Assembly (NCBI RefSeq): GCF_010728725.1
Contig: NZ_AP022606.1
Location: 3,472,001 to 3,536,000, forward strand
Source: Mycobacterium branderi
GTDB taxonomy: Bacteria > Actinomycetota > Actinomycetes > Mycobacteriales > Mycobacteriaceae
Length of the DNA: 64,000 bases
Direction of reading: 5' to 3'
Part shown: positions 1 through 64,000 of the stretch, one piece after another
How positions within the stretch are numbered: the first letter of the stretch is position 1
Layout of the letters: every line of letters begins with the position of its first letter
Notes under the pieces: generated by a model
Seen by the model: the letters and a program-made list of their open reading frames with translations, nothing else
What the model was told of the DNA's origin: nothing
Databases searched by the model: none
Position numbers and translations under genes: made by a program

Positions 1-379
1 ACGCGATGCCGAGACCGGCGATGCCCGCGACCGACAGCGAATCCCCGCTGAGCAGGCGCCTGCCCGGCGCCGCCAACCGTGCCGGGCGCGCACCCAACCG
101 CCCGCGGACGTCGATGGCTACGAATACCGCGATCGACAACGCCAGCAGCCCGATGAGGATCTGAACTTTGGGCACGGTGAAGTAGGTAGACCCGAGCAGG
201 CTGCGCCGAAAGACGAACAGCACCACCAGACCCACGGTCGTTCCCATGACGAAACCGCCGCTGAGAAACGCCAGCAGTTGCAGTGCGGGCCGCGGCCTGT
301 TCAGCATCAACACGGTCATCCCGACCCGGAATGGTTCGATGCTGACGGCCAGGGCCATGACCAGAACTGTGACCAGCAT
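1..379 (-). CDS. GAP/Sap-like integral membrane protein (partial, C-terminus beyond the left edge)
   Basis: The N-terminal 126 residues are visible. A hydrophobic first helix holds the segment SIEPFRVGM, followed by further helices and a short basic loop (residues about 95-110). The start region resembles the Sap/GAP family, membrane proteins next to mmpL genes in mycobacterial acyltrehalose loci, where they are thought to help lipid export or surface delivery. The start is the ATG at 379, 31 bp after the fadD stop and in the same direction, so it is probably the last gene of the papA3-mmpL10-PE-fadD operon. The family call rests on this N-terminus and on the neighbours. The missing end prevents a check of length or helix number. 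Confidence 0.75.
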   Translation of the reverse strand, partial: MLVTVLVMALAVSIEPFRVGMTVLMLNRPRPALQLLAFLSGGFVMGTTVGLVVLFVFRRSLLGSTYFTVPKVQILIGLLALSIAVFVAIDVRGRLGARPARLAAPGRRLLSGDSLSVAGIAGLGIA

Positions 380-410
380 TGGGATTTCGGGGTGCGCCCG
401 GCGCGGCCCG

Positions 411-2144
411 CTAAGCGTCCAACCGGGCGAATTGGTCCCGCCGGTACTGCTCGACGCAGGCGGCGCGCCGAATCTTGCCGCTCGTCGTGGTGGGAATCGA
501 GCCGGGCGGGACCAGGACGAGGTCCCCGACGTTCAAGCCGTGTGCGTTGGATATCGCGGAGGTGACGTCGTTCTTGATGCTGCTGAGCCAGTGCATTGCG
601 TCCTCGTCGGCCTCGCCGCGCTCCTTGAGCTCGATAACGGTCACCAGCTTCTCGGTGCTGTTGACCGGAACCGATATCGCCGCGACCCGGCCACCTGTGA
701 TCTCTTGGACCGTCGTCTCGATGTCCTCGGGATAGTGATTGCGCCCGCGGATGATCAGCAGATCCTTGATGCGCCCCACAATGAACAGCTCACCCTCGTA
801 GACAAAACCGAGGTCGCCGGTCCGCAGCCAGGATCCGTCGGGCGTGCCCGGCGAAGGGTCGGCGAGCGTTGCGCCGAAGCAGCGCTGCTCGTCGGGCTCT
901 TTGCGCCAGTAACCCTCGGCGACGTTGTCGCCGTGCACCCAGATCTCGCCGACCACGTTCTGCGGGCACTCGCGGTGTGTGTCGACGTCGACGATCCGCA
1001 GCATAGGGGATTGCGGCAGTTGGTATTTGACCAGCGTTGTGCCGGTCGCGGCCGCACACCGCTCCGCGCGGTTCGCGCCCAGCTTCTCGCTGTCGAAATG
1101 AACCGCCGGGGACGACTCACTCCATGTGCCAGCCGCGACGAAGACGGTCGCCTCCGCCAAGCCATAGGAGGGACGCAACATATGGTCCCGAAAATTGAAG
1201 TGCGCGAACCGATCGACGAAGCGTTGCAAGGTGGCCGGCTCGACGCGTTCGGCGCCGCTGATGATGCCCAGCACGTCCCCGAGGTCGAGTCCGGTCAGGT
1301 CAGCGTCGGTTGTTTTGCGGGCCGCCAAGTCGAACGCGAAGTTCGGCGCAGCTGACCACGCGTGAGGGTTGCGGGCCAGCGACTGAACCCATCGGGCCGG
1401 CCGCTCCAAGAACGAAACCGGACTCGTCAGCTCGCCGCGGTAGCCGCCCAGGATTGGTGCGCAGATTCCGAGCACCAAGCCCATGTCGTGGTAGAAGGGC
1501 AACCAGGACACGATCGTGGCTTCGGTTGGGGCTTTGCGGTCGGCGAAGAAGCTGCGCATCAGCTGCTCGAAATTCGCCTGGAGGTTGCGGTGCGAGACCA
1601 TGACCCCGGTCGGCAGTCGCGTCGAGCCCGAGCTGTACTGCAAATATGCGATGCTCGGCAGATCCGCTGTCCGAACACTTGGTTCGCCGTCCGCGTCCAG
1701 ATTCATCGAATCGATTTCGACGATCTTGGGCACCGAGTCCATGTGTGCGTCGTCGACGTACTGGGCGACATCGTCGGCGACAGCGGACGTTGTGAGAACA
1801 ACGGAGGGCGATGTATCGGCAAGGACGGCGCCCACCCGCTCGTGGCTCGAGCCGCGGTGCGGCAAGGGGAGTGGCACGGCGATGAGTCCAGCCTGCATGG
1901 ATCCCAGAAACGCCGCAATGTAATCGAGAGACTGAGGCGCCAGGATGACTGCCCTGTCGCCGGCCGCCCCATGAAAGCTGAGCTCGCTGGCCACATTATG
2001 CGTTCGGCGGGACAACTGCGACCAGGTCAGACTCTCGGGCGCACCCGCCCAGTCGTCGTCGTAATCGGTGAAAGTGAACGCGATGTCGTTGGGCCGCAGG
2101 CTCGCACGTCCGTGCAGCATCGAAAGGATGGATGACTGAGGCAT
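411..2144 (-). CDS. fadD23: FadD23-like long-chain fatty acyl-AMP ligase
   Basis: This 577-residue adenylating enzyme activates a fatty acid with ATP as acyl-AMP, to be loaded onto the partner polyketide synthase. The ATP-binding motif [16 protein letters not shown] lies near residues 170-185. [20 protein letters not shown] and [20 protein letters not shown] follow in the usual order, and the C-terminal lysine motif is TTSGKIRR. The sequence runs closely parallel to the mycobacterial FadD21/FadD23 group, which serve acyltrehalose synthases. I chose ATG 2144 because homology begins there; GTG 2153 is an alternative three codons upstream. It follows the PE gene by 37 bp on the same strand. The symbol is taken from TPP loci. 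FadD21 would be equally consistent by sequence alone. Confidence 0.85.
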
Positions 2145-2181
2145 AAGGGTCACGTCATGTCCGTAGGGGGTCGGGTCGATG

Positions 2182-3312
2182 TCAGTGGTCAGACGGTCCT
2201 GCGGTGTGCGACAACACGGACATGGCACCGCTGAGTATCTGCGAGAGCGGGTCGGCGCCGCCACCGAATGTCGCCTGGTTGGCCGGCGCGGTGACTTCCG
2301 CCGGGTCGAACCCGTGCACCGGGTCCACTTGAACCGGAGCGGTCGCCGGGTCGTCGTTTCGTGAGTAGCCCGCGTTCACCCGGGGCATCAGGATCGCGTC
2401 GAGCTTGTTCAGCGTGTCTTCCGGAATCCCGATGTAGGCCAGGGGCATGACAAGCGGGAGGTGCTTTTCCGGAACCATGATCGTGGTGTCCCTGGCGCCC
2501 CGCGAGTTGATCGTCGTCCGGATGTTCTGCGGCGGCACCATGCTCGGGTTCGTGAAGGCCACCGCGGTGTGACCGGTTGCGAGGCCCATCAGTGTGTTGC
2601 CCAGGGCAAACAAGTTGTCCGGACGGTCGGGGAAGTCCGCGATCGAGTCGTAGGCGGCCACGAACCGGTATGTGTCGTACTGGCTGTCATACGGCGGTTG
2701 CATGGTGTAGTCGAGTGCGGGAACGACGCTGCCGACCGGAAACATCGCGGTCAGGAAGCTCTCCCCGAATGCGTGGCGCCCGACCGGGTCGCCGAACGTC
2801 GCGAAGTTCAGTTGGTCCGATGGGGGAGCGGCCGGGTCCTTGGCCAGCCGAGCCTGCGCGCCGTCGACCACGAAAGCGCCCTCGGACAAGCCGATCGCCG
2901 TGCCGGGGCGACCGGTGCGGATCGCCGCATCGAGGTTGTCTACTCCCACGTCGACGGATTCGCCGACGCTGGGGCCGTCCAGACCCAGGCCGGGCAGCAG
3001 CTTTTCGCCGAACTTGCCGATGCCCGGGAAGAATCGTTCCAGGACGTGGCCCTGCACCTGGCCCGCCGGGTAGCGCACGATTTCGCGCTTCTGGCCGGGA
3101 AACCATTGGGCTCCCTCCTGACGGATGTACTCGTCGTAGGGGATGCCGAGAACGTGGGCGCCGCCAAGGGCGAACGCGGTCTGATCGCCCGGCGCGCCGG
3201 GAGTGGGCGGCCCGCCGACGGGCGTGTCGTCAGCCGACGCGGTCCTGACGCCGAAATAGCCTGTGGCGCTGACAGTTACCAGCGCCGTGACTCCTGCGAG
3301 GAGTTTCTTCAT
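2182..3312 (-). CDS. pe: Secreted PE-PPE-domain acyltransferase (Chp family, TPP 'PE' protein)
   Basis: The 376-residue protein begins with a signal peptide: MKK, a hydrophobic stretch, and an ATASA-type end near residue 27 (TASADD). The body is a PE-PPE (alpha/beta-hydrolase) domain. The nucleophile elbow GLSEG puts the catalytic serine at residue 143, and the segment [12 protein letters not shown] is typical of the fold. Relatives Chp1 and Chp2 complete sulfolipid and polyacyltrehalose by moving acyl groups between diacyltrehalose molecules outside the membrane. In TPP-producing mycobacteria the PE protein does the equivalent last step. AGGAG lies 7 nt before ATG 3312, which decides the start. 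It sits between mmpL10 (44 bp) and fadD, consistent with acting on the exported intermediate. Confidence 0.85.
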
Positions 3313-3356
3313 CGCTACTCCTGACCGCTCGGCATCGCCTCGTAGTTTCACATACA

Positions 3357-6347
3357 TCAGGTGTGCTCGCGAACCCGCGCTCCCAGTCGTGACGGCCACC
3401 AGTTCGCCCGCCCCACGAGCGCGGCGATGGCGGGAACCGTGATGGTGCGTACTACGAAGGTGTCCAGCAAAATTCCCACACCGATCACAAAACCGCCTTG
3501 GACCACGGTGCCGATGCTGGAGAACAACAGCCCGCACATCGAAGCAGCGAAGATCAGACCCGCCGCGGTGATCACGCCGCCGGTCGAGCTCAGGGTGCGA
3601 ATGATGCCGTAACGCATGCTGCGTGACGACTCCTCACGCATTCGGGAGACAAGCAGCATGTTGTAGTCGGCGCCGACCGCGACCAACACCACGAATGCCA
3701 GCGGCGGCACGCTCCAATGCAACTGCTGGCCGAGGATGAATTGAAAGAAGAGGGTGCCGATGCCCACCGCCGACAAGTACGAAATGACCACCGAAGCAAC
3801 CAGATACAACGGTGCGATAATCGCACGCAGGAGCGCCGTCAAGGTCAGTAGCACGACGACGAGGGTCACCGCGATGATGAACCGGATGTCGTGTCGGTAG
3901 TAGTCGCGGGTGTCTTTCAGTCCCACGGTGTATCCCGCCATCGATACCGTAGCGTCCGCCAATGCGGTATTCGGTTGGGCCCCCCGGGCGGTCTGGGTGA
4001 TCGTGGTGACCTGATCCATCGCTTCGCTGCTGAACGGATTCAGTTTGGTTTGAACCAGGTACCGCGCCGAGTGGCCATCCGGCGAGATGAAGACCTTGGC
4101 GGCGTTCTCGAACGCCTTCAAGCGCAGCAACTGGGCCGGGATGTGGAACCCGGCCATTGCCGGTTGTGCGGCATCGCGTTTCAGCGACAACAAGAAGGCC
4201 GACGCCTGATCCAGGCCGGTGCCCAACTGTTTGACCTGATCGACGAGTTGCGTCACCGCCTCCGCCACTTGCCGGCTCCCGCCGGCGAATCGGTTCGCGC
4301 CGTCTTGCATGCTGTTCAGGTTCGCCTGCAGGCCACCGGGTTGGTCCATTCCCATGGAATGCATCACCTTGGTGAGGTTTGTCAGTGCCCCACGCACGCG
4401 CTCCACCGAGGCATTCAGCGACTTTTTGTCCGGGATCGCCTGCAGTTGCGTCCACAGATCGTTGATCGCGTCCAGGTCTTCCTGGTCGCGCCCGCCAACA
4501 AGCCGTTCGAACGTTCCGCGAGTAGCGCTGCAGGACTCGTCGAGATCGCAGACCGGGTTGCCCTGCAACGCCGTCAGCACTGGTCCTATCCAGGCAAACA
4601 TGTTCTTGCCGGCCGAAAAGTTCCAGCCCATGGCATTGGTGAGCGAGTTGACGTGGTCGACGAGCTTGGCCGCGGTGTCGACCTCCTTGACCAAAGTGTC
4701 ACCGCTGTATTGGTTTTTCATCGACGAGAAGGAGTCGACCACGTGCTGGACACTGGCGGCGAGCTGGCTGACCTGGCCGCGCACATGGTTGAGGTTGTCG
4801 GCTAGCGTGCCGGCCCCGTCGGCCAGCCGGTTGAGGTCGTCGGTGTGGTCGTTGATCAGTGTGGATCCGTCGGCCAGGACGGTGCCGATGGCGCCGGCCT
4901 GGTACGTGGCTTTGAATTCATTCGGCACAGCTCCGGTGGGACGCGTGATGCCGCTGACCGCAGCGATATTCGGCAGTTGGCTGACTCGCTGCGCCATTTG
5001 CTCCAAGTCCGCAAGTGCCTGCGGTGTGCGCAGGTCACGCGGCGAGGAGACGAGGATGTATTCCGGAATCGACTGATTCACCGGAAAGTGGCGATCCAGC
5101 GCGGCATATCCGACCGAACTCGGCGCCGACGACCGCACGGCCTTGCGATCGTCGTAGTTGTAGTGCACGAAGGCGGCGCAGCCGGCCAGCGCGATCAACA
5201 CCAGCACGCTGGCAACTAGATGGACCTTCGGCCTGCGAACAATGCGAATGCCCGAGCGCCGCCAGAACCGCGCGGTCAGCTCGCGGCGCGGCTTGACCCA
5301 GCCCCGTGGTCCGGCGAGCACCAGAATGGCCGGCAGCAACGTCACCGCGGCAAGAAATGCCACGCCGATCCCGATCGCCGAGGACGTTCCGACGGTCTTG
5401 AACACGCCCATTCGGGCGAAGCTGATGACCAGAAAAGTGATTCCGACGGTGGCGGCGGACGCGGCGATCACCTTTCCGATCGAGACCATCGCCCTCTTGA
5501 CCGCCTGGTCGAAATCCGCCCCCAGCCGCAAATGGTCGTGATAGCGGCTGATCAGAAACACCGCGTAATCCGTTCCGGCGCCGGCCATTATCGCGCTCAA
5601 AAATACGATGGACTGGTTGGAGACGCCCGAGCCCGTCAGTTGGGAGTATCCGGCTACCACGGCTTGTGCGATCACCAGGGACAACCCGATCGTCAGCAAC
5701 GGCAGCAGCATGGTGACCGCGCTGCGGTACACCACCAGCAGCACGATGAGCACCAGAACCGCGATCGCCAGCTCAATCGGCATGCGATCCCGGTTGCCCG
5801 AAACGGTAAGGTCGGCCACGGTTGCCGCGGGGCCGGTGAGATTTGCGGTCAGTGTTGTTCCGGCTGGGGCCTGTTTCAAGGCGGTTTCGACGATTTCGCT
5901 GATCCGGTTGAAAGCGGCATAAGACTGTGGAGTGCCCAACTCGCCCGCAACCCCGACCGGCAGCACCCACGCCTTGTGGTCCTTGCTGGTCACGGCCGAG
6001 CGCAGCGGCGGCGTGCTGACGAAATCCTGCAACATCACGACATCTCGGGTGTCCCGGCGCAGCGCGTCCACCAGTTTGCGATAAACGGCTTCATCGGCGG
6101 GGCCAAGCCCCTTGTCGTCGGTCAGAACCACCAGCAGGAGATCTTCTGAGCCCGATTCGTGAAACGCCTCGGCCATCTTTCGGGCGGTGACGCTCGACGG
6201 TGCATCGCTGGGCAAGATGGCGAGCGGATGTTTCTGGGCCATCTGGCCCAGGGACGGAAACGTCAGTGGGAGTGCGACGGCCATCGCGACCCAGAGTCCT
6301 ATCACTACCCAGGGCCACCGCACCACAAAGTCGGCTAGCCGTTGCAC
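3357..6347 (-). CDS. mmpL10: MmpL10-like RND lipid exporter
   Basis: This 996-residue transporter of the MmpL subgroup of RND pumps has two halves. Each half has an N-terminal helix, a periplasmic domain and five more helices. The Asp-Tyr pairs used in proton relay are visible in both halves ([15 protein letters not shown] and [14 protein letters not shown]). The second periplasmic domain (roughly residues 430-760) is long and helical, as in the lipid-exporting members. MmpL10 proteins export diacyltrehalose in the polyacyltrehalose and TPP pathways. GTG 6347 is the likely start: homology begins with [13 protein letters not shown], and it lies 7 bp after the papA3 stop in the same operon. The substrate is inferred from neighbours. 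Confidence 0.9.
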
Positions 6348-6354
6348 ATTGCCC

Positions 6355-7776
6355 TCACGCGACGCGTCCCCAGTGCCCGTGGTTGGCGACCCGCACACAC
6401 ACGGACTTCAGCGCCTCCATGTACCGGATGACCGATTTCTCGGCGACGGGGTTATCGGGATACATGATCGCCATCACCGTGCCCTCCCCGTACCGGAAGA
6501 TGTAGATGGTCAGTTGATAGGAATACCGGCCGTCTGAGTAGATTCCGATGTTGTTGGCAAGTCCCAGGTCGGCGGCCGCGAGCACGGCGTTGAGCGGGGC
6601 GGCGTTGCCGTGAAAGAAGTTCGACACCGGAAAGTTCGGTTGTGGCCAGCTCAACCACGGCGCCAGTTCCAGCACCCGGTAGTACGGCACCTTTGCCATG
6701 TCCAGACCTGAGTCGAACGAAGCCTGTGCGGTCCACGCGGCGTCGCCGAAAGACGCCGCGGCTATCGGCACGGTAATCGGGATCAAGCCGGTAAACCAGC
6801 CCTGTGTCATGAAGTTGTCCGTACCGCTGCGGGAATCTCGGGGAGTAAGACCGTAGTAGGTTGGCGCACCCGTGAACTCGTGCTCCACCAGGGCGATGCA
6901 GGCAAACAAGCCGCCGACGAAGCGTGCGCCCACCGCTGAGCATGCCGATTCGAATCGCTCGGTCTGTTCGGCATCCATCAGGAGTTCGGAGACCAGGTCG
7001 CTGGCACACGGCTCCGAGGGGTTACCCAATGGGAGCGGGAATTCAGGAAAGCCGCCATTGTTGTTCTCGGCGAACTCGATCCACGCGCGCACCGCGGGTG
7101 AATCTGTGGTTAACGTTGAGGTGTACTGGCGTTCGCGGACACAGAAGTCGTCGTAGCTGCCGGGCTCGGGAAGCGCAAGCGCCTCACCGCCGGCGCTCAA
7201 CGCCGAATACATGCCGTTGGCCTCGAGCATCGTGGTGCCGATCAGCGTCGCGTCCCCGTGCACATGATCCATTGCAGCAAAGAACGTGAAGTGGTTCTCG
7301 CTTTGGACAATCCCGAAGCTGAAACAGCCCCACTCCAGCGGATTCGGGATGGCCACGACGTGAGCGCGGACCTCGTCGGCGGTCATCTGGCCGTGCGTCC
7401 GCGGCGCGAACTCGATATCTGCGGGATCGCTGATGGTGCGCCTGGCGAATTCGCCATTGCCCATGTGCTCGAACCAGCTGCGGAACGTGTCGTGCCGACG
7501 CAGGTAGGCGTTGAGGGCCTCGTTCATGGCGGAAATGTCGCACCGCCCAGGCACTTCGCAGGTGGCGATGATCTGCCGGGAGAAGTCCAGCCCCGCGGCG
7601 GTCCGCTCATGGTAGTTGCGAAGATGTTGGCCCTGCATGTAACTGACTGGCACCGAGCTCACCGGTGCTTGTCGGACCTTTGCCAGAGCCATGTCCGTCG
7701 GGTGCCACGAAGTGACGACGCCCGGGGTTAACGTCCAATCGTCGAGCGAGCCGATCGTAATCTTCCCGATGCGCAA
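6355..7776 (-). CDS. papA3: PapA3-like trehalose acyltransferase
   Basis: This 473-residue member of the PapA (condensation-domain) family transfers acyl chains to trehalose. The active-site motif HxxxD is H171-VHG-D175 within [10 protein letters not shown], and the second conserved region ends in FPVSNFFHG. In related loci PapA3 makes 2,3-diacyltrehalose, the substrate of MmpL10. The start is taken as TTG 7776: the family normally begins RIGKITIG, and GAGGAGG lies at the right distance upstream. The ATG at 7836 would add 20 residues unlike the family. It is the first gene of the minus-strand operon and diverges from pks, so the two arms of the locus share one promoter region. Confidence 0.88.
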
Positions 7777-8069
7777 GACTTCGTCCTCCTCGGTGTGGTC
7801 GGCTCGTCGGGTCAGGCTGGCGGCGAGACCCAACATAGCGTTCTTCGCAGTGGGTGTCGCCCAGCGTCAGTCGCTGCGACCGCACAGGGTAAATCACCCG
7901 GCACAGAATGCTTGTCCGCAGCCATACCTTGCGGTACGGTGCGCGGCACCGGTGCCGGCAACGCACTTGCAATCCTGGCCCGCGGCAGCAATTCTGATGC
8001 GCGACCGAGCCGCGCGCGGATGCGCGCGACGACCGAATCGTCACCGTCCCCAACAGAGAGGTCAGCCGT
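7777..8069. promoter_or_regulatory. Divergent intergenic region between papA3 and pks
   Basis: These 293 bases separate the two oppositely transcribed arms of the glycolipid locus and must carry both promoters. The left end holds the GAGGAGG ribosome site of papA3 (minus strand). The right end holds GAGAGG about 8 nt before the pks ATG. I see no gene in it and no obvious operator palindrome. Confidence 0.6.
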
Positions 8070-11000
8070 ATGGCATCCGCCGAAGGCGAGCAGCAGTCAA
8101 GTTTCGCGATCGTCGGCTACGCGGCGCGTTTCCCCGGTGCGGCGAACACGGACGAGTTTTGGGACTTGCTGCGGCACGGCCGGGACGCGGTATCGGAGGT
8201 GCCGCAGGAGCGGTGGGACGCCGATGAATTCTTCGACCCGGATCCCGACGCACCCGGCAAGGTGGTGACCCGGCGGGCAGGTTTTGTCGACGACGTAACG
8301 GGGTTCGACGCACCGTTTTTCGGAATGTCGACGCGCGAGGTCCGGTTGATGGACCCGCAACATCGGATCTTGCTGGAGACCGCGTGGCGGGCCGTGGAGC
8401 ATTCGGGCACCGCGCCAACCGCTTTGGCGAATACCAACACCGGTGTATTCGTGGGCTTGTCCACGCACGACTACTTGGGGATGGCATCCGACGAGCTGAC
8501 CTACTCCGAAATCGAAGCCTATATGGCGATCGGCACGTCGAACGCCGCAGCGGCCGGGCGGATCAGCTACCGGTTGGGGCTGCAGGGCCCGGCGGTCGCC
8601 GTCGACACGGCGTGCAGCTCGTCGTTGGTGGCAATCCACCAGGCATGCCAAGCGCTTCGCTTGGGGGAATGCGACCTCGCGCTGGCCGGCGGCGCGAACG
8701 TCTTGCTCACGCCCGCAACGATGATCACTTTTTCCAGTGCGCACATGCTCGCACCCGACGGCCGGTGCAAAACCTTCGATGCGGCTGCAGACGGCTATGT
8801 CCGCGGCGAGGGTTGCGGTGTCATTGTTCTCAAGCGGCTCGAGGACGCGATTCGCGACGGCGACCGGATCCGCGCCGTGATCCGCGGCAGCGCGGTCAAT
8901 CAGGACGGCGCATCGGGTGGTTTGACGGTGCCCAACGGTGTTGCTCAGCAACGGGTTATCGCCGAGGCGCTGAAGCGCGCCGGCCTGGCCGCCGGCGACG
9001 TCGGGTACCTGGAGGCGCATGGCACCGGGACGTCGCTGGGCGATCCGATCGAGGCCCAGGCCGCGGGTGCGGTGCTCGGTGCCGGGCGCGACGCGAGCCG
9101 GCCGCTGTTGATCGGCTCGGTGAAGACGAACATCGGTCATCTGGAAGCCGCCGCCGGGATCGCCGGTGTGCTCAAGGTGGTCCTGTCTCTCGAGCACGGG
9201 TTGCTGCCGCAGCACCTGCATTTCCGCAATCCGTCGCCGCACATTCCCTGGGACCGGCTTCCGCTGCAGGTGGTGCAGGAGGCGACTGCCTGGGAACGCA
9301 ACGGGCAGCCGCGTATTGCGGGCGTCAGTTCGTTCGGGTTCGCCGGGACCAACGCACACGTCATCCTCTCCGAGGCGCCCGAGGAACATGCGGAGCGCGC
9401 TGTGGCACCGCTTCCGGTCGATCAGCGGCGCTTCCGCATACTTCCGCTGTCGGCGCGCACTCCCGCCGCTTTGGTGCAGCTCGCCGATCAATACCGCACC
9501 TGGTTGAGCTCGCACCCGGAGGCCACGTTGGCCGACGTGTGCTTTACCGCCGGGGTCGGACGAGCTCACCTGGAGCACCGGGCCGCGTTGGTGGTCAACT
9601 CGCGAGAATCTGCCGGCGAATTGCTCGCAGCACTCGCCGACGACCGTCCGGCGCCCGGGTTGGTGCGCGGAGTATCCGACGACGCGCCGAAAACGGCGTG
9701 GCTGTTCACCGGTCAGGGCAGCCAGTACCCGGGCATGGCCCGCGAGCTGTTCGACACCGAGCCGGTGTTCGCCCAAACCCTGACCCGGTGCGCCGACGTG
9801 GTCGCAGACGTTCTCGAAAAACCGTTGCTCGACGTGATTTTCGACCCGGAGGGCGACGACACGCTGCGACAGACGTCGTACGCGCAGCCTGCGCTGTTTG
9901 CGGTGGAGATGGGCCTGGCCCGGCTGTGGCAGTCCTGGGGCTTCGAACCCGACGTGGTGGCGGGCCACAGCGTGGGCCAGTACTCGGCGGCGTGTGTTGC
10001 GGGCGTGCTGCGCCCCGAGGACGGCATGCTGCTGATGGCCGAGCGCGGCCGCCTTTTCGGCAGCTTGCCCGCGGGTGGACGGATGGCCGCGGTGTTCACC
10101 GCCGCCGAGCGTGCAGAGAGCCTCACCGACGAGTTCCCGAGCCTCTCGGTGGCCGCCTACAACGGCGCCAACACCGTATTGTCAGGACCCGCACAGGATC
10201 TGGAGCAGGCGGTGTCGGCGCTTCAGGCCGACGGTGTCCGGTGTGACTGGCTCGACACCAGCCATGCGTTCCACTCGGCGCTGCTCGATCCCATCCTCGA
10301 CGAGTTCGAGTCATATGCAGACCAGTTCACTTACAGTTCGCCGCAACGCATTCTGGTGTGCAACCGCACCGGCGGCACCCTCGGCCGGAGCGTGAAACTG
10401 GACGGCAACTACTGGCGTCGCCACGCGCGGCAGCCGGTGGAATTCGCCAAGAGCGTGCGCACCCTTGCCGATCTGGGCTGCAAAGTGCTGCTGGAGATCG
10501 GCCCGCAGCCGGTGCTCACCGCCGCAGCGTTGCGGGCATGGCCTGACCCGGCCACCACGCCGCGGGCCATCGCGTCGTTGCGCCGCAACACCGCCGACCA
10601 CCGGCAGATCACCGAAGCCCTTGCCGACGCGTACGTTTTGGGCCACCAGCCGGACTTCGGCGCTGTCATGGGCCCGGCGCGCAAGCTGGACCTGCCGACC
10701 TATCCATTCCAGCGTCGCCAGTACTGGTTTCGAGACAATCGACCCGAGCGTGACCAACAACAGAACGGCGCGGCGCAGTCGCAGGCCATTCGGCTGCTCG
10801 AGGATGGCCGGATCGAGGAGCTCGCGGCCCTGATCGACGCCGCGAGCGACGATCATCAGACCCTGAACGTGCTGGCAAAGCTTGCCGCACAACACAACCA
10901 GCAGCGCAAAACCCAGTCGATCTCGGATGCCCGCTACGAGTTCCGGTGGGAGAGACCTACGATCGCCGATGCGCAAGGCCGCGAGGAATGCACGTGGCTC

Positions 11001-14000
11001 GTTGTCGGCGACGATCCCGAGGTCGTCCAGCCTTTGGCTGATGCGTTGAGTGCGCGCGGACACCAGTATCGGTCCCTCGGGTTGCCGATGTCGGATGCGG
11101 ACGAGGAACAGCTTGTGGCCGCGCTGCGCGCCGCGGCGGAAGGCGAACCGGCCCTACGAATCCTGCATGTCGCGGCCGTCGGCCCCGACACCACACCGTC
11201 GATGCGGTCGCTGTTGCGGATGCAACACCAAATTCTGCGCGGAACACGGCGACTCTTCCGTGCCGCAGTCGCCGCCGAACTGCGCTCACCGATTTGGCTG
11301 GTGACCCGCGGCGCGCAGCGTGTCACCGACGCCGACACCGTGTCACCGGATCAGAGCTGCCTCTGGGGATTCGGCCGTGCCGCCGCACTGGAGCATCCCC
11401 AGGTATGGGGCGGACTGGTGGATCTGGCCGACGGTACCGAGCAGGAATGGTCGCGGCTGATCGATCAGGTAGGTGCCCCCGCGCGTGAGTCGGCCATCAG
11501 GGACGACCAACTGGCCCTGCGTGATCAGGTGGTCTACGTTCCACGGCTGGTTCGACGAGTTGGACAGCCCAGCGCTACACCACTGGAACTGCGCGGTGAC
11601 GCAACGTATCTGGTGACCGGAGGGCTCGGCTCGCTCGGGCTGGAAATCGCCGGATACCTGGCCGCGCACGGTGCGCGTCATCTGGTGTTGACCGGCCGAC
11701 GCTCGCCCGGCGAAGCGGCCCAACGACGTATCGACGCGTTGAGCGAACAGTACGGTTGCGAATTCCGGGTCGCCGCCGCCGATGTCGCCGACGCGCACGA
11801 CGTGGCACGCCTGTTGGCCACCGTGCAGGCCGAACTGCCGCCGTTGGCCGGCATCGTTCATGCCGCGGGCGAGGTCGGTACCACCCCGCTGAGCGCCCTC
11901 GACGACGCCGAGGTGGATCGTGTTTTCGCCGGGAAGGTATGGGGCGCGTGGCATTTGAGTGAAGCGGCCACTGACCTGCAGCTGGACTTTTTCCTGAGCA
12001 CCTCCTCGATCGCGTCAGTATGGGGAAGCTTCGGTCAGACCGCCTACGGCGCCGCTAACGCTTTCCTCGACGGGCTGGCCTGGCGGCTGCGCGAGCAAGG
12101 CGTTCCCGGGATCAGCGTGAATTTCGGTCCGTGGTCGGCGGGGATGGCTGACGCGCAGGCTCGCGCGCGACTGGATCAACGCGGAGTCCGGACGCTATCG
12201 CCTGCCGATGCGCTCGCGGGAATGGCCGATGCCATGGCGTCGTCGGTGCAAGCCGTTGTGGCACGCATCGACTGGGCCCGCTTCCTGCCGCTCTACCAGC
12301 AAGCGGGCAGGCGCGCATTCCTGGCGGAGTTGGAAGGCGAGGTGCCCAGTGCGGTGCCGGCGACGACGCCGTCGGGCAAGCCCGAACTGGTCGAGCGGCT
12401 CACGCATGCTCCCGTGCAGCAGCGCAGGAAGCTCATGACGGATTACCTGCGCAACGCGGTGGCCGAAGTGACGCGCGTCGATGCCGCCGAGATCCGGGAG
12501 GACGCCGGGTTTTTCGATCTGGGCATGGATTCGCTGATGGCCGTGGAATTGCGTCGCCGCATCGAGCAAGGAGTGGGCAGGGAAATCCCGGCGACGCTGG
12601 CGATGGACTACCCCCGCCTGTCCGACGTGGTGGATTACCTGCTCGGCGACGTGCTCGAGCTGAGCGAAAAGGCTTCAGCACCACAGCCGGCGTCGGTAGC
12701 CACGACGCGCACCGACGAGCCGATCGCGATCGTCGCGGTGTCGTGCCGTTTCCCGGGCGCGCCCAATCCGGAGGCGTTCTGGGAGGTGTTGTCCGGCGGT
12801 GTCGACGCGATCCGGGAGGTCCCGGAGGACCGGTTCGACATCGACGAGTTCTACGACCCTGATCCAGACAGTGCGGGCAAGACCTACACGCGCTTCGGCG
12901 GATTCCTCGACGGGATCGACGGATTCGATCCGGAATTCTTCGGCATCTCGCCACGCGAAGCCGTCTGGATCGAGCCGCAGCAGCGGCTGATGCTCGAAAC
13001 GGTATGGGAGGCTCTCGAAAGGGCGGGGTACGCGCCGTCCGCCTTGCGCGGCAGCCGAACCGGCATCTTCGCGGGCGTGGCGGCCAACGAATACGCCCAT
13101 CTGCTCTCCGCCGAGTCGATCGACAAAATCGAGCCCTACTTCATCACCGGCAATGCGCTCAACGCGATTTCCGGTCGGGTTGCCTTCGCCTTGGGGTTCG
13201 AGGGGCCGGCGGTGGCGGTCGACACCGCGTGCAGCTCGTCGCTGGTCGCCGTCCATCAGGCCTGCCAGGCATTGCATTCCGGTGACTGCGATCTGGCGCT
13301 GGCCGGCGGTGTGAATGTCCTACTGAGTCCGGTAACCGTGGTCGCGGCCTCACGAGCCAGGATGCTATCGCCCGTCGGGCGGTGTAAGACGTTCGACGCC
13401 TCCGCTGACGGCTATGTCCGCAGCGAGGGCTGCGGGATTTTGGTGCTCAAGCGGCTCAGCGACGCGGTGCGCGACGGCGACCGGGTTGCCGCGGTGATCC
13501 CGGGCAGCGCGGTCAACCAGGACGGCGCGTCCAGCGGCTTGACAGTGCCCAATGGTGGTGCACAGCAACGGCTTATCGCCACGGCGCTGGCGCGTGCCGG
13601 CCTGACCGGCGGCGACGTCGACTACCTCGAGGCGCACGGGACGGGTACCCCGCTGGGTGATCCGATCGAGGCGCAGGCCGCCGGCGCCGTTTACGGCGAC
13701 GCCCGTGACTCGGGCCGCCCGCTGCTGATGGGATCGGTCAAGACCAACATCGGTCACCTCGAGTCGGCATCGGGGGCCGCAGGTCTGATCAAGGTCGTGC
13801 TGTCGCTGCAGCACGGAGTGCTGCCGGCCAGCTTGCACTTCGACAATCCGTCGCCGCACATCCCGTGGGATTCGCTGCCGGTGCGGGTCGTGGACAAGCC
13901 AACTCCGTGGCAGGCCAACGGCAGGCCGCGGCGCGCGGGCGTCAGCTCGTTCGGATTCACCGGCACCAACGCGCACGTGCTGATCGAAGAGGCACCACAA

Positions 14001-17000
14001 CCGGCAGCCACCGCGGAGCCCGAGGCGGACGATCACGATGATGCGGTGAGCGTTCTGCCGCTCTCGGCACGGTCGCCAGAAGCGTTGGTGGCGTTGGCGC
14101 AACGCTACGGCTCCTGGTTGGACAGCCATCCGGACGTCGACGTCGCCGACGTGTGCCTGACAGCCGGGGTGGGACGATCGCATTTCGAGCACCGGGCCGC
14201 GCTGGTCGTGGATTCCGTGCGGGCAGCACGAGACGGCTTGGCCGACTTGGCCGACAACCGTCTGCGGCCCGGTGTGCTGCGTGGCGAGTGCGCCGACCGG
14301 CCGACGACGGCGTGGCTGTTCACCGGTCAGGGCAGCCAGTACCCCGGCATGGCGCGCGAGTTGTTCGACGCCGAGCCGGTTTTCGCGGAAGCGGTGACAC
14401 GCTGCGCGGACGCGGCCAGCGAGATCCTGCCGCGACCGTTGCTGGAGGTGCTGTTCGCCGCCGACAGGGAGACCGCAGAGACGTTGCGGCACACCTCGTT
14501 TGCGCAGCCGGGGCTTTTCGCCGTCGAGATGGGCCTGGCCCGGCTATGGCAGTCGTGGGGCATCGAGCCCGATGTGGTGCTGGGGCACAGCGTCGGCCAA
14601 TACGCCGCGGCGTGTGTGGCCGGGGTGTTCAGCATGGAGGACGGGGCGCGGCTGATGGCCGAGCGGGGCCGGCTGTTCGGCAGCCTGCCGGAAGGCGGGC
14701 GGATGGTCGCGGTGTTCGCCGACGCCAAGCAGGTCGAGGCGGTCGCCACCGGATTTCCGCGAGTGTCGGTTGCGGCCTACAACGGCCCCAACACGGTGCT
14801 GTCGGGTCCGGGCGAGGATCTAGAGCAGATAGTCGCCACGTTTGGCAACGACGGAATCCGCTGCAGCTGGCTGGAAACCAGTCACGCCTTCCATTCGGAG
14901 TTGCTGGAGCCGGTACTCGGCGAGTTCGAGTCGTACGCCGCACGTTTGCAGTTCGCTGCGCCGACGTTGCCGCTGGTCTGCAACCGCACCGGCACCGTGC
15001 TCACCGCGGCAACCCCCCTCGACGCGGGGTATTGGCGGCGGCATTCCCGCCAGCCCGTGCAGTTCGCCGAAAGCGTGCGCACTGTGGCGGCGCTGGGATG
15101 CTCGGTGTTGATGGAGATCGGTCCGCAACCCGTGCTGACGGGGGCGGCGGTGCAGGTCTGGCCGGAACACCTGGCCGCGCCGCGCGCGATCGTTTCCCTG
15201 CGCAAGGGCGTAGGTGACCGGCGTCAGATCGCAGATGCGTTGGCGGGGGCCTATGTCAGCGGCCATCGCCCCAAATTCGATGCGTTGCATCGCCAGCCTG
15301 GCCGCAGGCTCGAGCTGCCCACCTACCCGTTCCAGCGCCGTCGCTTCTGGCCCAAGACCTCGGGTATCGCCGTGGATGGTGCCGCTGCATCCGGAATTCT
15401 CGGAACTGCAAAGGATCTCGCCTCGGGCGACTCCGTGTACACCAGCAGGCTGTCCGTCAAATCGCAGCCGTGGCTTTCCGATCACGTCATCTACGGCACC
15501 GTGGTCGTTCCCGGGGCGACGTATGCGGCGATGGCGCTGGCCGCAGTCGGTCCGCCGGCGCGGGTCAAGGACGTTATTTTCTACGAGCCGATCATCTTGC
15601 CAGAGAAGGACTCCCGCGAGGTGCAGCTGACGTTGCATCCCATCGAGGACGGGGGGTGGAGTTTCCGTGTGAACAGCCGCCCGTACGGCGTCCGTGATGC
15701 CGAATGGTCGTTGAACGCCGACGGCACCGTCGTCAGCGGTGTCGATGACGAGCCGGCACCCGATCCGGCAGACTCGATCGAGTCGGCAATCGAGCAGTCG
15801 GAGCGCATGCGTCCGCACGAACTGTTCGAGTCTTTTGCCGCCAGCGAGCTGGAATGGGGGACTACCTGGTCCGGTTCCCTGAAGTCGCTGTGGGTCGGCG
15901 AGGGTGAGGCGATCGGCGATATCACCGTCGGCGATGAACTCGCCGAACACCTCGGAACCGAGCCGATGCACCCGGTGCTGCTCGATCTGTGCACCGGCGT
16001 CGTCTTCCCGGCGTTCCCGGCGATTACCGCGGCCGAACAGGGGTTGAACGATCTGCTGTTGCCACTGCGCTACGGACAAGTGATGCTGCGGGAAAAGATG
16101 CCCCGGCGGTTCTATTGCCGCGGGAAGTGGCATGCCAGCGCCCTCGACAGCGAAACCCAAGTCTTCGATATCGATTTCGTCGACCGAGATGGCCGCCACC
16201 TGGGCGGGATTCGCGAGTTCACGGTCAAGCGCGCGCCTCGGGAGGCGTTGTTGCGCGGGCTGGGCGGCGATTCCACCAGGCTGCTGTACAGCCTCGGCTG
16301 GCACGAGGTACCGCCCCAACCGTCGGGTGAGGGCCTCGGAAATGCCAGTGGCACATGGCTGGTCGCCGGATTCGACGAGCTCGCAGCTGAGCTGCCGGGC
16401 TGCATCTCCTATGACCGCAAGACCGATCCAGAACTGGCGGGGAAGCTGGTCGCACAAGCTCACGAGCGCGGGATGCCGATCTCCGGGATCGTCTGGCGCG
16501 CCGCCGGGCCGAGCGCAGACGAGTCGAGCGCTGAAGCTGCCGCGCGACTGGAGAACGAGATCGCCCACCTGCTGAGCGTGGTGCACACGCTGCAGGCCGA
16601 TGAGGCGGTCAAACTTCCCAACGGGCTGTGGATCGTCACCGAACGAGCCGTGGCAACCGAATCCGGCGAGCGGGTCGATGCGCTGCAGGCGGCGCTGTGG
16701 GGACTCGGGCGCACCGTCATCAACGAGGAACCGGCCCTGCATTGCAGACTGGTCGATTACGACGGCTCGAACGAGGCTGTGCACGCACTGGCCGGTCTTC
16801 TGAGTGCACCAGCCGGCGAGCCCGAACTCGCACTGCGGCAAGGGAAGCTGTTGACACCCCGGTTGCTGCAATGGTCACGCAGTGGTCACCTCGCGGTACC
16901 GCGTGCAGCCGACTACGTCCTGGCGCCGACTGAACGCGGCGCGATCGACAACCTGCGGGTGAGCGAGACCGAAGTGGCGCCGCCGGACGAGGGTTGTGTA

Positions 17001-18950
17001 CAGGTGCGGGTTGAGGCCGGTGGGTTGAACTTCCGGGAGGTGCTCAATGTGCTGGGCCTCTACCCGGGTGATCCGGGCCCACTCGGCGGCGACTTCGCCG
17101 GCGTCGTCACACAGTTGGGTGACGGCGTCACCGGGCTCGAGATCGGCCAACGTGTCTACGGCTTCATGCAGGGCGCGTTCGCCAGCCGGTTCAACGTGCC
17201 GGTTCAGTTGCTGGCGCCGCTGCCCGACGGGCTGAGCGCCGTAGAGGCGGCGACGATTCCCGCCGCCGCACTCACCGTCCGTCTCGCGTTCGACTGGGCG
17301 CAGCTGAAGCCCGGTGACCGTGTGCTCATCCACGCCGCGAGCGGTGGTGTCGGATTGGCCGCGATCCAGATGGCGCAGCGGAAAGGCGCGACCGTCTTCG
17401 CCACCGCGAGTGCGTACAAACGCGCGACGCTACGCCGGCTGGGCGTGGAATACGTCTACGACTCGCGCAGTACGGATTTCGCCGATCAGATCCTGGCCGA
17501 TACCGGCGGCGCGGGTGTCGACGTGGTGCTCAACAGCCTGACCAACGAGGGGTTCATCGAAGCAACGGTTCGGGCCACCGCCCAGAATGGCCGTTTCGTC
17601 GAGATCGCCAAGCGCGACATCTGGACGCGCGAACAGATGGCGACGGCCCGTCCCGATATCGCTTACGAGATCGTCGCGTTGGACTGGGCCTGCGTGCAAG
17701 AGCCTGAGCGCATTCGTCACCTGCTGGACGAGGTGTCGGACGGGTTGGCCAGCGGCGAGTGGACCCCGCTGCCCGCCGAGATCTACCCGCTGACGGAAGC
17801 CAAGACGGCGTTCCGCCGCATGCAGCAGGCGCGGCATATCGGCAAGATCGTGCTGCAAATGCCGAAACCGCTACAGCCGCGCGGTGATCGAAGCTATCTC
17901 GTCACCGGCGGACTCGGCGCGATCGGCCTGCACATGGCGTCGTATTTGGCTCAACTCGGCGCCGGCGACATCGTGCTGACCAGCCGACGCGAACCCGATG
18001 CGGACGCGCAGCGGACAATCGAGGACATCACCGAGCGCTACCGCTGCCGCATCCACACCTTCGCTGCCGACGTCGGCGACGAGTCAGAAGTCGCGAAGCT
18101 GCTGGAGCGGATTCGTGCCGAGTTGCCGCCGCTTGCAGGAGTGGCGCATCTGGCGGGCGTGCTCGACGACGCCCTGCTGTCCGAGCAGAGCGTGGAGCGG
18201 TTCCGAACCACGTTGGCGCCCAAAGCATTCGGCGCCTACTACTTGGACCGGTTGACGGCAACCGACGAGCTCGACTTCTTCATCGTGTCCTCGTCGGTGT
18301 CCAGCTTGCTCGGCTCACCCGGCCAGGCCAACTACTCGACCGCCAATGCGCTTCTCGACGGGCTGGTCGCGCAACGCCAAGCGCGAGGCTTGCCGGCGAC
18401 CGGCGTCAACTTCGGTCCCTGGGCACAAGGGGGCATGGCCTCCTCAGAGGCCGCTCGCGCCAATCTCACTGCGCAGGGCCTGATTCCGCTGGAACCCTCG
18501 GCGGCCCTCGGCGCGCTCGGCGAGGTTGTGGCCACCGGAACGGCGCAGGCCACCGTCATCAAGGCCAACTGGCAGCGTGCCCTGAAGGTGCTGGGCAGTT
18601 CACGTCCACCGATTCTGGACCTCGTATTGCCGAGTGCCGTCGGGGAGACGACCGGCGATGCTGAGTTGCTGCGGCAACTGCAGGAGATACCAGTGGCGCA
18701 GCGCGCCGCCTTCATCACCGAATTCCTGCAGCGCGAGGTGCAGAACTTTCTGCGGCTCGCCCAACCGCCCGCTGCCACGAGTCGGTTCTTGGACCTGGGC
18801 ACGGATTCCCTGATGGCGATCGAGCTCCGAAACCGGTTGCACAGCCAGTTCGGTGGCATGTTCACGATCAACGCCACCGCGGTATTCGACTATCCGACCA
18901 TTGGCGGGCTCGCGGAGTACCTGGCCGGTCAGCTGCCCGAATCGGACTAG
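8070..18950 (+). CDS. pks: Two-module iterative-type polyketide synthase of the TPP (phleic acid) locus
   Basis: A single 3626-residue type I polyketide synthase. Module 1 has KS (residues 9-430; Cys182, His317, His357), AT (543-830; GQGSQ 548, Ser634, HAFH 732-735), KR (GGLGSLG from 1184, Tyr1326) and ACP (LGMDS, Ser1488). Module 2 has KS (from 1550; Cys1721, His1856, His1896), AT (GQGSQ 2086, Ser2174, HAFH 2272-2275), DH (HxxxGxxxxP with His2472, Asp2639), ER (NADPH motif SGGVG at 3091), KR (GGLGAIG from 3280, Tyr3422) and ACP (Ser3580). Both ATs carry the malonyl-type HAFH motif, so the chains should be unbranched, unlike the methyl-branched products of Mas, Pks2 and Pks3/4. One partly and one fully reducing module fits phleic acids, which repeat a four-carbon unit with one double bond. 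Module 1 has no DH. GAGAGG precedes the ATG. Confidence 0.9.
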   Translation: MASAEGEQQSSFAIVGYAARFPGAANTDEFWDLLRHGRDAVSEVPQERWDADEFFDPDPDAPGKVVTRRAGFVDDVTGFDAPFFGMSTREVRLMDPQHRILLETAWRAVEHSGTAPTALANTNTGVFVGLSTHDYLGMASDELTYSEIEAYMAIGTSNAAAAGRISYRLGLQGPAVAVDTACSSSLVAIHQACQALRLGECDLALAGGANVLLTPATMITFSSAHMLAPDGRCKTFDAAADGYVRGEGCGVIVLKRLEDAIRDGDRIRAVIRGSAVNQDGASGGLTVPNGVAQQRVIAEALKRAGLAAGDVGYLEAHGTGTSLGDPIEAQAAGAVLGAGRDASRPLLIGSVKTNIGHLEAAAGIAGVLKVVLSLEHGLLPQHLHFRNPSPHIPWDRLPLQVVQEATAWERNGQPRIAGVSSFGFAGTNAHVILSEAPEEHAERAVAPLPVDQRRFRILPLSARTPAALVQLADQYRTWLSSHPEATLADVCFTAGVGRAHLEHRAALVVNSRESAGELLAALADDRPAPGLVRGVSDDAPKTAWLFTGQGSQYPGMARELFDTEPVFAQTLTRCADVVADVLEKPLLDVIFDPEGDDTLRQTSYAQPALFAVEMGLARLWQSWGFEPDVVAGHSVGQYSAACVAGVLRPEDGMLLMAERGRLFGSLPAGGRMAAVFTAAERAESLTDEFPSLSVAAYNGANTVLSGPAQDLEQAVSALQADGVRCDWLDTSHAFHSALLDPILDEFESYADQFTYSSPQRILVCNRTGGTLGRSVKLDGNYWRRHARQPVEFAKSVRTLADLGCKVLLEIGPQPVLTAAALRAWPDPATTPRAIASLRRNTADHRQITEALADAYVLGHQPDFGAVMGPARKLDLPTYPFQRRQYWFRDNRPERDQQQNGAAQSQAIRLLEDGRIEELAALIDAASDDHQTLNVLAKLAAQHNQQRKTQSISDARYEFRWERPTIADAQGREECTWLVVGDDPEVVQPLADALSARGHQYRSLGLPMSDADEEQLVAALRAAAEGEPALRILHVAAVGPDTTPSMRSLLRMQHQILRGTRRLFRAAVAAELRSPIWLVTRGAQRVTDADTVSPDQSCLWGFGRAAALEHPQVWGGLVDLADGTEQEWSRLIDQVGAPARESAIRDDQLALRDQVVYVPRLVRRVGQPSATPLELRGDATYLVTGGLGSLGLEIAGYLAAHGARHLVLTGRRSPGEAAQRRIDALSEQYGCEFRVAAADVADAHDVARLLATVQAELPPLAGIVHAAGEVGTTPLSALDDAEVDRVFAGKVWGAWHLSEAATDLQLDFFLSTSSIASVWGSFGQTAYGAANAFLDGLAWRLREQGVPGISVNFGPWSAGMADAQARARLDQRGVRTLSPADALAGMADAMASSVQAVVARIDWARFLPLYQQAGRRAFLAELEGEVPSAVPATTPSGKPELVERLTHAPVQQRRKLMTDYLRNAVAEVTRVDAAEIREDAGFFDLGMDSLMAVELRRRIEQGVGREIPATLAMDYPRLSDVVDYLLGDVLELSEKASAPQPASVATTRTDEPIAIVAVSCRFPGAPNPEAFWEVLSGGVDAIREVPEDRFDIDEFYDPDPDSAGKTYTRFGGFLDGIDGFDPEFFGISPREAVWIEPQQRLMLETVWEALERAGYAPSALRGSRTGIFAGVAANEYAHLLSAESIDKIEPYFITGNALNAISGRVAFALGFEGPAVAVDTACSSSLVAVHQACQALHSGDCDLALAGGVNVLLSPVTVVAASRARMLSPVGRCKTFDASADGYVRSEGCGILVLKRLSDAVRDGDRVAAVIPGSAVNQDGASSGLTVPNGGAQQRLIATALARAGLTGGDVDYLEAHGTGTPLGDPIEAQAAGAVYGDARDSGRPLLMGSVKTNIGHLESASGAAGLIKVVLSLQHGVLPASLHFDNPSPHIPWDSLPVRVVDKPTPWQANGRPRRAGVSSFGFTGTNAHVLIEEAPQPAATAEPEADDHDDAVSVLPLSARSPEALVALAQRYGSWLDSHPDVDVADVCLTAGVGRSHFEHRAALVVDSVRAARDGLADLADNRLRPGVLRGECADRPTTAWLFTGQGSQYPGMARELFDAEPVFAEAVTRCADAASEILPRPLLEVLFAADRETAETLRHTSFAQPGLFAVEMGLARLWQSWGIEPDVVLGHSVGQYAAACVAGVFSMEDGARLMAERGRLFGSLPEGGRMVAVFADAKQVEAVATGFPRVSVAAYNGPNTVLSGPGEDLEQIVATFGNDGIRCSWLETSHAFHSELLEPVLGEFESYAARLQFAAPTLPLVCNRTGTVLTAATPLDAGYWRRHSRQPVQFAESVRTVAALGCSVLMEIGPQPVLTGAAVQVWPEHLAAPRAIVSLRKGVGDRRQIADALAGAYVSGHRPKFDALHRQPGRRLELPTYPFQRRRFWPKTSGIAVDGAAASGILGTAKDLASGDSVYTSRLSVKSQPWLSDHVIYGTVVVPGATYAAMALAAVGPPARVKDVIFYEPIILPEKDSREVQLTLHPIEDGGWSFRVNSRPYGVRDAEWSLNADGTVVSGVDDEPAPDPADSIESAIEQSERMRPHELFESFAASELEWGTTWSGSLKSLWVGEGEAIGDITVGDELAEHLGTEPMHPVLLDLCTGVVFPAFPAITAAEQGLNDLLLPLRYGQVMLREKMPRRFYCRGKWHASALDSETQVFDIDFVDRDGRHLGGIREFTVKRAPREALLRGLGGDSTRLLYSLGWHEVPPQPSGEGLGNASGTWLVAGFDELAAELPGCISYDRKTDPELAGKLVAQAHERGMPISGIVWRAAGPSADESSAEAAARLENEIAHLLSVVHTLQADEAVKLPNGLWIVTERAVATESGERVDALQAALWGLGRTVINEEPALHCRLVDYDGSNEAVHALAGLLSAPAGEPELALRQGKLLTPRLLQWSRSGHLAVPRAADYVLAPTERGAIDNLRVSETEVAPPDEGCVQVRVEAGGLNFREVLNVLGLYPGDPGPLGGDFAGVVTQLGDGVTGLEIGQRVYGFMQGAFASRFNVPVQLLAPLPDGLSAVEAATIPAAALTVRLAFDWAQLKPGDRVLIHAASGGVGLAAIQMAQRKGATVFATASAYKRATLRRLGVEYVYDSRSTDFADQILADTGGAGVDVVLNSLTNEGFIEATVRATAQNGRFVEIAKRDIWTREQMATARPDIAYEIVALDWACVQEPERIRHLLDEVSDGLASGEWTPLPAEIYPLTEAKTAFRRMQQARHIGKIVLQMPKPLQPRGDRSYLVTGGLGAIGLHMASYLAQLGAGDIVLTSRREPDADAQRTIEDITERYRCRIHTFAADVGDESEVAKLLERIRAELPPLAGVAHLAGVLDDALLSEQSVERFRTTLAPKAFGAYYLDRLTATDELDFFIVSSSVSSLLGSPGQANYSTANALLDGLVAQRQARGLPATGVNFGPWAQGGMASSEAARANLTAQGLIPLEPSAALGALGEVVATGTAQATVIKANWQRALKVLGSSRPPILDLVLPSAVGETTGDAELLRQLQEIPVAQRAAFITEFLQREVQNFLRLAQPPAATSRFLDLGTDSLMAIELRNRLHSQFGGMFTINATAVFDYPTIGGLAEYLAGQLPESD

Positions 18951-18963
18951 GCGCTCGCGATAC

Positions 18964-19386
18964 TCAGTCGGCGATGTTGAACGCGGCGACGACCTTGGTG
19001 GGGCGGACTCGCACCACCAGCTCGCCGGGAACGGCGTTGCGCCGGCCGAACTCGATCGCGCGGTGGATTCCCATGTAACGCCCGCCGATCCGCGTGGCGA
19101 TGTCGAGCAGCTCGGGTGCATCCTCGGCCGTCGTGGCGATGCCCTGCACCTGGACGAACGAGTAGGGCGGATGCGGGTCGTCCACGCAGATCACCACGCG
19201 TGAATCCCGGGTCAGCGCACGGCCTTTCGCGGTATTACGACCGGTGGTGAACACCAGCTCGCCGTCGTCGACGATGAACCACACCGGAGCGACCAGCGGA
19301 CGGCCGTCGGAGGCGACGTAGCCCAGCATGCCGGTGCGGGTGCCCGCCGACAGGAATTCGATGATTTCCGTAGAGAGTTCGGTCAT
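18964..19386 (-). CDS. PPOX-class flavin/F420-dependent split-barrel oxidoreductase
   Basis: This 140-residue protein has the pattern of the pyridoxamine-phosphate-oxidase-like split barrel: GMLGYVASDGRPLVAPVWFIVDD near the N-terminus, then FTTGRNTAKGRALTRD, and VQVQGIA in the next strand. Such mycobacterial proteins bind FMN or coenzyme F420 and reduce varied substrates; the substrate here cannot be read from sequence. ATG 19386 lies 2 bp after the stop of the upstream acyl-CoA dehydrogenase, so it closes a three-gene minus-strand operon. It converges with pks, 13 bp from its end. Another PPOX-fold role, such as a general stress protein, is possible. Confidence 0.8.
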   Translation of the reverse strand: MTELSTEIIEFLSAGTRTGMLGYVASDGRPLVAPVWFIVDDGELVFTTGRNTAKGRALTRDSRVVICVDDPHPPYSFVQVQGIATTAEDAPELLDIATRIGGRYMGIHRAIEFGRRNAVPGELVVRVRPTKVVAAFNIAD

Positions 19387-19388
19387 GC

Positions 19389-20480
19389 CTACAGGGTGAC
19401 GACGTCGTAGTCGCCGACCTGGTCGGCGAGGACATGCAGTTGGGCCTGCGACGAACCCAACGTGTGCTCGATCGCGGTGAGCCGGGCCGCATAGTGGCCG
19501 ACCGGATATTCCGCGGTCATGCCGATGCCGCCGTGCAGCTGGATCGCTTCTTGCCCGATGTGCCGGCCCGAGCGGCCGATCTGCAGTTTGGCCCGCGCCG
19601 CGATCACCGGGTCGAGGTTGCCGTCCGCGATCGACATCGCCGCGTAGTAGTTCATGCTGCGGGCCAATTCGAGCGAGACGTACATGTCGGCCGCCCGCTG
19701 GGTCAGGGTCTGGAAGGTGTTCAGCGTGACGCCGAACTGCTTGCGGGTCTTGAGGTAATCGGTGGTCAACCGAAGCGCTTCTTCCATGGCGCCGACCGCC
19801 TCGGCGCACAACGCCGACTGAATACGGATCACCGCATTGCGGATGGCCGTCGATGCGTCACCCGCGTCTCCCAACGGTTCGCCCGGCGTCTGGTCCAGGT
19901 CGATCTGCGCGCCGCGCTGGCCGTCGAACGTCTGATACGGATGCCGGGTGACGGCACCGGCATCGACCACAAAGAGTCCGGTCCCGCCGTCGGGCAATGC
20001 GGCGCTGACCACGAGGGTGTCGGCGCAGTCGCCGGCCAGCACAGGGTTCTTCCGTCCGGACAAAACCCACGAATCGCCCTGGCGCACAGCCTTTGTCGCG
20101 TCGCCACCGCGCGGCTCGAGGTGCGCGAACGCCAGCAGCCGCTGGCCGGCCGCCACCTCGTCCAGGAGCTGCTTTTGCGTCTCGGTGCCCAGCTCGGCGA
20201 TGACCGCGCCGGGGCCCAGCGCCGCGTGCACCACCGGTTCCGGGGCCAGCCGGCGTCCGATTTCGGTGAGGACCACCATGATTTCAAGCTGGCCCGCCTC
20301 GGCGGGGTCGAACCCGAGACCGAGTATTCCGGTGTCGGCCAGCTGGCTCCACACCTCGCGGCTCCAGCCCAGCTCGGTGTCGACGACCTTGAGCCGGCTT
20401 TCGGGATCGTAGCTGCGGGCGAGCAGGTCGCGGGTGGTGTCGCGCAGCAGCACCTGCTCGTCGCTCAACTGAAAGTCCAT
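19389..20480 (-). CDS. Acyl-CoA dehydrogenase (FadE), probable partner subunit
   Basis: A 363-residue acyl-CoA dehydrogenase-fold protein. The N-terminal helical part starts FQLSDEQVLLRDTTRDLLA. The C-terminal part has LKTRKQFGVTLNTFQTLTQRAADMY and the family motif QLHGGIGMTAEYPVGHY. It is shorter than classical homotetrameric enzymes and lies 8 bp downstream of a second FadE. Tandem FadE genes in mycobacteria often encode alpha2-beta2 heterotetramers that dehydrogenate CoA esters of sterol side chains or other bulky acids. The start ATG 20480 gives the usual N-terminus. Substrate unknown. It sits next to the TPP locus on the opposite strand but need not belong to it. Confidence 0.85.
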   Translation of the reverse strand: MDFQLSDEQVLLRDTTRDLLARSYDPESRLKVVDTELGWSREVWSQLADTGILGLGFDPAEAGQLEIMVVLTEIGRRLAPEPVVHAALGPGAVIAELGTETQKQLLDEVAAGQRLLAFAHLEPRGGDATKAVRQGDSWVLSGRKNPVLAGDCADTLVVSAALPDGGTGLFVVDAGAVTRHPYQTFDGQRGAQIDLDQTPGEPLGDAGDASTAIRNAVIRIQSALCAEAVGAMEEALRLTTDYLKTRKQFGVTLNTFQTLTQRAADMYVSLELARSMNYYAAMSIADGNLDPVIAARAKLQIGRSGRHIGQEAIQLHGGIGMTAEYPVGHYAARLTAIEHTLGSSQAQLHVLADQVGDYDVVTL

Positions 20481-20488
20481 GGCTGACC

Positions 20489-21646
20489 TCACAATCCCAG
20501 GATCGTCGACGCGATGATCGTGCGTTGAATCTCGTTGCTGCCGCCGTAAATCGACGTCTTGCGGTAGTTCAGGTAATGCGGTGCGCTGCGCTGTGCCCAT
20601 CCCGGTGACGCAATCTCGTCGCCCGCGTCGAACGGCAGCGCATCCGGGCCGGCGACCTCGACCAGAAGTTCGGTGGCCGTCTGCTGCAACTGGCTGCCCC
20701 GCAGTTTGAGCACCGACGACGCCGGGTTGGGCTTACCGCCCGACGAGCTCGACGTCACCCGCATCTGGGTGAGTTCCAGTGCCAGCACGTCGTTTTCGGC
20801 TTCGGCGAGCCGGGCCGCGAACAGCGGGTCGTCGAGCAGGCCGGTCTCGGTGGCGCGTTGCTTGACCTCGGCGAGGCGGACCTTGGTGCGGCCCACTCCG
20901 GCGATACCGGTCCGTTCGTTGCCCAACAGGAACTTCGCGTAAGTCCAACCTTGGTTCTCCTCGCCGACAAGCTGGTCGGCGGGCACTCGGACGTCTTCGA
21001 AGAACACCTCGTTGACCTCGTGGCCGCCGTCGATCAGCTTGATCGGCCGCATCGTGATTCCCGGGGTGTCGAGGTCGATCAGCAGGAACGAGATGCCGGC
21101 CTGCTTCTTGGGTGCCTGCGGGTCGGTGCGCACCAGGCAGAAGATCCAGTCCGCGTACTGGCCCAGCGTGGTCCAGGTCTTCTGCCCGTTGACGACATAG
21201 CTGTCGCCGTCGCGTATCGCGGTGGTGCGCAGCGACGCCAAGTCCGAGCCAGCTTCGGGTTCGGAGAATCCCTGGCACCACCAGATGTCCAGGCTGGCGG
21301 TGGGCGGCAGGAAGCGTTGTTTGGTCTCCTGCGAACCGAACTCGGCAATCACCGGGCCCACCATCTTGGCGTTGAAGTTCAGCGGTTCGGGCACGCAGGC
21401 CAGCTGCATCTCGTCGAGCCAGATTTGATGCTGGGCCGGCGTCCAGTCCTTGCCGCCCCATTCGACCGGCCAGTTGGGCACCGCCAGCCCGTGCTCGTGC
21501 AGGATCTTGTGACTGGCGGCAATGTCGTCACGGTTGACCTGCCCCAGGCGGACTCGCTCGCGGACATCGGCCGGGATCTGGGTCGTGTAGAAGGTGCGCA
21601 GTTCGTCGCGGAAGGCGGCTTCCTCCGCGGTGAGCGCCAGCTGCAT
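20489..21646 (-). CDS. Acyl-CoA dehydrogenase (FadE), first of a tandem pair
   Basis: A 385-residue acyl-CoA dehydrogenase. Landmarks are the flavin/substrate segment WWCQGFSEPEAGSDLASLRT (about residues 115-135), VNGQKTWTT, the strand FFEDVRVPADQLVGEENQGW, and the C-terminal YGGSNEIQRTIIASTILGL. It introduces an alpha-beta double bond in an acyl-CoA and passes electrons to ETF. CAGGAGA before ATG 21646 supports the start. Because the neighbouring FadE follows by 8 bp, a heteromeric enzyme is likely. Which subunit holds the catalytic glutamate was not resolved by eye. Confidence 0.88.
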   Translation of the reverse strand: MQLALTAEEAAFRDELRTFYTTQIPADVRERVRLGQVNRDDIAASHKILHEHGLAVPNWPVEWGGKDWTPAQHQIWLDEMQLACVPEPLNFNAKMVGPVIAEFGSQETKQRFLPPTASLDIWWCQGFSEPEAGSDLASLRTTAIRDGDSYVVNGQKTWTTLGQYADWIFCLVRTDPQAPKKQAGISFLLIDLDTPGITMRPIKLIDGGHEVNEVFFEDVRVPADQLVGEENQGWTYAKFLLGNERTGIAGVGRTKVRLAEVKQRATETGLLDDPLFAARLAEAENDVLALELTQMRVTSSSSGGKPNPASSVLKLRGSQLQQTATELLVEVAGPDALPFDAGDEIASPGWAQRSAPHYLNYRKTSIYGGSNEIQRTIIASTILGL

Positions 21647-21697
21647 GGCAGTCTCCTGTGGTTGGGTAACTCTGCCCTGCACGTTAGCCGGTTGCTT

Positions 21698-22684
21698 TCA
21701 CAGCGACGCCGCAAGAGCCTCCAATGTCTCGGCCGACGTGTGGCGCGGCGTCCAGCCCAGCTGCGTTTTGGCCTTGGTGGTGTCCATCACCACCGACGTG
21801 CGCGCGACATGCAGCCACTCCGCCGCCGAGGGCACGAACGGCAGCCGGGCGATCACCGCCGAGGCCGCCGTCGCCGTCGCGGCCGGGACCCGCACCGGCC
21901 GGCCGCCGAGCGCTGCGGCCACGTCGGAGACGGACACCACGCCGTCGCCCGCGATGTTGTACGCCCCCGGTGGCGCCGAGCCCGTCGCCGCCAGCGCGAT
22001 CGCCGTCGCGACGTCGTCATGATGCACCAGCTGCAGCGGGTTGCCGGGGTCGGGAACAGGCGGTTTGAGCAGCGGCAACACCCGGATTGCGGTGGCCGCA
22101 TACGGGATACGGCTCCACGGCATCGCGTCGGCCAGCGCGTGTGCCTGTGGTCCGGCGACGATGCACGGCCGCAGGATGTACACCTCCAGCGGTGAACCCG
22201 CGGTGATCTCGGCGAGGGCGGCTTCGCAGGCGGCCTTCTGCGCGGAGTAATAGTGCTCGGGTGAGCCCCGCGGTGGCACGTCTTCGGTGAGCGGGACCGG
22301 ATTGTCGGCGTGATACCCGTACGCGGCCACCGACGAGCTGTACACCAGCCGGCGGGGGCGCCTTTCGACGGAACCGGCCGCGCAGGCTTCGAAGACGTTG
22401 CGGGTGCCGGCCAAGTTCACCCGCGCGCTTTCTTCGCGCGAACCCATGATGATGAACGCCAGGTGGACGACGACGTCGGCGTCGGCGACGAGCGCGTCCA
22501 CCGCGTCGCGGTCGGTGATGTCGCCCTGCCGGTAGGTCGTTTTGGTCCAGCCGCGAGACGACGGCTCGAACGGGCGACGGGCCATGCCGATGATGCGGTC
22601 GACGGCCGGGTCACGCTCGAGCGCGGCCACCGCGGAGGTGCCGATCTCGCCGGTCGGCCCGGTGACCGCGACGGTGAGCCCCAT
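21698..22684 (-). CDS. NAD(P)-dependent epimerase/dehydratase (extended SDR)
   Basis: A 328-residue extended short-chain dehydrogenase. The Rossmann motif is TGPTGEIG (residues about 8-15), DADVVVHLAF is the typical strand, YSSSVAAYG holds the serine region, and YYSAQKAACE holds the catalytic YxxxK. The C-terminal half resembles nucleotide-sugar epimerases. The real substrate may be a sugar nucleotide or a hydroxysteroid-like molecule, which the sequence does not show. A 36-codon membrane-peptide gene ends one base before this start (TGA, G, ATG), so the two may be translated together. Confidence 0.85.
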   Translation of the reverse strand: MGLTVAVTGPTGEIGTSAVAALERDPAVDRIIGMARRPFEPSSRGWTKTTYRQGDITDRDAVDALVADADVVVHLAFIIMGSREESARVNLAGTRNVFEACAAGSVERRPRRLVYSSSVAAYGYHADNPVPLTEDVPPRGSPEHYYSAQKAACEAALAEITAGSPLEVYILRPCIVAGPQAHALADAMPWSRIPYAATAIRVLPLLKPPVPDPGNPLQLVHHDDVATAIALAATGSAPPGAYNIAGDGVVSVSDVAAALGGRPVRVPAATATAASAVIARLPFVPSAAEWLHVARTSVVMDTTKAKTQLGWTPRHTSAETLEALAASL

Positions 22685-22685
22685 C

Positions 22686-22796
22686 TCAGGACCGCCGACG
22701 CGACCGTCGGCGCCACCACACGATGCCGACGACGGTTACGCCGGCAACCGAGGCGACCACGACAAGGGGCGGCCTGGCAGCGTCCTTGAAACTCAT
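22686..22796 (-). CDS. 36-residue single-pass membrane peptide
   Basis: A short frame starting at ATG 22796 encodes a polar N-terminus (MSFKDAARPP), one hydrophobic helix (LVVVASVAGVTVVGIVWW) and a strongly basic tail (RRRSRRRS). This is a convincing layout for a small N-out/C-in membrane protein. Its stop lies 1 bp before the epimerase start, suggesting coupling. No family recognised. No clear ribosome site was seen, so it could also be a chance frame. Confidence 0.5.
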   Translation of the reverse strand: MSFKDAARPPLVVVASVAGVTVVGIVWWRRRSRRRS

Positions 22797-22924
22797 TGCG
22801 CCCGGCTACCCGCGTGGTCGATCGTCAAACCTGGGTTGTCCACAGTTGGGTGTTCCTCCACAGCTCGGCCTCGGCATGCCGCGCGGCGAGCGCTGGTGAC
22901 GGTCGGCGCACCTACCGTCGGCGC

Positions 22925-23761
22925 ATGCGAACAGAACTGCCTGCCGAGCGACTGCACCGGCGCCTTGGCGCCCAACCCGGCGCCGGGGACGACGCGACCG
23001 ACGACGAGGGCGAGGGAGACCCGAATTCACTGCTGCCACGGTGGGTTCCGGACGGTTCGGCGCAGCAGAGCCTGCTTGCCCGGGTGCGCGCCGATCCCGG
23101 TCGTGCCGGCGCAATCGCGTTGGCGGTGATCGCGGCGATCGCCGTGCTGGTCACCGTCTTCACGCTGGTGCGCGACCGGCCCGCGCCAGTGGTGTCGGCC
23201 AAGTTGCCGCCGGTGGAGATGGTGTCGTCAGCGACCCGTAGTCCGAGCGCCAGCCCGTCGGCCGGGCCGGCGCAACCCGTGGTGGTCAGCGTGGTGGGCC
23301 TGGTGCACAGCCCGGGATTGGTCACCTTGGCACCCGGTGCTCGGATCGCCGACGCGCTGAACGCCGCCGGCGGCACCGTGGACGGCGCCGACACAATCGG
23401 GTTGAACATGGCCCGCCAAGTCGGCGACGGCGAGCAGATCGTGGTCGGCGTCGCGCCGCCGAAAGGCCAACCCGCCGCGCTGGGTAGTTCAGTCAACCCG
23501 GGCTCGGCCGCGCCGGCTGCACCTGCGGCGCCGGGCAAGCCGGCCCGGCCCACTTCGGCGAAGCCGGGCGAGGTCATCGACCTGAATACCGCGACGGCGC
23601 AACAACTGGACACCTTGCCCGGCATCGGGCCGGTTACCGCTGCCGCGATCGTGGCGTGGCGCGAGGCCAATGGCAAATTCAACAGCGTCGACCAGCTCGC
23701 CGAGGTCGACGGCATCGGCCCGGCGCGGCTGGAAAAGCTGCGTGCACTGGTCCGTGTCTGA
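22925..23761 (+). CDS. comEA: ComEA-like helix-hairpin-helix DNA-binding protein
   Basis: A 278-residue protein with one membrane helix (about residues 60-80, AIALAVIAAIAVLVTVFTLV), a SLBB-like domain (VSVVGLVHSPGLVTLAPGARI), a Pro/Ala-rich linker, and a C-terminal ComEA helix-hairpin-helix pair (DLNTATAQQLDTLPGIGPVTAAAI and AEVDGIGPARLEKL). ComEA binds double-stranded DNA at the cell surface in competent bacteria. ATG 22925 was chosen because the longer frame starting at 22796 runs into the opposite gene's promoter and is unlike the family. comEC follows immediately, as in M. tuberculosis Rv2415c-Rv2414c. Natural competence is not established for most mycobacteria. Confidence 0.9.
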   Translation: MRTELPAERLHRRLGAQPGAGDDATDDEGEGDPNSLLPRWVPDGSAQQSLLARVRADPGRAGAIALAVIAAIAVLVTVFTLVRDRPAPVVSAKLPPVEMVSSATRSPSASPSAGPAQPVVVSVVGLVHSPGLVTLAPGARIADALNAAGGTVDGADTIGLNMARQVGDGEQIVVGVAPPKGQPAALGSSVNPGSAAPAAPAAPGKPARPTSAKPGEVIDLNTATAQQLDTLPGIGPVTAAAIVAWREANGKFNSVDQLAEVDGIGPARLEKLRALVRV

Positions 23762-23766
23762 CTGCA

Positions 23767-25323
23767 GTGCACGACCCGTTCGGCGGTCCGGTGCCGGCGC
23801 GGCTGGATGTGCGTCTGGTGCCGCCCGCGCTGACCGCCTGGCTGGTCACGGCCGCCGGAATCGTCTGGCCCGTTGGCAATCTGCTTGCGGCCCTGGGGGT
23901 TCTGACCGCGGTAACCGGTGCGCTGTCGGCGCGGGCAGCGCGACTGCGCACCATCGGCATCGGCCTGGCCGCAATCGGTGTGGTGGGGGCGGGGTTCGGC
24001 TTCGCGATCGCGTTGCGCGCCAACGCGGTCGCGCGCCACCCGATCACCGCGGCGTTCGGAACGGCCACGCGGGTGACGGTCACACCCAGCGAGAGCGCAC
24101 TGTCGTTGGGGCGCGGTCGGCTGATGTTCCGTGCCACTGCCCAGCGGCTCGGAGACCACGAAACCAGCGGTCGTGTAGTGGTTTTCGCGTCCGCGGCAAC
24201 CTTCCATGACGTGATGGTGGGCCAGCCGGTGCAGTTTCGGGCGCGGATCACGCGTCCCACCCGCCATGACCTGACGGTTGCGGTGGTCAACGCGATCGGA
24301 GCGCCCACCACCGGCACCGCCGCCCCGGTGCATCGTGCCGCGCACGCCGTGCGTGATCGGTTCGCCGCCACGGCGCGTCGCGTGCTGCCGGCCGATCAAG
24401 CCGCGATGCTGCCGGCGCTGGTGCTGGGCGACACGTCGACGGTCGCCGCCGTCACCGGCCAGGAGTTCCGGACCGCCGGGCTGACCCATCTCACCGCGGT
24501 GTCGGGCGCCAATGTCACGATCGTGTGCGGCGCGGTGCTATTCAGCGCGCGGCTGATCGGCCCGCGTGCGGCGGTCGCGCTGGCCGCGGTCGCGCTGCTG
24601 GTGTTCGTGATCGTGGTGCAGCCGACGGCCAGCGTGCTGCGTGCGGCGGTGATGGGCGCCATCGCGTTGGCGGGCGTATTGAGTTCGCGGCGGCGACAGG
24701 CCATTCCGGCTCTCTCGGCCACCGTGTTGCTACTGATGGTGCTCGCGCCGCAGCTGGCGGTCGCTGTCGGTTTCGCGCTGTCGGTGGTCGCCACGGCCGC
24801 GCTGGTGGTCATCGCGCCGGCCTGGTCGGCGCGTCTGGTGTCGGCCGGCTGGCCCAAACCGCTGGCCGACGCGGTCTGCGTGGCCTGGGCCGCACAGGTA
24901 GTGACCGCCCCGTTGGTGGCGGGCATTTCGGGGCGGGTCAGCCTGGTGGCCGCGGCAGCCAACCTCGCGGCCGCGGCGCTGATCGCCCCGATCACCGTGC
25001 TGGGCAGCGCAGCCGCCGCGCTGTGCATGGTCTGGCCGCCCGCCGCGCAGCTATTGATCCGGTTCACCGGTCCGGAGCTGTGGTGGGTGCTGCACGTCGC
25101 GCACTGGGCGGCAGGCGTGCCGGCCGCCAGCATGCCTGTTCCGTCCGGCGCTGCAGGCGTGGTGCTCATCGCTGCTACTGGGGTGCTGACCGTCGTGTTG
25201 TGGCGGTGGCGGTGGTTTCGCGTGGCGATGGCCGTCGGTGTGGTCTGCCTCGTGGCCTGGTCACTGTCGGGCTTGATGCCGACCGGATCGTTGTCGGCGC
25301 TACATGAAACGATCGAACGGTGA
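23767..25323 (+). CDS. comEC: ComEC/Rec2-family membrane protein
   Basis: A 518-residue multi-pass membrane protein with the ComEC signature region [15 protein letters not shown] (about residues 238-252) and roughly ten further hydrophobic helices. ComEC forms the DNA translocation channel in competent bacteria. This protein ends after the membrane domain and lacks the C-terminal metallo-beta-lactamase-like nuclease domain of long ComEC proteins, a form also present in M. tuberculosis. GTG 23767 lies 5 bp after the comEA stop and is the only suitable start. The end overlaps the holA start by 4 nt (GTGA), so comEA-comEC-holA form one operon. Confidence 0.88.
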
Positions 25324-26282
25324 ACCAGGCGTTGCACCTCGTGCTGGGAGACGAGGAACTGCTGGTCGAGCGCGCGGTGGCCGCTGTGCTGCGGTCGGTA
25401 CGTCAGCGGTCTGGCACCGACGACATTCCGGTGAGCCGGCTGCGGGCCGGCGAGGTCGGCACCTACGAACTCGCCGAACTGCTGAGCCCGTCACTGTTCG
25501 CCGACGAGCGGATAGTGGTCCTCGAAGCGGCGGGTGAAGCGGGCAAGGAGGCGGCCGAATTGATCGTCGCGGCCGCGGGCGATGTCCCGGCGGGCACCGT
25601 GCTGATCGTCGTGCACTCGGGCGGCGGGCGGGCCAAGGCGCTGGCCAATCAACTGAAAACGCTTGGGGCGCAAGTACATCCGTGCGCTCGGATCACCAAA
25701 CCCAGTGAACGTGCCGACTTCGTCCGCAAGGAGTTTCGTTCGCTGCAGGCCAAAGTCGACCAGGAGACGGTCAACGCTCTGCTCGACGCCGTCGGCTCGG
25801 ATGTGCGCGAACTCGCCTCGGCGTGTTCACAATTGGTCGCCGACACCGGGGGCCGTGTGGACGCCGCCGCGGTGCGGCGCTATCACAGTGGCAAGGCCGA
25901 AGTGAAGGGCTTCGACATCGCCGACAAGGCAGTGGCCGGTGATGTCGAAGGGGCCGCCGAAGCGCTGCGGTGGGCGATGATGCGCGGCGAACCGCACGTG
26001 GTGTTGGCTGATGCGCTGGCCGAGGCGGTGCACACCATCGGCCGGGTCGGGCCGCTGTCGGGTGATCCCTACCGGCTGGCCGGGGAGCTCGGCATGCCGC
26101 CCTGGCGGGTGCAGAAGGCGCAGAAACAGGCGCGGCGGTGGTCACGCGACATGGTGGCGACCGCGATGAAATGGGTGGCCGCGTTGAACGCCGACGTCAA
26201 GGGCGCCGCCGCCGACGCCGATTACGCGCTGGAAGCCGCAGTGCGGAGGGTCGCCGAACTGGTCGCCGATCGAGGCCGCTGA
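25320..26282 (+). CDS. holA: DNA polymerase III delta subunit
   Basis: A 320-residue delta subunit of the clamp loader, which opens the sliding clamp ring. The N-terminus ([16 protein letters not shown]), ALGAQV-type region and [22 protein letters not shown] resemble the AAA+-like fold of HolA; the C-terminal helical part ([21 protein letters not shown], then [15 protein letters not shown]) is characteristic. GTG 25320 overlaps the comEC stop (GTGA), which argues for translational coupling. The same order occurs in M. tuberculosis (Rv2413c). An intrinsic-type hairpin 15 bp after the stop separates it from the convergent rpsT. Confidence 0.92.
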
Positions 26283-26296
26283 GCGCACAACAAACG

Positions 26297-26332
26297 AAAG
26301 CACCCTGAACCGGTGGTCGCAAGGTGCTTTTT
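26297..26332 (+). terminator. Hairpin terminator between holA and rpsT
   Basis: Arms AAAGCACC (26297-26304) and GGTGCTTT (26323-26330) form an 8-bp stem with an 18-nt loop. A short T run ends the second arm on the plus strand. It sits between the convergent holA and rpsT genes and could stop transcription from both sides. Confidence 0.75.
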
Positions 26333-26342
26333 GGGTTTGGGC

Positions 26343-26603
26343 TCAGAGCTTGTTGAACGCGCGGGCCAGCGCCGACTTCTTGTTGGCCGCCTGGTTCTTG
26401 TGGATGACGCCCTTGCTGGCGGCCTTGTCCAGCTTGCGGCTGGTCGACGCCAGCAACTCGGCGGCCTTGTCCTTTTCGCCGGCCTCGGTGGCCTCGCGGA
26501 ACGCGCGAACAGCCGTGCGCAGCGACGATTTCACCGACTTGTTGCGCAGTCGCCGGCGCTCGTTGGTGCGGTTGCGCTTCTGCTGCGACTTGATGTTGGC
26601 CAC
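26343..26603 (-). CDS. rpsT: 30S ribosomal protein S20
   Basis: An 86-residue basic protein starting [26 protein letters not shown] and ending [18 protein letters not shown], the unmistakable S20 pattern of three long helices that bind 16S rRNA. Length and both ends match actinobacterial S20. It is a single gene, convergent with holA. The upstream 167 bases to the next gene hold its promoter; no other feature was seen there. Confidence 0.97.
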
Positions 26604-26770
26604 GCGGTAGTTCCTTCGTCGATCTCAACGGGAGTATTTGGGCTGCACATGCCGGGTCAGGCGGCAGCGAGTGACCAGGTTATCAGTAGCCGCGGCGTTC
26701 TCCCAAAGCAGAGCCCACTGGCCTGCGGAAACGGCCGTCGAACAGGCGATCGGCGCCATAGTGTGCGGTT

Positions 26771-27427
26771 ATGGATGCCCGCCGCCCGCTGCTGGCTCTG
26801 TGGGCCGCGATCTGCATCGGCCTGCTGTTGGGGGCTGTGGCGATCGGAGTCTCGCTCGGCGGCGTCATGCCGCTGCCGTACGGGCCGGCCGCGCCGGTTC
26901 AGCAGTACGTGGCCGAACAGCCGATGGCGGTGCAGGTCATCGCCGTCGGCGTCTTCGCCTCTGCGGTGCCGCTGGCCGTCTACGCTGCGACGGCCGGCGC
27001 TGGGCTGCGTGAGCTCGGGGCCGACGTGTCCGGGGCAATCGCGTTGACCGGCGGTATCCTCGCCGCCGGCACACTCGGTTCGACGGGCCTGGTGGGCTGG
27101 GTGCTGTCGCGCCCGGACACAAACAACGACGCCGCGCTGGTTCGGGCGCTGTATTACCTGGCGTTCCTCCTTGGTGGGCCGGCGCACATCGTGGCGCTCG
27201 GCCTGCTTGTAGCCGGGATCTCGGCGCCGGGATTGACGCTGGGACTACTGCCGCGACCGCTGGCCTGGATCGGCCTGGCGCTCGCTGCCTTTGCCGGACT
27301 GGCGACGCTGGTGCTGGTGTGGCCGGCCCTGGGAGTGATGCTGCCGATCGCCCGGGTTTCGGCACTGGCATGGCTCTTGGTGGCCGGCGCCCGCCTGGGC
27401 CGCAACCACAGTCGCCCGGCGCGCTGA
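26771..27427 (+). CDS. Integral membrane protein of unknown function
   Basis: A 218-residue, very hydrophobic protein with about six predicted membrane helices separated by short loops. I recognise no family motif, and I recall no counterpart at this place in M. tuberculosis. The start is ATG 26771. A hexamer TAGTGT (26759-26764) lies 6 nt before it, so the mRNA may be leaderless. It is followed after 93 bp by the CBS-domain gene on the same strand. Confidence 0.7.
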   Translation: MDARRPLLALWAAICIGLLLGAVAIGVSLGGVMPLPYGPAAPVQQYVAEQPMAVQVIAVGVFASAVPLAVYAATAGAGLRELGADVSGAIALTGGILAAGTLGSTGLVGWVLSRPDTNNDAALVRALYYLAFLLGGPAHIVALGLLVAGISAPGLTLGLLPRPLAWIGLALAAFAGLATLVLVWPALGVMLPIARVSALAWLLVAGARLGRNHSRPAR

Positions 27428-27520
27428 CCTGGGCCGGCAGTGCCCATTTCCACCAGCCGCTTTCACGCCGACTGAGTTGGCCGTAGCCTGGTGTGAACCG
27501 GATCACAACGGGAGGTCCCG

Positions 27521-27949
27521 ATGCGGATAGCGGACGTGCTGCGTAACAAGGGTGCGGCGGTGGTGACGATCAATCCCGAGGCAACGGTGACCGAACTGCT
27601 TGCGGGGCTTGCCAGGCACAACATCGGCGCGATGGTGGTAGTCGGGCCCGACGGTGTCGTGGGAATCGTCTCCGAGCGTGACGTGGTGCGTCAGCTGCAC
27701 ACCCACGGGCCATCGGTTCTTTCTCGCCCGGTCTCCAAGATCATGACGGCCGTCGTGTCCACCTGTAAGAAGGCCGACAGCGTCGATGCCATCAGCATGC
27801 TGATGACCGAGAACCGGGTGCGCCATGTACCCGTGATCGACAACGGGAAGCTGATCGGGATCGTCAGCATCGGTGACGTGGTGAAGAGCCGGATGGAAGA
27901 GCTGGAGGCCGAGCAGGCGCAGCTGCAGTCCTACATCACCCAGGGTTAG
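27521..27949 (+). CDS. Two-CBS-domain protein (Rv2406c-like)
   Basis: A 142-residue protein made of two CBS domains and little else. CBS1 runs over residues about 8-65 (ATVTELLAGLARHNIGAMVVV, VGIVSERDVVRQL) and CBS2 over about 72-130 (DAISMLMTENRVRHVPVID, LIGIVSIGDVV). Stand-alone CBS pairs sense adenine nucleotides and often regulate partner proteins; the partner here is unknown. GGGAGG precedes ATG 27521. It converges with the MazF-like gene, 4 bp apart. The order matches M. tuberculosis Rv2406c-Rv2405. Confidence 0.9.
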   Translation: MRIADVLRNKGAAVVTINPEATVTELLAGLARHNIGAMVVVGPDGVVGIVSERDVVRQLHTHGPSVLSRPVSKIMTAVVSTCKKADSVDAISMLMTENRVRHVPVIDNGKLIGIVSIGDVVKSRMEELEAEQAQLQSYITQG

Positions 27950-27953
27950 AGCC

Positions 27954-28541
27954 TCAGCTCCACGAGTAGTCGGCCCGCAAGCGGGCGGCCACCACGTCGA
28001 ACATCTCGCGTTGCAGGATCGCGCCCTCGCGGCGGATGCCCTCCTCGGGGACGTCCAGCACCCGGTCCAGCCGCACCCAGCTCGGCCGGCCGTCGTCGTC
28101 CCAGCTGCCGCTGCCGATGCCGACCCAATCCCGGTCGTCGGCGTGCCGTTCCTGACTCGACAGCATCAGGCCCAGCAACGTCTGCCGGTCACGGCCGACC
28201 ACCAGCACCGGGCGGTCCTTGCCGCGGGTGGGGTCCTCCTCGTAGGCCACCCACGTCCACACGATCTCGCCGGGGTCGGCACGACCGTCGAGGTTGGGGG
28301 CGTACACCAGCTTGCGGGCCCGGTGCGCGGTGGGAACGCTGGTGCGAGTGACCGGCCTGCCCGCCGCGATCTCGATGGGCGGTGACGAGGCGGTGCCGGC
28401 GATGACGTCCATGCCGAGCTTGATGCCGCGCTGGATGGCCGGCGAGTTCTGCAGCTGGCGGATGATTTTGGGCGCCTCGCTGAATACCAGGTTTTCCAGG
28501 TTTCGCTGAAAACGCTGCAACGTCCTCCACTGTGACGCCAT
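27954..28541 (-). CDS. PemK/MazF-like domain protein (Rv2405-like)
   Basis: A 195-residue protein. Residues 1-60 are polar and helical. The C-terminal part contains [23 protein letters not shown], a strand pattern shared with PemK/MazF RNase toxins, and later [12 protein letters not shown] and SWVRLDRVL. No antitoxin gene is next to it, and it is longer than typical MazF (about 110 residues), so a housekeeping role is as likely as toxicity. ATG 28541 is the first in-frame start giving the conserved N-terminus; longer frames run back into lepA. It diverges from lepA with only 27 bp between, so the two promoters overlap. Confidence 0.75.
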
Positions 28542-28568
28542 GTTCGCAGGATAGGACGCCCGGCACGA

Positions 28569-30497
28569 TTGTGTCCCGAGGGCGCTGCCTCGATACCCTG
28601 GACGTACCCGCGCCGCGCCGCACCGCACCCGTCGTACCAGGAGATTCCCATCAGCAGCTTCGCCGACCAGACCTTCACCGCGCCGGCGCAGATTCGGAAC
28701 TTCTGCATCATCGCCCACATCGACCACGGCAAGTCCACGCTGGCCGACCGGATGCTGCAGCTCACCGGTGTGGTCGACGAGCGGTCCATGCGCGCGCAAT
28801 ACCTCGACCGGATGGACATCGAGCGGGAACGCGGGATCACGATCAAGGCGCAGAACGTGCGGCTGCCGTGGCGAGTGGGCGATACCGACCACGTGCTGCA
28901 CCTGATCGACACGCCGGGCCACGTCGACTTCACCTACGAGGTCTCCCGCGCGCTGGCCGCCTGCGAGGGCGCGGTGCTGCTGGTCGACGCCGCGCAGGGC
29001 ATCGAGGCGCAGACGCTCGCCAACCTCTATTTGGCGCTGGACCGCGACCTGGTGATTATCCCGGTGCTCAACAAGATCGACCTGCCCGCCGCCGACCCGG
29101 ACCGCTACGCCGGCGAGATCGCCCACATCATCGGCTGCGAGCCCAGCGACGTCTTGAGGGTCTCCGGCAAGACCGGCGAGGGCGTGCCCGAACTGCTCGA
29201 CGCCGTCGTCAAGCAGGTCCCCCCACCGCAAGGTGACGCCGAAGCCCCAACGCGGGCAATGATTTTCGACTCGGTGTACGACATCTACCGCGGCGTGGTG
29301 ACCTATGTGCGGGTGGTCGACGGCAAGATCACACCGCGCGAGCGCATCGCGATGATGTCCACCGGCGCCACCCACGAGCTGCTGGAGGTGGGCATCGTCT
29401 CGCCGGAGCCCAAGGCCAGCGACGGCCTGGGTGTGGGGGAGGTCGGTTACCTGATCACCGGCGTCAAAGACGTCCGGCAGTCCAAGGTCGGCGACACGGT
29501 GACGACGGCTCGGCACGGCGCCACCGAGCCGCTGACCGGCTACCGCGAGCCCAAGCCGATGGTGTACTCGGGCCTGTATCCCGTCGACGGCTCGGACTAC
29601 CCGGATCTGCGCGACGCGCTGGACAAGTTGCAGCTCAACGACGCGGCGCTCACCTATGAACCGGAAACGTCGGTGGCGCTGGGCTTCGGATTCCGTTGCG
29701 GCTTTTTGGGTTTGCTGCACATGGAGATCACCCGCGAGCGCCTCGAACGCGAATTCGACCTCGACCTGATCTCGACCTCGCCCAACGTGGTCTACCGGGT
29801 GATCTTGGAAGGGGGAAGCGCCGACGGCATCCTCGTCACCAATCCGTCGGACTGGCCGGAGGGCAAGATCCGCACGGTCTACGAGCCCGTCGTCAAGACC
29901 ACGATCATCGCGCCCAGCGAATTCATCGGCACCATCATGGAACTCTGCCAATCCCGGCGCGGCGAGCTGGGCGGCATGGACTACTTGTCGCCCGAGCGGG
30001 TGGAGCTGCGCTACACGATGCCGTTGGGCGAGATCATCTTCGACTTCTTCGACTCGTTGAAGTCACGCACCCGCGGCTATGCCAGCCTGGACTACGAGGA
30101 GGCCGGCGAGCAGGAAGCCGCGCTGGTCAAGGTCGACATCCTGTTGCAGGGCGAGGCCGTCGACGCATTCAGCGCGATCGTGCACCGCGACGCGGCGGCC
30201 GCCTACGGCAACAAGATGACTACCAAACTCAAAGAACTGATCCCGCGTCAGCAGTTCGAGGTGCCGGTGCAGGCCGCGATCGGCTCGAAAATCATTGCGC
30301 GAGAAAACATTCGGGCGATCCGCAAGGACGTGCTGTCCAAGTGCTACGGCGGCGACATCACCCGCAAGCGCAAACTGCTGGAAAAGCAGAAGGAAGGCAA
30401 GAAGCGGATGAAGACCATCGGACGGGTCGACGTGCCGCAGGAAGCCTTCGTCGCCGCGCTGTCGGCCGACGCGGCGGGCGACAAGGCCAAGAAGTAG
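28569..30497 (+). CDS. lepA: Elongation factor 4 (LepA)
   Basis: A translational GTPase of up to 642 residues that binds ribosomes and affects translocation and initiation. G1 is AHIDHGKST, the RERGITI region follows, G3 is DTPGHVD and G4 is NKID. The [14 protein letters not shown] segment and the C-terminal [33 protein letters not shown] and [23 protein letters not shown] motifs are diagnostic of LepA. Start uncertain: TTG 28569 opens the frame, but AGGAG at 28639-28643 sits 6 nt before ATC 28650, where the conserved protein ([10 protein letters not shown]) begins and where no ATG/GTG/TTG exists. Convergent with the trehalase gene, 3 bp apart. Confidence 0.95.
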
Positions 30498-30500
30498 CGG

Positions 30501-32501
30501 CTACATCGGCGCGTTGGCGGGCTGGAACACCCCGGTGGAGTCGGCCTCTTCCTCGGCGCGGATCACGTGCACGACCGCGTTGATCAACGCCAGGTGGGTG
30601 AACGCCTGCGGGAAGTTGCCCAAGTGCCGGCCGGTGCGTGCCTCGATCTCCTCTGCGTAGAGGTGCAGCGGGCTGGCGAACGACAACAGCCGTTCGCATA
30701 GATACTTGGCGCGGCTCACCTCGCCGATCTCGACCAGCGCCGACACCAGCCAGAACGAGCAGATCGTGAACGTGCCCTCCTCGCCGGTGAGCCCGTCGTC
30801 GGTCTCCTCGACCCGGTAGCGCAGCACCAGGCCCTGTTCGGTGAGGTTGTCGGCGATCGCCAGCACCGTCGCGCGCACCCGCGGGTCGTCCGGCGGCAGG
30901 AACCGGGTCAGGACCACCATCAGCAGCGAGGCGTCCAGCGCGTCGGTGTTGTAGTGCTGCTTGAACACTCCGTTCGCGTTGACCCCGTGGTGGAGGATGT
31001 CGGCCTTGATCTCCTCGGCGATTGCCCGCCACTGCTGGGCGTAGCTCTTCTCGCCCTGCCGCTCGGCCAGCTTGGCGCCGCGGTCCAGCGCGACCCAGCA
31101 CATCACCTTCGACGACGTGAAGTGTTGCGGTTCGCCGCGCACCTCCCAGATCCCGCGGTCGGGTTCCCGCCAGTGCTTTGCCGCCTCTTCCACCTGCTTC
31201 TTCAGCACCGGCCACAGCGTCTCGGGGATCTGCTCGCGGGATTTGGAGTGCAGGTAGAACGAGTCGAGGATGCTGCCCCAGATGTCGTGCTGTTCCTGGT
31301 TGTAGGCGCCGTTGCCGATCCGGACCGGGCGGGCGTGGTCGTAGCCGGACAAGTGGTGCAGTTCGGATTCCTCGAGGCTGCGTTCGCCGCCGACGCCGTA
31401 CATCACCTGCAGCGGATGGCGCTCACCGTTGTTGGCGCCGGACACGTCGGCGATGAACGCGAAGAAGTCGTCGGCCTCACGGTCCAGACCAAGCGTGTAC
31501 AGGCCCCACAGCGCGAACGTCGAGTCGCGAATCCAGGCATAGCGGTAGTCCCAATTGCGTTCGCCCTGCGGGGTTTCCGGAAGCGAGGTGGTGCTGGCCG
31601 CCAGCAGGGCGCCGGTTGGCGAATACGTCAAACCCTTCAGCGTCAGCGCGCTGCGCTGCAGATACGCCCGCCATGGATGGTCGGGGAAGTTGCCGATGTT
31701 GATCCACTGCCGCCACGACTCGGTGGTCTGCCACATCTTGTCGGCGGCCTCTTCGTAGGTCTGCGGCGCGGGGTGCTTGGACCAACTGAGCGCGACGAAC
31801 ACGTCGTCGCCTTCCTTGAGCCGAGTGCGCGCCCGCGCTTCCCGGCCCTCCAGCCCGATCCGCAGATTGGTGGTCAGCCGCAGCGTCGGATGGGCGTCGG
31901 GGTTTTGTTTGGCCCGCGCGATCGCTTCGCCGTAGGCGCTGGCCGAGTATTCCCAGGCGGCGCCCACCCGGTGGTAGTCGAACGCCGGCTCGCAGCTCAT
32001 CATCAGCTCGACGGTGCCGGACACGCAGCGCACAGTCCGCAGCAGGATGTGCTCGGCATCCCAGTCCATCGGGGTGCGACGATGTGTGCGGGACCGCCGC
32101 TCGATGTCATGCCACGGCCCCATGACCAGCGCGTCACGCACGATCAGCCAGCCGGTGTGGGTTTGCCAGGTGGTCTCCATGATCAGGCTGCCGGGCAGAT
32201 AGCGCCGCGCCGAGGGCACCGAGACGCCGTACGGGCCGAGCCGGAAGTGGCCGGCACTGCGGTCCAGGATTGCGCCGAAGACGCTCGGCGAGTCCGGCCG
32301 CGGCACGCACAGCCACTCCACCGAGCCGGCCGGCGAAATCAGGCAGGTCGTCTCGCAGTCGGACAAAAACGCATAGTCGGCAATCGGCGGGAAGGGGTTC
32401 CGCAGCGAGCCACCGGGCGTGACCGGCACCGGGGACGTGATGGTGAACGGCGCGGCTCGGTCCTCGGAGGTGTCGTCGGCAGACTCGGCATGCAGGACCA
32501 T
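30501..32501 (-). CDS. GH15-family trehalase (Rv2402-like)
   Basis: A 666-residue glycoside hydrolase family 15 protein. The N-terminal beta-sandwich starts with PIADYAFLSDCETTCLI and GSVEWLCVPRPDSPS. The catalytic (alpha/alpha)6 barrel has NWDYRYAWIRDSTFAL, with the usual acid residues, and later EGTFTICSFWLVSAL, the second catalytic region. The homologous mycobacterial enzyme (Rv2402 and its M. smegmatis counterpart) hydrolyses trehalose to glucose, so a trehalase is the best call rather than glucoamylase. Located in the cytosol (no signal peptide). It faces lepA tail to tail, as in M. tuberculosis. Confidence 0.88.
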   Translation of the reverse strand: MVLHAESADDTSEDRAAPFTITSPVPVTPGGSLRNPFPPIADYAFLSDCETTCLISPAGSVEWLCVPRPDSPSVFGAILDRSAGHFRLGPYGVSVPSARRYLPGSLIMETTWQTHTGWLIVRDALVMGPWHDIERRSRTHRRTPMDWDAEHILLRTVRCVSGTVELMMSCEPAFDYHRVGAAWEYSASAYGEAIARAKQNPDAHPTLRLTTNLRIGLEGREARARTRLKEGDDVFVALSWSKHPAPQTYEEAADKMWQTTESWRQWINIGNFPDHPWRAYLQRSALTLKGLTYSPTGALLAASTTSLPETPQGERNWDYRYAWIRDSTFALWGLYTLGLDREADDFFAFIADVSGANNGERHPLQVMYGVGGERSLEESELHHLSGYDHARPVRIGNGAYNQEQHDIWGSILDSFYLHSKSREQIPETLWPVLKKQVEEAAKHWREPDRGIWEVRGEPQHFTSSKVMCWVALDRGAKLAERQGEKSYAQQWRAIAEEIKADILHHGVNANGVFKQHYNTDALDASLLMVVLTRFLPPDDPRVRATVLAIADNLTEQGLVLRYRVEETDDGLTGEEGTFTICSFWLVSALVEIGEVSRAKYLCERLLSFASPLHLYAEEIEARTGRHLGNFPQAFTHLALINAVVHVIRAEEEADSTGVFQPANAPM

Positions 32502-32613
32502 GCCGACATCATCATCTGCCGACCACGCCGGCGTCCACTAGGGGCGGGGCGTGTCCGGGCGGTCCGAGTCGGCCGCGTTGGTTTCGCCCGTCGCGGGGAA
32601 TAGGGTGAGCTCG

Positions 32614-32808
32614 ATGGACGGGTTCCTCAGTTGGTGGGACGGCGTCGAGTTGTGGTTGTCCGGACTCGGGTTCGTCCTGCAGACCATCGTGGTGATGCCG
32701 GTTGTGCTGGCGTTGGCCTACCTCATTGCGCTGGTGCTGGACTCGATGCTGGGCCGCGGCATCCGGCTGATGCGCCGCGCCCGTCATGCCGACGAAGGCC
32801 GCGGGTGA
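32614..32808 (+). CDS. 64-residue single-pass membrane protein
   Basis: A small protein from ATG 32614 with an aromatic N-terminus (MDGFLSWWDGVELWLSGLGF), a hydrophobic helix (LQTIVVMPVVLALAYLIALVL) and a basic tail (GRGIRLMRRARHADEGRG). A longer frame starts at 32551, but ATG 32614 gives a compact membrane protein. Its position between the trehalase and subI matches a small membrane protein gene in M. tuberculosis. The last codons overlap the next tiny gene by 4 nt. Function unknown. Confidence 0.7.
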   Translation: MDGFLSWWDGVELWLSGLGFVLQTIVVMPVVLALAYLIALVLDSMLGRGIRLMRRARHADEGRG

Positions 32809-32891
32809 CCGGCATGCCACGCTCGCAGGTGACGTTGGTGCTGGTCACCCTGGTGGTGCTGGTGATCGTCACCTGGTGGCTGACGCGCTGA
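32805..32891 (+). CDS. 28-residue membrane peptide, coupled to the previous gene
   Basis: GTG 32805 overlaps the stop of the 64-residue protein (GTGA), and the frame encodes MTGMPRSQ followed by one hydrophobic helix (VTLVLVTLVVLVIVTWW) and LTR. The overlap, composition and clean end make a real peptide more likely than chance. Function unknown. It ends 15 bp before the -10 hexamer of the subI leader. Confidence 0.55.
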   Translation: MTGMPRSQVTLVLVTLVVLVIVTWWLTR

Positions 32892-32906
32892 TTCGGCGGA
32901 TTCTGT

Positions 32907-32912
32907 TAGGCT
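32907..32912 (+). promoter_or_regulatory. -10 element for the leaderless leader-peptide mRNA of the subI operon
   Basis: TAGGCT matches the mycobacterial -10 pattern TANNNT. Exactly 7 nt separate it from the ATG at 32920, the spacing expected if transcription starts on the A of that ATG. This predicts a leaderless transcript for the short cysteine-rich ORF. Confidence 0.65.
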
Positions 32913-32919
32913 TCGCGCC

Positions 32920-33012
32920 ATGCCTACAGCGACCGGCAACAAAGAGTGCTATGTCTTGGCGCTCATTGCCGTGGGGAATTGCGCTGTAGCCGACGTGCAC
33001 TGTTGTCGCTGA
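32920..33012 (+). CDS. Cysteine-rich leaderless short ORF upstream of subI (attenuator leader peptide)
   Basis: A 30-residue peptide with cysteines at positions 10, 21, 28 and 29, ending VHCCR and stop. The adjacent cysteine codons (33001-33006) lie at the end of the frame. Polycysteine leaderless short ORFs that regulate sulfur genes by ribosome stalling when Cys-tRNA is scarce are known in mycobacteria. This one has the expected signs: a leaderless -10, terminal Cys-Cys, a structured leader downstream, and a sulfate transport operon as target. The peptide itself probably has no function beyond being translated. Confidence 0.75.
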   Translation: MPTATGNKECYVLALIAVGNCAVADVHCCR

Positions 33013-33016
33013 CTGA

Positions 33017-33122
33017 AATACCCGCGCGCGGTCTGGCGTCGGAGTCGGCGGAATTCGGCAATTCAGACCTGAGCCTTTCCGGAGCGACGGGTATTGAGAT
33101 CCGAAAGCCCGGCACGGAAAGG
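33017..33122 (+). promoter_or_regulatory. Structured attenuator leader in front of subI
   Basis: Two 8-bp perfect inverted repeats interlock. AATACCCG (33017-33024) pairs with CGGGTATT (33088-33095), and CCTTTCCG (33074-33081) pairs with CGGAAAGG (33115-33122). The second pair buries the Shine-Dalgarno sequence GGAAAGG (33116-33122) of subI, whose ATG is at 33127. Because the arms cross, the two helices cannot both form except as a pseudoknot, which suggests alternative states. The first arm starts 5 nt after the leader-peptide stop, within reach of a ribosome stalled at the Cys-Cys codons. Which state a stalled ribosome favours is not clear by eye. Confidence 0.65.
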
Positions 33123-33126
33123 TCCA

Positions 33127-34155
33127 ATGCTCAACCTCGTCAAAGGTTCGTCGCGCGTCATCGCCCTCGCGCTCGGCGTCGGCGTGGTGGCGGCGTGCCA
33201 CGGTGGCGCCAGCGACGTCGTCGGCGGCGGCGGGCCCGGCGATGCGCGCACCAGCATCACGCTGGTCGCCTACTCGGCACCGGAACCGGGGTGGAGCAAG
33301 GTGATTCCGGCGTTCAACGCCTCACAGGAGGGCAAGGGCGTGCAGGTGATCACCTCCTACGGCGCCTCGGGCGACCAGTCGCGCGGCGTCGCCGCCGGCA
33401 AGCCCGCCGATATCGTCAACTTCTCGGTCGAACCCGACATCACCCGGCTTGTCAAGGCGGGCAAGGTTTCCAAGGATTGGGACAAAGACGCCACCAAGGG
33501 CATTCCGTTCGGTTCGGTGGTGACGTTGGTGGTGCGGCAGGGCAATCCGAAAAACATCAAGGACTGGGACGATTTACTGAGGCCCGGCGTGGAAGTCATC
33601 ACACCAAGCCCGTTGAGTTCGGGGTCGGCGAAATGGAATCTGCTGGCTCCCTACGCGGTCAAGAGCGAGGGTGGGCGAAATCCTCAGGCGGGCGTGGACT
33701 TCGTCGACAAACTGGTGAGCCAACACGTCAAATTGCGCCCGGGCTCGGGGCGCGAGGCCACCGACGTGTTCGTCCAGGGCAGCGGCGACGTGCTGATCAG
33801 TTACGAGAACGAGGCCATCGCCACTGAGCGGCAAGGCAAGCCGATCACCCACGTCAACCCGCCGCAGACCTTCAAAATCGAGAACCCGCTGGCGGTGGTG
33901 ACCAACAGCACCCACCTGGACACCGCGACCGCGTTCAAGAACTTTCAGTACACCGAGCAGGCTCAGAAGATTTGGGCGCAGGCCGGTTTCCGTCCCGTCG
34001 ACCCGGCCGTCGCCGCCGAGGTTCGCGGCCAGTTCCCGGTGCCGCTCAAGCTGTGGACGATCACCGATCTGGGCGGCTGGGACACCGTGGATCCACGGCT
34101 GTTCGACAAGAACAGCGGCAGCATCACCGGAATCTACATGCGGGCCACCGGATGA
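33127..34155 (+). CDS. subI: Sulfate-binding lipoprotein of the sulfate ABC importer
   Basis: A 342-residue periplasmic-type binding protein. The signal peptide ends in a lipobox (VVAAC, modified Cys24), so it is anchored on the outer face of the membrane. The mature part has the sulfate-binding family pattern: LVAYSAPEPGWSKVIPAFN, TSYGASGDQSRGVAAGKPADIVNFS, ITPSPLSSGSAKWN, DVLISYENEAI. It delivers sulfate (and probably thiosulfate) to CysT-CysW-CysA. ATG 33127 is chosen because GGAAAGG lies just before it and it gives a proper signal peptide. cysT follows after 46 bp with its own GAGGAGGAG site. Confidence 0.93.
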   Translation: MLNLVKGSSRVIALALGVGVVAACHGGASDVVGGGGPGDARTSITLVAYSAPEPGWSKVIPAFNASQEGKGVQVITSYGASGDQSRGVAAGKPADIVNFSVEPDITRLVKAGKVSKDWDKDATKGIPFGSVVTLVVRQGNPKNIKDWDDLLRPGVEVITPSPLSSGSAKWNLLAPYAVKSEGGRNPQAGVDFVDKLVSQHVKLRPGSGREATDVFVQGSGDVLISYENEAIATERQGKPITHVNPPQTFKIENPLAVVTNSTHLDTATAFKNFQYTEQAQKIWAQAGFRPVDPAVAAEVRGQFPVPLKLWTITDLGGWDTVDPRLFDKNSGSITGIYMRATG

Positions 34156-34201
34156 TCGCGCCCGCGACGATGCAGAGCGAAGCGATGAGGAGGAGCGGCG
34201 C

Positions 34202-35032
34202 ATGACGACGGCGACGCTGACACCCAATCTGAGCGCCGCGCGCCGCGGCGGCACATCGCTGCGCGTCGGGGTGGCGATGGGGTGGCTGTCGGTGATTGTG
34301 CTGCTGCCGTTAGCCGCGATCGGCTGGCAAGCCGTCGGCGGCGGCTGGCGTGCGTTTTGGCTGGCGGTCAGCTCCAATGCCGCGCTGGAGTCGTTCCGGG
34401 TGACGCTGACGATTTCGGCCGGGGTCACGCTGTTGAACCTGGTGTTCGGCATGTTGATCGCCTGGGTGCTGGTACGCGACGATTTCCCGGGCAAGCGCCT
34501 GATCGACACCATCATCGACCTGCCGTTCGCGTTACCGACCATCGTCGCCAGCCTGGTGATGCTGGCGCTTTATGGTCCGCACAGTCCGGTCGGCCTGCAT
34601 CTGCAACACACCGGCTGGGGTGTGGCGGTGGCTCTGGCGTTCGTCACGCTGCCGTTCGTGGTGCGTGCCGTGCAGCCGGTGCTGCTCGAAATCGACCGCG
34701 AGGCCGAGGAAGCGGCGGCGTCGCTGGGCGCCAACAACGCGACGATCTTCACGTCGGTGGTGCTGCCGTCGCTGACGCCTTCGCTGTTGTCCGGTGCGGG
34801 GCTGGCGTTTTCGCGGGCCATCGGTGAGTTCGGCTCGGTCGTCCTGATCGGTGGAGCGGTGCCCGGGAAAACCGAAGTGTCCTCGCAGTGGATCCGCACC
34901 TTGATCGAGAACGACGACCGCACCGGGGCCGCTGCGATATCGATTGTGCTGCTGGGCATTTCGTTCGTGGTGCTGTTCATCCTACGCACGTTGGGGGCGC
35001 GCGCGGCCAAGCGTGAGGAGTTGTCGGTATGA
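34202..35032 (+). CDS. cysT: Sulfate ABC transporter permease CysT
   Basis: A 276-residue permease with about six membrane helices. The cytoplasmic EAA loop ([27 protein letters not shown], about residues 162-188) contacts the ATPase. The N-terminal extension is short and polar. It forms the channel with CysW. It starts at ATG 34202 after a strong GAGGAGGAG site, and its stop overlaps the cysW start (ATGA). Confidence 0.93.
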
Positions 35033-35844
35033 CGACCTCGCCGCGCGTCCGCTATGTGCTGCGCTCCGTCGCGCTCGGTTATATCGCCGTGCTGCTGATC
35101 GTGCCGGTGGCGCTGATCCTGTGGCGCACCTTGTCGCCCGGCCTTGGTCAGTTCTATGCCTGGGTCAGCACTCCCGCGGCGATCTCGGCGCTGCAGCTGT
35201 CGCTGCTGGTGGTCGCGATCGTGGTGCCGCTGAACGTGATCTTCGGCATCCCGACGGCATTGATGCTGGCGCGCAATCGGTTCCGCGGCAAGGGTTTGCT
35301 GCAAGCAATCATCGACCTGCCGTTCGCCGTCTCACCCGTCATCGTGGGCGTGGCGCTGATCGTGCTGTGGGGATCGGCCGGCGTGCTGGGCTTCGTGGAG
35401 CGAGATCTCGGACTGAAGATCATCTTCAGTCTGCCGGGAATCGTGCTCGCCAGTGTTTTCGTCACGCTGCCGTTCGTGGTCCGCGAAGTCGAACCGGTGT
35501 TGCACGAACTTGGCACCGATCAGGAAGAGGCGGCGGCAACGCTGGGTTCGTCGTGGTGGCAGACGTTTTGGCGGATCACATTGCCGTCCATCCGGTGGGG
35601 ACTGACCTACGGCATCGTGCTGACCATTGCCCGAACGCTCGGCGAGTACGGCGCGGTCCTGATGGTGTCGTCGAATCTGCCGGGGAAATCGCAGACATTG
35701 ACGCTGCTGGTATCCGACCGCTACAACCGGGGCGCCGAGTACGGTGCCTACGCGTTGTCGACATTGCTGATGGCGGTATCGGTGGTAGTGCTGATCGTCC
35801 AGGTGCTGCTGGACGTCCGGCGGGTAGGCAAGGAGGTCGCATGA
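35029..35844 (+). CDS. cysW: Sulfate ABC transporter permease CysW
   Basis: A 271-residue permease paralogous to CysT. Six helices are visible. [17 protein letters not shown] is typical of CysW, and the EAA loop is [27 protein letters not shown] (about residues 160-186). It overlaps cysT upstream and cysA downstream by 4 nt each (ATGA), so the three proteins are translated together in matched amounts. Confidence 0.93.
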
Positions 35845-36878
35845 CCAACAACGCGATCATCGTGCAGGGCGCCAACAAGCGCCATGGCAACTTCGTCGCG
35901 CTCGACAACGTCGACTTTACGGTTCCCGCCGGCTCGCTGACGGCGCTGCTGGGCCCCAGTGGATCCGGCAAGTCGACGCTGCTACGCGCCATCGCCGGAC
36001 TCGACCAGCCCGACACCGGAACCATCACGATCAACGGCCGCGACGTCACCCGGGTGCCGCCGCAGCGGCGCGGCATCGGATTCGTGTTCCAGCACTACGC
36101 AGCGTTCAAGCATTTGACTGTGCGCGACAACGTCGCGTTCGGGTTGAAGATCCGTCGCCGGCCGAAGGCCGAGATCACCAAGAAGGTGGACAACCTGCTG
36201 GAAGTGGTGGGGCTCAGCGGATTTCAGGACCGTTACCCCAACCAGCTCTCCGGCGGGCAGCGTCAGCGGATGGCACTGGCTCGCGCGCTGGCCGTCGACC
36301 CCCAGGTGCTGCTGCTCGACGAGCCGTTCGGCGCGCTGGACGCCAAAGTCCGCGAGGATCTGCGGGCCTGGCTACGCCGACTGCACGACGAGGTGCATGT
36401 CACCACCGTGCTGGTGACCCACGACCAGGCCGAGGCGCTCGACGTCGCCGACCGCATCGCGGTGCTCAACAAGGGCCACATCGAGCAGGTCGGGTCGCCG
36501 GCCGAGGTCTACGACACCCCGGCGAACGCCTTCGTCATGTCGTTTCTGGGAGCGGTGTCGTCGCTGAACGGCACTCTCGTCCGGCCGCACGACATCCGCG
36601 TCGGCCGCAGACCCGATATGAAGATCGCCGCCAGCGACGCCGCCGCCGAGTCCGCCGGCGTCGTTCGCGCCACCATCGATCGGGTGGTCATGCTGGGCTT
36701 CGAAGTTCGCGTGGAATTGACCAACGCCGCCACCGGCGGGCCGTTCACCGCACAGATCACCCGCGGCGACGCCGAGGCGTTGGCCCTGCGGGAGGGGGAC
36801 ACCGTCTACGTGGCCGCCACCCGGGTACCGCCGATCGCGGGGGAAGTCAGTGCACCGGTAGCCGACGCGTTGGCGTAG
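35841..36878 (+). CDS. cysA: Sulfate ABC transporter ATP-binding protein CysA
   Basis: A 345-residue ATPase driving sulfate uptake. Walker A is GPSGSGKST (about residues 35-43), the Q-loop is [14 protein letters not shown], the signature is LSGGQRQR, and Walker B is [11 protein letters not shown], followed by the H-loop histidine in [14 protein letters not shown]. The C-terminal 100 residues form a TOBE-like regulatory domain ([15 protein letters not shown]). AAGGAGG precedes ATG 35841, which overlaps the cysW stop. A hairpin follows the gene. Confidence 0.95.
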
Positions 36879-36890
36879 CGTTGGCCGAGT

Positions 36891-36936
36891 GTGAATTGCG
36901 CGACGCGACACGCCGAAAACTCGTCGCCGAATTCAC
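36891..36936. terminator. Hairpin between the convergent cysA and chelatase genes
   Basis: GTGAATT (36891-36897) pairs with AATTCAC (36930-36936). After two mismatched bases, GCGACG pairs with CGTCGC inside, giving a 13-bp interrupted stem. It lies in the 69-bp gap between two convergent operons. There is no T tract, which is common for mycobacterial terminator candidates. Confidence 0.55.
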
Positions 36937-36947
36937 AGTCGAAGGCG

Positions 36948-37640
36948 TCAGGCGGCGACGGCCTCGGCCAATGCTTCGTCGTAGCGGTCCAGCACGGTTT
37001 CGGCGACCAACCGGTGTGCGCCCAGGGTTGCGGCCATCGGAATACCGTTGTCGCCCGCATAGTCGGACACCCGGTCGAGCAGTCGCCCCGGTGCCAGGAA
37101 CCACGGCGCGATGACCACCTGCCGGGCGCCGCGCCGGCGCAAGTCCTCGACACCGTCGGCGATCGAGCCAGGGGAGGTGGCGAACGCCGTCGTCGCGGCT
37201 GCCCAGTGAGTGCCCGCCGACAGCTTCGCCGACACAGATGCGGTGCGGGCGTTCGCCACCGCATGCGACGACCCGATCGCGACCACCAGCACGCCGAGCC
37301 CGATGTCAGCGCTGGAAACGCCGACACCGCTTAGCCTTTCGCGCAGCACTGCCACCAGGCGATCGTCTTCGCCGAGCACCTCCGCCTGCCGCACACCGGC
37401 AAAACCCGTGATCTGCCTTGGGATGTCGATGCGGGCGTGATAGGCGTCGGCGAGCAAAAACGGGGTGACCACCGCGCCGGGCGTCAGCACCTCAGGCAGG
37501 CTGGGTGTGTTCAGCTCGCAGAACGCGACGCGCACGTCAAGGCCGGGCCGCAACAGCCGCAGCCGAGCGGCGACCGCCTGGGCATTGGCCGCCGACCGCG
37601 GGTCCGCACTGCCGTGCGCGGTCAGTACCAGACAAGTCAC
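36948..37640 (-). CDS. Sirohydrochlorin ferrochelatase-like protein (CbiX/SirB family)
   Basis: A 230-residue protein with two CbiX-like halves. The first starts CLVLTAHGSADPRSAANAQAVA, with the metal-binding histidine in AHGS; ending motifs include TPFLLADAYHARIDIP. The second half has VLVVAIGSSHAVANA and VIAPWFLAPGRLLDRV. The family inserts iron into sirohydrochlorin to make siroheme, the cofactor of NirA in the same operon. GTG 37640 overlaps the cysH stop (GTGA); ATG 37658 is the alternative. M. tuberculosis has the same gene order (Rv2393). Confidence 0.85.
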   Translation of the reverse strand: MTCLVLTAHGSADPRSAANAQAVAARLRLLRPGLDVRVAFCELNTPSLPEVLTPGAVVTPFLLADAYHARIDIPRQITGFAGVRQAEVLGEDDRLVAVLRERLSGVGVSSADIGLGVLVVAIGSSHAVANARTASVSAKLSAGTHWAAATTAFATSPGSIADGVEDLRRRGARQVVIAPWFLAPGRLLDRVSDYAGDNGIPMAATLGAHRLVAETVLDRYDEALAEAVAA

Positions 37641-38365
37641 GACGCGTGCAGCCCGCATTCGATCTTGCCGGTCCCTTGCCAGCGTCCGCTGCGTGGATCG
37701 GCGCCCTCCGCCGGCTTGGCCGTGCACGGGGCGCAGCCGATCGACGGATACCCTTCGTAGACAAGCGGATTGACCAACACGTCGTTCTCGGCGATGTAGT
37801 CGTCCATGTCTTGATCGGTCCATGCGGCCAGTGGGTTGACCTTCACCAGCTTGAAAGCCTCGTCGAAGCTGATCAGCGGTGCATTGGCCCGGGTGGGCGC
37901 CTCGACCCGGCGCAGGCCGGTCACCCAAGCGGAGTAGCCGCGCAGCGCCTTGGACAGCGGCTCGACCTTGCGCAGCCGGCAGCACTCGTTGGGTTCGCGG
38001 GCGAACAAGTCCTTGCCCAGCAACTTGTCCTGCTCGGCGACGGTGTGCTCGGGCGTGACGTTGAGTACCCGGATGTCGTAGACCGCCTCGACCGCGTCGC
38101 GGGTGCCGATGGTCTCCACGAAGTGATAACCGGTGTCCAGGAACAGCACTGGCACGTCCGGGCGCACCTTGGCCGCCATATCGACCAGCACCGCGTCCTG
38201 CATATTCGAGGCCACCACGTAGTTACACGTCGCCGCCCCACGCGGACCGTGCACCCCGCCGAAGTTCTCGTCGGTCCAACGCAGCAGATCGGTGGCGCTG
38301 GCGCCCTCCAACTCGGCCGCGCCGCGCGCCGCCAGGTCCCGGAGCTCCGCTTCGGTGAAGGTCAT
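37637..38365 (-). CDS. cysH: Adenylylsulfate (APS) reductase
   Basis: A 242-residue assimilatory APS reductase that reduces adenylylsulfate to sulfite. It has the [4Fe-4S] cysteines Cys128-Cys129 (ECCRLRK) and Cys211/Cys214 (GCAPC), plus the catalytic cysteine in the C-terminal ECGLH motif (Cys237). The iron-sulfur cysteines mark it as an APS rather than a PAPS reductase. ATG 38365 overlaps the nirA stop (ATGA), and its own stop overlaps the chelatase start, so nirA-cysH-chelatase is tightly coupled. Sulfite made here is the substrate of NirA. Confidence 0.95.
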   Translation of the reverse strand: MTFTEAELRDLAARGAAELEGASATDLLRWTDENFGGVHGPRGAATCNYVVASNMQDAVLVDMAAKVRPDVPVLFLDTGYHFVETIGTRDAVEAVYDIRVLNVTPEHTVAEQDKLLGKDLFAREPNECCRLRKVEPLSKALRGYSAWVTGLRRVEAPTRANAPLISFDEAFKLVKVNPLAAWTDQDMDDYIAENDVLVNPLVYEGYPSIGCAPCTAKPAEGADPRSGRWQGTGKIECGLHAS

Positions 38366-40029
38366 CGCAGATCCGCCTCGTCGGCGCGGGCCGCCCACGT
38401 GGCGAACCGTTCCCCTTCGTCGCGCTGTTTGACGAAGTTGCGCACCACCCGGTCGATGTAGTCGGGCAGCTCGTCGCTGGTGACCTTGTGCTGGCGCAGT
38501 TTTCGGCCGAAGCCGCTGTCCAGTCCGAGGCTGCCGCCCAGGTGCACCTGGAAGCCCTCGACGGAACCGCCGTGGCCGTCGTCGACCATCTGGCCCTTGA
38601 AACCGATGTCGGCCACTTGAATTCGCGCGCAGGAGTTCGGGCAGCCGTTGATGTTGATCGTGATCGGCACGTCGAGCTGGGCGTTGATGTCCTCCAGCTT
38701 GCGTTCGAGCTCGGGCACCAGCACCTGCGAGCGGCCGCGGGTTTCTGCGAACGACAGCTTGCAGAACTCAATTCCGCTGCAGGCCATGAGGTTTCGCCGC
38801 CAATGCGACGGCCGCGACGGCAGCCCCAGCGCGTCCAGGCCCGCAACCGTCTCGTCGAGCCGCTCGTCGGGGACGTCGAGAATGATCAGCTTCTGATACG
38901 CGGTGAACCGGGCCCGGTCGGAGCCGGCGCGCTCCATCAGGTCGGCCACCTTCGACAGGGTGGTGCCGGACACCCGCCCGGCGATCGGAGCCACGCCAAT
39001 CGCGTTGAGCCCGTTCTTCAGCCGCTGCACACCGACGTGGTCGATCGGATGCTTGACCGGTTCGTGAGCGGGGCCGTCGATCAACGGTCGCTTGAGGTAC
39101 TCCTGTTCGAGAATTTCGCGGAACTTTTCGATACCCCAGTCCTTGATCAGGAACTTCAGCCGCGCCTTGGAGCGCAGCCGACGATAGCCATAGTCGCGGA
39201 ACACGCACGTGACGGCTTCCCACACGTCGGGCACCTCGTCGAGCGGCACCCAGACACCGACCCGCTTGGCCAGCATCGGGTTCGTCGACAACCCGCCGCC
39301 GACCCACAGGTCCAGGCCCGGCCCATGCTCGGGATGGTTGACGCCGATGAACGACACGTCGTTGATCTCGTGCGCCACATCCTGCAGACCCGACACCGCG
39401 GTCTTGTACTTGCGCGGCAGGTTTGCGTACTCGGGCTTGCCGACGTAGCGGCGCACGATCTCGTCGAGCGCGGGGGTGGCGTCGAGCACCTCGTCGAGGG
39501 AGTCACCGGCCAACGGCGAGCCGAGCATCCCGCGGGGGCAGTCGCCGCAGGCCTCGGTGGTCTGCAGGCCAACGGCCTCCAGCCGTTTCCAGATCTCCGG
39601 CACGTTTTCGATCTCGATCCAGTGGCACTGCAGGTTTTCCCGGTCGGAGATGTCGGCGGTGTCACGCGCGAATTCGGTGGAGATCTCGCCCAGGGTGCGC
39701 AGCGCGGCGGCCGAGAGTGCCTTGCCGTCGGTGCGCACCCGCATCATGAAGTATTTGGCCTCGAGCAAATCGGCGTTCTCGTCGCCGGTCCAGGTGCCGT
39801 CGTAGCCCTCTGCGCGCTGGGTGTAGAGGCCCAGCCAGCGGAACCGGCCACGCAGATCGGTCTTGTCGATGCTGTCGAAACCCTGCTGCGCATAAATGTT
39901 TTCGATGCGGGCCCGCACATTCAGCGGCGCGTCGTCGAACTTGAGCTGTTCGGTGGGATTGAGCGGATCACGCTCGCCCATCGCCCACTGGCCTTCGCTG
40001 CGGCTCTTGGCCGGGCGGGTGGTCGTCAT
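38362..40029 (-). CDS. nirA: Ferredoxin-dependent sulfite reductase
   Basis: A 555-residue siroheme/[4Fe-4S] enzyme reducing sulfite to sulfide. Cluster cysteines are in MACSGIEFC and NGCPNSC. Tyr69 (GLYTQR) and Cys161 (EACGDC) are at the same positions as the covalently linked pair in the M. tuberculosis enzyme, which supports sulfite rather than nitrite as the substrate despite the historic name. ATG 40029 follows AAAGGAG by 9 nt; that site lies in a hairpin. First gene of the nirA-cysH-chelatase operon. Also known as SirA. Confidence 0.95.
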   Translation of the reverse strand: MTTTRPAKSRSEGQWAMGERDPLNPTEQLKFDDAPLNVRARIENIYAQQGFDSIDKTDLRGRFRWLGLYTQRAEGYDGTWTGDENADLLEAKYFMMRVRTDGKALSAAALRTLGEISTEFARDTADISDRENLQCHWIEIENVPEIWKRLEAVGLQTTEACGDCPRGMLGSPLAGDSLDEVLDATPALDEIVRRYVGKPEYANLPRKYKTAVSGLQDVAHEINDVSFIGVNHPEHGPGLDLWVGGGLSTNPMLAKRVGVWVPLDEVPDVWEAVTCVFRDYGYRRLRSKARLKFLIKDWGIEKFREILEQEYLKRPLIDGPAHEPVKHPIDHVGVQRLKNGLNAIGVAPIAGRVSGTTLSKVADLMERAGSDRARFTAYQKLIILDVPDERLDETVAGLDALGLPSRPSHWRRNLMACSGIEFCKLSFAETRGRSQVLVPELERKLEDINAQLDVPITININGCPNSCARIQVADIGFKGQMVDDGHGGSVEGFQVHLGGSLGLDSGFGRKLRQHKVTSDELPDYIDRVVRNFVKQRDEGERFATWAARADEADLR

Positions 40030-40032
40030 TCG

Positions 40033-40067
40033 GCGGTCTCCTTTGCGGAGGAGCCGGCGTGGACCGC
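40033..40067 (-). promoter_or_regulatory. Shine-Dalgarno-sequestering hairpin before nirA
   Basis: On the minus strand the nirA ribosome site AGGAG (40042-40038) pairs with CTCCT (40053-40049) across a 6-nt loop. After a 9-nt bulge on the 5' side, an outer GCGGT/ACCGC stem (40067-40063 with 40037-40033) continues the helix. The ribosome site is therefore fully paired, which fits translational attenuation controlled by the cysteine-rich short ORF about 80 nt upstream. Confidence 0.6.
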
Positions 40068-40143
40068 GCGGATCACCGGTTGGCTGTCCCGGCGGCGCAG
40101 ATCCGGCAGCCAGCTGCAAGTACAGGTGGGCGGGTCTACGACA

Positions 40144-40239
40144 TCAAGGCAGACAGCGACAGCTGCAGACACGCTTGAGATCGATGTGCCGGCGCGCAAC
40201 CAGGGCAACCCCAGACTCGGTGCAATAGGCGACGGTCAC
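40144..40239 (-). CDS. Cysteine-rich leaderless short ORF upstream of nirA (attenuator leader peptide)
   Basis: A 31-residue frame from GTG 40239 whose last residues are VCSCRCLP (cysteines 25, 27, 29, with one more at 6). The closely spaced cysteine codons at the end match the known mycobacterial polycysteine leader ORFs that derepress sulfur genes when cysteine is low. It is followed by 114 nt of leader with a hairpin over the nirA ribosome site. It has no sequence similarity to the subI leader peptide apart from the terminal cysteines, so codon content rather than peptide sequence is conserved. Confidence 0.75.
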   Translation of the reverse strand: MTVAYCTESGVALVARRHIDLKRVCSCRCLP

Positions 40240-40245
40240 CCGGCC

Positions 40246-40251
40246 ATTGTG
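40246..40251 (-). promoter_or_regulatory. -10 element for the leaderless nirA leader ORF
   Basis: On the minus strand CACAAT ends 6 nt before GTG 40239, the right distance for transcription to start on the GTG itself. The first base deviates from TANNNT, so the call is weaker than that of the subI leader. Confidence 0.5.
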
Positions 40252-40360
40252 CCACACACTCCGGCAGGCCGTTTCAGCAGGCCGAAGTTTTGGTCACCGT
40301 GAGCGAAAAGCCTGCAGAGGCGCGTGTCGATCGCCGAAAAAGCCGCTGAACTGGCTCAAA

Positions 40361-40396
40361 CTACCTGCGTGCACGCCGTTCGGCGCGGGCAGGTAG
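40361..40396 (+). promoter_or_regulatory. Inverted repeat covering the ribosome site of the rpfD operon
   Basis: CTACCTGC (40361-40368) and GCAGGTAG (40389-40396) are perfect 8-nt complements separated by 20 nt. The second arm ends 9 nt before ATG 40406 and holds the only plausible Shine-Dalgarno sequence (GGTAGG). In RNA it would form a hairpin hiding that site. In DNA it could equally be an operator. Confidence 0.5.
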
Positions 40397-40405
40397 GCGG
40401 TTGAC

Positions 40406-40939
40406 ATGAATGAAGTCGAGCCTTCGCACGCGGGCGCTCGTGACGAAGGCCACTCGAAGCCCAAGCGAGCACACCTACGCTGGCTGGCCGCCGCGGCGTT
40501 GGCGGTCGCGCTGACCGGAGCGGCGGGCTATGTGGGCCGGGTGCAATTCGAGCGACACCAAACGGACGTCGCCGCACAGCAGGCAGTGGCCGCGGCGGTG
40601 AAATACGCCGTCGCGTTGACGAATTTCGACAGCCAGGCGATGGACCGCAATATCGCGGTGATTCGCGACGGCGCAACCGGTGAATTCAAACAGCGCTACG
40701 ACAAATCCCATGGGCTGCTGCGCACGGTGTTGCTCGACCACCAGGCAAACGCGCAAGGCCAGGTCGTCGAATCGGTGGTCAAGTCCGCGAGCACCAACAG
40801 GGTCGAGGTTGAGCTGTTCGTCGAGCAACTGGTGAGCAATATCGAAGCTCCGGACTCGGTGGTCGACTTCAGCAGCATCAACATGACCATGGAGCGAGTC
40901 GACGGCCGGTGGCTGGCCAGCAAGGTGCAACTGCGATGA
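40406..40939 (+). CDS. Mce-associated-like membrane protein (Rv2390c-like)
   Basis: A 177-residue protein with a charged cytosolic N-terminus (about 24 residues), one membrane helix ([21 protein letters not shown]) and an outer domain of about 130 residues with the pattern seen in Mce-associated proteins: [35 protein letters not shown], ending [11 protein letters not shown]. These proteins assist Mce transporters or other envelope machines, but no mce genes are near. Its stop overlaps the rpfD start (ATGA), linking it to the resuscitation factor, as in M. tuberculosis. Confidence 0.8.
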
Positions 40940-41316
40940 AAGCCAAGGCCAGGCCGGCGGCGATCGTGCTCGCGGCGGCGTCGGTCATACCGTTCAGCAG
41001 CCTGGCTTCCGCGGACACCGTCAACTGGGACGCCATTGCCCAATGCGAATCGGGCGGTAACTGGTCGGCTGACACCGGCAACGGTTTTTACGGTGGCCTG
41101 CAGATCAGCCAGGCGACCTGGGAGGCCAACGGCGGCGTGGGCTCACCGGAAAATGCCTCCCGTGCCCAGCAGATCCAGGTGGCGCAGCGGATTTATGAGA
41201 CGCAGGGGCCCAAGGCGTGGCCGGGATGCGCCTCTCCTGCTCGCAGGGTGGCGCCGGTCGGTTCGCTGAATCACCTGTTGACCTACATGTTCACCCAGCT
41301 CGACGGGCCCAGATAG
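40936..41316 (+). CDS. rpfD: Resuscitation-promoting factor RpfD
   Basis: A 126-residue secreted muralytic protein. The signal peptide (residues 1 to about 26, [14 protein letters not shown]) is followed directly by the Rpf domain: [30 protein letters not shown] with catalytic Glu38 beside Cys37, and later a second cysteine in WPGCASP that can form the family disulfide. It cleaves peptidoglycan and helps dormant cells resume growth. The protein has almost nothing after the domain, as expected for RpfD. Start ATG 40936 overlaps the upstream stop. Confidence 0.92.
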
Positions 41317-41347
41317 CACCCAGTCGGCGGTGGGATGATGTCGTGGC

Positions 41348-42505
41348 ATGACGGCCGACCTGCCCGACGTCCAACTGAGCCCGGGGGCGCCCTTCGGGGT
41401 GTATGTGCACGTGCCGTTTTGCCTGACTCGCTGCGGGTATTGCGACTTCAACACCTACACCCCGGCGGAATTGGGTGGGGTCAACCCAGACGCCTGGATG
41501 CAGGTACTGGGCTCCGAACTCGAGTTGGCGGCCGCGCGGCTCGGCGGCCCAACGGCCGACACCGTGTTCCTCGGGGGCGGGACGCCGTCACTGCTGGGCG
41601 CGGAGCGGTTGTGCACGCTGCTGGAGATGGTTCGCCAACACTTCGGTGTCGCCCCGGACGCCGAGGTCACCACGGAGGCCAACCCCGAGTCGACGTCGCC
41701 GGAGCTCTTCGAGGCGCTGCGCGAGGCGGGCTACACCCGGATATCGCTGGGCATGCAGTCGGTGGCGCCGCGGGTGCTGGCGACGCTGGATCGCGTGCAC
41801 TCGCCGGGACGGGCGGCGGCCGCGGCAGGTGAGGCGCTCGCGGCCGGCTTCGAGCACGTCAACCTCGACCTGATCTACGGCACGCCGGGCGAGTCCGACG
41901 ACGACGTATGCCGGTCGGTGGACGTCGCGATCGACGCCGGCGCCGATCATGTGTCGGCCTACTCGCTGATCGTGGAGGAGGGCACGGCGTTGGCGCGACG
42001 GATCCGCCGCGGCGAGCTGGCCGCCCCCGACGACGACGTGCTGGCTCGTCGCTACGAGCTGGTCGACGAGCGGCTGCGCGCCGCCGGGCTGGACTGGTAC
42101 GAGGTGTCCAACTGGAGTCGTCCGGGTGGGCGGTGCCGGCACAACATCGGCTACTGGGACGGCGGGCAGTGGTGGGGCGCAGGGCCCGGAGCGCACAGCT
42201 TCGTCGGCGCGACGCGCTGGTGGAATGTCAAGCACCCCAACACTTATGCGCAACGGCTGGCCGACGCGGCGCTGCCGGTGGCAGGCTTCGAGCAACTCGA
42301 CGACGACGCACTGCATACCGAGGAGGTCATGTTGCGTCTGCGGATTCGCGACGGGCTGCCGCTGGACATCTTGGATGCCGGGGAGCGGGAACGCGCCGCG
42401 GTCGCCGTCGGCGACGGCCTGCTGCAGCGCGATGGTGAGCGGCTGGTGCTCACCGACCGCGGACGGCTGCTCGCCGACGCGGTGGTGCGCGCACTGCTCG
42501 ATTAG
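41348..42505 (+). CDS. hemW: Radical SAM heme chaperone HemW (annotated hemN in M. tuberculosis)
   Basis: A 385-residue radical SAM protein. The cluster motif is CLTRCGYC (CxxxCxxC, about residues 26-33), GGGTPS follows, and the C-terminal HemW domain has the heme-binding motif HNIGYW. The latter, and the absence of the second-SAM arrangement of true HemN, suggest a heme chaperone rather than coproporphyrinogen dehydrogenase. Starts at ATG 41348, 31 bp after rpfD. Its stop shares bases with the stop of the convergent TetR gene (TTAG). Confidence 0.88.
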   Translation: MTADLPDVQLSPGAPFGVYVHVPFCLTRCGYCDFNTYTPAELGGVNPDAWMQVLGSELELAAARLGGPTADTVFLGGGTPSLLGAERLCTLLEMVRQHFGVAPDAEVTTEANPESTSPELFEALREAGYTRISLGMQSVAPRVLATLDRVHSPGRAAAAAGEALAAGFEHVNLDLIYGTPGESDDDVCRSVDVAIDAGADHVSAYSLIVEEGTALARRIRRGELAAPDDDVLARRYELVDERLRAAGLDWYEVSNWSRPGGRCRHNIGYWDGGQWWGAGPGAHSFVGATRWWNVKHPNTYAQRLADAALPVAGFEQLDDDALHTEEVMLRLRIRDGLPLDILDAGERERAAVAVGDGLLQRDGERLVLTDRGRLLADAVVRALLD

Positions 42506-43152
42506 GACAGCGGCACGGAGGGATCCACCTCGATGCCGAAGCCGCGCAGATGGTGGTCGATGATCACCCAGGCCTGGGCGGTCAGCCGGTCGATGAGTTG
42601 CTCGCGGGTGCCGACCGGCCGGCTCAACCAGCGCAGCACGGACGCGTCGACCAGCCCGATCAGCGCGACCAGAGTCGCTTCGGCGGCGTCGGGATCTTCG
42701 GCGAAACGCGGAAAGTAGCGCGCCCCCGCCGCGGCCAGCTCGGCGGCGAAGTCGCTGCGGTCGACCCGCTGCCGCTGCGAGTTGCGCTGATAACCGCGGC
42801 TGACCAGGAAGCGGTACAGGTTCGGGTGGCGATCCGCCCAGTTGACCTGGGCGGCGATCGGTGCCCGGATCACGTCGAGCGGCGTCCCGGAGAGGTCGAG
42901 CCCGCCGCGGATCTCGGCGCGCAGCTCCTGGTAAGCGTTGCGGGCCAGCGCGAGGTCGAGATCGTCCTTGGAAGAAAAGTGGCGGTACACGTTGGGCCGG
43001 GCCAGCCCGGCACGCTGGGCAATCTGGCCGGTCAGCGCACTCGGCCCGTATTCCTCGATCGCGGCTCGTGCCGCTGCCAGGATTTGCTCGCGCCTCGCCG
43101 ACGCCGGGGAATCCCCGCCGTGTCGAGATGACCCCGGGATCCGGGTGGCCAC
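42502..43152 (-). CDS. TetR-family transcriptional regulator
   Basis: A 216-residue regulator. The N-terminal helix-turn-helix is REQILAAARAAIEEYGPSALTGQIAQRAGLARPNVYRHFSSKDDL (about residues 21-66). The rest is a helical ligand-binding domain with a TetR_C-like pattern. GTG 43152 is the start. A double palindrome lies 36-79 bp upstream, between this gene and a divergent 104-residue hypothetical, so it probably controls itself and that gene. Ligand unknown. Confidence 0.88.
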   Translation of the reverse strand: MATRIPGSSRHGGDSPASARREQILAAARAAIEEYGPSALTGQIAQRAGLARPNVYRHFSSKDDLDLALARNAYQELRAEIRGGLDLSGTPLDVIRAPIAAQVNWADRHPNLYRFLVSRGYQRNSQRQRVDRSDFAAELAAAGARYFPRFAEDPDAAEATLVALIGLVDASVLRWLSRPVGTREQLIDRLTAQAWVIIDHHLRGFGIEVDPSVPLS

Positions 43153-43187
43153 GGGCCCACTTTATCGGCGTTTAGCCTGGCGGACCG

Positions 43188-43231
43188 GTGATACGCACTG
43201 TATCGTCGGACCGCGATACGCCTTGTATCAC
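43188..43231. promoter_or_regulatory. Double palindromic operator of the TetR regulator
   Basis: Two near-identical palindromes, GATAC-5 nt-GTATC at 43190-43204 and again at 43215-43229, are spaced 25 bp centre to centre. The outer edges extend the symmetry to GTGATAC and GTATCAC (43188-43194, 43225-43231). They sit between divergent genes, one a TetR regulator. This is the classic layout for two repressor dimers. Confidence 0.75.
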
Positions 43232-43291
43232 ATTGCCGAGCGAAGGACATCTGACGAGACACCCAGGCGCGCTTGCTTTTCGGAGATCAGC

Positions 43292-43606
43292 ATGAGCCAG
43301 CCGATCAATGCCACGTACGACGCGTTCATCCGGGTAGCGGCATGGTATTTCGCGAACCCGCCCGCTACCTGGTGCATTGCCCGACACCCGGCCGGCTGGT
43401 GCGTCACCGCCGCCGACGGTACCTACATCAGCTCGCACCGGACCAGACGCGACGCGATCGCCAACCTGACCGACGGCCCTTACGCCAAAGCCCATTACGC
43501 CACCCTCGACTGGTACCTGGGCTACTCGAACGACCCGACCATGCGGCCGCTGACCGACGCCGAACGCGCCGCGGTTGACGAGATCCTGTCCTGGCCTGGC
43601 TATTAG
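43292..43606 (+). CDS. Hypothetical protein, probable target of the TetR regulator
   Basis: A 104-residue soluble protein with many aromatic residues (DAFIRVAAWYFANPPATWCIARHPAGWCVT, and HYATLDWYLGY). No family recognised. GGAGA precedes ATG 43292. The coding pattern is good, and the divergent promoter with the double palindrome suggests regulation by the neighbouring TetR protein. No signal peptide or membrane helix. Confidence 0.65.
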   Translation: MSQPINATYDAFIRVAAWYFANPPATWCIARHPAGWCVTAADGTYISSHRTRRDAIANLTDGPYAKAHYATLDWYLGYSNDPTMRPLTDAERAAVDEILSWPGY

Positions 43607-43962
43607 GGCGTTTAAGCAGACCACGCTGCGCGCTCTGCGTCCGGCGAACGCCGTTTCAAGTCACCAGCGCCCGCTGCGGCGCGCAATATATTGGCTCGCA
43701 AGGTTATCCGGGCACTCTGGCCTCGCCAGGCTAAGCCTGCCGCAGTATCCGGCGATACTGATCGAACGGGGCAACATGAAGAATGCCGCACAAAACAGAA
43801 TTGGGCGACACGGTCTTTCGTTGTGAATTGGTGACGCGAACGCGATCTAACAGTTCTGCGAACTCGATAACCTTGGGCGCGCGGGGGATTAATTGGTTGG
43901 GCGGTGAAATCACGTCAATCCAAGGGGGTTCACATTGAGCATCGCGACGACGGCGGGTAACG
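43607..43962. other. 356-bp intergenic stretch, lower GC than its surroundings
   Basis: No gene is supported here. It contains a 13-nt palindrome CAGGCTAAGCCTG (43727-43739) and several AT-rich runs (GCAATATATTGG near 43683). At its end is a short frame with AAGGGGG (43922-43928) before TTG 43935, running 11 codons into the next gene's start. The AT-rich part may carry the promoter of the 87-residue gene. Confidence 0.5.
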
Positions 43963-43970
43963 ATGGGTGA
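43935..43970 (+). CDS. Possible 11-codon leader peptide overlapping the next gene
   Basis: TTG 43935 follows AAGGGGG by 6 nt and opens a frame MSIATTAGNDG that stops at 43968-43970, overlapping the next start (ATG 43963) by 8 nt. The good ribosome site here and the poor one before ATG 43963 suggest coupling. Weak evidence. Confidence 0.3.
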   Translation: MSIATTAGNDG

Positions 43971-44226
43971 CACACGGCGCCCGCATCGGCGGCGTCGGTC
44001 GGGCCGAAATGCCAGCGCGGACTTGGCGGTCGACGCACGGGTGTGTGTCTTCCCGGGCACCGATCACGAAAAACGGGGCCTAGTGGTCGAAGACTTTGGT
44101 GACTCCCCGGGATACGCGGTCGATGTGGGTACCAGCCACATCGCGGATCCGGCGCGACGATGGGCCGTACGACTCGATGACGGCGACTTGGTTTTCGTCG
44201 ACAGTGACGACCTCGCCTCCGAGTGA
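43963..44226 (+). CDS. Small hypothetical protein
   Basis: An 87-residue protein. A basic N-terminus (RRPHRRRRSGR) is followed by an acidic, strand-rich body: VDARVCVFPGTDHEKRGLVVEDFG, WAVRLDDGDLVFVDSDDL. The body looks like a small beta-barrel (SH3/KOW-like), but I do not recognise a family. The N-terminal extension may be non-coding, with the real start later. It converges with the alcohol dehydrogenase gene. Confidence 0.55.
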   Translation: MGDTRRPHRRRRSGRNASADLAVDARVCVFPGTDHEKRGLVVEDFGDSPGYAVDVGTSHIADPARRWAVRLDDGDLVFVDSDDLASE

Positions 44227-44275
44227 GCCCTGATCCGAGCGCCTCGTAGGATTCCTGCGGACCTCGGGCAGCCCC

Positions 44276-45367
44276 TCACGCCGTCTGGTCGAAGCAGACG
44301 ACGCTGCGCGCTCCGTGGCCGGCCGCCATGTCGGCGAACGTCGCCTCGACGTCGTCGATTCCGATGCGTCGCGTCACCAGCGCCTCGAGGTCGAGTCGGC
44401 CGCGGCGCGCCAGCGCGGCCAGCATCGGAATGTCGCGGGCCGGGTCGCTGCCGCCATAGACGCTGCCGCGAATTGTCTTGCCGTCAGCCATCATCGACAG
44501 CGCGGGAAAGCTCACGGTCTCCTCGATGCCGGCGGCGCCCACGATGGTGATCGTGCCGCCGCGGCGGGCGGCGTCGTAGGCGGCGCGGATGGTGACCGGC
44601 TTGCCGACCACTTCGATCGCATGGTCGACGCCCTCGCCGCCGGTCAGTTCGCGCACCGCGGTCACGAGATCGGTAGCACCGGTGTCGATGGTGTCGGTGG
44701 CGCCGTTGGCCGTTGCGGTCGGCAGCTGGCCGGCCACCCGGTCGGCGGCGATGATCGGCGCCGCGCCGGCTAGTCGCGCGCCTTGCACTGCCGCCAAACC
44801 CACGCCGCCGCAACCGATTACCAGCACGCTCTGGCCGGGCCGGACCGCCGCGGTATGCAGCACCGCGCCGACACCGGTGATCACCGCGCAGCCCAACAGC
44901 GCGGCGTGGTCGAGGCGTAGCGAGCGGTCGACGGGCACTGCCGCAGCGGCGGGTAGCAGCGTCTCCTCGGCCAGCGTGCCCGCGCCCATGGCCGGCCACA
45001 CCGGCCCGGCGCCGTCACGCGCGTACGGCTCACCGAAGCCGTGGTCAAGACCATGCGGGCACAGCTGGGCATCGCCGCGCAGGCAGTGCGGGCATGACCG
45101 GCACGGCACGTTCCAGGTCAGCACGACGTGATCGCCGGGCGCGACGCTGCCGACGGCGTCGCCGACCTCGGTGACAACCCCCGCGCCCTCGTGGCCCAGC
45201 GTGCACGGCAGCAGCGCCGGCATTCCGCCGTCGCGCACCGACAGGTCGGTATGGCACACACCGCTGGCGGCCAGCCGCACCCGCACCTCGTGGCTCGCGA
45301 GCGGTCGCAGCGTGAGCTCTTCGACCGCGCTCGGTTGTCCGATCTGACGCAGCACGACCGCCCGCAT
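44276..45367 (-). CDS. Zinc-dependent medium-chain alcohol dehydrogenase
   Basis: A 363-residue MDR enzyme. The catalytic zinc ligands are Cys38-His39 (GVCHTD) and the GHEGAGVV region; the structural zinc cysteines are CRSCPHCLRGDAQLC. The NAD-binding motif is VIGCGGVGL, and the aspartate-bearing strand (IIAADR) prefers NAD. Members of this subgroup oxidise alcohols or the formaldehyde adduct of mycothiol; the substrate here is open. It diverges from an aldehyde dehydrogenase gene with 49 bp between, suggesting a two-step alcohol-to-acid route under common control. Confidence 0.88.
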   Translation of the reverse strand: MRAVVLRQIGQPSAVEELTLRPLASHEVRVRLAASGVCHTDLSVRDGGMPALLPCTLGHEGAGVVTEVGDAVGSVAPGDHVVLTWNVPCRSCPHCLRGDAQLCPHGLDHGFGEPYARDGAGPVWPAMGAGTLAEETLLPAAAAVPVDRSLRLDHAALLGCAVITGVGAVLHTAAVRPGQSVLVIGCGGVGLAAVQGARLAGAAPIIAADRVAGQLPTATANGATDTIDTGATDLVTAVRELTGGEGVDHAIEVVGKPVTIRAAYDAARRGGTITIVGAAGIEETVSFPALSMMADGKTIRGSVYGGSDPARDIPMLAALARRGRLDLEALVTRRIGIDDVEATFADMAAGHGARSVVCFDQTA

Positions 45368-45416
45368 AGCGACCTACGATGGCGACACGACCGCACCAGG
45401 TCAAGGAGGCAGCGCG

Positions 45417-46859
45417 ATGCTCACCATCGACGGCGAGGCCCGACCCGGCGCGACCACCTACCCGGTGCGCAATCCGGCGCGCCCCGCCGAAGCCGTCGGA
45501 GACGCCCCGGCCGCCGACCGCGAGCAGCTCGACACCGCGGTGCGCGCGGCGCGGCGGGCGGCGCCCGGGTGGCGCGCCCTGGATGTCGCCGAGCGGGTCG
45601 CTGCAGTCACCGCGGCGGCGTCAAAGGCGGCCGAGCACCTCAGCGCCCGAGACGGTGCCCGGCTGTACACCCGCGAGCACGGCAAGGTGTTGCCGGAAGC
45701 CCGCTTCGAAATCGACACCGCCCCCGTGCTGGCGTCGCTGCTCGGCTCGATGGCCGAGACGGCGCTGGCGCCCGAGCACATCGACCCGCACCAGGCCTAC
45801 CCTCGGCTGCACCGCGAGCCGTATGGCGTTGCGGCGCTTGTTCTTCCATTCAATTGGCCGCTGGCTTTGGCGATCACCAAGCTGTCTTCGGCGCTGGTTG
45901 CCGGCAACACCGCCGTCGTCAAGGTGCCGCCGACCTGTCCGCTGGCCGCCCTGCAGCTCGGCGCGGCGTTCGCCGCGGCGCTGCCGCCGGGAGTGGTGAA
46001 CGTGCTCGCCGGCCCGGGCAGCGGCCTGGCCCAGGCGCTGGTCACCCACCCGGGCATTGACGTGATCTCGCTGACCGGCGGGGTGGCCACCGGGCGCGCG
46101 GTGATGGCAGCCGCTGCGTCGCGGCTCACTCCGGTGCTGCTCGAGCTCGGCGGCAACGACGCCGCGATCATCGGCCCGGATCTCGAAATCAGCGACGAGC
46201 TCGTCGAGCGCCTGGTGACCGCGACCTACACCACCGGTGGTCAGGTGTGCATGGCGATCAAGCGGCTGTACGCGCCGGCGGATCGGGTCGGCGAGCTGGC
46301 CGACGCGGTACTGGCACGCTGCCAAAAGGAGGTGGTCGGCGACGGCCTGGCCGAGGAGACCACGTTGGGCCCGCTGCACACCGCCGCCGGCCGCGACCGG
46401 GTACAGGCTCTGACGGACGACGCGCGCGTGCACGGCGCGACGGTCCGCACCGCCGGCCGCATCCGGGAGGCCGACGCCGACTCCGGCGGCTACTTTGTCT
46501 TGCCCACGGTCGTCACGGGTTTGGCGCCCGACGCGGCACTGGCCACCGAGGAGCAGTTCGGTCCGGTGCTGCCGATCTTCGGCTACCAGAACATCGACGA
46601 CGCGGTGGACGCAGCGAACGCCACCGAGTTCGGGCTCACCGCGTCGGTGTGGACCGGCGACGACGCGCTGGCCGACCGGGTCGCCACCCGGCTGGTCGCC
46701 GGCACGGTCAGCGTCAACTGCCACGGCATGGCCGCCCAGGACCCGCGGCTGCCGTTCGGCGGTGTCGGCCAGTCCGGTCTGGGCCGCGAGCTCGGGGTCG
46801 ACGGCATCCGGGCGTTCACCCAGCCGCGGGCCTTCGTGCGACAGCCGGCGCCGCGGTAA
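45417..46859 (+). CDS. Aldehyde dehydrogenase
   Basis: A 480-residue NAD(P)-dependent aldehyde dehydrogenase. LPFNWPLALAITKLSSALVAGNTAVVKVPP is the cofactor/active-site region, the general base lies in LLELGGND, and the nucleophile is the cysteine in TTGGQVCMAIKRLY. EEQFGPVLPIFGY and PFGGVGQSGLGRE complete the family pattern. AAGGAGG lies 7 nt before ATG 45417. Paired head to head with the alcohol dehydrogenase. Confidence 0.9.
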   Translation: MLTIDGEARPGATTYPVRNPARPAEAVGDAPAADREQLDTAVRAARRAAPGWRALDVAERVAAVTAAASKAAEHLSARDGARLYTREHGKVLPEARFEIDTAPVLASLLGSMAETALAPEHIDPHQAYPRLHREPYGVAALVLPFNWPLALAITKLSSALVAGNTAVVKVPPTCPLAALQLGAAFAAALPPGVVNVLAGPGSGLAQALVTHPGIDVISLTGGVATGRAVMAAAASRLTPVLLELGGNDAAIIGPDLEISDELVERLVTATYTTGGQVCMAIKRLYAPADRVGELADAVLARCQKEVVGDGLAEETTLGPLHTAAGRDRVQALTDDARVHGATVRTAGRIREADADSGGYFVLPTVVTGLAPDAALATEEQFGPVLPIFGYQNIDDAVDAANATEFGLTASVWTGDDALADRVATRLVAGTVSVNCHGMAAQDPRLPFGGVGQSGLGRELGVDGIRAFTQPRAFVRQPAPR

Positions 46860-46873
46860 CCGCCTGTGACCCC

Positions 46874-46894
46874 TATGAGTCATCTATACTCATA
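46874..46894 (+). promoter_or_regulatory. vapBC operator and leaderless promoter
   Basis: TATGAGT (46874-46880) and ACTCATA (46888-46894) are perfect 7-nt inverted repeats with a 7-nt spacer. The -10 hexamer TATACT (46885-46890) overlaps the spacer and right arm and ends 6 nt before ATG 46897. The antitoxin could thus block its own promoter. Another ATGAGT copy begins at the start codon. Confidence 0.65.
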
Positions 46895-46896
46895 TC

Positions 46897-47160
46897 ATGA
46901 GTAAGCGTCTGCAGGTTCTGCTCGATGCCGACGAGTGGGAAGAGCTGCAAAAGACCGCGCGTCGGCACCGAACGACTGTCTCCGATTGGGTTCGCCGCAC
47001 GTTGCGCGAAGCACAGCAGCGAGAGTCAAGCGGCGATCTCGACGCCAAGCTGCGTGCCGTACGTACCGCCATGCGTTATGAGTTCCCGGCGCCCGACATC
47101 GAGCAGATGCTCGAGGAGGCCGAGCGCGGATACCTGGAGCCGCCGGAAACCTCCGAGTGA
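46897..47160 (+). CDS. vapB: VapB-type ribbon-helix-helix antitoxin
   Basis: An 87-residue protein. A ribbon-helix-helix DNA-binding N-terminus ([36 protein letters not shown]) is followed by an acidic tail ([19 protein letters not shown]) that should wrap the toxin. The start codon probably doubles as transcription start. The last codon overlaps the toxin start (GTGA). It neutralises VapC and, with it, represses the operon. Confidence 0.85.
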
Positions 47161-47552
47161 TTCTCGTCGACGCCAACATCCCCATGTACCTGGTGGGCGC
47201 TTCTCGTCCGCACAAGCTGGATGCGCAACGGCTCCTGCGATCCGCACTCTCCGCCGGCGAGCGGTTGGTTACCGACGCCGAGGTATTGCAGGAAATCTGC
47301 CATCGGTACGCGGCCATCAACCGGCGTGAGGCGATTCAGCCCGCCTTCGACGCGATCCTCGGGGTGGTCGATGATGTGCTGCCAATCGGCCAAACACACA
47401 TCGAGCACGCGAGGGATACCCTGTTGCGATATCGACACTTATCCGCGCGGGACGCGGTGCATATTGCCGTCATGGCACACCACAACATTGCCCAAATCAT
47501 GAGCTTCGACCGCGGCTTCGATGCTTACCCGGGGATCACCCGGCTGGCCTAA
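47157..47552 (+). CDS. vapC: VapC-type PIN-domain ribonuclease toxin
   Basis: A 131-residue PIN domain. Acidic metal ligands appear in order: Asp5 (MILVDAN), Glu in [13 protein letters not shown], Asp in [11 protein letters not shown] and Asp in SFDRGFD. VapC toxins cleave tRNA or rRNA to halt translation. GTG 47157 overlaps the antitoxin stop. The module stands alone between metabolic genes, as movable toxin-antitoxin units often do. Confidence 0.87.
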
Positions 47553-47612
47553 CTTCGCTGTCATTGCATAGATAGCATTGACAGCCGCAAAAACCCGTCG
47601 TTAGCTTCAGGT

Positions 47613-48809
47613 ATGGGGCTGCTGCCGGACCCGTCTCCGCGCGAGCGACGGCACGTGGTGATTTCGGTCGACGACCACGTCATCGAGCCCCCGGACATGT
47701 TCGACGGGCGATTGCCCACCGCGCTGGCCGATCGGGCGCCGCGGATCGTCGAGACCGACGGCGGACGCCAGGTGTGGCGCTACGAGGATTGCGACTACCC
47801 CAACATCGGGCTCAACGCGGTGGTCGGGCGGCCGCCGGAGGAATGGAGCATGGAGCCGGCCCGTTTCGACGAAATGCGCCCAGGCTGTTGGGATATCAAA
47901 GCGCGCATCGCCGACATGGACCTGGCCGGCATTTGGGCGTCGCTGAACTTCCCGTCGTTGATCGCAGGTTTCGCCGGCACCGTGTTCTGGAAGAGCAAAG
48001 ACCCCGAGCTGGGTCTCGCCGTGTTGCGGGCCTGGAACGACTGGCATCGAGAGGTGTGGGCCGGCAGCTTCCCGCAGCGCATCATCCCGCTGCAGTTGCC
48101 ATGGCTGGCCGACCCGCAACTGGCCGCCGACGAAATCCGCACCAATGCCGCCCGCGGCTTCAAAGCCGTCAGCTTCCCCGAGTTGCCCGCCCAATGCGGG
48201 CTGCCGAGCCTGCACACCGGAGTGTGGGATCCGTTCTTCGCCGCCTGCGAGGAGACCGACACCGTGGTGTGCCTGCACACCGGATCGGCGCAGTGGGCGC
48301 CAATTCCCGCGCCGGACACTCCTTTTGAAACCATCACCACGCTGTTTCCGGTCAACGCGTTGGTCGCGTGCGCCGACATGCTGTGGTCGGGGATCCCGGT
48401 GCGCTTCCCGAGGCTGAACATCACGCTGGCCGAGGGCGGGCTCGGCTGGGCGGCGATGCTCGGCGACCGTGCCGACTACGTGCTGGCCCACTCCGCGTCC
48501 GGGCAGGAGGGCGGCTCCTGGAGGAGCGACCTGCTGCCCAGCGAGGTGCTGCGGCGCAACTTCTGGTTCTGCTCGATCGACGACCCGCATGCGTTCGGCG
48601 CCCTGGACGCCGTCGGCGCCGACCGCATCCTGGTGGAAAGCGACTACCCGCACGCAGATTCGACGTGGCCCGACACCCAGGACGTGATCGCTCGCAACGT
48701 TGCCGGGTTGTCCGCCGACGACGCCGCCCGCATCACCCACCGCAACGCCGCGGGCCTCTTCCGCCACCCACTACCGGACGACGGCTGGCTGACATGCTCG
48801 ACCTGTTGA
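47613..48809 (+). CDS. Amidohydrolase-family (ACMSD-like) metal-dependent hydrolase
   Basis: A 398-residue TIM-barrel protein. VISVDDHVIEPPDMF carries the N-terminal metal-site pattern, CLHTGSAQW gives a further histidine, and VESDYPHADSTWP holds the conserved Asp/His pair near the C-terminus. Many mycobacterial relatives act in degradation pathways as hydrolases or decarboxylases; the substrate is not known. The end overlaps the deacylase gene by 16 nt, linking it to the deacylase and P450. Confidence 0.85.
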   Translation: MGLLPDPSPRERRHVVISVDDHVIEPPDMFDGRLPTALADRAPRIVETDGGRQVWRYEDCDYPNIGLNAVVGRPPEEWSMEPARFDEMRPGCWDIKARIADMDLAGIWASLNFPSLIAGFAGTVFWKSKDPELGLAVLRAWNDWHREVWAGSFPQRIIPLQLPWLADPQLAADEIRTNAARGFKAVSFPELPAQCGLPSLHTGVWDPFFAACEETDTVVCLHTGSAQWAPIPAPDTPFETITTLFPVNALVACADMLWSGIPVRFPRLNITLAEGGLGWAAMLGDRADYVLAHSASGQEGGSWRSDLLPSEVLRRNFWFCSIDDPHAFGALDAVGADRILVESDYPHADSTWPDTQDVIARNVAGLSADDAARITHRNAAGLFRHPLPDDGWLTCSTC

Positions 48810-50515
48810 TCCGCGACGCGGAAATCGTCGACGGCACAGGCACGCCCGCCCGGCACGGGAACGTCGGCGTCAAGGATGGGTGGATCGTCGCCGTGGGGGA
48901 GACCGACGAGCTGGCTGCGAAAACCATTGACGCGCAGGGGCAAGCACTGGCACCCGGCTTCGTCGACCTGCACACCCACTACGACGCGCAGCTGTTCTGG
49001 GATCCGACGGCGAGCCCGTCGCTGCAACACGGCGTTACCACGGTTTTCGGCGGCAACTGCGGATTCACGCTGGCGCCCGCCGCCGCCGAGCAGCACGACT
49101 ACCTCACCCGAATGCTGGCCCGTGTCGAGGGCATGCCGCTAGAGGCACTGCGGGCCGGCCTGGACTGGGAGTGGACGTCGTTCGGCGACTGGCTGAAACG
49201 GCTGGACGGCCACATCGCGGTGAATGCCGGTTTCCTCGTTGGTCATTCGGCATTGCGGCTGGCGGCGATGGGTGACGACGCGGTCGGTGGCACGGCGACG
49301 CCGCAACAGATCGACCGGATGGTCGCGCTGCTCAACGACGCGGTAACCGCTGGGGCGCTGGGGTTCTCGACGTCGCAGTCGCACACCCACAACGACGACT
49401 CCGGGCAGCCGGTGCCATCACGGGCGGCGTCGCGTCAGGAATTGCTGGCCCTGGCCGGTGGTCTCCGCTCCCACCCGGGCACCACGTTGGAGGCGATCAT
49501 CCCCGGTTGCCTGTCGGGATTCACCGACGACGACATCGGCTTGCTCACCGACATGTCGCGGGCCGCCGACCGGCCGCTGAACTGGAATGTGCTCGGGGTG
49601 TCGGCGGCCAATCCGGCCGGGTACCAGGGCCAGCTGCGCGCCTCGGAAGTCGCCGCCGAAAACGGCGGGCGGGTCGTCGCGCTCACGTTGCCCCACACGA
49701 TGAGAATCCGACTGTCGTTTCACACCGGCTTCGTGCTCGACGGGCTGCCCGGGTGGCGCGAGGTTATGCACCTGCCGGTGCCCGAGCGGCTCACGGCGCT
49801 CCGCGATCCCGAGGTGCGCAGACGCCTCAACGAAGGCGCCCAGTCCGAGGCCGCGGGCATTCTGCGTGGGCTGTCGCACTGGGAGCAGCTGATCATCGTC
49901 GAAACATTCGCGCCCGAAAATGCCGACGCCGCAGGGCATTCCGTAGGAGAAGTCGTCGCCGCGCGGGGCTCAGAGCCGTTCGACACGCTGTGCGACATCG
50001 TGGTCGCCGACGAGCTGCGCACCGGGCTGACGCCGCCGTCGAGCGGTGACGACGCCGCCGACTGGCGGGTACGTGCCGAGGTGTGGCGGCACCGCGACGC
50101 GGTCATCGGCGGCTCCGACGCCGGGGCACACCTGGACATGATGTGCGGCGCCATTTATACGACATCGCTGCTCGGGCACGGGGTTCGGGAGCATCAGGTG
50201 GTGACGCTCGAGGAGGCGGTGCGGCTGATCACCGACGTTCCGGCCCGGCTCTACGGACTGGCCGGCCGCGGCCGGATCGCGCCCGGCTGGCACGCCGACC
50301 TGGTGCTGTTCGACCCGGCCACTGTTGGCCACGGGCCTGAGCGCACCCGTTACGACCTGCCCGCCGGTGCGCCCCGGTTGGTCGCCGATGCTCGTGGGAT
50401 CAGCTCGGTGCTGGTCGGCGGGGTCGAGGTGTGCCACGACGGCGTGGCCACCGGAGCGATGCCCGGGACCGTGCTGCGGTCCGGGCGCGACACCGAGACG
50501 GTGAGGGCGGCATGA
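48794..50515 (+). CDS. N-acyl-D-amino-acid deacylase-like amidohydrolase
   Basis: A 573-residue amidohydrolase. The N-terminal composite domain has LLIRDAEIVDGTGTPARHGNVGV, the metal motif is DLHTHYDAQLFWDP, and NCGFTLAP carries the conserved cysteine of D-aminoacylases. GGSDAGAHLDMM supplies the late Asp, and GRIAPGWHADLVLFD closes the small domain. It probably hydrolyses an amide or cyclic imide; substrate unknown. ATG 48794 lies within the preceding gene. Its stop overlaps the P450 start (ATGA). Confidence 0.87.
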   Translation: MLDLLIRDAEIVDGTGTPARHGNVGVKDGWIVAVGETDELAAKTIDAQGQALAPGFVDLHTHYDAQLFWDPTASPSLQHGVTTVFGGNCGFTLAPAAAEQHDYLTRMLARVEGMPLEALRAGLDWEWTSFGDWLKRLDGHIAVNAGFLVGHSALRLAAMGDDAVGGTATPQQIDRMVALLNDAVTAGALGFSTSQSHTHNDDSGQPVPSRAASRQELLALAGGLRSHPGTTLEAIIPGCLSGFTDDDIGLLTDMSRAADRPLNWNVLGVSAANPAGYQGQLRASEVAAENGGRVVALTLPHTMRIRLSFHTGFVLDGLPGWREVMHLPVPERLTALRDPEVRRRLNEGAQSEAAGILRGLSHWEQLIIVETFAPENADAAGHSVGEVVAARGSEPFDTLCDIVVADELRTGLTPPSSGDDAADWRVRAEVWRHRDAVIGGSDAGAHLDMMCGAIYTTSLLGHGVREHQVVTLEEAVRLITDVPARLYGLAGRGRIAPGWHADLVLFDPATVGHGPERTRYDLPAGAPRLVADARGISSVLVGGVEVCHDGVATGAMPGTVLRSGRDTETVRAA

Positions 50516-51720
50516 CCGTCGACGAGTTCGACCCCGCCGAGCTGCAGGGCAGCCTGCTCATGCAGGTCGAAAACGTGCACGAGCGGCTCCGCGAGGCGCG
50601 TGCCAAGCACCGGGTCATGGTCGGCAACCCGTTCAGCGAAACATCAAGCCAGACACTGGGTTCCGCGGGCATGACGGTATTGGGTTACGACGAGTGCCAG
50701 ACGGTGCTGACCCATCCCGACACGTTCTCGTCGGCGATCTACGAGCAGATCATGGGCCCGGTCATGGGCCGCACCCTGCTCGAACTCGAAGGCGCCGAAC
50801 ACCGGGCCAGCCGCGCGCTGGTGTCCCCGTCGTTCCGGTCGGCGCTGCTGGAGCGGTGGCGCAGCGAGCTGGTGGAAGTCGTGGTGCACGAGCTGATCGA
50901 CCGGTTCGCACCGCGGGGCCGTGCCGAGCTGGCTCGGGAGTTCACGTTTGCCTTCCCGGTGCAGGTGATCGCCCGCATGATGGGTCTGCCGCGCGAGGAT
51001 TACCTGCGCTTCCAGCGGCTGTCGATCGAACTGCTCAACGTGGTCTACGACTGGGAGTGCGGGATTGCCGCATCGGCCGAACTGAAGGCGTATTTCGGGG
51101 AAATCCTTGCCGCGCGGCGCCGTGACCCGCAGGACGACCTGATCAGCACGCTGGCCGAATCCGAGATCGACGGCGCCCGCCTGACCGACGACGAGATCTT
51201 CGCGTTCCTGCTGCTGATCCTGCCGGCCGGCGTCGAGACCACCTACCGCGCCTCCGGCAACCTGCTGGTCGGCCTGCTCACGGAGCCCCTGCTGTGGGAG
51301 GCGGTGCGCGCCGACCGCGGCCTGGTTCACGGCGCCATCGAGGAGGCGCTGCGCTGGGAGCCGCCGATCACCACGGTGATGCGCAGGGCGGCACACGATT
51401 GCGAACTGGGCGGGGTCGCGATTCCGGCCGGCACCAACGTCAGCGTCAGCGTCGCGGCCGCCAACCGGGATCCGGCGCGCTACCCCGATCCCGATCGGTT
51501 CGACCCCACCCGAAAAGGCATCGCGCACTTGACGTTTGGCGGTGGCCCGCATCTGTGTCTGGGCATGCACCTGGCGCGGATGGAGTCCACGGTCGCGATC
51601 AACGCGCTGCTCGACCGGCTGCCGGATCTGCGACTGGATCCCAGCGAACCCCCGCCGCACGTGGTGGGGGTGGCGTTCCGCTCGCCGGCGGCGCTGCCGG
51701 TGCAGTTCAGTCCGAGCTAG
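50512..51720 (+). CDS. Cytochrome P450
   Basis: A 402-residue bacterial-type P450. The I-helix oxygen motif is LPAGVETTYR, the ExxR motif lies in EEALRW, and the heme loop FGGGPHLCLGMHLARME carries the heme-ligating Cys349. Soluble, needing ferredoxin partners not found nearby. ATG 50512 overlaps the deacylase stop (ATGA), so the oxidation and the amide hydrolysis probably serve one pathway. Convergent with the 66-residue gene; the stops share CTAG. Confidence 0.92.
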   Translation: MTVDEFDPAELQGSLLMQVENVHERLREARAKHRVMVGNPFSETSSQTLGSAGMTVLGYDECQTVLTHPDTFSSAIYEQIMGPVMGRTLLELEGAEHRASRALVSPSFRSALLERWRSELVEVVVHELIDRFAPRGRAELAREFTFAFPVQVIARMMGLPREDYLRFQRLSIELLNVVYDWECGIAASAELKAYFGEILAARRRDPQDDLISTLAESEIDGARLTDDEIFAFLLLILPAGVETTYRASGNLLVGLLTEPLLWEAVRADRGLVHGAIEEALRWEPPITTVMRRAAHDCELGGVAIPAGTNVSVSVAAANRDPARYPDPDRFDPTRKGIAHLTFGGGPHLCLGMHLARMESTVAINALLDRLPDLRLDPSEPPPHVVGVAFRSPAALPVQFSPS

Positions 51721-51917
51721 GCTGACGCCTTCTTGAGCCCCGCGCCCTTGACGCGGTGCGTGACCGAAGCCCACGCCGACGGCGAGAAGTGGGTGGTGAC
51801 TTCCTCGAAGCCGTCCACCCGAGAAACGGTGAGCACACCGGTGTCATGGTTGATCGAGAGCTGGTCGCCGTCGTTGGCATGCACTTCTTCACCGTCGAGA
51901 AGCCGGATTATGAACAC
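51717..51917 (-). CDS. Small conserved-looking hypothetical protein
   Basis: A 66-residue protein with strand-rich pattern (MFIIRLLDGEEVHANDGDQLSINHDTGVLTVSRVDG) and a basic C-terminus. AGAGGGG precedes GTG 51917. Composition and ribosome site support coding. No function recognised. Confidence 0.65.
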   Translation of the reverse strand: MFIIRLLDGEEVHANDGDQLSINHDTGVLTVSRVDGFEEVTTHFSPSAWASVTHRVKGAGLKKASA

Positions 51918-52241
51918 GGCGGTTGCCCCTCTCTTCGTGATTGGCGTCGGTTGTGGATCTGGCCAGTGGTTGGGCTGCCCGTGATGCTATGAATGGCCTC
52001 CTTCTGGACGCGATCCACCGCGGGACTGGGGACTGAACGTTGCGCAAACGTTCGGTGACCAACCAATCACAGTGACGGTCGACCCGCGTACGTCGCGTCG
52101 CGCGCCTAGACAACGCATCGAGGCTCAAGGGCGTGCTCAGCGCCGGTCTAGCAGCGCCGACGGCACTTAAAGTCATCGCTACTCAAAGTGCCGCGCGCCC
52201 GTGGCCGGGGGCGATGTCGAACCGGAGCTGCCCACCGGTGG
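51918..52241. other. 324-bp intergenic region upstream of mbtI
   Basis: No gene supported. The left side holds the promoter of the 66-residue gene; the right side leads into the mbtI iron box. I saw no other repeat or hairpin of note. Confidence 0.5.
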
Positions 52242-54824
<2,583 letters not shown>

Positions 54825-55004
54825 CAGGTTTCTCTCCCTTCCCTTATCAGGGGGCGGCGGCGGGCGCATTCCCGCCGCGTGGCGCTAAGAGCATAAACAG
54901 GCCAAGCTGGGGATTAGCTTGGGGCTGCGCTTCATGAGAATGAACCTCTTGTCAACGTCGGATGACCGATTGCTCACCAGCAGGCCAACGCTGGGCGAAC
55001 AGAC

Positions 55005-55916
55005 TCAGTCTGCGGGGGCCGATGACCGCTCCATGTAGTCGGCGAGGATGCTGCTGACCAGCGATTCGATCGTCGATTCGATCGACGACGCGAGGGTTGC
55101 GGTGACCGACGCGACGGCCTGGGTGCGGAACCGCACCAACATGGTGATCAATTCGGCGATTTCGGTGTCGGCGGGCAGAGCCTCGCCCGGTTTGACGCGG
55201 TCGGCGACGTGTTCGGCACCCGCCTGCACCAGCAATTCGCTGATCTGGTCGACCAGCGGCACGATTTGCTCGTGCAGATCGATCAGCTTGTCCATGCTCA
55301 CGCCGTAACCGCGGATCTCGTTGAACGCCTCGATCAATTTCGGCCGGACGATTGTGGCCTGCTCGCCGTCGACCCGAATCACACCCAGCCTCACCAGCCG
55401 GTCGAATGCCGCCGCATCGTTGATACGCCGCTGCGCGTCGGAAAGCGGTATGGTTTCCGGTTTTTCGGTGGTCCAGGTCCCGACGATCGCGGTCTCCAGG
55501 CCCAGCACGTCGCCGAGATTCTTGCCTTCCTCCCAGGCGCTGAGCATTTCCCGCACGTGCGCGATGTTGTATCCCCGGTCGAGCATCGAGGTGATCAGCC
55601 GCAGCCGGGTCAGGTGGGTGTCGTTGAACAGCGCGATCCGGCCCACGCGCAGCGGCGGCGGCAGCAGCCCGCGATCGCGGTAGACCCGAATGTTGCGGGT
55701 GGTGGTCCCGGCCAGCCGGGCCAGGTCGTCGATCCGGTATTCCCCGGAGACCGGGGATCCGTGCGGGTGACGTACCGCCGCGTCGAACAGTTGGGACACC
55801 GCGGTTTCGATGACTTCCCGGGATTGACGCCGAACACGTTTCGGCGCGCGCCGCAGGTTGGCCAGCACACCCGCGATGGTGCCGGTCTCCGCTCGTGGCT
55901 GCCGGTCGGGAGCCAT
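55005..55916 (-). CDS. MerR-family transcriptional regulator
   Basis: A 303-residue regulator. The MerR winged helix (EYRIDDLARLAGTTTRNIRVYRDRGLLPPPLRVGRIALFNDTHLTRLRLI, about residues 64-115) lies unusually far from the N-terminus, after a basic segment (RRAPKRVRRQSREVIETAV). The C-terminal 150 residues are helical and could bind an effector. ATG 55916 shares one base with the monooxygenase stop (TGATG), so regulator and enzymes are one operon, and it probably controls this oxidative cluster. Confidence 0.85.
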   Translation of the reverse strand: MAPDRQPRAETGTIAGVLANLRRAPKRVRRQSREVIETAVSQLFDAAVRHPHGSPVSGEYRIDDLARLAGTTTRNIRVYRDRGLLPPPLRVGRIALFNDTHLTRLRLITSMLDRGYNIAHVREMLSAWEEGKNLGDVLGLETAIVGTWTTEKPETIPLSDAQRRINDAAAFDRLVRLGVIRVDGEQATIVRPKLIEAFNEIRGYGVSMDKLIDLHEQIVPLVDQISELLVQAGAEHVADRVKPGEALPADTEIAELITMLVRFRTQAVASVTATLASSIESTIESLVSSILADYMERSSAPAD

Positions 55917-57406
55917 CAGGCCGACGAACTGACCCGAACGTCGGCGGGCCGTGCCGCCGCCTGGTAGTCGGCAAACCGGAAATCCCGCATCTGTCGAAGA
56001 TACTGGGTGGCGAATCCCGGGTACATCGACGCGTTGAAACCATCCTTGGTGAGATACCAACTGCGGCACCCGGACATCCACGTCGTCTTGGTCAGCCGCT
56101 TCTGGATGCGTTGGTTGTATCGGCGTTGGACGTCGGCGCGCACGTCGAGGTAGCGCAGGTCGCCCTCGAGGATGGTGGTGATGCCGCGCACCGCGTAGTC
56201 GAGCTGGCCCTCGATGTAGACCAGCAGCGAATTGTGGCCGGGCCCGGAGTTGGGGCCGGTCATGAAAAACAGGTTCGGGTAGCCGTGGGCGTTGATGCTC
56301 TTGTAAGCCTGTGCGCCGCTGGCCCATTCGACGGCCAGCGACCGGCCGCCGAGCCCGGTGACGGGGAACGGCGGACCGGTCAGATGCACGTCGTAGCCGG
56401 TGGCGAACACGATGCAGTCCAAGTGATGCTCGACGCCGTCGCTGGTGCGGATCCCGGCCGGGCTCAGCGTCGCAATCGGCCAGTCGATGAGTTTGCAGTT
56501 CTCGCGTTGCAGTGCAGGGTAGTAATCGCTGGAGACCAGCATGCGTTTGCAGCCCGGCGCGAAGTCGGGCGTCAGCTGCCGGCGCAGCCACGGGTCTTTG
56601 ACCGCCAGCCGCAGATGGGCCTTGCCGAGGCGCGCCACCAGGGAGGTCAGCGGGGTCTTCCACACCAGCGCGGTGGCGCTGGCCTCATGACCCCAGAACA
56701 ACGCCTGCCGGGCAAGCTCTTGGGCTGCAGGCGCTTTCGCGAACAAAGTCTGCAGGGCTGGTGGTGTGGCGACGTCGAGGCGCGGCAGCACCCAGCCCGG
56801 TGTGCGCTGGAACACCTTGACGAACTCGGCTTGCTTGACCAGTTCGGGAATGATCTGGATGGCGCTGGCACCGGTGCCGACGACGGCGACCCGCTTACCG
56901 GCGAAGTCGTAGTCGTGGTCCCACCGCGCACTGTGGATTTTGTGCCCACGGTACGTATCGAGGCCCCGGATGTCGGGGAAGCTGGAGTCCGGCAGTGGGC
57001 CCGACGCCAGAATCACCGTGCGCGCACGAAACCTCTTGCGCCCGTCCGTGGTTGCCGTCCAGACCCCGGCGCCTTCGTCGAACGACAACCCGTTGACTTC
57101 CTGGCCGAACCGGATGCGACGGCGGAGGTCGAACCGGGTGGCCATGTCTTCGATGTGACGGCGGATCTCTTCGGCGGGGGAGTAGGTACGCGACCAGTTC
57201 GGGTTCTTGACGAACGAGAACGAGTACAGCAGCGACGGGATGTCGCAGCTGGCGCCGGGATAGGTGGTGTCTCGCCAGGTTCCGCCTACTTGGTCGCTGC
57301 GCTCGAGGATGACGAAGTCGTTGACGCCTGCCTCGGCCAACTTGATCGCGGCGCCCAGGCCGGTGAAGCCGGCGCCGACGATCAGCGTTGCGTAAGTCTG
57401 GGCCAT
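55916..57406 (-). CDS. Flavin-containing Baeyer-Villiger-type monooxygenase (MymA-like)
   Basis: A 496-residue FAD/NADPH enzyme. The FAD site is VGAGFTGLGAA (residues about 10-20), the BVMO fingerprint is YRGHKIHSARWDH (about 153-165), the NADPH site is VVGTGASAIQ, and FATGYD lies late in the sequence. It would insert oxygen into ketones or oxidise sulfur groups. The closest remembered layout is the mymA operon of M. tuberculosis, in which a monooxygenase stands with an SDR and a lipase. Here an SDR and a diiron protein are upstream, and MbtJ follows the same strand. Starts ATG 57406, 3 bp after the diiron gene. Confidence 0.88.
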   Translation of the reverse strand: MAQTYATLIVGAGFTGLGAAIKLAEAGVNDFVILERSDQVGGTWRDTTYPGASCDIPSLLYSFSFVKNPNWSRTYSPAEEIRRHIEDMATRFDLRRRIRFGQEVNGLSFDEGAGVWTATTDGRKRFRARTVILASGPLPDSSFPDIRGLDTYRGHKIHSARWDHDYDFAGKRVAVVGTGASAIQIIPELVKQAEFVKVFQRTPGWVLPRLDVATPPALQTLFAKAPAAQELARQALFWGHEASATALVWKTPLTSLVARLGKAHLRLAVKDPWLRRQLTPDFAPGCKRMLVSSDYYPALQRENCKLIDWPIATLSPAGIRTSDGVEHHLDCIVFATGYDVHLTGPPFPVTGLGGRSLAVEWASGAQAYKSINAHGYPNLFFMTGPNSGPGHNSLLVYIEGQLDYAVRGITTILEGDLRYLDVRADVQRRYNQRIQKRLTKTTWMSGCRSWYLTKDGFNASMYPGFATQYLRQMRDFRFADYQAAARPADVRVSSSA

Positions 57407-57409
57407 CGG

Positions 57410-58330
57410 TTACGCCGCCGGCTCGTAGGTCAGCTCTTTGAACCAGCTGGGCACCGGTTTGAGCAGCTGCCGGGGATAGCGATCCGACAGCCACACCATG
57501 GAATTGGCCAGCAGATGGTAAGGATGCCGCGGGTTGACCACCATGGCGGCGTGGCGTTTGAGGACCTGATAGGTCGGCACCCGCCAGGTGGCCTCACCCC
57601 GCTCGCCGAGCTGCTTGAAGCGTTTGACCGCATTGTAGAGCCGCTCGGGTTCCATGCCCATGTCGGCGAGCTCGTTGCGCACCCGGTTGAGCAGCGGCAG
57701 ATACATCAGTGCGCCGATGATCAGGCCCGGCGAGGCGACGTTGCCGACGAAGTCGATCGCCAGCTTGCGTGCCTTGGCATGGCCGATCATGTTGAGCACC
57801 TCGAAGTCGACTGCCAGATGCCGAGATTCGTCGTTGTTGATCTTCTCGAACACCTGGTGGCAGACCGGGTCCTCGACCTCGTCGAGCAGGAACTTCAGCA
57901 GTGCCCCATCGAGCGCGACCTCCAGCATCGGGATGACGGTGCCCAGGATCGACAGCGACATGCCGTCGGCGTAGGTGTCCAGCCACTGCATGGCCAGCCG
58001 GATGTTGACGTTCGGCTCGGGCATTTCGCCGTCGTCGAGCATGCCCCACCGCTTCATCAGCGCCAGCTCGGCGTTGGCGTGGCGTTGCTCCTCGGCGTGG
58101 AAATAGCGGTAGATCTCGGCCAGTGTCGTCGTCGGCGCCTTCTTGGCGAGCGCCGCGAATCCGCGGGCGCCGATGTTCTCGATCCAGCACAGGTCGGCCA
58201 TGAAAGCCTTGAGCTTGGGCCGGAACTCGTCGCTGATCGTCTCGGCGCCGGGTGCGTCCCAATCGATGTCGGCCAGCGCCCATTGCCGGTCCTTGATCTT
58301 GGCCAGCATGGTGTCCATGTCGATAGTCAC
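57410..58330 (-). CDS. Ferritin-like diiron protein
   Basis: A 306-residue helical protein. Two carboxylate/histidine iron motifs are visible: HAEEQRHAN (about residues 85-93) and NDESRHL (about 165-171), with further glutamates between, typical of diiron oxygenases and desaturase-like proteins. AAGGAGA precedes GTG 58330. It lies between an SDR and a Baeyer-Villiger monooxygenase in one operon, suggesting oxidation of a lipid or alkane-like molecule. Exact reaction unknown. Confidence 0.75.
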   Translation of the reverse strand: MTIDMDTMLAKIKDRQWALADIDWDAPGAETISDEFRPKLKAFMADLCWIENIGARGFAALAKKAPTTTLAEIYRYFHAEEQRHANAELALMKRWGMLDDGEMPEPNVNIRLAMQWLDTYADGMSLSILGTVIPMLEVALDGALLKFLLDEVEDPVCHQVFEKINNDESRHLAVDFEVLNMIGHAKARKLAIDFVGNVASPGLIIGALMYLPLLNRVRNELADMGMEPERLYNAVKRFKQLGERGEATWRVPTYQVLKRHAAMVVNPRHPYHLLANSMVWLSDRYPRQLLKPVPSWFKELTYEPAA

Positions 58331-58349
58331 AGGCTTCTCCTTCGCGACG

Positions 58350-59192
58350 TCATGGCAGGCCGGCCCGGGACACCAGGCCGACTGCCCGGGTATAAGCGCC
58401 TGGCGCAAGGCGTTTGATGTTCCAGCCGATCTTGGCGTCCCATTGCGGCATGCAGTACAGGTCGCCGCGGTCGTGGGCGTCCAGGCAGATGCGCGCAACC
58501 TTGTCCGGTGAAAAGCCGGTCCAGCGCATCAGTTTGGCGGCCAGTTCGGTGGATTCGGCGGTGATCCGGCCGGACTCGACGATGTTGGTCTTGACGAAGG
58601 TGGGGCACAGCACGGTGACTTTGACGCCGCTGCCCGACAATTCGGCGGCCAGCGTTTCCGACAGCGATAACACACCGGCCTTGCTGACGTTGTAGGCGGC
58701 CATGCCGGGGGCGGCGCCGAATGCTGCGGCCGAGGCGACGTTGATGATGCCGCGCGGCGGTTTCGACGGTTCGGCGTCCCGCAGGATCGGAGCGAACACG
58801 TGGCAGCCGTGGATCGGCCCCCACAGGTTGACGCCGAGGGTCCAGTGCCAATCATCAAGGGAGACTTCGCCGATGGGCATACCTCCTGCGCCGACCCCGG
58901 CGTTGTTGATCACCAGGCTGGGTGGGCCGCCGAACCAGGACTGCGCCTTGGCGGCGAGTTCGGCTACGTCGTCGTACTGGGAGACGTCGCAGTGGATGGG
59001 AATGGCGCGGCCACCCTGGGTCGTGATTTCGTCTGCCGTCGCGGTGGCGGCGGCTTCGTCGATGTCGCTGCAGACGACGGCGCCGCCACGGCGGGCGAGT
59101 TCGATGGCGAACGCCGCCCCGATGCCGCTGCCGGCCCCGGTGACCACCGCCGCAGCATTGTGGCTGGTTTTGGGAGACTTTCGGCCGAGCAT
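58350..59192 (-). CDS. Short-chain dehydrogenase/reductase
   Basis: A 280-residue classical SDR. The cofactor motif is TGAGSGIGAA, NNAGVG follows, and the catalytic set is Ser in INVASAAA plus YNVSK. The aspartate in VVCSDID suggests NAD. It resembles the SDR of the mymA operon. It lies 2 bp before mbtJ's end and 19 bp before the diiron gene start, in one minus-strand transcript. Probably oxidises an alcohol to a ketone for the monooxygenase. Confidence 0.87.
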   Translation of the reverse strand: MLGRKSPKTSHNAAAVVTGAGSGIGAAFAIELARRGGAVVCSDIDEAAATATADEITTQGGRAIPIHCDVSQYDDVAELAAKAQSWFGGPPSLVINNAGVGAGGMPIGEVSLDDWHWTLGVNLWGPIHGCHVFAPILRDAEPSKPPRGIINVASAAAFGAAPGMAAYNVSKAGVLSLSETLAAELSGSGVKVTVLCPTFVKTNIVESGRITAESTELAAKLMRWTGFSPDKVARICLDAHDRGDLYCMPQWDAKIGWNIKRLAPGAYTRAVGLVSRAGLP

Positions 59193-59194
59193 CG

Positions 59195-60169
59195 CTAGCT
59201 AGCCCTTTCGACGGTGTCGACGTTCAGGGCATCGGTGATGAAGTGCGCCGCATAGGCCATCGCGTTGCGGGCTTCGGGGGATAGCCGGGGCAGTGCCTGG
59301 AATACATGCGCCTGATCGGGCCACACCTGCAGTTCGCAACGTCCGCCGCCGGCCGTGATCTCGGCGGCGAGGCGCTCCGCGTCGGCGGCCAGCATTTCGG
59401 CGCCGCCGGCCTGGATCAGCGTCGGCGGCAGCGCCGGACCGCCCGCGACGTCGAGGCTCAGCCGACAGTGCGCGGGATCGGTGCCGCCGCAATACAACTC
59501 GACCAACCGTAGGGCGTCGGCGGCCCGGATGGCCGGGTCGGGCCGGCGTCGCTCACGCTCGGCGGCCGACGCGAAGGTCAGGTCGATCAGCGGGGAGAAC
59601 AACACCAGTGCGGCCGGGCGGCTGGCGGCGACCTCCGGTTGGAGCAGCAGATCCACCGTGAGGTGTCCGCCGGCCGAATCGCCGGCCACCACAATGCGTT
59701 CCGCTGGTATCCGGTGCGACAGCCAATCCCATCCCGCGCGTACGTCGTCGGCGGCGGTGGGGAAGCGGTGTCGCGGCGCGAGCCGGTAGTCGATGCTGAA
59801 CACCGGCAGCCCGGTCAGTCGTGACAGCCAGGCCGTCAGTCGACGGTGGGTGCGCGGCGAGCACAACGCATATCCGCTGCCGTGGACGTAGTACACGACT
59901 GCGTCGGTGCGCCGGCCGCCGGGTCCACGCACCCATTCGCCGACGACGCGACGCCCGTCCGAAAGTGTGGTGTCGGTCGGCTCGACACGGGCTCCGGCCA
60001 GCGACGGCCCGAAGGCATCCATGATGCCGGCCACGATCTGGCGCGACAGCCACAGGCCCCAGGCCCGCTCGGGCGGTAGCACCGCGCTGATCTGTCGCAA
60101 GGTCAACGCGCTCACGACCGCCGCAGCGCGGGATCGCAGCGATCCGCGCGCCGGAACATCGTCCGTCAT
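59195..60169 (-). CDS. mbtJ: Alpha/beta-hydrolase, probable MbtJ
   Basis: A 324-residue hormone-sensitive-lipase-type esterase. The oxyanion motif is HGSG (residues 96-99; normally HGGG), the nucleophile Ser165 lies in GDSAGG, and the triad His is in DQAHVF near the C-terminus. It follows mbtA by 57 bp in the same direction, as mbtJ does in M. tuberculosis, which is why I use that name. A LipR-like partner of the adjacent monooxygenase/SDR genes is the alternative. Either way it cleaves an ester or amide; its exact mycobactin role is not settled. Confidence 0.7.
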   Translation of the reverse strand: MTDDVPARGSLRSRAAAVVSALTLRQISAVLPPERAWGLWLSRQIVAGIMDAFGPSLAGARVEPTDTTLSDGRRVVGEWVRGPGGRRTDAVVYYVHGSGYALCSPRTHRRLTAWLSRLTGLPVFSIDYRLAPRHRFPTAADDVRAGWDWLSHRIPAERIVVAGDSAGGHLTVDLLLQPEVAASRPAALVLFSPLIDLTFASAAERERRRPDPAIRAADALRLVELYCGGTDPAHCRLSLDVAGGPALPPTLIQAGGAEMLAADAERLAAEITAGGGRCELQVWPDQAHVFQALPRLSPEARNAMAYAAHFITDALNVDTVERAS

Positions 60170-60226
60170 GCGACTCAGTCAACCGCCAATGGTGACATTA
60201 GTCAATGGCAACGTCGGCGTGTCCGC

Positions 60227-61828
60227 TCAGTCCTGCAGTTGCGCCGCGATCCTCTTCTTATCGACCTTGCCGATCGCCGTGGTCGGCAGGGCCGTCATCG
60301 CCACCAGGGTGTCGGGCCGGGTGTGGATGGCCACGCCCCGGCCGTCCAGGTAGCGGTTCAACTCCGCCAGGGTCACCGGCATGCCACTGAAAACGACTGC
60401 GGCGCAGATCTTTTCGCCCAGATACTGGTCGGGTAATGGGACCGCCGCCGCTACCCGGATCGCCGGGTGGGCGAGCAGGTGTTCCTCGAGGTCGGCGGCG
60501 GAGACCGTCTCGCCGGCGCGGTGGATGACGTCTTTGACCCGCCCCGTCACCTCGAGGTAGCCGTCGGCGCGGCGGCGGACCCGGTCGCCGGTGCGGTAGA
60601 AGCCATCGGGCGTGAACGACCGCTCGTTGGCCGCGTCGTCGCGAAAGTAGCCGTTCAACGTGTAGGGCCCGCGCACCAGCAGCTCGCCCTCCGGTACCTC
60701 GGCGCCCCCGTCGTCCACCACCCGCAGCTCGTCGGCCTCGCACAACGGCCGGCCCTGAGTGTTCTCGACGAGCTCGGCCTGGTCGTCGAGGCGGGTGTAG
60801 TTGAGCAACCCTTCGGCCATCCCGAACACCTGCTGCAGCCCCGGGGTCAGGGTGGTGCGGATGTGGCGCGCGTCGTCGGCGGCGAGTTTGGAGCCGCCGA
60901 CCTGCAGCAGCCGCAACGACGTCGGCGTGACCGGCTCCCACTCGCACGCTTGCGCCCACAGCTTGGCGAGCGGCGGCACCAGTGCGGTGACCGTGACACG
61001 GTGGTGGGCGATGGTGGCGAACGCGGACTCCGGGCTGGGATCGGCGGCGAACACGGTGGTGGCGCCGACGCTGATCGCGCCGAGCAGGCCGGGGCAGGCC
61101 AGCGGGAAGTTATGGGCGGCCGGCAGTGCCGCCAGGTACACGTCATCGCTCGTCAGCCGGCACAGCTCCGCGCTTGCGGTGACGTTGTAGACGTAGTCGT
61201 CGTGGGTGCGGGGGATGAGTTTGGGCAGCCCGGTGGTGCCGCCGGACACCAGCAGTAATGCAGGACGTGTTGTGTCGCAGTCGTTCCCGGGCGGGTCGCC
61301 TGCGGGCAGTTCCGCAAAGGACATGAACGGTCCCGGCTGTCCGTCGACGACGACGTGACGCAGCTGCGGATGTGCCGCGACCAGCTGCTCGGCCATCGCG
61401 CGGTAGTCGAACCCGGCCGCGTTGTCGGCGACGACCAACCCGACCGCGCCGCTCACCTGGGCGAAGTGGCTGAGCTCGGTGAAGCGATGCCCCGGTAGAC
61501 ACATCACCGGGATCGCACCGGCACGCAGCAGGCCGAAGAACGCCACGGCGAACCGACACGAATTCGGCAGGTCAAGCAACATCCGGTCGCCGGCCGCGAT
61601 ACCGATCGCCGCAAACCCGCCGGCCACGGCGTCGACGCGCCTGTCCAGATCGGCGAAGGTGTAGCTGCGGTCGGGATCGACGACGGCGATGCGGTCCGGC
61701 CAGGCCGCGGCGGCGTCCCGCAACAGCGAATCAACGGTGCGGCCGGTCCAATACCCGGCGGCGCGGTAGCGGGCCGCTCGATCCGGCGGAAACGGAACGA
61801 ATCCATCCAACGGAAGGGCGACAGCCAC
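60227..61828 (-). CDS. mbtA: Salicyl-AMP ligase MbtA
   Basis: A 533-residue adenylation enzyme that activates salicylate and passes it to the MbtB carrier domain. LLLVSGGTTGLPKLIPRTHDDY is the ATP loop, PAAHNFPLACPG and QVFGMAEGLLNYTR are the aryl-acid pocket regions typical of the EntE/YbtE/MbtA group, YRTGDRV and VKDVIHRAGE follow, and AIGKVDKK carries the catalytic lysine. GTG 61828 gives the conserved N-terminus (LDGFVPFPPDRAARYRAAGYW). It diverges from mbtG across an IdeR box. Confidence 0.93.
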   Translation of the reverse strand: MAVALPLDGFVPFPPDRAARYRAAGYWTGRTVDSLLRDAAAAWPDRIAVVDPDRSYTFADLDRRVDAVAGGFAAIGIAAGDRMLLDLPNSCRFAVAFFGLLRAGAIPVMCLPGHRFTELSHFAQVSGAVGLVVADNAAGFDYRAMAEQLVAAHPQLRHVVVDGQPGPFMSFAELPAGDPPGNDCDTTRPALLLVSGGTTGLPKLIPRTHDDYVYNVTASAELCRLTSDDVYLAALPAAHNFPLACPGLLGAISVGATTVFAADPSPESAFATIAHHRVTVTALVPPLAKLWAQACEWEPVTPTSLRLLQVGGSKLAADDARHIRTTLTPGLQQVFGMAEGLLNYTRLDDQAELVENTQGRPLCEADELRVVDDGGAEVPEGELLVRGPYTLNGYFRDDAANERSFTPDGFYRTGDRVRRRADGYLEVTGRVKDVIHRAGETVSAADLEEHLLAHPAIRVAAAVPLPDQYLGEKICAAVVFSGMPVTLAELNRYLDGRGVAIHTRPDTLVAMTALPTTAIGKVDKKRIAAQLQD

Positions 61829-61889
61829 TCCGCGACTCCCTCCGGGCAACGGTGTTCTGGTTCTGGGACATCGTGTAGCGTACAGAAAG

Positions 61890-61908
61890 TTAGGGAAGCC
61901 TGGGCTAA
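61890..61908. promoter_or_regulatory. IdeR iron box between mbtA and mbtG
   Basis: TTAGGGAAGCCTGGGCTAA is a 19-nt imperfect palindrome matching the IdeR consensus at 13 positions, with both TTAG/CTAA ends intact. It lies 61 bp before mbtA and 33 bp before mbtG, so one box can control both directions. Confidence 0.65.
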
Positions 61909-61941
61909 TCAGCGGGGTGCGATTGTGGGTGGTGCTCTCCG

Positions 61942-63228
61942 ATGAGCGGGACACTCGCGATCGTCGGGGCCGGCGCGAAGGCGGTGGCCGTCGCCGCAAA
62001 GGCGGCCGCGCTGCGCCAGATGGGCGTCGAGACCGTCGACGTCGTGGCGATCGAACGGTCCAGCGTGGCGGCCAACTGGCGGGCCGGCGGCGGCTGGACG
62101 GACGGGCTGCAGCGGCTTGGCACCAGCCCGGAAAAAGACGTCGGCTTCCCGTACCGCTCGGCGCTGGTCCCCGGCCGCAACGCCGAGCTCAACGAGCGGA
62201 TGACGCAGTGGAGTTGGCAGTCGTATCTGGTTGCCACTGACCAATTCGTCGGCTGGGTCGACCGCGGGCGGCCGGCGCCGACACACAACACCTGGGCGCA
62301 GTATCTGCGCTGGGTCGCCGATGTGGCCGGCTTGAACGTCATTTACGGCGAATTGGAGAAGATCTCGATCGATGGGTCGCGATGGATGCTGCACACGCAC
62401 GATTCGCGCCTGCCCGCCGACACCCTGATGATCACCGGTCCGGGCCAGCCGGAGCGATCCATCCTTTCCGGTGATCCGCGCATGTTGTCGATCGCACAGT
62501 TCTGGCAGCGCACCGCATGCAAAGACCGGATCACCGCCGAGAACGTCGCGGTCATCGGCGGTGGAGAGACCGCGGCGTCCATGCTCAACGAGCTGTCGCA
62601 CCACCGGGTTTCGACGATCACCGCCATCTCGCCACAGGCGACGTTGTTCACCCGCGGGGAGGGCTACTTCGAGAACTCGCTGTTTTCCGATCCGACGAAC
62701 TGGCGCAGCCTCACCCGCGCCGAACGGCGCGAGTGTATTGCCCGCACCGACCGCGGTGTTTTCTCCTCGCGTGTTCAGGAGTCGCTGCTTGCCGACGAGC
62801 GGATCAAGCATCTGCGCGGGCGGGTCGTTCACGCGGTCGACCGGGACAACCGGATCTGGATCACGTTGCACACCGACCGTGGTGGTGAACGAACGGAAAC
62901 CGTCCACGGCTTCGACCTGGTGATCGACGGCTCCGGCGCCGACCCGCTGTGGTTCCTGCCGCTGCTGAGCCAGGACGCCGTCGACAGCCTGGAACTGTGG
63001 CTGGGCGGACCGCTGACGGGCGAACGGCTGGAGGAGTCCATCGGCCCCGACCTGGCCGTTCGGGGGGCCACCCCGAAATTGGTGCTGCCCAACCTGTCTG
63101 GTCTCAACGAGGGCCCGGGCTTTCCCAACCTGAGCTGCCTGGGGCTGCTGTCCGACCGTGTCCTCGGCGCCGAAATCGGCGTCACCGAGCCGTCGATCCA
63201 GAGAAGCGCCGAGTACCAATCCGTTTAG
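61942..63228 (+). CDS. mbtG: Lysine N6-hydroxylase MbtG
   Basis: A 428-residue flavin-dependent N-monooxygenase that hydroxylates lysine side chains to create the iron-binding hydroxamates of mycobactin. The N-terminal FAD motif is degenerate (IVGAGAKAVAVAAKA). W-SWQSYLVATDQFVGWVDRG, the NADPH motif VIGGGETAASML, and the C-terminal LPNLSGLNEGPGFPNLSCLGLL follow the family. Length is close to that of the M. tuberculosis protein. In M. tuberculosis mbtG is in line with mbtB-F; here it diverges from mbtA and converges on mbtD. Confidence 0.88.
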   Translation: MSGTLAIVGAGAKAVAVAAKAAALRQMGVETVDVVAIERSSVAANWRAGGGWTDGLQRLGTSPEKDVGFPYRSALVPGRNAELNERMTQWSWQSYLVATDQFVGWVDRGRPAPTHNTWAQYLRWVADVAGLNVIYGELEKISIDGSRWMLHTHDSRLPADTLMITGPGQPERSILSGDPRMLSIAQFWQRTACKDRITAENVAVIGGGETAASMLNELSHHRVSTITAISPQATLFTRGEGYFENSLFSDPTNWRSLTRAERRECIARTDRGVFSSRVQESLLADERIKHLRGRVVHAVDRDNRIWITLHTDRGGERTETVHGFDLVIDGSGADPLWFLPLLSQDAVDSLELWLGGPLTGERLEESIGPDLAVRGATPKLVLPNLSGLNEGPGFPNLSCLGLLSDRVLGAEIGVTEPSIQRSAEYQSV

Positions 63229-63235
63229 TGCTGGA

Positions 63236-64000
63236 CTAGCCGCCGAGCCGGGCCAGAACGTCCGCGATCGACGCCCCGCCGAGCAGATCCGACACCTCCA
63301 GGTCATAGTTGAACTCGCTCTTGACGCGGCGGCGAAACTCTAACGCCTGCAACGAATCCAGGCCGATCGCGACCATCGGTACTTCCGCGTCGATCGCTTC
63401 GACGCCGTCGACGCCGATGGCTCCGGCCAGCAGGCTGGTCAGCCGCTGCTTGAGATCGCCGCTCTCGACCGGCGCGGCAACCGGGCCGGCGGCCGCCGGG
63501 GCAACCAGCTCGGAGATCAGCGGACCGTAGCCGTAGGCCGCCAGCACCGGTTGCGCGCGATCCAAATCGAACGCCGCGACAATGGCGTTGTCCCGAAGCC
63601 CGGTCAGTCCCACCGCGAGCGCGTCGGCCGGGCGCATCGGCAGCAGACCGGTGGCGGTCACCTTCGCCAGGCCGGCGGCATCCAGACTGTGGACCGTCCA
63701 CTGACCCCACTGCACCGACACGCAATCGAGACCCTCGGCGCGCAACCGGTGCGCCATGGCGTCGAGCATTCGATTGGCAGCGGCGTAGACAATCTGGCCG
63801 CGACCGCAGATTGTCGCCGCCGCCGACGAACACAGCACGATGCGGCAGGTGCCGGTCCGCGGAAATGCGTGCAGCAGGCGCCAGATGCCGACCACCTTGG
63901 CGTGCAACGCACCCTCGACCTTGTCGGCGGTGACGTTCTGCCATTCGATATCCGAATATGCCAGCGCCGCATGGATTATCAGATCCGCCGGCACGTCGCC
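63236..64000 (-). CDS. mbtD: C-terminal part of polyketide synthase MbtD (KR and carrier domain), partial
   Basis: The last 254 residues of a polyketide synthase whose N-terminus lies beyond the right edge. A ketoreductase end (CSSAAATICGRGQIVYAAANRMLDAMA, Tyr in IVYAAAN) is followed by a carrier domain with the phosphopantetheine serine in AIGLDSLQALEFRRRV and a final helix IADVLARLGG. A KR-ACP C-terminus next to mbtG and mbtA identifies MbtD, which with MbtC builds the short polyketide part of mycobactin. It ends 7 bp from the convergent mbtG. Confidence 0.83.
   Translation of the reverse strand, partial: GDVPADLIIHAALAYSDIEWQNVTADKVEGALHAKVVGIWRLLHAFPRTGTCRIVLCSSAAATICGRGQIVYAAANRMLDAMAHRLRAEGLDCVSVQWGQWTVHSLDAAGLAKVTATGLLPMRPADALAVGLTGLRDNAIVAAFDLDRAQPVLAAYGYGPLISELVAPAAAGPVAAPVESGDLKQRLTSLLAGAIGVDGVEAIDAEVPMVAIGLDSLQALEFRRRVKSEFNYDLEVSDLLGGASIADVLARLGG

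Follow-up and report, generated by a model that had tools for sequence, protein, structure and literature searches.

What does a short reading frame with a cysteine-rich tail do in front of a sulfate importer operon, and is the RNA between this frame and the first gene of the operon part of its function? The redox balance of mycobacteria depends centrally on the supply of sulfur. Canestrari et al. 2020 reportedly deals with polycysteine leaderless short ORFs (sORFs). For mycobacterial cys operons, leader peptides with Cys runs were proposed by Seliverstov et al. 2005 (PMC1262725); this survey of actinobacterial leaders lists them as attenuators some of whose parts are missing. Similar leaders were also proposed for cysA2, Rv0485 and nirA in 2015 (PMC4633059). 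Canestrari et al. 2020 is cited for cysteine-dependent control in M. smegmatis (PMC13236596, PMC9031893), and likely counterparts of the leaders of that study have been named in M. tuberculosis, six ORFs in all (PMC9094748). We studied one such leader in a 64,000-nt stretch of the Mycobacterium branderi genome (5.98 Mb), referred to as the window, and compared it with its relatives.

The leader precedes the sulfate importer operon subI-cysT-cysW-cysA, and all four genes score above the curated NCBIfam cut-offs.

32907..32912, plus strand: TANNNT, a hexamer of the -10 type (TAGGCT), with a 7-nt spacer to the ATG at 32920; from the sequence
32920..33012, plus strand: leader sORF of 30 amino acids, Ms4533A family; from the sequence and NF042937 (54.9 bits, cut-off 31)
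33127..34155, plus strand: subI, sulfate-binding protein of the importer; TIGR00971 (159.8 bits, cut-off 155.5)
34202..35032, plus strand: cysT, permease; TIGR02139 (269.7 bits, cut-off 246.1)
35029..35844, plus strand: cysW, permease; TIGR02140 (371.8 bits, cut-off 329.1)
35838..36878, plus strand: cysA, ATPase (start approximate); TIGR00968 (422 bits, cut-off 342.75)

The hexamer stands exactly 7 nt before the ATG, as the original prediction stated. From this hexamer and its spacing, which are sequence features only, transcription is expected to start at or beside 32920, i.e., the sORF would be leaderless. A consensus scan demanding both -35 and -10 hexamers returned no promoter in 32850-33300, so the promoter call is made from the hexamer and the spacing. 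The single terminator-like site of the same region lies at 32886, upstream of the sORF. None was found between the sORF and subI, where a transcription attenuator of the trp type would have its intrinsic terminator.

The sORF product, MPTATGNKECYVLALIAVGNCAVADVHCCR, ends with His-Cys-Cys-Arg before the stop codon TGA (33010-33012), and the expected 30-codon frame is thus present as described. The leader peptide is of an already known kind because it belongs to the NCBIfam family of Ms4533A Cys-rich leader peptides (NF042937), in agreement with its earlier placement among the mycobacterial Cys leaders. When the order was searched with the Ms4533A profile, 23 of 249 genomes scored above the cut-off, including one that belongs to a different family of this order; all 14 control genomes stayed below it. 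Four leader peptides were searched against Pfam and matched no family. A polycysteine pattern was uninformative in the genome itself (215 matches vs 232 for the reversed control).

SubI relatives are present in 246 of the 248 genomes of the genus, including the genome studied. Among the SubI matches listed we took 130 loci of the genus (30, and 100 more chosen from those next in order). We mostly left out second copies of the gene (L080 and L085 are such copies) and also at least two first copies; more distant species are under-sampled since the loci come from the listed matches only. We dropped L017 and L116, where no sORF was found, and L091, whose frame lacks the usual tail, which left 127 sORFs; L126 is identical to L118 in the aligned stretch, so the alignment (A1) includes 126 leaders. 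The sample from other genera (L144-L169) consists of 26 loci from 12 genera with the closest SubI relatives, out of 65 matched genomes of other genera.

A script pattern (Cys-tailed sORF, TANNNT 5-8 nt ahead of the start codon) fitted 127 of the 130 subI upstream regions of the genus. Of these 127, 120 have a spacing of 7 nt, six of 6 nt, and one of 8 nt. The start codon is ATG in 125 sORFs, the stop codon is TGA in 125, and 85 sORFs end with HCCR. The second subI copies in two genomes (L080, MYAASDALVCCFVMGCCR; L085, MQPTTGVSQRCAVACCCR) are also preceded by Cys-tailed sORFs, and the frame in L091 extends beyond the usual tail. An apparent ORF VDTHSDSRPHRPLCYSL... in L161 and similar ones were set aside as being out of frame with the real sORF.

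The codons of the tail differ from other cysteine codons.

33001..33006, plus strand: the two Cys codons of the tail, UGU UGU, putative regulatory codons; codon bias in relatives

Within the last four residues of the 127 sORFs, Cys is encoded by TGT 258 times and by TGC 13 times (258 of 271 codons), whereas the Cys codons outside the tail of the same sORFs are 20 TGT and 122 TGC (122 of 142); Fisher's test gives p = 6e-67 with relatedness ignored, as it is in all percentage figures here. Genes of the window (31 ORFs with high GC3) contain 30 TGT and 151 TGC codons, and the tail codons of the examined sORFs from other genera are 34 TGT and 1 TGC. A single tRNA-Cys with the GCA anticodon would decode UGU by wobble. 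The simplest reason for the bias is slow decoding that is sensitive to tRNA charging; a reason at the RNA level is also conceivable.

Beyond the stop codon, the leader contains three strands and the subI Shine-Dalgarno (SD) sequence.

33017..33036, plus strand: S2, anti-sequestor strand, AAUACCCGCGCGCGGUCUGG; S2:S3 duplex of 16 bp, -22.8 kcal/mol; covariation
33073..33095, plus strand: S3, shared strand, anti-SD CCUUUCCG plus CGGGUAUU; inverted repeats, alignment and covariation
33106..33124, plus strand: S4, sequestor strand including the SD, AGCCCGGCACGGAAAGGUC; S3:S4 duplex, -25.7 kcal/mol; covariation
33116..33122, plus strand: subI SD, GGAAAGG; from the sequence

Two exact 8-bp inverted repeats, 33017-33024/33088-33095 (AATACCCG/CGGGTATT) and 33074-33081/33115-33122 (CCTTTCCG/CGGAAAGG), cross each other, and the second covers the whole SD; both claims of the original prediction were thus confirmed. 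In 5000 dinucleotide shuffles of 33013-33129 the mean number of perfect 8-bp repeats is 0.157; 540 shuffles have one or more repeats, 153 have two or more, and only seven have a crossing pair. The fold of 32920-33180 as a whole does not stand out from its shuffles (z = -0.35; 78 of 200 are at least as stable). Searches against Rfam yielded nothing in the window at gathering scores, and in 32880-33200 nothing up to E 10.

In the 126 aligned leaders, the conserved blocks after the sORF are CCCGyxCGCGGUCUGG directly after the stop codon (S2), CCUUUCCGxxGCxACGGG (S3), and mostly CCCGCAC followed by GGAAGG or GAAAGG (S4). S3 is complementary to both S2 and S4. The 8-bp cores are therefore parts of longer helices, S2:S3 and S3:S4, that have the strand S3 in common. 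The cores occupy different bases of S3, while the extended duplexes exclude each other over most of it. Since the extended helices compete for S3 including the anti-SD, the geometry is that of a choice between sequestor and anti-sequestor. Hence the crossing of the cores stands, but a pseudoknot, which had been thought possible, is not the best reading. The median energies of the cognate duplexes are balanced (-19.2 kcal/mol for S2:S3 and -19.4 kcal/mol for S3:S4 in the 126 leaders).

Three loci deviate in these elements. L005 has a single tail Cys (HCRR) and an S2 without CCCG; L116 retains S3 and S4, and no sORF is seen there; in L017 only S4 is kept, with no sORF, S2 or S3 seen. Apart from the window's own leader, a model of the leader RNA matched the genome studied at 11 places with E up to 10, all of them weakly (best E 0.06); the matches at L171 and L172 have E 0.06 and 0.08.

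The covariation of both helices is supported at the level of clades. Column by column, it is weak: six pairs changed on both sides (shuffles, 6.5) and 22 further pair types (shuffles, 22.6), although paired cells exceed the shuffles (0 of 500 reach the observed value) and so does the score (5 of 500). This result is modest because the cores hardly vary. We therefore compared the energies of cognate duplexes with those of duplexes swapped between clades (126 leaders, 5000 permutations, 38, 19 or 8 clusters). At 38, 19 and 8 clusters, respectively, p is 0/5000, 0.0002 and 0.0018 for S2:S3, and 0.0022, 0/5000 and 0.0052 for S3:S4. The control pairings are null (p 0.32-0.75 for S1:S2, 0.80-0.95 for S1:S3, and 0.11-0.17 for S2:S4). 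A protector helix S1:S2 as in trp was accordingly dropped: its median energy of -13.1 is plausible, but it does not covary. Judged by the longest uninterrupted helix, S2:S3 occurs in 60 forms and S3:S4 in 62, counts that have no null of their own. Among the S2:S3 forms are CCCGUC/GACGGG, CCCGUG/CACGGG, CCCGC/GCGGG, CCGUCGG/CCGACGG, CCCA/UGGG, and AAUACCCG/CGGGUAUU, and in some leaders the longest S2:S3 helix sits in another register.

The SD complement alone was dropped as evidence. In the window it beats the shuffles (0 of 200 reach it), and only 13 of the 127 leaders do so at p 0.05. With the SD complement near chance in most single leaders, the case for the structure is built on conservation and covariation. 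Among leaders from other genera, 3 of 19 beat the shuffles, so we claim the S2/S3/S4 structure for the genus only.

How could a ribosome on the sORF affect these helices? We gave the ribosome the textbook reach of 16 nt from its P-site codon. With this reach, its front edge lies at about the stop codon when it stands at the first tail Cys codon, and about 10 nt further when it stands at the stop codon. The first paired base of S2 lies 8 nt past the stop codon in the median leader (10-90% range 5-10) and 5 nt past it in the window. In computed folds of leaders cut before S4, a ribosome placed at the first tail Cys codon gives an expected five or more S2:S3 pairs in 125 of 126 leaders, and one placed at the second does so in all 126. 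The numbers are 106 with the ribosome at the stop codon, 78 without a ribosome, and 68 without a ribosome when the 5' part is shorter. In 119 of 126 leaders the stalled state gains more than one pair over the stop position (the reverse holds in one), and in 73 it gains as much over the ribosome-free state (the reverse in none). Base-by-base shuffling of S2 gives a mean of 66.4 of 126 leaders, and in 79 leaders the real S2 is better than each of its five shuffles.

The full-length leader behaves differently at equilibrium. The SD is fully open in the minimum free energy (MFE) fold of none of the 127 leaders in any of five ribosome states. Relative to a ribosome stalled at the first tail Cys codon, the ribosome-free state raises the mean cost of opening the SD by 0.54-0.56 kcal/mol, and in this comparison the cost is more than 0.5 lower in 26-27 of 127 leaders. 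Compared with the first tail Cys codon, the stop codon gives a cost that is on average 0.17 kcal/mol lower, which is opposite to the switch model (more than 0.5 lower in 34 of 127 leaders, higher in 25). S3:S4 wins at equilibrium in most leaders: at least five S3:S4 pairs form in 88 of 126 leaders with a stalled ribosome, 96 with a ribosome at the stop codon, and 94 without a ribosome, vs 21, 15 and 13 for S2:S3. A simple choice between the helices at equilibrium, set by the stalled ribosome, is thus not supported. The expected response is seen only in the computed folding before S4 is made, and if there is a switch, it is kinetic. The computed features of a translational attenuator are a masked SD (fully open in no leader of the 127) and a conserved competitor of the masking helix.

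The window itself provides a point against a simple switch model. Its leader cut before S4 forms 15.3 S2:S3 pairs without a ribosome and 15.4 with a stalled one, 8.1 with a shorter 5' part, and 3.1 with the ribosome at the stop codon. Because the ribosome-free truncated leader forms S2:S3, the off state would need slow release of the ribosome or a later rearrangement. The segments 32976-32995 and 33037-33056 (within the sORF and after S2, respectively) are 75% complementary over 20 nt, and this pairing joins the ribosome-free fold of the window.

With little more than even confidence, we lean towards reading the leaderless Ms4533A-type leader as a cysteine-responsive translational attenuator of subI-cysTWA, trp-like and probably kinetic. 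Transcription would start at or next to the ATG, and ribosomes would translate the sORF. When Cys-tRNA is scarce, the ribosome would wait at UGU UGU with its front edge near the stop codon and S2 free. Free S2 would capture S3, including the anti-SD, once S3 is transcribed, and the SD in S4 would stay open long enough for initiation at subI. When Cys-tRNA is plentiful, the ribosome would reach the stop codon and cover the first part of S2, or leave; with S2 covered, S3 would pair with S4 and the SD would be hidden.

The sORF also carries a peptide signal apart from its tail.

32959..32976, plus strand: codons 14-19, ALIAVG, selection at the amino-acid level; pN/pS 0.07 in 39 sORFs of exactly 30 codons
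32983..32997, plus strand: codons 22-26, AVADV, selection at the amino-acid level; pN/pS 0.04

In the same 39 sORFs, which were chosen by length alone, pN/pS (relatedness ignored) is 0.86 for codons 2-9, 0.36 for codons 10-13, 0.90 for codons 20-21, and 0.53 for codons 27-30; ALIAVG is present in 38 of them. The core of the long form is under selection on amino acids, not on bases. The long form fits 41 of the 127 mycobacterial sORFs, and in many other mycobacteria the peptide is shorter or diverged with the tail kept. The motif (R/S)HxLAL(I/F)x(V/I)G and a VAD stretch precede subI in 25 of the 26 loci from other genera (12 genera of the same family); as these sequences were picked by motif, invariance inside the motifs is by construction, and we counted only codons outside them, which gave pN/pS 0.13 for AVAD(V/I). 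The tail contains a single Cys in 15 of these 25 copies. With the first tail Cys codon in the A site, the core residues are about 2-14 positions back from the peptidyl-transferase centre, and tunnel contacts of arrest peptides are known from such distances.

A role of the nascent peptide is possible because the core is selected and 15 of the 25 sister-genus copies have one Cys. It might be the whole mechanism: the core ALIAVGxxAVADV in the exit tunnel would pause the ribosome at the following Cys codon, and the Cys run would be a later addition in some mycobacteria. The sharp drop of pN/pS in the core and the motif shared with other genera favor this explanation, but the long pattern is found in a minority of the mycobacterial sORFs, leaders with shorter or diverged sORFs are aligned over S2-S4 as well, the UGU bias speaks for decoding speed, and the arrest is putative, so that we consider it unlikely. 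We give somewhat more credit, still tentatively, to a combined history in which the ancestral Ms4533A leader was a nascent-peptide sensor. Its core RHxLALIAVGxxAVAD[VI]x and one wobble-decoded UGU would cause a pause when cysteine is short and thereby drive the S2/S3/S4 anti-sequestor switch; some mycobacteria would have lost the core and kept the bare UGU UGU tail. The family would then preserve the transition from an attenuator assisted by its peptide to one based purely on codons.

Two further explanations concern the RNA. If the leader is a Rho-dependent attenuator, enough cysteine would release the ribosome, about 110 nt of naked RNA would let Rho stop transcription before subI, a stalled or slow ribosome would hinder Rho, and the helices would be secondary. 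This was proposed for mycobacterial cys leaders by Seliverstov et al. 2005 with no terminator hairpin seen (PMC1262725), and the interval between the sORF and subI is likewise free of terminator-like sites; but the cited text rates its own Rho-site prediction as rather weak, and an anti-SD strand covarying with both S2 and S4 is left without a reason, which makes Rho an improbable explanation. A constitutive hairpin, with S3:S4 merely lowering subI translation and the sORF having no regulatory link, agrees with the SD being fully open in no equilibrium MFE fold and with the small effect of the ribosome position there. We regard it as very improbable, since the S2:S3 covariation, the Cys tail in 127 of 130 loci, and the UGU choice confined to the tail are unexplained by it.

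A trp-type attenuator combines end-product codons in a leader peptide with a strand past the stop codon and two competing helices. The translational attenuator proposed here is alike in its end-product codons, in a strand past the stop codon that is free on stalling and partly covered at the stop, and in competing helices. It differs in that its output would be masking of the SD, in having no terminator-like site between the sORF and the gene, and in a 1:2 protector without covariation. With the Ms4533A family and the polycysteine leaderless sORFs it shares the profile, the sulfate importer downstream, the promoter spacing of the leaderless type, and the Cys tail. The names Ms4533A and Ms4527A presumably come from Canestrari et al. 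2020; the names of the three leaders were not found in the literature searched. The cys leaders of Seliverstov et al. 2005 (PMC1262725) are also short ORFs with Cys-codon runs near the stop codon before cys operons, but that paper calls other attenuator elements missing, whereas we put forward two alternative helices. Apart from Canestrari et al. 2020, which may describe part of the switch, the UGU rule or the peptide selection, we found none of the three (S2/S3/S4 pairing, UGU rule, peptide-level selection) in the portions of the mycobacterial Cys-leader literature compared. With the alternative helices, the tail-confined codon choice and the selected peptide core, the gap of 2005 becomes three claims that can be tested one by one. 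The long and short leader forms offer a natural comparison of peptide-based and codon-based sensing.

The same window contains a second Cys-rich sORF of the leaderless type, located before nirA (40144-40239, minus strand, GTG start, VTVAYCTESGVALVARRHIDLKRVCSCRCLP). It matches the Ms4527A family (NF042936; 50.9 bits, cut-off 45; peptide RRHIDLKRVCSCRCLP), which is by name of the same regulatory class, a Cys-rich leader peptide too, but has another peptide and another leader. Just before the nirA start, the sequence CTCC-GCAAA-GGAG could fold over the nirA SD.
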